25,267 bases of DNA, taken from positions 1 to 25,267 of IMG/VR virus record IMGVR_UViG_3300021365_001891. One strand, 5' to 3'. Origin of the DNA: a virus. This document shows positions 1 through 25,267 of the stretch, one piece after another. A program made the translations under genes and the position numbers. The stretch's first letter is position 1. Each line of letters opens with the position of its first letter. Under the pieces are notes generated by a model. That model had not been told where the DNA came from. It made no database searches and saw only the letters and a list, made by a program, of their open reading frames with translations.

Positions 1-2
1 AA

Positions 3-173
3 GGTTGTAAGAAACAAAAATTGAGAGCACACAGCGAACGATTACCAAATCGTGCTGTAAATGAATGGGCATTGAGTTTTCTACCGCAACTAGACATACA
101 AGTTGAAGCCAAGATGAAGAATCAAGCGGCGGAAGATTTACACAATCAGGCTGTTGAGTTGGGTTTAGTATAA
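3..173 (+). CDS. 3' end of an unidentified gene (partial)
   Basis: An open frame enters from the left edge and runs 56 codons to TAA at 171-173. The visible C-terminus is basic at its start (GCKKQKLRAH) and then looks helical and amphipathic, ending in VELGLV. I do not recognise a family. Codon use matches the genes downstream. The stop lies in the left arm of an inverted repeat that carries a late-promoter-like element for the next gene, so the downstream gene probably has its own transcript. Reading frame is well supported; function is unknown. Confidence 0.6.
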   Translation, partial: GCKKQKLRAHSERLPNRAVNEWALSFLPQLDIQVEAKMKNQAAEDLHNQAVELGLV

Positions 174-174
174 C

Positions 175-182
175 GATAAATA
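175..182 (+). promoter_or_regulatory. Late-type promoter element GATAAATA, inside a dyad
   Basis: GATAAATA resembles the T4 late promoter TATAAATA. It ends six bases before the ATG at 188, so a start about 6-7 bases downstream would give a leaderless or nearly leaderless mRNA. It sits at the centre of a perfect inverted repeat, 171-188, with 8-base arms and a 2-base centre. The 16 bases 175-190 recur with one mismatch at 13318-13333. Confidence 0.6.
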
Positions 183-187
183 TCGTT

Positions 188-742
188 ATGAAACTAGAAC
201 ACCTTACTGAATCAAAACAAAATAGAGAATCAAAACTAGAAGTGGTAAAACTGCCTTTCAAAATGAAAGAACTATCACCTGTATTATCTGAAGCAAATAT
301 CGATTATCATTACAATGTATTAACCAAAGCATACGTGAGAAGATACAATGATGGTGAAGGTGATGCAGATTTTAATTACGGTGGAGCAAAACTTCACAAT
401 ATGTTTTGGTTACAATTACAAGCACCTCGTCCAGGTAATAAACCAACTGGTGAAATCAAAACTTTAATAGAATCAAAACACGAATCATTTGAAGCATTCA
501 AAAAAGAATTAATTAGATCAGCAATGACCATACAAGGTTCAGGCTGGGTGTATGTTGCCAAAAATGGTAACATCAAAACTACACCAAATCAATCATATAG
601 AACAGACATTCTAATGCCTGTAGATATGTGGGAACATTCATTTTCGGATTATGTGCCTGCAAAAGATGCCAAGAAAAAATATATAGAAGGCATGATGAGA
701 ATAATTAATTGGGAGTCAATAAATTTAAGACTACAATCTTAA
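188..742 (+). CDS. Superoxide dismutase, Mn-type homologue
   Basis: A 184-residue protein of the Fe/Mn superoxide dismutase family, which converts superoxide to oxygen and hydrogen peroxide. All four expected metal ligands are visible: H41 (DYHYN), H70 (LHNMFW), D146 and H150 (VDMWEH). The gateway tyrosine is Y49, and the family motif GSGW is at 117-120. The outer-sphere pair is Gly66 plus Gln116 (IQGSGW), which is the manganese-type arrangement; iron enzymes use Gln and Ala there. Aligned to E. coli SodA, His30 is replaced by L45 and Tyr174 by S153, the pair that bridges the dimer interface; Glu170 is kept as E149. The length is near or slightly below the family norm. No Shine-Dalgarno sequence precedes the ATG, which fits leaderless expression. 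Activity is likely but unproven; the quaternary state may differ from cellular enzymes. Confidence 0.88.
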   Translation: MKLEHLTESKQNRESKLEVVKLPFKMKELSPVLSEANIDYHYNVLTKAYVRRYNDGEGDADFNYGGAKLHNMFWLQLQAPRPGNKPTGEIKTLIESKHESFEAFKKELIRSAMTIQGSGWVYVAKNGNIKTTPNQSYRTDILMPVDMWEHSFSDYVPAKDAKKKYIEGMMRIINWESINLRLQS

Positions 743-752
743 AAAAAGGAGA
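741..752 (+). promoter_or_regulatory. Strong ribosome binding site for 758 gene
   Basis: An A-rich run followed by AAGGAG lies a few bases before the ATG at 758. It is one of the clearest Shine-Dalgarno sequences in the window and decides the start of this short gene. Confidence 0.7.
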
Positions 753-757
753 CTAAT

Positions 758-931
758 ATGATCAATCAAGTACAAAAATGGATTAATGCCAGAATCAAAG
801 AAAGAACAACACTAGATGGTGCTCTTTTAATTGCGGCAGGAATTTCATTCTTAATATTCAAACCTATTGCTTCGATTGTTGCTTATGCGGCAATTGTGTA
901 TGGTGGTTGGACTATTTGGAAATCAGAATAA
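758..931 (+). CDS. Small membrane protein, 57 residues
   Basis: Encodes 57 residues: a basic amphipathic N-terminus (about 1-17, KWINARIKER) followed by a hydrophobic stretch from about 20 to 52 that could form one long or two short membrane segments, ending in WTIWKSE. The strong AAGGAG just upstream and the exact fit between the SOD stop and the convergent minus-strand gene support it as real. The function is not recognisable. Small proteins of this kind are common in marine T4-like phages, but I cannot assign a role. Its stop at 929-931 directly abuts the end of the convergent gene at 932. Confidence 0.7.
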   Translation: MINQVQKWINARIKERTTLDGALLIAAGISFLIFKPIASIVAYAAIVYGGWTIWKSE

Positions 932-1219
932 TCACAATTTACTGATAGGAATATCGCTGGATGCATTCATGCCCAAAACCTGTCTTTGTTTTACACCTTG
1001 TTGTTGAGCAAAACGTTTTGGGTCGCATTCAGAACACACGTGTTTATAAAAAGTAGATAGACGCTTTTTTTCAACTTTGCCTTTGGCTCTTTTAAATTCT
1101 TTCTCACACGCATCACATTTGAAGACATGAAACGTTTTAGTGCGTTTGCATTGGTGTTTCACACCTAGTTTGCTCACACGTTCTGTCTTTGATTCTACTG
1201 TTTTTTCACCTAAATACAT
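932..1219 (-). CDS. Zinc-ribbon protein, unknown function
   Basis: A 95-residue basic protein on the minus strand with two CxxC pairs, C35/C38 (KCDAC) and C62/C65 (CSEC), separated by 23 residues, plus C24 and H60 near the knuckles. This is the layout of a zinc ribbon, as in small nucleic-acid-binding or HNH-associated proteins, but no HNH catalytic signature is visible. It is rich in Lys/Arg between the two knuckles (about 42-54), consistent with nucleic-acid binding; this is inference. It is convergent with the 57-residue membrane protein, with no gap. A TGTAAATA element ends five bases before its ATG, a possible variant of the late element. Function unknown. Confidence 0.7.
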   Translation of the reverse strand: MYLGEKTVESKTERVSKLGVKHQCKRTKTFHVFKCDACEKEFKRAKGKVEKKRLSTFYKHVCSECDPKRFAQQQGVKQRQVLGMNASSDIPISKL

Positions 1220-1224
1220 ATAGG

Positions 1225-1232
1225 TATTTACA
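1225..1232 (-). promoter_or_regulatory. Possible variant late element TGTAAATA
   Basis: Read on the minus strand, TGTAAATA followed by five bases and the ATG at 1219. The spacing equals that of the GATAAATA elements at 175 and 13318, but the second base differs from the motif. Tentative. Confidence 0.3.
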
Positions 1233-1251
1233 TTAGCATTTATAAAATTTC

Positions 1252-1259
1252 CATAAATA
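1252..1259 (+). promoter_or_regulatory. Late-type promoter element CATAAATA
   Basis: CATAAATA lies 22 bases before the ATG of the Fe-S carrier at 1282, in a 62-base divergent intergenic stretch. It matches the ATAAATA core seen before other genes. It would drive the Fe-S carrier and, through overlap, the giant fibre gene. Confidence 0.5.
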
Positions 1260-1281
1260 CAACAAACGACAACATTACATT

Positions 1282-1632
1282 ATGGCTATTTTAACACTGA
1301 CGAGCACTGCACAAACACAGATTAAAGCATTGTGCGAAAAAAACAGCAAGTATGCTGTAAGATTGGGTATTAAAGGCGGTGGATGTGCTGGTTTTTCCTA
1401 TGATTGGAGTTTTGCTGATCAATCTCAAATTGAATCAGGAGACGAACTGATCGAAGTAGATGGTGGAAAATTAGTGGTAGATACCAGTAGTGTGATGTTC
1501 TTGTTTGGAACTGAAATTGATTACGTCGACGAAGTATTTGGTTCACAGTTTCAAATCAACAATCCAAACACCAAGAGTGCTTGTGGTTGTGGAGAAAGTA
1601 TTCAATTTGATATGGATAGGGTAAATGGCTAA
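1282..1632 (+). CDS. A-type iron-sulfur carrier (HesB/IscA/ErpA family)
   Basis: A 116-residue protein with the A-type carrier signature: C35 in KGGGCAGFSY and the pair C101/C103 in SACGCGESI, the three cysteines that hold an Fe-S cluster or iron. Length is normal for the family. The cellular role of relatives is to accept an Fe-S cluster from a scaffold and pass it to apo-proteins. Its final eight bases overlap the start of the 2043-residue fibre gene (ATG at 1625, TAA at 1630-1632), so the two are probably translationally coupled. That placement suggests a role in virion assembly or in supplying iron or clusters during late infection; this is inference. A CATAAATA late-type element precedes it. 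Confidence 0.92.
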   Translation: MAILTLTSTAQTQIKALCEKNSKYAVRLGIKGGGCAGFSYDWSFADQSQIESGDELIEVDGGKLVVDTSSVMFLFGTEIDYVDEVFGSQFQINNPNTKSACGCGESIQFDMDRVNG

Positions 1633-4600
1633 ACAGTTTATTAATATTGGTATAGAAGGGAACGATGGTACAGGTGATAGTATCAGAGATGCGTTCAATA
1701 AATCCAATGAAAATTTTACAGAATTATATGCTGTATTTGGACAAGGTGGACAGATAGGTTTCACTTCATTAAGTGATACACCTGATACATTAGGTGCAGA
1801 TAAAATTCCTGTAACCAATTCAGCAGGAACTGCCATCACAATGAAAGGAATTGCTGGAACAGGTATTTCAGTAGATTTCACAGATCCTAACAATCTTTTA
1901 TTAACAGTTGATTCTATCAATTTATCAACTGACACAACACCCGACTTGGGTGGTCCATTAAATGCCAACACATATGCTATCGGTAACGTAGGCATTAATC
2001 AAACAGTGGTAGATGATTTCAACAGTGCCCATGGCACAAACATCACTCAAGATGATTTAGTTATTGATAAAGGATATGCTGACAGAAGATATTTAAGAAG
2101 TTCAGGTGTCGGTGGTGTTGCTGGTGAAGTTAGAGTTCGTACAGAACCTTCTGATGCAACAGAATACACAAAAACAATTTCAGCATATGTAAGTGGAAAT
2201 TTAAATATTCCATCACACGGATTCTCAACAACATCGAATGGCTTACCGTTTGTTTATAATTCTACAGGAACAGATGCCAACAATGTTACAAGTGGACAAA
2301 ATTATTATATTAGATATGTTGATGCAAACACAATTTCTTTGCACACATCATCAGCAGAAGCAACCAACGACAATGATGCAACAAGAATCACAATCACAGT
2401 GTCAGGTGGAACCGGTGTTCAAACAGTAACTGACGGAGCATACAACAGTTCACTTTCAGGAAATTATCTTTCAACAGAAGCAATACAGAGAACATCAGCA
2501 GTAAGACGTCAAGGTGACACCATGACAGGATCTCTTTTCCTAAATGATCATCCAGGAGATTTAGCAGGAACAGGAACTCCAAATGGTGCTGACGATTTAC
2601 AAGCGGCTTCTAAATTTTATGTTGACACAACATCATATGCTTCTACAACAAATTTATTTGTGAGTCAAGATGGTGATGACACTATGTCAGGAGTACCTGC
2701 TGACAAATATGGTAGATCATTAGCATATGCTTATAAAACTATTTCCAAAGCGGCTCAAAGAGCAGAACAAATTATTGACACGGCTCCATTTGAAACAGGA
2801 CCATACACTCAGGTAATAACCTACAACAATGGTGCTAGTAATTCAGCAGTTGTCACAGCAGGAATAACAACGCCATCAGGACAAACACAATTAGAATCTT
2901 TAATGGCATCCAACAGACAGTTTATTATTAAAGAAACTATTGCTTACATAAATGCCACGTATCCAAATTTTTCATATGATACAACATTGTGTGAAAGAGA
3001 TTTAGGATTAATTGCTGATGCTGTGGTGCTTGACGTTACAAGTGGTTTAACAGCAAATCAACAATCTATCCAAGCAGGAAAAAGATATTACAACAGCAAC
3101 AGTGGACTAAAAGCAATCAATCAACAAGCAACTGAAACATTAGCATCAATCACATTTGCTCAAAATTTAGTGGTTAATTTTGTATTGACCAACACAGCAC
3201 CTGGTACTTTGTATCAGACTGATGTTGCACAAACAATTGATCTAACTAAAGTGGTTCCTCAATCAGGTAAAGATTCTGCCAATGCAAAATTTATCATTAT
3301 AAAAGGAATAATACAAGATTACAATTACATAGTGACACAGGTGGATGGAAGCACATACACCATAACAATTTCAAATGGTAATACAGGATTTGTAGATCAA
3401 AATCAACCAAACAACAAAGACTTGGTTCCAGGAAAAATTATCGTAGGTAAAACTTCAGGAGCAAAAGGAGAAATAGTTTCAATCACAGCAGGTGGAACCA
3501 ATGACACTGTGCAGATATTTTTAAGAGAGCCAATTAATTTCACCGTTGGTGAAGAAATGGAATTTGGTAACAAAGTTAAAAACAAACAGATCACAATCAG
3601 AGTAGAATCAGGAATTTATGATGAACATTTACCAATTAAGATTCCAGCAAACGTTTCAATAAAAGGAGACGAATTTAGAAGAACTATAATCAGACCATTG
3701 GATGGTATTTCACAATCTCCATGGGCCAATGTTTATTTCTTTAGAAACACAACTTTTGACAGTTTAACAATTGGCACACAAGAATACGGATATCATTATG
3801 CAGACGATGTAACAAAACCAATCAACACAACAGTTCCAAGCAATGACCCTGCATACAACACAGCCATAAACAATAGTGAAATGGATGTGTTCTTAATGAA
3901 CGATGCTTCTGTTGTTAGAAATATTACTTTCCAAGCACATGGTGGTTTTGCTGAAGTTCTAGATCCAAATGGTCAAGTGCTTACAAAATCTCCATACACA
4001 CAAACAGGATCTTCTTTTTCACAGAGTGCAAACACTAAAAAATTCAGAGGTGGTATGTATGTTGATGGTTACGCAGGTAACGTACAAACAGCAGTCACAG
4101 GAGTTACCAATGCATTCAACCTTCAAGTTTCATCGGCGGCTGGCACTGGATTATTTTTACGTAAACCACAAACACCTTGTCCATTCTACATACTGGGAGC
4201 AAGATATCAAGTTGCGGCAATCACAGATTACGATCAAAGTGCTGGAACAGCCACATTGTTATTAGCACCTGGTTCTAATGCAGGCAACGGTTGGGACGGA
4301 ACTTATGCAACACCTTACAACATAATAATTCAAACAGCAGGTAATAGATCATTACTTGCCAATGACTTTGTACAGATAAATGATTTAGCATATGGACTTG
4401 TTGCTACCAATGGTGGCTTATCAGAACAGGTATCCACTTTCACATACTACACTCACATTGCCATGTATGCAAACAACGGTGGACAAATTCGTGCATTGAA
4501 TTGTTCTTCTGCACACGGTGATTACGGATTAGTTGCTGAAGGTTCTAATCCTAATGAAAAAATTGACGCCATCACATTGGCAAACAACATGACTCAACAA

Positions 4601-7600
4601 GCAATGGTGTTTGATGATGGATCTACAGATTATGATCAACCACTTTTAGGCACAGCAGTTTATGTGTATGATGTGGATTACATTCCGTATCAACAATCAG
4701 AGATAGAAATTGATCATGGTGGATCAATAGGTATTGTGAGATATGAAGTTACAAATATTGAAACAACCACAGCACCTTCACAACCAGCCACAAGAGATGG
4801 CACAGTTTACAAAATTAATTTGGGAACAGGTGGTTCAAATTTAACTTCAACAACAGGACTTAAAGCACCTCTTGTTGATGGAATGACAGTGATCATAAGA
4901 TCCAGCAGAACATTTAGATTTAATGATTTAGAAGACGTTTCACCTACAAGACCTTCCACAGCAATTGTGTTTGATGAATACACTGCGGCTGTTTACAGAA
5001 GTGTATCTTTCCAAAGCAATGACCCAGTTGGAATTCCTTTACCATCGGGTGCGGCAATTATAGGAATTGATGCACCATACGACACTGTAAAAATGAATGT
5101 AAACATGGATGAAGTCGTCAACAACACATATGCAGGATCAGGTACCACAATGGGTGACACTGCTGGTGATGTTGTGATTGCTATCGACTTAGTAACACAA
5201 CAATCAGACATTGATAGAATTAATGCTGGTGACATGATATTTGGTTGGGATGGAAAAGTTCACAGAGTTACAGGTTACACAGACAGAGTCACATATGCCA
5301 CAATCACAATTCAAGATGTGAGTGACATCAATGCCACTCCAATAGGAACAGGTCTACACAGTTCTATGTACAGAGCAGGTGCGTCTGTAAATTTAAGAGC
5401 AAACCTGGCGGCATTGGAAACAGGAACTTTGACTGTGTCCATTTCAACTTGTAGAGCCACTGGACACGATTTCTTAGATATTGGAACAGGTGGGTTCAAC
5501 ACAACAAACTATCCTAATGTGGTATTTGGTGATCCACAAGCACCAGTACAAGCACAAGAAGTTGATGAACGTGGAAAAGGAAGAGTGTTTTATGTTTCAA
5601 CTGACCAAGACGGATTCTTTAGAGTAGGTAAATTTTTCACAGTTGACCAAGGTACAGGAAGTGTAACATTCTCGGCATCAATTGCATTGAGTAATTTGGA
5701 TGGTATTGGATTTAAACGTGGTGTTGTTGTTGCAGAATTTTCATCTGACACAGCAATGACTGACAATGCTTCTGACACAGTGCCAACTGAATCTGCTGTT
5801 AGAGGATACACAAACAGAAGATTGCATTTTGATCAACAAGGTCAATTGGTAACCAATCCAATTGGTCCAGGTGTTGTGGCAAGAGATGGTTCTACTCCAT
5901 TCACAGACAACATTGGTGCAGGTGGATATAAAATTACAAATTTACAAGATCCTAGTCAGGATCAAGATGCGGCAACAAAATCATATGTTGACCAAGTCAA
6001 CTACGACACAGATGAATTAATAGACAATAGAGATGTAAACATTTCAACTCCAATATCATCAGGACAAATGTTGGTATTCAATGGAGCAAAAAGAATTTAC
6101 ACATCACCAGCAGACGGTGGACAATTTGCAGGAGGGAACACAATCACTGGAAGCAATTCAGGGGCAACAGCGGTTATCTATGATTTAATTCAAGAAACAG
6201 TTCCAGGATATGGATTGGCCACAAGAATCTCATACAATCAAACTTCTGTTGCAGATTTCAATCTTAATGATTTAATAGATAATGGTGCAGGTGTTACAGC
6301 CAATGTAATTGATAGAGGCATTGATGAAATAGGTAATGGAATTTTAGATGCTGGCTCTGACATAACTGTTACTGCTTCAAGAACGAATTCACAAACAACA
6401 ATCAACTATCAAATTAACGCAGGAACAATTATAAATGCAGATGTATCGGCAACTGCCGCAATCAGTCAAAGTAAATTGGCAATGCAGGCGGCAACCACAA
6501 GAGCCAATGACACAGGAATTACACAGGCAGATTTAGGATTAGTAAGTTTTGATTCAGGAGACTTCACAGTAACAAATGGTTGGGTAACACTGAAAAGTGC
6601 CTCAGTTGATTTTGCTGATTTACCTGAATTAGATAACGCATTCGCATTTGGTAGATCCACAGCAGGAACAGGTGCACCAGAGGCAGTTTCATTTTCAACA
6701 ATAGTTGGAACAGGTGGTGGACTAGAAGATGGAGATTTTGTTAGTGAAATAGGAGCGGCGGCTGATCCAGGCAATGCACTGATTAAAACAGGTGTCAACA
6801 CTTATGCATACACCAATGTTTCTAGCACAGGTGAAGCAAACAGTATCACAAAAACTGATGCCGCAGGACAATTAGATGTCAGTTCATTGGCAATAGACGG
6901 CAATTTAGTTTTTGATATTGACAGTTCAACTTTAGAAGTTACAACTCCAGGTGGAGTCACAGTTTACACAGCAATTGGATCTGCATCAGCAAACACAGTA
7001 CAGACTTTCACAGGAAACGAATTTGGATTTGGTGGAGCAAGTGCGGCAACATCACCAAGCAACAACAATGGAGCAAATCAAAACACAGATCCTGCGTTGG
7101 CTTCAACTTATATCTACACAAAATTTATTGAATCACAAGGTAAAGGTGCTAACTTTACAGGACTAGCATTAGGAAATGATAATCCATACATTGTGGGACT
7201 AGACGAATCTTCAGAAGGTCAAGTGGCTTTTGTGGCAGATGGTGTGGTTCCAGTAATTGCAACACCACAAGGTTTAATACCTGGTGATGACAACATGGAT
7301 ATTGGTTCATCATCCGGCAAACGATACAAAACTGTGTATGCAGAAACATTTGATGGTATTGCCACTAAGGCTCAATATGCTGACTTGGCTGAGAATTATC
7401 TTGCAGACAACACTTATGATGTTGGTACAGTTTTAATATTTGGTGGAGATGCAGAAGTTTCCACAACAACATTGAAAAACGACACAAGAGTTGCTGGAGT
7501 TGTTTCAGACAAACCGGCATACTTGATGAACAGTAAATTACACGGCGATCATGTGACAGCAGTTGCATTAACTGGAAGAACCACTGTGAAGGTCATAGGC

Positions 7601-7756
7601 ATAATAGAAAAAGGTGACCTTTTGGTTAGTTCAACAACACCAGGTTATGCAAGAAGAAACAATGATGCATCAACAGGAACAGTGATCGGTAAAGCACTGC
7701 AAAGAAAAGTGACTGCAGGTGCAGGCATAATTGAAGCAGTGGTAGGGAGAGTATAA
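1625..7756 (+). CDS. Giant tail fibre / receptor-binding protein, 2043 residues
   Basis: The largest gene in the window. Residues 1-40 carry the fibre N-terminal module (INIG...NDGTGDSIRDAF...NENFTEL) also found in the genes at 7756 and 13331. Low-complexity Thr/Asn/Gly-rich beta sequence follows. Around residues 655-690 the text RVESGIYDEHLPIKIP, then NVSIKGDEFRRTIIRPL, looks like the entry to a right-handed parallel beta-helix (pectin-lyase type), a common fold in receptor-binding and glycan-degrading fibres. The last ~140 residues (from about 1905, KAQYADLAENY) form a compact domain that I recall at the ends of marine T4-like fibres. It may assist trimerisation or maturation; this is not shown here. 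No enzyme active site is evident. It is coupled to the Fe-S carrier upstream and overlaps the next fibre start by one base (TAATG). Confidence 0.85.
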   Translation: MAKQFINIGIEGNDGTGDSIRDAFNKSNENFTELYAVFGQGGQIGFTSLSDTPDTLGADKIPVTNSAGTAITMKGIAGTGISVDFTDPNNLLLTVDSINLSTDTTPDLGGPLNANTYAIGNVGINQTVVDDFNSAHGTNITQDDLVIDKGYADRRYLRSSGVGGVAGEVRVRTEPSDATEYTKTISAYVSGNLNIPSHGFSTTSNGLPFVYNSTGTDANNVTSGQNYYIRYVDANTISLHTSSAEATNDNDATRITITVSGGTGVQTVTDGAYNSSLSGNYLSTEAIQRTSAVRRQGDTMTGSLFLNDHPGDLAGTGTPNGADDLQAASKFYVDTTSYASTTNLFVSQDGDDTMSGVPADKYGRSLAYAYKTISKAAQRAEQIIDTAPFETGPYTQVITYNNGASNSAVVTAGITTPSGQTQLESLMASNRQFIIKETIAYINATYPNFSYDTTLCERDLGLIADAVVLDVTSGLTANQQSIQAGKRYYNSNSGLKAINQQATETLASITFAQNLVVNFVLTNTAPGTLYQTDVAQTIDLTKVVPQSGKDSANAKFIIIKGIIQDYNYIVTQVDGSTYTITISNGNTGFVDQNQPNNKDLVPGKIIVGKTSGAKGEIVSITAGGTNDTVQIFLREPINFTVGEEMEFGNKVKNKQITIRVESGIYDEHLPIKIPANVSIKGDEFRRTIIRPLDGISQSPWANVYFFRNTTFDSLTIGTQEYGYHYADDVTKPINTTVPSNDPAYNTAINNSEMDVFLMNDASVVRNITFQAHGGFAEVLDPNGQVLTKSPYTQTGSSFSQSANTKKFRGGMYVDGYAGNVQTAVTGVTNAFNLQVSSAAGTGLFLRKPQTPCPFYILGARYQVAAITDYDQSAGTATLLLAPGSNAGNGWDGTYATPYNIIIQTAGNRSLLANDFVQINDLAYGLVATNGGLSEQVSTFTYYTHIAMYANNGGQIRALNCSSAHGDYGLVAEGSNPNEKIDAITLANNMTQQAMVFDDGSTDYDQPLLGTAVYVYDVDYIPYQQSEIEIDHGGSIGIVRYEVTNIETTTAPSQPATRDGTVYKINLGTGGSNLTSTTGLKAPLVDGMTVIIRSSRTFRFNDLEDVSPTRPSTAIVFDEYTAAVYRSVSFQSNDPVGIPLPSGAAIIGIDAPYDTVKMNVNMDEVVNNTYAGSGTTMGDTAGDVVIAIDLVTQQSDIDRINAGDMIFGWDGKVHRVTGYTDRVTYATITIQDVSDINATPIGTGLHSSMYRAGASVNLRANLAALETGTLTVSISTCRATGHDFLDIGTGGFNTTNYPNVVFGDPQAPVQAQEVDERGKGRVFYVSTDQDGFFRVGKFFTVDQGTGSVTFSASIALSNLDGIGFKRGVVVAEFSSDTAMTDNASDTVPTESAVRGYTNRRLHFDQQGQLVTNPIGPGVVARDGSTPFTDNIGAGGYKITNLQDPSQDQDAATKSYVDQVNYDTDELIDNRDVNISTPISSGQMLVFNGAKRIYTSPADGGQFAGGNTITGSNSGATAVIYDLIQETVPGYGLATRISYNQTSVADFNLNDLIDNGAGVTANVIDRGIDEIGNGILDAGSDITVTASRTNSQTTINYQINAGTIINADVSATAAISQSKLAMQAATTRANDTGITQADLGLVSFDSGDFTVTNGWVTLKSASVDFADLPELDNAFAFGRSTAGTGAPEAVSFSTIVGTGGGLEDGDFVSEIGAAADPGNALIKTGVNTYAYTNVSSTGEANSITKTDAAGQLDVSSLAIDGNLVFDIDSSTLEVTTPGGVTVYTAIGSASANTVQTFTGNEFGFGGASAATSPSNNNGANQNTDPALASTYIYTKFIESQGKGANFTGLALGNDNPYIVGLDESSEGQVAFVADGVVPVIATPQGLIPGDDNMDIGSSSGKRYKTVYAETFDGIATKAQYADLAENYLADNTYDVGTVLIFGGDAEVSTTTLKNDTRVAGVVSDKPAYLMNSKLHGDHVTAVALTGRTTVKVIGIIEKGDLLVSSTTPGYARRNNDASTGTVIGKALQRKVTAGAGIIEAVVGRV

Positions 7757-8748
7757 TGGCTATTCAAACAATAAACATTGGAACAAGTGCAAACAAAGGT
7801 GATGGTGATCCTTTAAGAACAGCATTTAAAAAAATCAACGATAACTTTGCAGAACTTGATGTAACCAACACAAGAAGAGATGTAGTAGGCAGTGTGTTTG
7901 GAGATGATTCAACACTGCTAGTAGATGCTGTTAACAGTTTAATACCAAGTTCGGTGTTATCTGGTAACTTACCAGCATTAGATGGTTCAGCATTAACAAA
8001 CTTAACTATTCCGGCACAGACGTTTGCTTCACTTACAAGTAAACCAACAACAGTGTCAGGATATGGTATAACAGATGCACTGGCAATACCTGGTGATAGT
8101 ATTGCATTAGGAACATCATCTTCTGCAGGTGCAGAAGCAGTCGCAATAGGTAAAGGAACAGCCGGTGTTGGTGATTATGCACAAGCAATAGGTAATAATG
8201 CAGGTAACTCAGGACAAGGAGTAGCCGCAGTAGCATTAGGTAGTCAAGCAGGGGAAACCAGTCAAGGTACAAAAGCAATAGCCGTAGGTCAGTATGCAGG
8301 TCAAACAAGTCAAGGATCAAAGTCAGTAGCCATTGGTGATGCGGCAGGTAATGCAACTCAAGGTGCAGGTGCAATAGCCGTTGGATCTGAGGCAGGTGGA
8401 GTAGTTCAAGGTGCAAGTTCAGTAGCACTTGGTAAATCAGCAGGTTATGACAATCAAGGTGACAACGCAGTGGCAGTTGGGTACGGCGCAGGTCAAACTA
8501 ACCAAGCGGCAAACTCAATTGTAATTAATGCTTCAGGTATTGCATTACAAAATACCACAGCAAGTAGTTTAGTAATTAAACCAATTAGAAATGCTACAAT
8601 GACAACCATACTTGGTTACGATGCAACTTCAGGGGAAGTTACGCACAATGCGGCTATACCAGGTTACATTAATATAGCAGATTTAAAAACAGAGGTAGCG
8701 GCAAGTGCCGACTTTGCTGACTTCAAAACAAGAATAGCGGCATTATAA
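7756..8748 (+). CDS. Tail fibre with YadA-like head repeats
   Basis: A 330-residue protein. Residues 1-36 are the shared fibre N-terminal module (INIGT...GDGDPLRTAFKKINDNFAEL). Residues about 112-257 contain alternating AVAIG/AVALG strands, including seven consecutive 16-residue units of the type GxxAGxxxQGxxAVAV, as in the left-handed beta-roll of trimeric autotransporter adhesins (YadA head). The C-terminus (about 275-330: PIRNATMTTILGYDATSGEV, later ADFADFKTRIAAL) looks like a short beta region plus a terminal helix, perhaps for trimerisation. This is probably a trimeric adhesive fibre. Its ATG overlaps the stop of the preceding fibre. A GGGAG sequence upstream can serve as the ribosome binding site. 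Confidence 0.85.
   Translation: MAIQTINIGTSANKGDGDPLRTAFKKINDNFAELDVTNTRRDVVGSVFGDDSTLLVDAVNSLIPSSVLSGNLPALDGSALTNLTIPAQTFASLTSKPTTVSGYGITDALAIPGDSIALGTSSSAGAEAVAIGKGTAGVGDYAQAIGNNAGNSGQGVAAVALGSQAGETSQGTKAIAVGQYAGQTSQGSKSVAIGDAAGNATQGAGAIAVGSEAGGVVQGASSVALGKSAGYDNQGDNAVAVGYGAGQTNQAANSIVINASGIALQNTTASSLVIKPIRNATMTTILGYDATSGEVTHNAAIPGYINIADLKTEVAASADFADFKTRIAAL
8191..8526 (+). repeat. Seven 48-bp in-frame repeats (16-residue beta-roll units)
   Basis: Seven tandem units of exactly 48 bases, each encoding G-x2-A-G-x3-Q-G/A-x2-A/S-I/V-A/V-hydrophobic. The DNA has diverged more than the protein pattern, so the repeat is old and held by structure, not a recent slippage product. The seventh unit has QA in place of QG and ends in SIVI. 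Confidence 0.85.
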
Positions 8749-8758
8749 GGATAAAGAT

Positions 8759-11641
8759 ATGGCAAACAGAATACCACTTATAGTAGACACAACAGACGGT
8801 AACAAGATAAAAGAATTACCGATCAATGATAATCTTGATCTTACAAATTCAAACCTTGTAGGTGTTAATTCTGTACAAACACAAACATTGAGTATTGCTG
8901 GAACACCATTCACTTTACAATACAGTGAATTACAAGGTGCACCCACAATACCAGCAGACATTTCTGATCTTACAGACACACAAAGTTTATTAGGACAAGG
9001 TGGTGGCGGAGGAATCACCAACATACAAGGTGGTGGTGGTTTAATTGTTACAGCAGATGATTCTGTGGCAAGAACTGTTTTACCAGGCAACACATTAAAA
9101 ATTCAAGGTTCGGGCAATGTGACCACAACACTCACAGAAGAAAATGGCACAGACGTATTAACTATCGCATCAAGTGGTGGTGGAGGTGGAGTAGCAGATG
9201 GCAATACCACATACACATTGACTGGTGCAGATGGAGATGATGCCAACAGTAAAAAATTAAGATTGAGAGACAGCACAGATGCTATACAGGATATCACTTT
9301 GGTTGCAGGCACAAATGTAGGAATCACAAGAAATTCAAATTCATTAACATTTACCAGCACGGATACCGATACAACCTATGGCATATCAAGTGCCCAAGAT
9401 GATGATGGCGATAAAGTTATTAGATTACAAAGTTCAACTGGTGTCACTGACGATTTAAAAATAATTGCTGGAACAAATGTATCTGTAACAAGAGCAGATG
9501 AAAATTCAATCACAATCAATAACACACAGACATTGTCCAATGCTTTTGGCACAGTAAGAGTAGGAGTCACAGATGTTGTAGCAGATGCTACCAATGACAC
9601 ATTAACTTTATTAGCAGGCACAGGCATTGTGCTTACACCTAATGCTGGCAATGACACTATTCAGATTGATAGTTCTGTAACACAACAAAATATTTTCCAA
9701 ACAATTAGTGGAGACACAGGAACTAAAACAGCAGGAACACAAACCGACACTTTAAATGTTGTGGGCGGCTCATCAATTTCTACCAGTCTATCAGGAAGCA
9801 CATTAACAATCAATTACACAGGTAACGTAGGTGGTGAAGCCAACAACTTTGAAATAGTTGCAATAGGAACTCCAGGAGACAATGTTGAATTAATTGCAGA
9901 CGATCCCAATGATGTATTGTACATAGGCGGTGGATCAGGAATCACAGTCAGTGCAACAGGAACTGGTTCAGGTCCTGGTGGAGCAGTTGACCAAGTAACA
10001 ATCACAAATGATGCACCCAACGTGGATCAAAATATTTTCTACAATGTAGCAGACGATGACGACACAACAATCACAGCATCTTCTATTACAGATACTTTAA
10101 AAATTATTGGCGGCACTGACATTTCAACAAATGTTGTTGCTGGCGAATTACAAATTTCTTACACAGGTAGCAACAGTAATTTCAATGTTGCAGACAACTT
10201 TGCTTACAAAACTTTTGCAATAACACCATCAGGTGGATCAACAACTGCTAGTTCAAATGTAGACACATTAAACTTCCAAACTGGTGTCGGTATCACAATG
10301 ACTGCTGTTAATGATTTAATCACAATCACAAACTCATCACCCAATGTGGATCAAAACATATTTCAAAATGTATTAGCAGGTGGTGTCACAATCACAGCAG
10401 ATACAACCACAGACACATTGGCATTTACAGCAGGTACAGGTATTACTGTCACAGGAGATGCTGTAGGTGATGCTGTTACAATCACAAACTCATCACCCAA
10501 TGTGGATCAAAATATTTTTGCTTCTATAGTATATGGTGCCACTTCTATAACTCCTGCTACTTCAAGTCAAGCATTGACATTGGTAAATGGTGGAGGAGTT
10601 GATTTTACTTTAAATAATACAAGTAAATCATTAACAATCGCCAACACATCTCCAAATGTGGATCAAAACATTTTCAGCACAGTAAGAGTATCAGGTGAAA
10701 CAGATGTAACCACTGCTTCTACAAATGGTGTGTTAACATTCGTAGCAGGTACAAACACAACTCTTACCACAGACAACACAGGAAAAAGTGTAACAATTAA
10801 TTCTTCAGGTTCAACACAAAATTTATTCGCAACTGTTAGTGCTGATGCAGGCAACACAACAGCAAATTCGGCAACTGACACATTAACTGTAACAGGCGGA
10901 AGTGACATCACAACAGCCATTACTGGTGATACTCTGACAATTACAAACGCATCACCAAATGTAGATCAAAATTTATTTGCCAATGTTGCAGTTGCAGGAC
11001 AATCAACAGTTACAGCAGAAACAACAACAGATACATTAAATCTAGTTGCAGGTACAAACGTTACAATCACTACTGACGCAGGTACAGATTCAATCACAAT
11101 CAACGCATCAGGTGGTGGGGGTAGTCAGAATTTATGGTCAACCATTACAGGTGATTCTGGATTTACCACAGCAAACACAACCACAGACAATTTGACTATT
11201 GCTGGTGGTACAGGTATCACATCAGCAGTGACAGGTGACACATTAACAATAAGTTCAGATATAGGCACAAGAGGCACAGTGGCAGGCACAACAAGTTCTA
11301 TTGCCAACAACGCATCTACTAATTTAGATATCACTGGACACAAAGGTTACTTCTTGTACAAGATTCAAACATCGGCGGCGGCATGGGTTAGAATTTATTC
11401 AAGTGCTTCTGTTAGAACATCAGATTCAGCAAGAAGTGAAACATCTGATCCTACACCGGGTTCAGGAGTGATAGCAGAAGCAATCACAACAGGTGCTCAA
11501 ACAGTTTTGATTACACCGTTTGCAGGTGGCTTTAATGATGAAAATCCGGTAACAACTACTATTCCATGTGCTGTAACTAACAAAAGTGGATCCACGCAAA
11601 CAATCACAGTAACATTGACAGTAGTACCAGTAGAGGTATAA
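8759..11641 (+). CDS. Repeat-rich tail fibre, 960 residues
   Basis: A Thr/Asn/Gly-rich beta protein, likely a long fibre. It lacks the shared N-terminal module; its start (ANRIPLIVDTTDGNKIKEL) is a different anchor type. Gly-rich linkers occur near residues 80-90 and 140. From about residue 310 to 825 there are roughly ten units of 50-57 residues, each opening with (P)NVDQNIF or a variant (QQNIF, TQNLF, SQNLW) and containing T-TDTL-a-GT-iT. The last ~115 residues (from about 845; GHKGYFLYKIQTSAAAWVRI then VTNKSGSTQTITVTL) form a distinct beta domain, plausibly the receptor- or glycan-binding tip. The role is inferred from composition, repeats and position between other fibre genes. A weak AAGGA ribosome site precedes the ATG. 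Confidence 0.82.
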   Translation: MANRIPLIVDTTDGNKIKELPINDNLDLTNSNLVGVNSVQTQTLSIAGTPFTLQYSELQGAPTIPADISDLTDTQSLLGQGGGGGITNIQGGGGLIVTADDSVARTVLPGNTLKIQGSGNVTTTLTEENGTDVLTIASSGGGGGVADGNTTYTLTGADGDDANSKKLRLRDSTDAIQDITLVAGTNVGITRNSNSLTFTSTDTDTTYGISSAQDDDGDKVIRLQSSTGVTDDLKIIAGTNVSVTRADENSITINNTQTLSNAFGTVRVGVTDVVADATNDTLTLLAGTGIVLTPNAGNDTIQIDSSVTQQNIFQTISGDTGTKTAGTQTDTLNVVGGSSISTSLSGSTLTINYTGNVGGEANNFEIVAIGTPGDNVELIADDPNDVLYIGGGSGITVSATGTGSGPGGAVDQVTITNDAPNVDQNIFYNVADDDDTTITASSITDTLKIIGGTDISTNVVAGELQISYTGSNSNFNVADNFAYKTFAITPSGGSTTASSNVDTLNFQTGVGITMTAVNDLITITNSSPNVDQNIFQNVLAGGVTITADTTTDTLAFTAGTGITVTGDAVGDAVTITNSSPNVDQNIFASIVYGATSITPATSSQALTLVNGGGVDFTLNNTSKSLTIANTSPNVDQNIFSTVRVSGETDVTTASTNGVLTFVAGTNTTLTTDNTGKSVTINSSGSTQNLFATVSADAGNTTANSATDTLTVTGGSDITTAITGDTLTITNASPNVDQNLFANVAVAGQSTVTAETTTDTLNLVAGTNVTITTDAGTDSITINASGGGGSQNLWSTITGDSGFTTANTTTDNLTIAGGTGITSAVTGDTLTISSDIGTRGTVAGTTSSIANNASTNLDITGHKGYFLYKIQTSAAAWVRIYSSASVRTSDSARSETSDPTPGSGVIAEAITTGAQTVLITPFAGGFNDENPVTTTIPCAVTNKSGSTQTITVTLTVVPVEV
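9684..11240 (+). repeat. Degenerate ~155-bp repeats encoding NVDQNIF units
   Basis: The DNA of the unit start (CCCAAYGTGGATCAAAA and variants) recurs near 10016, 10339, 10494, 10650 and 10951, with weaker copies near 9684, 10817 and 11128. Spacing is about 149-162 bases where units are adjacent, and about twice that where a unit has lost the motif. The nearly identical DNA at 10339 and 10494 points to recent duplication or homogenisation. Confidence 0.75.
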
Positions 11642-11642
11642 T

Positions 11643-13322
11643 ATGTCAGACACTCTTAAAGAGTATATAGTAACACTTCATAACTTTGAAAATTTAGATG
11701 CTTTCTATAATGACATGGAAACTCCTGGTGGAGACCTTTATATTCCCAACAGATCAGTAGATGTCAAGCATAGAAGAAACATAAGCAGAAACACTCACTA
11801 TATGCTTAATGACGCAGAAGCAGAAACTTTACGAAATGATTCAAGAGTTCTAGCAGTAGAACAACCACCTTCAGCATTAGGTATACAAAAAATTGCACAT
11901 TGGGAACAAACTTCCAATTTTGAAAAAGATAATAGCATATTGGGAAATTTTAATAACACTGATAAAAATTGGGGATTATTAAGAGTAACAGAAGGATCTA
12001 ATTTAGCCAATTGGGGAACTAACGGTTCATTTACACAAACCAATCAAACAGTAAAAACAACAAGCAGTGGCAAAAATGTTGACGTGGTGATGGTTGATTC
12101 ACATATTAAAACTGATCACCCTGAATTTGCAGTTAATTCAGACGGATCAGGAGGATCAAGAGTGCAACAATTTAATTGGTTCAGTTTAAATTCTCAACTG
12201 GGAATTAATGCAGGATCAAGCAACTATGATTATTCTGATATAAGTAGCAACCATGGCACACACACAACAGGCACAGTGGCAGGCAATACTCAAGGTTGGG
12301 CAAGAGATGCCAACATTTATTATATGGAATTTAATTACACAGGAACATTCACTCCAGGTAATTGGGAACTTTACCTTTATGATTACATTAGAGAGTGGCA
12401 CAAAACAAAAGCAGTTAATCCTGTAACAGGTAGAAGAAATCCTACTGTGTGTAATAATAGTTGGGGGTACAATTACGGTAATATTTCTCTTTCAGGTATT
12501 AACGGTCATACCTACAGAGGAACATTTACTGATATTTCAGGTCAACCAGATGCAACCAAAAAAACATCACTGGAAACAAATGGTGTGCCGGTTCCTGCAA
12601 GTACATACCTATTTCGTATGCCGGCAGTATCGGCGGGAGTTGATGCTGATGTGGTAGACGCCATTGCAGACGGAGTAATAATGGTAGGCTCTGCTGGTAA
12701 CAGTTATTGGCCTTGTGTAAAAAATGCCAATGCAAATTATAACAATAGTATAAGATTTGGTGTGAGTGATTATGTTCACTCACAAGGATCAAGTCCTGCA
12801 AGAGTAATGATATGTGTCGGCAATGCTGGCACAAAAACTCAACAATATAAAGATACAAGCAGTAATTATGGAGACAGAGTCGACATCTGGGCGCCTGGAG
12901 AAAACATTATTTCTGCAGTTTATAACGGTCCCGGAGATGAAACACCTACTCCTTACACTAATACATTGACCGATACAAGGGACAGTAATTATTATATCGC
13001 ATCTATATCAGGAACAAGTATGAGTGGTCCACAAGTCGCAGGTGTATTGGCTAGTAGAGCAGAACAAGATCCTAACATGACTCATGTCGAAGCATTAGAT
13101 TATTTGATTGATAATTCAACATCAGGAGACATAAGCAGTACTGGTAGTGATTATGGGGACAGTGAATGGTTAGGTGATGGATCAATTAATGATCAAAACA
13201 AATATTTGAGATACATTTATCATAGACCATTAAACGGAACAGCATTTCCACATCAAGATCATAAAAAAAGACCAGTATCAGGGTCGGTATATCCAAGAAA
13301 TAAGGTTAGACATAAAGGATAA
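11643..13322 (+). CDS. Subtilisin-like serine protease (S8) with I9-like propeptide
   Basis: A 559-residue subtilase. The catalytic triad is visible: D152 (VVMVDSHI), H204 (NHGTHTTGTVAG) and S459 (SGTSMSGPQVAG), with the oxyanion asparagine N353 in VGSAGNSY. The N-terminal ~75 residues (EYIVTLHNFENLDAFYNDME, then LNDAEAETLRNDSRVLAVEQ) resemble an inhibitor-I9 propeptide, which acts as folding chaperone and is cleaved off. There is no signal peptide, so the enzyme should act in the host cytoplasm or on the virion. It lies inside the fibre block, two bases after the previous fibre stop. Likely jobs are maturation of fibre or baseplate proteins, or a virion-borne protease acting on the host surface; both are inference. 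The residues after about 525 are basic and histidine-rich. Confidence 0.93.
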   Translation: MSDTLKEYIVTLHNFENLDAFYNDMETPGGDLYIPNRSVDVKHRRNISRNTHYMLNDAEAETLRNDSRVLAVEQPPSALGIQKIAHWEQTSNFEKDNSILGNFNNTDKNWGLLRVTEGSNLANWGTNGSFTQTNQTVKTTSSGKNVDVVMVDSHIKTDHPEFAVNSDGSGGSRVQQFNWFSLNSQLGINAGSSNYDYSDISSNHGTHTTGTVAGNTQGWARDANIYYMEFNYTGTFTPGNWELYLYDYIREWHKTKAVNPVTGRRNPTVCNNSWGYNYGNISLSGINGHTYRGTFTDISGQPDATKKTSLETNGVPVPASTYLFRMPAVSAGVDADVVDAIADGVIMVGSAGNSYWPCVKNANANYNNSIRFGVSDYVHSQGSSPARVMICVGNAGTKTQQYKDTSSNYGDRVDIWAPGENIISAVYNGPGDETPTPYTNTLTDTRDSNYYIASISGTSMSGPQVAGVLASRAEQDPNMTHVEALDYLIDNSTSGDISSTGSDYGDSEWLGDGSINDQNKYLRYIYHRPLNGTAFPHQDHKKRPVSGSVYPRNKVRHKG

Positions 13323-13325
13323 ATA
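13318..13325 (+). promoter_or_regulatory. Late-type promoter element GATAAATA
   Basis: GATAAATA overlaps the TAA of the protease gene and ends six bases before the ATG at 13331. It shares 15 of 16 bases with 175-190. A leaderless late transcript is predicted. Confidence 0.6.
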
Positions 13326-13330
13326 TTGTT

Positions 13331-14008
13331 ATGGCAATCAGCACAATCAACATAGGAACACTAGCAAACGACGGTACAGGTGATGATCTGAGAGAAGCCT
13401 TTGTTAAGGTTAATAATAACTTCACTGAACTAGACGCTCGTCAGGCAGAAAACACAACAGCATCTAATAGATTGGCAGATGATGGTACTACAAAAGGTGT
13501 GTTTGCTGAAAAATCCAGTGATAACTTAATTTTTAAAAATTTAAAAGCAGGACCTAATGTTTCATTAAGTGCTGATAACAATCAAATCACAATCACATCA
13601 TCAGGTATTGTGAGCATTTTGTTCACAACAGATTTAGGTTCTTTAAATCCAATTGGATCACAAGGACAAGTTACTGTTCAAGGTACAGGTGGAACAACCA
13701 CAGCAGGTTCAGGATCGAACATTACAATAGATTCATCATTATCAAATGAAACTTCTCCTACATTATCAACAACACTTGATGCTGATGGTAACAACATGAT
13801 CAACGTTGGCACTATTACAGGAACCAATTTTAATGGTTTGGTAAAAGGTGTAGACGTAGATGATCTAGACAGTCTTGTAGGATTTGATTTCGGTGGTGTG
13901 CAAAACCCTGTAAACAACTTGTTGCAGTGGCTTGAATCTTTCAATCCAGTCGATATGGGCACAATTGCGTCACCATCCGCTACTGGCATTGACTTTGGAT
14001 CTATCTAA
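13331..14008 (+). CDS. Short tail fibre/baseplate protein with shared N-terminal module
   Basis: A 225-residue protein. Residues 1-36 are the clearest copy of the fibre N-terminal module (INIGTLANDGTGDDLREAFV, then NNNFTEL). The middle is a Ser/Thr-rich beta region (KNLKAGPNVSLSADNNQITI), and the C-terminus (NNLLQWLESFNPVDMGTI) is predicted helical, unlike the beta tips of the neighbours. It may be an adaptor or short fibre that attaches to the baseplate instead of binding the receptor; this is inference. No Shine-Dalgarno sequence is seen. A late-type element lies six bases before the ATG. Confidence 0.75.
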   Translation: MAISTINIGTLANDGTGDDLREAFVKVNNNFTELDARQAENTTASNRLADDGTTKGVFAEKSSDNLIFKNLKAGPNVSLSADNNQITITSSGIVSILFTTDLGSLNPIGSQGQVTVQGTGGTTTAGSGSNITIDSSLSNETSPTLSTTLDADGNNMINVGTITGTNFNGLVKGVDVDDLDSLVGFDFGGVQNPVNNLLQWLESFNPVDMGTIASPSATGIDFGSI

Positions 14009-14022
14009 GCATTTTACAACTC

Positions 14023-14030
14023 GATAAATA
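14023..14030 (+). promoter_or_regulatory. Late-type promoter element GATAAATA
   Basis: GATAAATA lies in the 30-base gap before the gene at 14039 and ends nine bases before its ATG. The predicted leader would be only about 2-3 bases. Confidence 0.55.
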
Positions 14031-14038
14031 CATATATC

Positions 14039-17000
14039 ATGCACGATTTATGGACAGTTCAAACAGGTTATAATTTAGGTACGTATCAAGAAAGAGTGCC
14101 TACCACAATTACATTGCCCGTTTCAGGTGCTGACACAATTACAACAATAGCAGGCACAATACCGCCTGGATTAAGATTATCAGGACAAACACTGATTGGA
14201 ACACCTTTTCAAGTCAGTCGATCCACAAAATTTGAATTTTGCCTTAGAGCCAAACACGACACAAGAATACAGGATAGAACTTTTACAATTAATATTGAAG
14301 GACCTGATGCACCAACATGGATAACACCAGCAGGCACATTGCCTATTGGAGCAGACAGTCAATTGTTCATATTGGACAGTTCATATGTAGATTTTCAATT
14401 GGAGGCTCAAGATGCTGATTTAAGTGCAAACACAGTTTTAGAATATTATATTCCAGAAGGTGGTGGAGAATTACCACCTGGATTGACATTAAGTAAATCA
14501 GGAAAAATTTCTGGATTGGTAGATCCTATTAGAGCTCTTGACATCTTATCAAGTTCAGGGTATTATGATTCTAATGATTATGCATCTGCACCTTTTGACT
14601 TTGGTTTATCCGGTTCAATTGCCAACAGAAGTTTTTACTTTGATGTGCAAGAGTTTTCAGATTTATACAATACACAAGTCGGAACAAGAAATCAAAGAAA
14701 ATTAAATCGCTATTACAGTTTTAACGTAAATGTGACAGACGGTGATACCACCGAGACTAGAACATTCAAAATATTTGTAGTAGGTGATGATTTTTTAAGA
14801 GCAGACAACACTATCATGCAGTTGGGAACAGGTGTATTCACATCAGATGGAACATATCTTAGAACACCACAGTGGTTAACACCAACTGATTTAGGATTCA
14901 AAAGAGCAAACAACTATGTTACAATATTTTTAGAACTTTACGATCCAAACACAGTGCCTGGAAAAATAAGTTACATTTTAGAAAACACAAATGATGACAA
15001 CACTGATTCTATCATACCACCAGGTATGACATTGGATGCTGTTACAGGAGAAATAGCAGGCAGAGTTCCTTATCAACCTGCTGTAAACAAAGAATATAAA
15101 TTTACTGTGAGTGCAGTCAGAGCCGGTGTGGGTAGTGATCTGGTCACAGTGGTTGTAACTCCATACGAAGATCAACCTCAAGGTGGAGACACTTTAAAAA
15201 TACAAAAATTACCAGTGGGTGAAGCAGATGGATTGGATGATTTAGAAAGTTTAGTTGGTGAAAAAATTACAATTAACAAAGAAGAATACACAGTATTAGG
15301 AGTAGATGGTTCAGATCAAGATTATGAATTACTTACACTGAACAGAAACCTTACAGCAAACGATTTATTAGTTTACACTGGCACAGTGTACAATCCCAGT
15401 GATTACAGCAATGGAATTCAAACACCAATTGTGAGAGCAAACAACGAAATATTTGTTTACAACAGAATATCAAAAGACAAATACAAAAATAGAACATTGA
15501 GAATTGGATCTAGTGAATATATTATTTCTGACATACAATCTTTATTGGCAGAAGGCGAACCTGCATTACAAGGAATTGCAAGTGCAACAGCAATGGAAAA
15601 ATTGATTCTTAATATTCCATTAACCGATAATTTTGTTAATGAACAAAATATAAGCATTGCCGCATTCAAAGACGAATCATACAGCAAAAACTTTTTACTT
15701 AACAGCACAGATACAGAACCCACAGCAACCAAAACATTCACAGTTAAAGTATTAGGAGAAGTTGACAGTACAATAACTTGGACAACAGCATCAGCATTGG
15801 GCACTTTGAAAGCAAACTTAACCAGTCATCTTAGATTAGAGGCTACAAGCACTGTGACTGATGCTAAAATGAAATACTTATTAATGAGTGGCAGTTTGCC
15901 TCCAGGACTTAGTCTATCTTTAGATGGTGAAATTGTAGGAAATGCAAGATTGTATAGCGAAGATTCGTTACCGGGTATTACATCTTTTGATGATAACCTG
16001 TTGACACTTGATGGTGCTACAACCACTGTGGACGAAAGTTATTCATTCACTGTGAAAGCTCAAGATAGATTTGGATTCAGTTCTGTTGAACGTACTTTTA
16101 CTTTGGTGATTGATACAGATGTCACAAAAACATTTACAGATTTATATGCTCAACCATTATTAAAGTCAACACAACGCAATTACTTTAAAGATTTTATCAG
16201 TAACACAAACATATTTGCAATAGATAAAATTTATAGACCTAATGATTCTAATTTTGGACTACAAAAAACAATGCGTATGTTGGTGTATTCAGGAATTGAA
16301 AAGAAAGTTGTTGGTAATTATGTAACAGCAGTTGCAAAGAATCATAAACGGGCTAGATTTAACTTTGGAGACATCAAAACAGCAGTGGCAAAATATCCAG
16401 GAACAAATAATATTGCCTACGAACTGGTTTATGCAGATGTGGTTGATGTAAGAGATTCAAAAACATCAAGCACAAGATCATCTTTAAAAATTAATCCACA
16501 AAATAAAATTAAAATCAATCAAACTCAATTGGAAGTCACAGATGATTCAACAAAATTAAATGTTGGGGGTTCTGCTTACACTATTTTTGCTCAAGCAGAT
16601 TCAAGTTTAAGTGTAGCAGGTGTTGGAACCAGTTTAGAAATTTTTGCAAGAACAGGCAGACTGTTAGTGGATGTTCCTAATGGAGAATTATTGATAGATA
16701 TGCAGTCAGGTCCTGATTTGTCTGTGGGCACTGTGGAACAAGTGAACGGTGATCCATTCAGATTCAGACCAAAAAATTCTGTTATCAAAGTGGACAGCAA
16801 TTTGTTAGAGGCAAGTATGAGCAATGACGAATTGAGATACATCAGCAACATTTCTAATATGAGAAACAACATCAAATCTTTAGGCACAACTGAAGGAGGT
16901 TTATTACCTCTCTGGATGCGTACAGCACAGACTGGTAATCAAGCATTAGGATACACCACAGCAGTGCCATTGTGTTATTGTAAAGAAGGCACTAGCCAAA

Positions 17001-17140
17001 ATATTGCTCTAGCAGTAAAAAACAGTGGATTTGATATCAAAAATATCAACTTTGAAATTGATAGATACATAGTTGAAGGAACAGAGGGCAATAGTGCTGA
17101 TCAGTACATTCTTTTTCCTAACTATCAATACAATGTATAA
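14039..17140 (+). CDS. Virion structural protein with Ig-like (He_PIG-type) units
   Basis: A 1033-residue protein. It contains at least four copies of the putative-Ig motif: IPPGLRLSGQTLIGTP (about 41-56), LPPGLTLSKSGKISG (about 144-158), IPPGMTLDAVTGEIAG (about 326-341) and LPPGLSLSLDGEIVG (about 621-635), each leading to a YxFTVxAxD-type strand. The C-terminal third (from about residue 700; YAQPLLKSTQRNYFKDFI) is different: more basic, more helical, then beta-rich. Ig-like units on phage virions often bind carbohydrate weakly or act as spacers. The position between two fibre genes suggests a baseplate-associated or fibre-connecting protein. It shows no catalytic signature. Homologues in marine T4-like phages are expected, but I cannot check this. 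Confidence 0.8.
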   Translation: MHDLWTVQTGYNLGTYQERVPTTITLPVSGADTITTIAGTIPPGLRLSGQTLIGTPFQVSRSTKFEFCLRAKHDTRIQDRTFTINIEGPDAPTWITPAGTLPIGADSQLFILDSSYVDFQLEAQDADLSANTVLEYYIPEGGGELPPGLTLSKSGKISGLVDPIRALDILSSSGYYDSNDYASAPFDFGLSGSIANRSFYFDVQEFSDLYNTQVGTRNQRKLNRYYSFNVNVTDGDTTETRTFKIFVVGDDFLRADNTIMQLGTGVFTSDGTYLRTPQWLTPTDLGFKRANNYVTIFLELYDPNTVPGKISYILENTNDDNTDSIIPPGMTLDAVTGEIAGRVPYQPAVNKEYKFTVSAVRAGVGSDLVTVVVTPYEDQPQGGDTLKIQKLPVGEADGLDDLESLVGEKITINKEEYTVLGVDGSDQDYELLTLNRNLTANDLLVYTGTVYNPSDYSNGIQTPIVRANNEIFVYNRISKDKYKNRTLRIGSSEYIISDIQSLLAEGEPALQGIASATAMEKLILNIPLTDNFVNEQNISIAAFKDESYSKNFLLNSTDTEPTATKTFTVKVLGEVDSTITWTTASALGTLKANLTSHLRLEATSTVTDAKMKYLLMSGSLPPGLSLSLDGEIVGNARLYSEDSLPGITSFDDNLLTLDGATTTVDESYSFTVKAQDRFGFSSVERTFTLVIDTDVTKTFTDLYAQPLLKSTQRNYFKDFISNTNIFAIDKIYRPNDSNFGLQKTMRMLVYSGIEKKVVGNYVTAVAKNHKRARFNFGDIKTAVAKYPGTNNIAYELVYADVVDVRDSKTSSTRSSLKINPQNKIKINQTQLEVTDDSTKLNVGGSAYTIFAQADSSLSVAGVGTSLEIFARTGRLLVDVPNGELLIDMQSGPDLSVGTVEQVNGDPFRFRPKNSVIKVDSNLLEASMSNDELRYISNISNMRNNIKSLGTTEGGLLPLWMRTAQTGNQALGYTTAVPLCYCKEGTSQNIALAVKNSGFDIKNINFEIDRYIVEGTEGNSADQYILFPNYQYNV

Positions 17141-17148
17141 GATAAATA
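17141..17148 (+). promoter_or_regulatory. Late-type promoter element GATAAATA
   Basis: GATAAATA begins directly after the stop codon of the 1033-residue gene, 20 bases before the ATG at 17168. Unlike the leaderless cases, an AGGAAA-type ribosome site follows it (about 17154-17159). Confidence 0.55.
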
Positions 17149-17167
17149 ACAGTAGGAAACAAAAATT

Positions 17168-17722
17168 ATGAGTGATATAGATTCAACAAGCATAGACGCA
17201 ACATATCCTATAGCAGGACAAGACAACAATAGTCAAGGATTTAGAGATAATTTCAACACAATCAAAACTGGTTTAGCCACAGCGAAAACAGAAATCACTG
17301 CTTTAGAAACCAATTCAGCAAAACTTAACGCAACCAACAACTTTGCAGGCAACGAAGTTAGTGGTGCTTTATTCAAAGGTAACTTTACAAAAAGTCATAG
17401 TGCAGGATCAGTAACTACTGATCAAAACATCAGTTTGTCCAATGGTAATTTTCAAACAATTACTGTGGGAGCAAATGTAACATTAACATTGGCTGATTGG
17501 AGTTCACAAGCAAATGCATTAGAAAGTGTTGTTGTACAACTTGTAAAATCAGGTGGAGACAGAACAGTGACTTGGGCGGCAGATGGTGGCACAATCAAAA
17601 CTGCATCTGGATTTCCAGATCCATTTACTGTTGACAGCACAACAAATCCTTTGGTTGTAGAATTTTACACATACGACAGCGGAGTAACTGTGTTTGCCAG
17701 ATATATTGGTCAATTCAGTTAA
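17168..17722 (+). CDS. Short fibre/structural protein with divergent N-terminal module
   Basis: A 184-residue protein. Residues 18-48 (GQDNNSQGFRDNFNTIKTGL, then TEITALE) keep the pattern D-N-(x)-G-F-R-(D)-NF-(x)-I of the fibre N-terminal module and continue into a probable coiled coil. The rest is a Thr/Ser-rich beta domain ending in VEFYTYDSGVTVFARYIGQF, a compact C-terminal strand set. It is probably a small trimeric fibre or baseplate spike decoration and closes the fibre block. A late-type element and its own ribosome site precede it. The specific role is unknown. Confidence 0.72.
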   Translation: MSDIDSTSIDATYPIAGQDNNSQGFRDNFNTIKTGLATAKTEITALETNSAKLNATNNFAGNEVSGALFKGNFTKSHSAGSVTTDQNISLSNGNFQTITVGANVTLTLADWSSQANALESVVVQLVKSGGDRTVTWAADGGTIKTASGFPDPFTVDSTTNPLVVEFYTYDSGVTVFARYIGQFS

Positions 17723-17728
17723 TATTTT

Positions 17729-17962
17729 ATGTTCCATCCATTGGACAAAGACTACAAAGACATTTCAACTCAAGAATTAGAAAACAAACTCACGGAGTTG
17801 CGTACCAAATATTTGAGAGCAACCAATCCACAAGTACGCAATCAAATCAATATGTTCATCGCAGGTTACACAGAAGAATTGAAAATGCGTTGGTACCAAG
17901 AGCAAAAAGAAATAGACAAAAATTCTGGTAAAGATATAGATGATTTAATCAAAGTAGATTAA
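17729..17962 (+). CDS. Conserved small protein, unknown
   Basis: A 77-residue, charged, mostly helical protein (LENKLTELRTKYLRATNPQV, then KMRWYQEQKEIDKNSGKDID) likely to form a helical hairpin or coiled coil. No cysteine, metal or nucleotide motif. It starts six bases after the fibre stop and ends just before the sigma70-type promoter at 17966, so it is probably the last gene of the late transcript. I do not recognise the family; an assembly or structural role would be a guess. Confidence 0.6.
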   Translation: MFHPLDKDYKDISTQELENKLTELRTKYLRATNPQVRNQINMFIAGYTEELKMRWYQEQKEIDKNSGKDIDDLIKVD

Positions 17963-17965
17963 TCA

Positions 17966-17994
17966 TTGACTTTTTGAGTTAAATCACATATAAT
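17966..17994 (+). promoter_or_regulatory. Consensus sigma70-type promoter, predicted leaderless
   Basis: TTGACT (17966-17971), a 17-base spacer, then TATAAT (17989-17994). This nearly perfect housekeeping promoter is the expected form for host-polymerase early transcription. The ATG at 18001 is the seventh base after the -10, where transcription should start, so the mRNA should carry no leader. No Shine-Dalgarno sequence is present. Confidence 0.82.
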
Positions 17995-18000
17995 ACACTT

Positions 18001-18522
18001 ATGAAAATTGACACTTTAGGTTTGCCGAAGTACGGTGTAGAAGATTGTATGGATCTTATATACAAAGGCAAGTTGGATACACTGTTCAAAGTGTATGTGG
18101 AAAAAAATTCAGAAACTGAACAATTTAATCTGTCTATCAAAGAAACAGGTGACGGACAAATGCTGAAGTTTTATGAGCCATTAGACATAAGTTTGAAAGA
18201 TTTTGACAATCTTTTACAATCAGAATGGTTTATGCCAAACAGTTACAAGCAGTTTGATATTGAAAAATTTTTGATAGCACAGTGTCCAGACAAACCAGAA
18301 GCAAAAACAAGAGTTATTGAAGAATTAAACAAGTTCAAAGAATTAGGACATCTAAATTTATTGAAGTTTTTACATTTTTTGGTAACATTTATGAAAGAAA
18401 ACAAGATTGTGTGGGGTGTAGGCAGAGGCAGTTCGGTAGCAAGTTACGTATTGTATCTATTGGGCATACACAAAATTGATTCGATCCAGTATCGACTAGA
18501 CTGGAAGGAATTCATCAGATAA
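18001..18522 (+). CDS. Stand-alone fragment related to DNA polymerase III alpha (DnaE)
   Basis: A 173-residue protein. The C-terminal half matches the start of the palm region of bacterial Pol III alpha: RVIEELNKFKELGHLNLLKF, then FMKENKIVWGVGRGSSVASY (about 131-150) and YLLGIHKIDSIQYRL, ending in FIR. The DnaE counterpart is the ENGI-x-VGPGRGS(G/A)AGSLVAY...L-F-E-R-F-L segment. The protein stops where DnaE continues to its catalytic PDxDxD motif, so no polymerase active site is present. The N-terminal ~100 residues are not recognisable and show no PHP-domain motif. It is therefore unlikely to polymerise DNA. It could bind a primer terminus, template or host replisome part, or act as an inhibitor or decoy; this is inference. 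It has its own leaderless consensus promoter, suggesting early expression. Confidence 0.75.
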   Translation: MKIDTLGLPKYGVEDCMDLIYKGKLDTLFKVYVEKNSETEQFNLSIKETGDGQMLKFYEPLDISLKDFDNLLQSEWFMPNSYKQFDIEKFLIAQCPDKPEAKTRVIEELNKFKELGHLNLLKFLHFLVTFMKENKIVWGVGRGSSVASYVLYLLGIHKIDSIQYRLDWKEFIR

Positions 18523-18525
18523 ATA
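18518..18525 (+). promoter_or_regulatory. Late-type promoter element GATAAATA
   Basis: GATAAATA overlaps the TAA of the DnaE-like gene. It precedes the gene at 18549 by 23 bases, with AGGAG at 18536-18540 as ribosome site. It marks a switch from the early DnaE-like gene to a late gene. Confidence 0.55.
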
Positions 18526-18548
18526 CACATATAATAGGAGAATAGAAA

Positions 18549-18896
18549 ATGGCAGTAAAACAAACAGGCAAAAAAGTTTATAAGACCATGCAGGGTAAAA
18601 CCGTGGACATGGATCTTTTGAGAAAAAGAAATGAATTAACTCCAGCAGTTGGCAATGCCAAAGTAAATGCTAGAGGTGACGAATTAGGAGCAGGTGGCAA
18701 AATCATCAAAAAAAGAGAAGATGTTTTAGCAGATTATTACAGAGATAATCCTGAAACTGTTTCTCATAAAGAAAAAACTCCAGAGCCTGTAGCACAACCA
18801 GTTGTAGAAGAACCTGTTGCAGAAGCACCAGCACAAGAAAACAACGATTGGGTTGAAGATGCAGACGGCAACTTTGTTAAAAAAGATCAAGAATAA
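18549..18896 (+). CDS. Conserved probable virion protein, acidic tail
   Basis: A 115-residue protein. The basic N-terminal half (KKVYKTMQGKTVDMDLLRKR, then NELTPAVGNAKVNARGDELG) contrasts with a Pro/Glu-rich acidic C-terminal half (EEPVAEAPAQENNDWVEDAD). I recall related N-terminal sequences in marine T4-like phages, usually without assigned function. The late-type element and a strong ribosome site suggest high late expression, compatible with a structural or capsid-associated protein, but this is inference. The stop overlaps the start of the GroES-like gene (TAATG), so the two are probably coupled. Confidence 0.68.
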   Translation: MAVKQTGKKVYKTMQGKTVDMDLLRKRNELTPAVGNAKVNARGDELGAGGKIIKKREDVLADYYRDNPETVSHKEKTPEPVAQPVVEEPVAEAPAQENNDWVEDADGNFVKKDQE

Positions 18897-19276
18897 TGGT
18901 GTCTACACAAATCTATCAAGGCACACTTACTCCAATACATAACAGAGTAATAGTAACTGATATGGATTTCGGCGAGCAAAAAACTGCTGGCGGAATTATT
19001 ATTGCATCAGATGATGGTCAATCCAGAGGTATTCATCCTCGTTGGGGCAAAGTTTTTGCCAAAGGTCATGAGAACGATGACGACTATCAAATAGGAGATT
19101 GGATTTTAGTTGAACACGGAAGATGGAGCAGAGGCGTTACCATGGAAGATGAAAATGGTATCAAAACTGTTGTGCGTGTTGTCGAAGCAGAATCCGTTTT
19201 AGGAACTTCCAAAGAAAAACCATCAGATGTATTGTCTAGAAAAGTAGACAATGATACGCCATATTTGGCTGAATAA
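18896..19276 (+). CDS. GroES/gp31-like co-chaperonin
   Basis: A 126-residue GroES-fold protein. LTPIHNRVIV (11-20) matches the first strand of co-chaperonins; KTAGGIII (29-36) matches the mobile loop with its hydrophobic tripeptide (I34-I36) that docks on GroEL. GKVFAKG, then YQIGDWILVEHGRW, matches the GEVLAVG and VGDIVIF strands, and VVRVVEAESVL the final strand. It is longer than typical host GroES (about 95-97). In T4, gp31 replaces GroES to fold the major capsid protein in a taller cage; the same role with the host GroEL is likely here. It is coupled to the preceding probable virion protein, possibly a client; this is inference. Confidence 0.86.
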   Translation: MVSTQIYQGTLTPIHNRVIVTDMDFGEQKTAGGIIIASDDGQSRGIHPRWGKVFAKGHENDDDYQIGDWILVEHGRWSRGVTMEDENGIKTVVRVVEAESVLGTSKEKPSDVLSRKVDNDTPYLAE

Positions 19277-19279
19277 TAC

Positions 19280-19308
19280 TTGACAAATTGCAGTATATCA
19301 CATATACT
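19280..19308 (+). promoter_or_regulatory. Consensus sigma70-type promoter, predicted leaderless
   Basis: TTGACA (19280-19285), a 17-base spacer, TATACT (19303-19308). The ATG at 19315 is the seventh base after the -10, the same geometry as at 18001. The earlier out-of-frame ATG at 19311 would lie upstream of the expected start site. The promoter probably drives the operon from 19315 to 22256. Confidence 0.82.
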
Positions 19309-19314
19309 GTATGA

Positions 19315-19482
19315 ATGAAACTTCCAGTAATACAATCTAAAGGATTAAACACAACCGGCGTAACTGGCATTGTGTTAATGACTTTACACTTAACAGGCAC
19401 AATCACAGGATGGGGTTGGCCTTTGTTATACATCATATTAATATTAAGTGGCATGGGCCAAGAATACATGAGGAGAGATTGA
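19315..19482 (+). CDS. Small membrane protein, 55 residues
   Basis: A 55-residue protein. Residues about 14-46 (GIVLMTLHLTGTITGWGWPL, then LYIILILSG) are hydrophobic and could form two short membrane segments broken at GWGWP; the C-terminus is charged (QEYMRRD). It is the first gene after a consensus promoter, with its ATG at the predicted transcription start. The function is not recognised. It is too short for confident homology; a role in host membrane modification is only a guess. Confidence 0.65.
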   Translation: MKLPVIQSKGLNTTGVTGIVLMTLHLTGTITGWGWPLLYIILILSGMGQEYMRRD

Positions 19483-19488
19483 TATAGT

Positions 19489-19638
19489 ATGGATTTATTT
19501 TTATTGATGCTTTTTATAATATTGTGTGCTTTGTCAATCGCATATTTTGTAGAGGCTAGGTTCTACATTTACCTAGTATTAGGTTCAATGATTAGAGATA
19601 TTAAACAGTTTATTAACAAAATTTTAGGTAAAAAATAA
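19489..19638 (+). CDS. Small membrane protein, 49 residues
   Basis: A 49-residue protein with an N-terminal hydrophobic segment (residues 2-20, DLFLLMLFIILCALSIAYF), a second moderately hydrophobic part (about 23-33) and a basic C-terminus (KQFINKILGKK). An AGGAGAGA upstream (from 19471, inside the previous gene's end) may serve as ribosome site. The next gene starts two bases after its stop. Function unknown. Confidence 0.6.
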   Translation: MDLFLLMLFIILCALSIAYFVEARFYIYLVLGSMIRDIKQFINKILGKK

Positions 19639-19639
19639 C

Positions 19640-20554
19640 ATGAAAGATTTATGGGTAGAAAAATATCGTCCTAAAACAGTAGACGGTTATGTGTTCAGAG
19701 ATGAACATCAAAAGAATCAAGTAAAACAATGGATCAACGAAAAGACTATTCCGCATTTATTATTCAGTGGTAATGCAGGTATTGGTAAGACAACACTTGC
19801 AAAACTTTTGTTCAATGAACTTGAAGTAAATGACTTGGATATATTAGAAATAAATGCAAGTAGAACAAACAGTGTAGATGATATAAGAAATACAATCATT
19901 AACTTTGTACAAATGATTCCATTTGGTGACTTTAAAATTGTACTGCTAGATGAAGCAGATTATCTATCACCTAATGCACAGGCGGCACTGCGTGGTGTGA
20001 TGGAAGAATATCACACAACAAGTAGATTTATTTTGACTTGTAACTATCCCAACAGAATTATTCCTGCACTGCACAGCAGATGCCAAGGCTTCCATATAGA
20101 ACGTATTGATCAAACAGAATTTACCACAAGAGTTGCTAAAATTTTAATGGATGAAGGCGTAACTCCGGACTTAGATATATTAGACACATATGTAAAAGCA
20201 ACATATCCAGATTTAAGAAAATGTATTAACACTGTGCAAATGAATTCACAAGAAGGCACACTGATTGCTCCTGCCAATGCAGACAAAGGCGAAGCAGATT
20301 ATAAATTGGAAATGACTGAATTGTTTAAAGCAGGCAAGATCACTGAAGCAAGAAAACTGGTTTGCAGTCAAGCACGTCCAGATGAAATTGAAGACATTTA
20401 CAAATGGCTGTATGATAACATCACATTGTTTGGTGATGAAGCACGTCAAGAAAAAGCAATATTGGTTATCAAACAAGGACTGGTAGATCACACATTGGTT
20501 GCTGATCCAGAAATAAATCTTGCGGCTACAATGATTAAACTACAAAATATCTAA
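19640..20554 (+). CDS. 44: Sliding-clamp loader large subunit (T4 gp44-like)
   Basis: A 304-residue AAA+ ATPase of the RFC/gp44 type. It opens with DLWVEKYRPKTVDGYV (RFC box II), has Walker A at 44-51 (GNAGIGKT), Walker B at 101-107 (VLLDEAD) and the SRC motif at 146-148 (HSRCQGF), which supplies the arginine finger. With a gp62-like subunit, not in this window, it loads the gp45 clamp onto primer-template ends for phage DNA replication and, in T4, also for late transcription. The length fits gp44 (about 319). It lies in the early operon begun by the promoter at 19280. Confidence 0.95.
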   Translation: MKDLWVEKYRPKTVDGYVFRDEHQKNQVKQWINEKTIPHLLFSGNAGIGKTTLAKLLFNELEVNDLDILEINASRTNSVDDIRNTIINFVQMIPFGDFKIVLLDEADYLSPNAQAALRGVMEEYHTTSRFILTCNYPNRIIPALHSRCQGFHIERIDQTEFTTRVAKILMDEGVTPDLDILDTYVKATYPDLRKCINTVQMNSQEGTLIAPANADKGEADYKLEMTELFKAGKITEARKLVCSQARPDEIEDIYKWLYDNITLFGDEARQEKAILVIKQGLVDHTLVADPEINLAATMIKLQNI

Positions 20555-20555
20555 A

Positions 20556-20726
20556 ATGCGTAATTGGTTCAAAGTTTGGCTGTATGCACTAGGCAGTTTT
20601 TCAGATAAGAAAACCAAACCTTACGACAAACAAGTTGCTATGGTGAGAACTTTTTGGGTGGTGCTACACATATTAACTTGCACTATGATAATTGTAGGCA
20701 ATGGTAGAATATTAGGTTGGTGGTAA
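20556..20726 (+). CDS. Small membrane protein, 56 residues
   Basis: A 56-residue protein starting two bases after the clamp loader stop. The N-terminus is amphipathic (MRNWFKVWLYALGSFSDKKT), with one membrane segment at about 32-48 (FWVVLHILTCTMIIVG) and a short GRILGWW tail. It is one base from the next small membrane gene, so it is part of the same operon. No family recognised. Confidence 0.65.
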   Translation: MRNWFKVWLYALGSFSDKKTKPYDKQVAMVRTFWVVLHILTCTMIIVGNGRILGWW

Positions 20727-20727
20727 A

Positions 20728-20973
20728 ATGAAAATTAGATATTACAAAAATATTGATGGCTGGAGATGGTTAGGATTTATATTGGCAATGGTGAGTGCCT
20801 TTTTGTTGAGCAGTGGTCAATCAGAAATACAATGGATAGGTTGGGCTGTTGCCTGTTTCAGTTGCAGTATATGGATAAGAATGGGAATTAAAGACAAAGA
20901 CACACCAAGAGCATTAATGGAATTGATGTATTTGCTGTTGGCAATCAGAGGTGTGTGGAACTGGTTGGCATAA
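20728..20973 (+). CDS. Three-helix membrane protein, 81 residues
   Basis: An 81-residue protein with three likely membrane helices: about 12-28 ([17 protein letters not shown]), 35-51 ([17 protein letters not shown]) and 62-80 ([19 protein letters not shown]), with a basic loop [12 protein letters not shown] between the second and third. The size and three-helix shape resemble a half-transporter unit, but no transporter signature is clear and I would not name one. It is tightly spaced in the operon: its TAA overlaps the ferredoxin ATG. Confidence 0.65.
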
Positions 20974-21296
20974 TGACTTATGTAGTTAATGATAAATGCA
21001 TCATGTGTAAACACACTACCTGTGTGTCCGTTTGCCCTGTAGATTGCTTCTATGAGGGCGACAATATGCTGGTTATTAAACCCGACGAGTGTATTGATTG
21101 TGGTGTGTGTGAACCAGAATGTCCTGAAGATGCCATTAAAGCAGACACAGATCCTGAGGGAGAAGGTTGGGTAGAGTTTAATAGACAATGGGCAGAAGCA
21201 TGGCAAGTATTAGACACACAAAAAGAACCAATGCCAGGCTACGAAAAGCATTCAGGCGAAGCAGACAAATTAAAGAAATATTTTAAAGACAAATGA
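20973..21296 (+). CDS. 7Fe-type ferredoxin (FdxA-like)
   Basis: A 107-residue ferredoxin. I take the ATG at 20973 (TAATG overlap) because family members begin with TYVV/AFVV. The earlier ATG, 18 bases upstream, only adds MELVGI. It has nine cysteines, C9, C12, C17, C21, C25, C40, C43, C46 and C50, in the same order as Azotobacter ferredoxin I, consistent with one [3Fe-4S] and one [4Fe-4S] cluster. The text [11 protein letters not shown], then IKPDECIDC, is typical. It is a cytoplasmic electron carrier. The next gene is flavin-dependent ThyX, whose start overlaps this stop (ATGA), which suggests it could feed electrons to nucleotide or other reductive steps; this is inference. Confidence 0.93.
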
Positions 21297-21922
21297 TCGT
21301 AGAACTAGTAGACAAAATGGGTACAGACTTATCTGTGGTGAATGCCGCAAGAGTAAGTTACAGTAAAAACAAAGAAACATTTGAAGCATCAGATGAAAAA
21401 TTAATCAAGTATCTTGCTGAACACAATCACTGGTCTCCTTTTGCTCATGCATCATTACAATTTAGAATCAAAGCACCAATATTTGTTGCAAGACAACTTG
21501 TGAAACATCAAGTTGGTTTAGTATGGAATGAAGTATCAAGACGATACGTTGACTTTCCGCCTGAATTATACAGCACAAAAACATGGAGAGGTAGACCACA
21601 AAATTCTAAACAAGGCAGTGCTGGCGAAATTGAATTAGATCCCACAATGAAACATATGATGGAAACAACAATGGAAAGTTGTCTAATTTTATACAATGCA
21701 TTGATACAAAAAGGTGTAGCACCAGAACAGGCACGTATGGTTTTACCACAAAATATGATGACCGAATGGTATTGGTCAGGCACACTATATGCCTTTGCTA
21801 GAGTTTGCAATCTACGTTGTGCTAAAGATACTCAAGAAGAAACACGTGATATAGCAGATAGAATACATAATATTTGTAAAGAGGAGTTTCCAACAAGTTG
21901 GAAGTATTTAAAAAATGAGTAG
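21293..21922 (+). CDS. thyX: Flavin-dependent thymidylate synthase
   Basis: A 209-residue ThyX, making dTMP from dUMP with methylene-tetrahydrofolate, FAD and NADPH. The signature region is [20 protein letters not shown] (68-87): the usual RHR is K71-H72-Q73 and the conserved serine is S82, with eight residues between instead of the usual seven. [16 protein letters not shown] (173-188) matches the dUMP-binding NLR...Q-E-R region. HWSPFAHAS (46-54) is the family N-terminal motif. The degenerate signature is probably typical of marine phages, but I cannot check this. The start overlaps the ferredoxin and the end overlaps the parvulin, forming a coupled trio. Confidence 0.94.
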
Positions 21923-22256
21923 ATGTAGTCACATATTAATTGCACACGAAGACGCAACAAGAAGTCAACGAAATGTATCAAGAGAAGAAGCACTATTTTT
22001 AATTGCTGATATTCAAAAAAAGATGTTGGACAACGAATTAACATTCGAGCAAGCCGCAAAAATGTATAGCGATTGTCCTAGTGGAAAAGCCAATGGCGGT
22101 GATCTAGGAAAAATTAAACGTGAACAAATGGATAAAGATTTTATGATTTACCTAGACGGATTACAGCCTGGTGACACCAGCGGTATTTGTTGTACAGCAT
22201 TTGGTTTCCACATTATTCGTAGAAATCAAGATGTAACTATAAATCAGTCTCCGTAA
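21915..22256 (+). CDS. Parvulin-type peptidyl-prolyl isomerase
   Basis: A 113-residue single-domain rotamase of the PpiC/parvulin family. The core motifs are SHILIAHED (H6), YSDCPSGKANGGDLG (C54, GGDLG 61-65), QMDKDF (M72, F76) and TAFGFHIIRR (H99), matching the active-site histidines, cysteine and hydrophobic pocket of small parvulins. There is no signal peptide, so it is cytoplasmic. It catalyses cis-trans isomerisation of X-Pro bonds in protein folding. The start overlaps thyX by eight bases and the 3' end overlaps convergent phoH by 13 bases. Together with the GroES-like gene it suggests the phage brings its own folding aids. Confidence 0.92.
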   Translation: MSRCSHILIAHEDATRSQRNVSREEALFLIADIQKKMLDNELTFEQAAKMYSDCPSGKANGGDLGKIKREQMDKDFMIYLDGLQPGDTSGICCTAFGFHIIRRNQDVTINQSP

Positions 22257-22957
22257 ATACTTAAAACTTCTTTGACTGCTTCGTGCCTTTGAACATCACT
22301 TTTAATAAAGTTCACAATATCAATTAAACTACTTGACTTTTGATTAAGTTTATCAATGAAGTCAGACAATCCATTGTCATTGGGTCTATCTGTCTGAGCG
22401 AGATCTCCAGTTACTGCTAATTTGCTTCGACTGCCTATTCTCGTTAACAACATCTTCATCTGATTTGCTGAGGCGTTTTGCATTTCATCTGCCACTATGT
22501 AACAATTATGAAAAGTTCTACCTCGCATAAAAGCCAAGGGTGATATTTCAATCACACCTTCAAACAGCATATTTTGTATATCTGCTGTGGTGAAGTATAA
22601 TTTAAACACATCGAATATAGGTATAGTCCATGGAGCCATTTTTTCTTCTAAATTACCTGGAAGAAAACCTATGTCTTCATCTACACTTACTACCGGACGT
22701 GTTACTACTATTTTATTGATTTGTTTGTCTTTGAACATTTTGATAGCCACCTGAACAGCGATCAACGTCTTTCCCGTACCTGCCGGACCTACACCAAACA
22801 CAATGTCTTTGGCTGGATCCAATAACTTAAGAAGGTAAGATTCCTGATTAACGTTTCTAGGAACGATCTTGACATCTTGAGGTTTCTCTGGAAGGTATTG
22901 TTTAATTGGTAGGACGTTTGCCCTGTTATGGCGCTTTCTGGATGTTTTTTTACCCAT
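22244..22957 (-). CDS. phoH: PhoH-like ATPase
   Basis: A 237-residue PhoH-family P-loop protein on the minus strand. Walker A is at 57-64 (GPAGTGKT), Walker B around 153-158 (YIVADE), followed by the family text MQNASANQMKMLLTRIG and the SKLAVTGDLAQTD motif (179-190). The ATG at 22957 is preferred because AAAGGAG lies five bases upstream; the GTG two codons earlier overlaps that site. PhoH is very common in marine phages; its role is unclear (phosphate stress, RNA-related helicase or nuclease functions have been proposed). It is the only long minus-strand gene here and converges on the parvulin. Confidence 0.95.
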   Translation of the reverse strand: MGKKTSRKRHNRANVLPIKQYLPEKPQDVKIVPRNVNQESYLLKLLDPAKDIVFGVGPAGTGKTLIAVQVAIKMFKDKQINKIVVTRPVVSVDEDIGFLPGNLEEKMAPWTIPIFDVFKLYFTTADIQNMLFEGVIEISPLAFMRGRTFHNCYIVADEMQNASANQMKMLLTRIGSRSKLAVTGDLAQTDRPNDNGLSDFIDKLNQKSSSLIDIVNFIKSDVQRHEAVKEVLSIYGD

Positions 22958-22960
22958 TAG

Positions 22961-22967
22961 CACTCCT
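22961..22967 (-). promoter_or_regulatory. Ribosome binding site deciding the phoH start
   Basis: Read on the minus strand: AAAGGAG, placed about four to six bases before the ATG at 22957. Confidence 0.6.
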
Positions 22968-23002
22968 TTGTTTATTAAGCAAAATAATTGTTTGCATACT
23001 AT

Positions 23003-23010
23003 TATTTACG
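23003..23010 (-). promoter_or_regulatory. Possible variant late element CGTAAATA before phoH
   Basis: On the minus strand CGTAAATA is followed by five bases and an ATG at 22997 that opens a 15-codon frame ending in the phoH start. The variant resembles TGTAAATA before the other minus-strand gene (1225-1232). No convincing sigma70 promoter for phoH was found. Tentative. Confidence 0.3.
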
Positions 23011-23054
23011 GTATATCATAGGAGACATAAATGCTCACATAAGTTTAGGCTTAT

Positions 23055-23062
23055 GATAAATA
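23055..23062 (+). promoter_or_regulatory. Late-type promoter element GATAAATA
   Basis: GATAAATA lies 21 bases before the ATG at 23083 in the 125-base divergent gap between phoH and this gene. The preceding bases form a small hairpin, CATAAG (23038-23043) with CTTATG (23050-23055), whose last base is the G of the motif. An AAAAAAGG sequence may serve as ribosome site. Confidence 0.55.
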
Positions 23063-23082
23063 CATAAAAAAGGTATCTATCA

Positions 23083-23595
23083 ATGCAAGACATAAAAGAC
23101 GTCATAAAAACCATAGAAAATGTGTACGATAATGACACAGCATTCACTATTCTTAAAGATTTTGAACGTGTGCTGGATGAGTTAAATCTATACGTATATG
23201 ACAACTGGATGGATGGTGAATTAGCAGAAGGTCCTGAAATTTTAAGACATTTTGTGACTGCCACGTTCATGTGGCCCAGAGATAAAATGCCTGATCCAGA
23301 TGGTGGTAAAAGACTTACAGATTATGGTTGCAAAGTTTTTTACAAAAAAGATGTTTATGTCTATCCAAGACAGGTGTTACAATCAGACGATTTCAGACCA
23401 GGCACTAAAAAAGGCAAACTGGATCAAATGCCAATATGGTTAGTAACCATCAGAATGCCTAAAGATTTAATTAGAACAATATACAGTGGATACGAGATAG
23501 AACAAGAATACAACAAAGAGCCTGCCAATGCAGAAATAGTTGACGGTGCTGATTCTGTTGAGGCCGCAGACGAAATTGCACCAGAAGGTTTATAA
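23083..23595 (+). CDS. Conserved phage protein, unknown
   Basis: A 170-residue acidic protein. The N-terminus is helical (DIKDVIKTIENVYDNDTAFT, then LKDFERVLDEL); the middle has an aromatic-rich region (TATFMWPRDKMPDPDGGKRL, then YGCKVFYKKDVYVYPRQVLQ); the C-terminus is an acidic Ala/Glu tail. I think similar proteins occur in marine T4-like phages as unassigned genes, but cannot verify this. A late-type element upstream suggests late expression, so a virion or assembly function is possible. The stop overlaps the next start (TAATG), implying coupled synthesis and perhaps a shared complex. Confidence 0.65.
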   Translation: MQDIKDVIKTIENVYDNDTAFTILKDFERVLDELNLYVYDNWMDGELAEGPEILRHFVTATFMWPRDKMPDPDGGKRLTDYGCKVFYKKDVYVYPRQVLQSDDFRPGTKKGKLDQMPIWLVTIRMPKDLIRTIYSGYEIEQEYNKEPANAEIVDGADSVEAADEIAPEGL

Positions 23596-24320
23596 TGGGT
23601 TTAAGACAGAACGATCTACAATACACTATCGACAACGTTTTTGAAATTGATTCTTACAAATCAAAAATGGGAGATGACGCAGATATCGTCACTCTAAGTT
23701 TTGCTGTAAAAGGTGATCAACCTGCACAAGATTTAGTAAAATTTATTGAAACAGGATATGACTATGTGTTGGATGCTGACAAAACTTCAGGCGAACAAGC
23801 AGATGGAAAGTACAGAGTGTTTGTAGAAATAGAACGTTCAAAAAAATCACCAGATCAAATAATAGAAATTTTAGATGGAATCAAGAAGATTTCTAATCAA
23901 GAAGATTTACGTTTTAGATACTATAAAAATTTCAGAAGTCATTCAGCAGATGAATCCAACATTAACGAACAAATTCCATTAGATCCAGGTGCTTATGATA
24001 TCAAAACCAACGAGACGCAGATGGAGAATTATAAAAATTTCTTTGCTGACAGTTACATTGATGAAGTGTACATGGAAGACAACACAGTGATTTTAACCAA
24101 AAAATATGCTGATAAAATTATGTTTGAATTTGTTGACATGGGATTCAAAACACAAATACTTGAAAACATAAAAGAATCAATTCAAATCGAAGCCTTTCCA
24201 GAAGTTATATTCTTAAGTAAGTACGTAGGTGATTACAATATTACCAAATTTGGAAACAAATTGGTATTTGAAAACAAAGGTCACTGCGTGGTACTGGAGA
24301 AAAAATATGAGACTATCTAA
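23595..24320 (+). CDS. Conserved phage protein, unknown, 241 residues
   Basis: A 241-residue protein beginning GLRQNDLQYTIDNVFEIDSY, a start I recall from marine T4-like phages without a firm function. It has alternating beta and helical parts, e.g. DADIVTLSFAVKGDQPAQDL, YRVFVEIERSKKSPDQIIEI and FRYYKNFRSHSA, and ends with VGDYNITKFGNKLVFENKGH. No catalytic or nucleotide motif is visible. It is coupled to the genes on both sides: one-base overlap with the preceding stop and 14 bases with the M15 peptidase. A late structural or assembly protein is plausible, not shown. Confidence 0.66.
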   Translation: MGLRQNDLQYTIDNVFEIDSYKSKMGDDADIVTLSFAVKGDQPAQDLVKFIETGYDYVLDADKTSGEQADGKYRVFVEIERSKKSPDQIIEILDGIKKISNQEDLRFRYYKNFRSHSADESNINEQIPLDPGAYDIKTNETQMENYKNFFADSYIDEVYMEDNTVILTKKYADKIMFEFVDMGFKTQILENIKESIQIEAFPEVIFLSKYVGDYNITKFGNKLVFENKGHCVVLEKKYETI

Positions 24321-24768
24321 AAATTTTACATTACAAGAATACACAAAAAGTCAGACAGCAACAAGAAAAGGGTTAGACAACACACCTGGAGAAGAACATC
24401 TTGCAAAGGCAAAATCATTATTTGAAAAAGTGGTACAGCCTGTAAGAGACAAATTTGGTGTGACCACTATCAACTCAGGATACAGAGGACCAGCATTGAA
24501 TGAAGCAGTGGGTGGATCGAGCAGATCTCAACATTGTAAAGGAGAAGCAGTAGATATAGAATGTCCAGGTACATCCAATTACACAGTGGCGAAATTCATC
24601 GAAGACACACTGGATTACGATCAATTGATATTAGAATTTTACACTCCGGGCATACCTGATTCAGGATGGGTTCATGTGAGTTACATAGGTGAAGGCAACA
24701 GAAAACAGAGCCTTACTGCCATGAAAGAAAATGGCAAGACTGTGTACAAACCTGGACTGATTGAATAA
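24307..24768 (+). CDS. M15-family peptidoglycan peptidase (probable endolysin)
   Basis: A 153-residue D-Ala-D-Ala carboxypeptidase-like metallopeptidase (M15A type). Zinc ligands are H76 and D83 in SQHCKGEAVDI and H123 in GWVHVSYIG; INSGYRGPALNEAVGG (55-70) is the family segment before them. The ATG at 24307 is preferred over an upstream one in the same frame: the sequence from RLSKNFTLQEY is the usual family N-terminus, and the 26 extra residues would lie within the preceding gene. There is no signal peptide or membrane segment, so release would need a holin. It probably cleaves host peptidoglycan peptides at lysis; a virion-associated role is the alternative. A zinc protein and a spanin-like gene follow. 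Confidence 0.88.
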   Translation: MRLSKNFTLQEYTKSQTATRKGLDNTPGEEHLAKAKSLFEKVVQPVRDKFGVTTINSGYRGPALNEAVGGSSRSQHCKGEAVDIECPGTSNYTVAKFIEDTLDYDQLILEFYTPGIPDSGWVHVSYIGEGNRKQSLTAMKENGKTVYKPGLIE

Positions 24769-24782
24769 TTCATTTTTCCATT

Positions 24783-24790
24783 GATAAATA
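24783..24790 (+). promoter_or_regulatory. Late-type element GATAAATA; nearby TATAAT
   Basis: GATAAATA lies 16 bases before the ATG at 24806. A TATAAT at 24797-24802 is also present, only four bases before the ATG, with no good -35 at the right distance (TTTTCC at 17 bases). I favour the late element. Confidence 0.45.
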
Positions 24791-24805
24791 GTAGCATATA
24801 ATACT

Positions 24806-24955
24806 ATGACTACAAAAGACACACAACATTGTTTAAACTGCGGTAACGAAGCACATGACGGGCCTCTGTACAGAACAGAAAAAGATTATGATGGCAGAGA
24901 ATACAAAATTGAGGTGTGTAGACACAGTCGTAGCGGAGAATTAGAATCAGAATGA
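24806..24955 (+). CDS. Small zinc-binding protein, 49 residues
   Basis: A 49-residue protein with C9-x2-C12 (HCLNCGNEAH) and C38-x-H40 (EVCRHSRSG), enough ligands for one zinc ion in a treble-clef or zinc-knuckle arrangement. Its stop overlaps the start of the spanin-like gene (ATGA), so the two are coupled. It has its own late-type element. No family recognised; its place between two probable lysis genes is unusual. Confidence 0.68.
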   Translation: MTTKDTQHCLNCGNEAHDGPLYRTEKDYDGREYKIEVCRHSRSGELESE

Positions 24956-25267
24956 TATTTGGACAAATAAAAATGATGATCACAATCTTGCTAATCACAG
25001 GAATAGCAGGAGCAGGCATCTATGTGATGAAATTGAGAGCGGACAATGCCACACTCAAAGCAAATCAAATTAAATTAGAAACAGCAGTTGAAGAACAGAA
25101 CAAAGTGTTGGAACAACAGAAGGCGGACTTCACTGCCATACTGGAAAGCAACAAGAAACTTAATGTGTTGATAAACACATTCAAAAAAGATTTACAAGAC
25201 CTAGACAAAAGATTCACAAAGAAAAATAGAGACATTGGCAAACTGGCAATAGACAGAACAAAAGCCA
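24952..25267 (+). CDS. Spanin-like membrane-anchored coiled-coil protein (partial)
   Basis: Open to the right edge, 105 residues visible. The N-terminus has a membrane anchor (about 8-24, MMITILLITGIAGAGIY). A long charged helical region follows from about 28 to at least 100 (LRADNATLKANQIKLETAVE, then NKVLEQQKADFTAILESNKK), predicted to be a coiled coil. This is the layout of an inner-membrane spanin (Rz type), which with an outer-membrane lipoprotein fuses the membranes at the last step of lysis. Its position after an M15 peptidase supports this. The family cannot be confirmed from sequence alone, and the C-terminus lies outside the window. Confidence 0.6.
   Translation, partial: MIFGQIKMMITILLITGIAGAGIYVMKLRADNATLKANQIKLETAVEEQNKVLEQQKADFTAILESNKKLNVLINTFKKDLQDLDKRFTKKNRDIGKLAIDRTKA

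Follow-up and report, generated by a model that had tools for sequence, protein, structure and literature searches.

The stretch of viral DNA analysed here (the window, 25,267 nt) carries at 18001–18522 a gene for a 173-residue protein, with a promoter in front of it and a conserved set of genes behind it. The features on which the analysis draws are:

17966–17971, plus strand: −35 element TTGACT, conserved in relatives
17989–17994, plus strand: −10 element TATAAT, with 6 nt between it and the ATG
18001–18522, plus strand: likely N-terminal half (N half) of a minimal DNA polymerase III alpha in two pieces, 173 aa, ATG start
18001–18288, plus strand: residues 1–96, N-terminal segment; NF005516 aligns from residue 54, AlphaFold2 pLDDT mostly 80–90
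18289–18519, plus strand: residues 97–173, beginning of the Pol III palm, corresponding to E. coli DnaE 317–393
18412–18447, plus strand: WGVGRGSSVASY loop, residues 138–149; G-x-G-R-G-S invariant in 28 diverse relatives
18549–18896, plus strand: small protein, PHROG 14844, follows the N half in 62 of 65 relatives
18896–19276, plus strand: GroES-like/head-morphogenesis protein, PHROG 931 (E 6.6e-13), in 65 of 65 relatives
19640–20554, plus strand: gp44-type clamp loader, PHROG 168 (E 4.5e-78), in 55 of 65 relatives

By profile search, residues 97–172 of the 173-residue protein match positions 19–94 of 260 in PF07733 (DNA_pol3_alpha) with an E value of 4e-12, scoring 46.8 bits against a family cut-off of 23.9. 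Residues 3–173 match positions 9–171 of 171 in PHROG 11127 (E 6.7e-39), a family of about 171 residues named 'DNA polymerase', to which the protein belongs over its full length. Using a 28-row profile, hhalign places residues 99–173 on E. coli DnaE 319–393 (E 2.3e-9), and the relatives by sequence in the PDB are Pol III alpha chains only, all of them weak (E 0.01). The original prediction of a DnaE fragment that stops just before the catalytic aspartates is thus borne out: the match takes in the VGPGRGS-type loop, here WGVGRGSSVASY, and runs on to the FER-FL position, and the reading frame terminates ahead of the PDIDIDF motif that holds the counterparts of E. coli Asp401 and Asp403. Towards the N-terminus, the NCBIfam DnaE model NF005516 covers residues 54–171, and the first 50 or so residues are without a recognised counterpart, the alignment to this model beginning at residue 54. 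An AlphaFold2 model built from 38 sequences (pLDDT 87.9, pTM 0.57) gave Foldseek matches in the PDB, the eight best of them to Pol III alpha; since the best E value is 5e-3 and the rmsd is high, the fold supports the sequence result without proving it. A full family C (DnaE/PolC) polymerase is defined by a single chain with a PHP domain, a palm with three aspartates, a thumb and fingers, and the window protein, with 173 residues and only the start of the palm, falls outside this definition. It is a short, separately encoded N unit comprising the Pol III palm up to, and excluding, the DxD.

Viral contigs yielded 71 loci related to the window gene. Nearly all complete copies are 163–185 residues long and share the ending ..LDWREFLR, so that the 3′ end is constant across about 70 relatives, and the same short form is found in the distant jumbo phages Atu_ph07, 121Q, MIJ3, Phosso and SCTP-2. 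At this locus the relatives carry the short form and not a full-length polymerase. Longer phage proteins annotated as DnaE that came from the same search (for example that of Bacillus FADO, 1120 aa) are not members of the short family. In pairwise comparisons, dN/dS lies between 0.055 and 0.13 among close relatives, with values of 0.055–0.12 for those of 79–96% protein identity, and is similar in both parts of the protein; the window gene is under strong purifying selection. It is an intact member of the short family PHROG 11127 and not a stray fragment. Behind the N half come, in this order, the small gene of PHROG 14844 type, the GroES-like gene and the gp44 clamp loader; this arrangement is conserved among the 65 relatives whose sequence continues for over 2.2 kb past the N half, and it is kept in the same five jumbo phages. 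A locus encoding only part of a polymerase could be the decaying remnant of a full-length dnaE. We give this explanation practically no credence, because dN/dS is low and length constant, and the original prediction had likewise argued against a decaying pseudogene; the conserved synteny and the short form shared with distant jumbo phages also speak against it.

The small protein encoded at 18549–18896 has a conserved core, QGKxVDMDxLxxxNExxxAVGNxxVNARGDxLGxGGxI, and a variable acidic tail. Just 5′ of its gene, ATAAATA at 18519–18525 resembles a T4 late promoter.

The N half has a promoter of its own, TTGACT-17-TATAAT-6-ATG, which agrees with the consensus at 11 of 12 positions; when the same 60 bases were shuffled, only 67 of 20,000 sequences reached its score. 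It is conserved, with 31 of 34 sequences scoring 10 or 11 of 12. With no more than 6 nt separating the −10 element from the ATG, the transcript is predicted to be leaderless, in keeping with the consensus leaderless promoter noted originally. The spacing between −10 element and ATG is 5–6 nt in the close relatives. Many other relatives have 12 nt to the aligned ATG, because an upstream in-frame ATG (an MLMK start) occupies the 6-nt position. We also observe that in many relatives (L027–L059) the −35 element, TTGACA, lies inside the final codons of the gene before the N half (..LDNLINI stop), and one stretch of DNA therefore serves as both coding end and promoter. Predicted leaderless promoters, with the −10 element 5–8 nt before an ATG, GTG or TTG, are common in the window lineage: as raw matches, G001, a 148-kb contig and the closest long relative of the window, has 15, compared with 6 in the 348 kb of 121Q and 2 in the 288 kb of MIJ3. 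A second such start lies in the window at 19315 (TTGACA-17-TATACT-6-ATG), ahead of a 55-residue open reading frame beginning MKLPVIQSKGLNTTG, and this element is conserved in G001 and in another close contig, G002.

The gene had been taken to stand alone. Here the evidence points the other way, since relatives encode the rest of the catalytic core, starting from the next block of residues, as a separate gene (the C half). Its product is about 190–212 residues long and typically starts MPDIDIDF. A scan for D-x-D-x-D-F turned up, in three genomes, proteins of 194–212 residues that carry a DIDIDF-type motif close to the N-terminus, a protein search found the C half in Atu_ph07, 121Q, MIJ3, Phosso, SCTP-2 and the large contigs G004 and G006, and two scans of viral contigs added many more. 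The aspartates are retained in all seven of the named genomes, and none of D2, D4, D6 and D64 (numbered as in the G101 protein) varies among 35 diverse sequences. With a seven-sequence C-half profile, hhalign gave a match to E. coli DnaE 510–644 (E 4.7e-5) in which KH..GV falls on KHAGGV and the aspartate of FKxD on Asp555. The MPDIDIDF start was matched to E. coli MPDFDVDF (399–406, with Asp401 and Asp403) by inspection, as the hhalign block does not reach this short motif. The C half thus carries equivalents of Asp401, Asp403 and Asp555. Its AlphaFold2 model (pLDDT 88.5, pTM 0.74) has Pol III alpha as all 14 of its best Foldseek matches in the PDB (best E 1.1e-3), and the partner proteins match PHROG 11778, also named 'DNA polymerase', over their full length. 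Across 11 genomes the PF07733 profile detected the N half alone and no C half, and the finger model PF17657 gave sub-threshold matches only. In complete phages the C-half locus lies near primase and the gp41 helicase, and in 121Q UvsX, UvsY, a DnaQ-like gene and UvsW are nearby as well. At 20 C-half loci the gene usually follows tightly behind, or overlaps, the upstream gene and has no promoter of the N-half type.

The N half ends at ..DWREFLR, the equivalent of E. coli LLFERFLN (386–393), and the C half starts at the equivalent of 399–406, so the chain is cut within a loop some five residues long. Among the genomes or contigs with both halves, 13 in number, every N half stops before the DxD and every C half contains it. 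Between the DxD and KHAGGV there are about 105 residues in E. coli DnaE and about 22 in the C half, and the alignment therefore suggests that most of the thumb is lost. The PHP, β-binding and τ-binding regions are absent from the pair.

The two halves also occur together. The C half was found in 7 of 7 large genomes that had been picked by their N half. In a phage collection, the N half (query 121Q, E 1e-9) is present in 87 records and the C half in 91; compared as counts per genus, the numbers are nearly identical (N/C: Escherichia 34/34, Pseudomonas 11/11, Klebsiella 10/11, Salmonella 8/8, Erwinia 8/8). Both halves are also on G101, G103, G105, G068 and G076, the first three with N halves that are 49%, 45% and 46% identical to that of the window, respectively. 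The complete Alishewanella phage Slicko01 has both halves in 141 kb, so the split system is not confined to jumbo phages. In G063 (280 kb) and G064 (199 kb), both chosen by their C half, no N half was found; these two may be fragments. Distances between N halves and between C halves are correlated (r 0.78, Mantel p 0.0002, n 13), as would also be expected from vertical descent alone.

In the window's own lineage the partner has not come into view. No open reading frame in the 25-kb window matches the catalytic half, and no C half was found in G001 (N half 92% identical), G002, G003 or the other closest contigs. Three successive C-half profiles gave chance-level matches only in G001–G003, and the best candidate (G001 100874–101389, E 0.047) was rejected for want of the aspartate motif. 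G001, G002 and G003 have no matches to gp41, primase, UvsX, UvsY or UvsW, and the other close contigs tested have no gp41. The region that would hold the C half, around the helicase, thus appears to be missing from these contigs, and the window itself is a 25-kb fragment. Several metagenomes contain N-half contigs of the window type together with C-half contigs. As candidates for the missing pieces of G001–G003, the metagenomic C-half contigs and G086 were rejected, with only a few proteins shared. This particular phage would be expected to have a C half as well.

The same absence might be read differently, with the N half acting on the host by itself, for instance as a decoy for dNTPs or the host replisome to the detriment of host Pol III. 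The strong leaderless promoter of early type and a protein without catalytic aspartates would both suit such a role, as does the failure to find a partner gene within the window. Against this, large genomes with an N half have a C half that begins at the next motif with its aspartates kept, half a palm is unlikely to make a stable decoy, and a search with the PADLOC defence library gave no match. We regard a host-directed N half as quite improbable. Interference with the host replisome and recruitment for a new role, both raised in the original prediction, likewise give way to the two-gene split polymerase already described in 2021.

The phage's main polymerase seems to be another enzyme. The window has a T4-like setting, with genes for a gp44 clamp loader, a GroES-like protein and PhoH, and G001 encodes a family B polymerase with intact motifs A (DINSLYP) and C (YGDTDS); the window itself ends short of that gene. 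This agrees with the T4-like phage with a family B polymerase that had been expected, and the split enzyme is therefore probably a second polymerase rather than a replacement.

Other genes in the window include a subtilase-family open reading frame (11643–13322, 559 aa, PF00082, E 2.9e-22) among long structural-type reading frames, and genes for Fe-S cluster biosynthesis (PF01521; 1282–1632), a ferredoxin-like protein (20955–21296), ThyX (21293–21922) and a PpiC-type isomerase (21915–22256). In G001 (148 kb; L101, L104) there are genes for a heme oxygenase, a protein of class I/II aminotransferase fold, a GroEL-type chaperonin and DnaK, at 94251–94787, 133463–134653 and 139546–143197; these may be phage genes or the product of a chimeric assembly.

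We consider it likely that the window gene supplies the nucleotide-binding N-terminal half of a minimal family C core made of two subunits, with the C-terminal half coming from an unlinked gene; judged from sequence, it is probably one subunit of the two-piece polymerase already proposed to exist beside the main polymerase of such phages. The C half would contribute the rest of the palm, all three catalytic aspartates and shortened fingers, and the two proteins would fold together into one palm with the GRGS loop of the N half beside the aspartates of the C half. In polymerases of the Pol β fold, the GRGS loop binds the phosphates of the incoming nucleotide. The assembled enzyme would have no PHP, β-binding or τ-binding regions and almost no thumb, and would work beside a family B replicase; the nearly absent thumb may mean a weak grip on DNA. 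The DnaQ-like exonuclease near the C half in 121Q might, speculatively, supply proofreading. The homology of the halves, their shared split point and joint presence in related genomes, the selection on the N half and the invariant active-site residues are computed results; physical assembly and polymerase activity are predictions, and the enzyme may have a role in one strand or in repair. In the literature we found no published activity for either half.

A heterodimer without polymerase activity would instead be a structural or regulatory part of the replisome, for example one connecting the clamp loader to the helicase-primase. In favour of this, the N half adjoins gp44 and the C half lies near primase and helicase, the thumb is down to a few residues, and there is a family B replicase whose motifs are intact. 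A purely structural role needs no active site, however, and active-site residues are among the invariant positions of both halves; we think an inactive heterodimer unlikely. Going further than the two-subunit core itself, we put forward only tentatively that this heterodimeric, nearly thumbless family C enzyme could be an active second polymerase for replication or repair in many T4-related phages, and that the separate leaderless promoter of the N half could control its assembly through subunit supply. An active enzyme of this kind would span the 141-kb isolate, uncultivated contigs and jumbo phages.

Like E. coli DnaE, the split enzyme has the homologous palm segment with the GRGS loop and, in the partner gene, the three catalytic aspartates; unlike DnaE, it has no PHP, β-binding or τ-binding regions, the thumb is nearly absent, the fingers are shortened and the chain is split. 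To our knowledge, every other family C polymerase is one large chain. A natural version divided between its nucleotide-binding loop and its aspartates would show the smallest working core of the fold, and it is found in phages that have a family B replicase already.

For the jumbo phages of group 2.2, Iyer et al. (2021, PMC7824862, in the part of the text available to us) predicted a minimal Pol III alpha in two pieces, an N-terminal unit that binds NTP and a C-terminal unit that binds Mg2+ and template, with their genes far apart and a family B polymerase alongside. The N unit of this system in Atu_ph07, 121Q, PA5oct/MIJ3 and SCTP-2 can be aligned with the window gene; the difference is that the N half of the window lineage is only 32–37% identical to those of the isolated jumbo phages. 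The available part of PMC7824862 has neither a residue-level map of the split nor the window lineage, and the names of PHROG 11127 and PHROG 11778 do not mark the two families as parts of a single enzyme. In phage vB_PcaM_CBB, the 172-residue CBB_328 is described as a truncated alpha subunit, with no partner named in the available part of that report (PMC5259590), and the short N protein had been noted earlier as an alpha subunit (PMC6102473). New here are the assignment of this gene, the map of the split and its extension to uncultivated relatives and a 141-kb isolate, together with the selection on the N half, the synteny and the conservation of the promoter. With the split point and the partner genes in 121Q, Atu_ph07, MIJ3 and Slicko01 defined, the 2021 prediction becomes directly testable with two small proteins.
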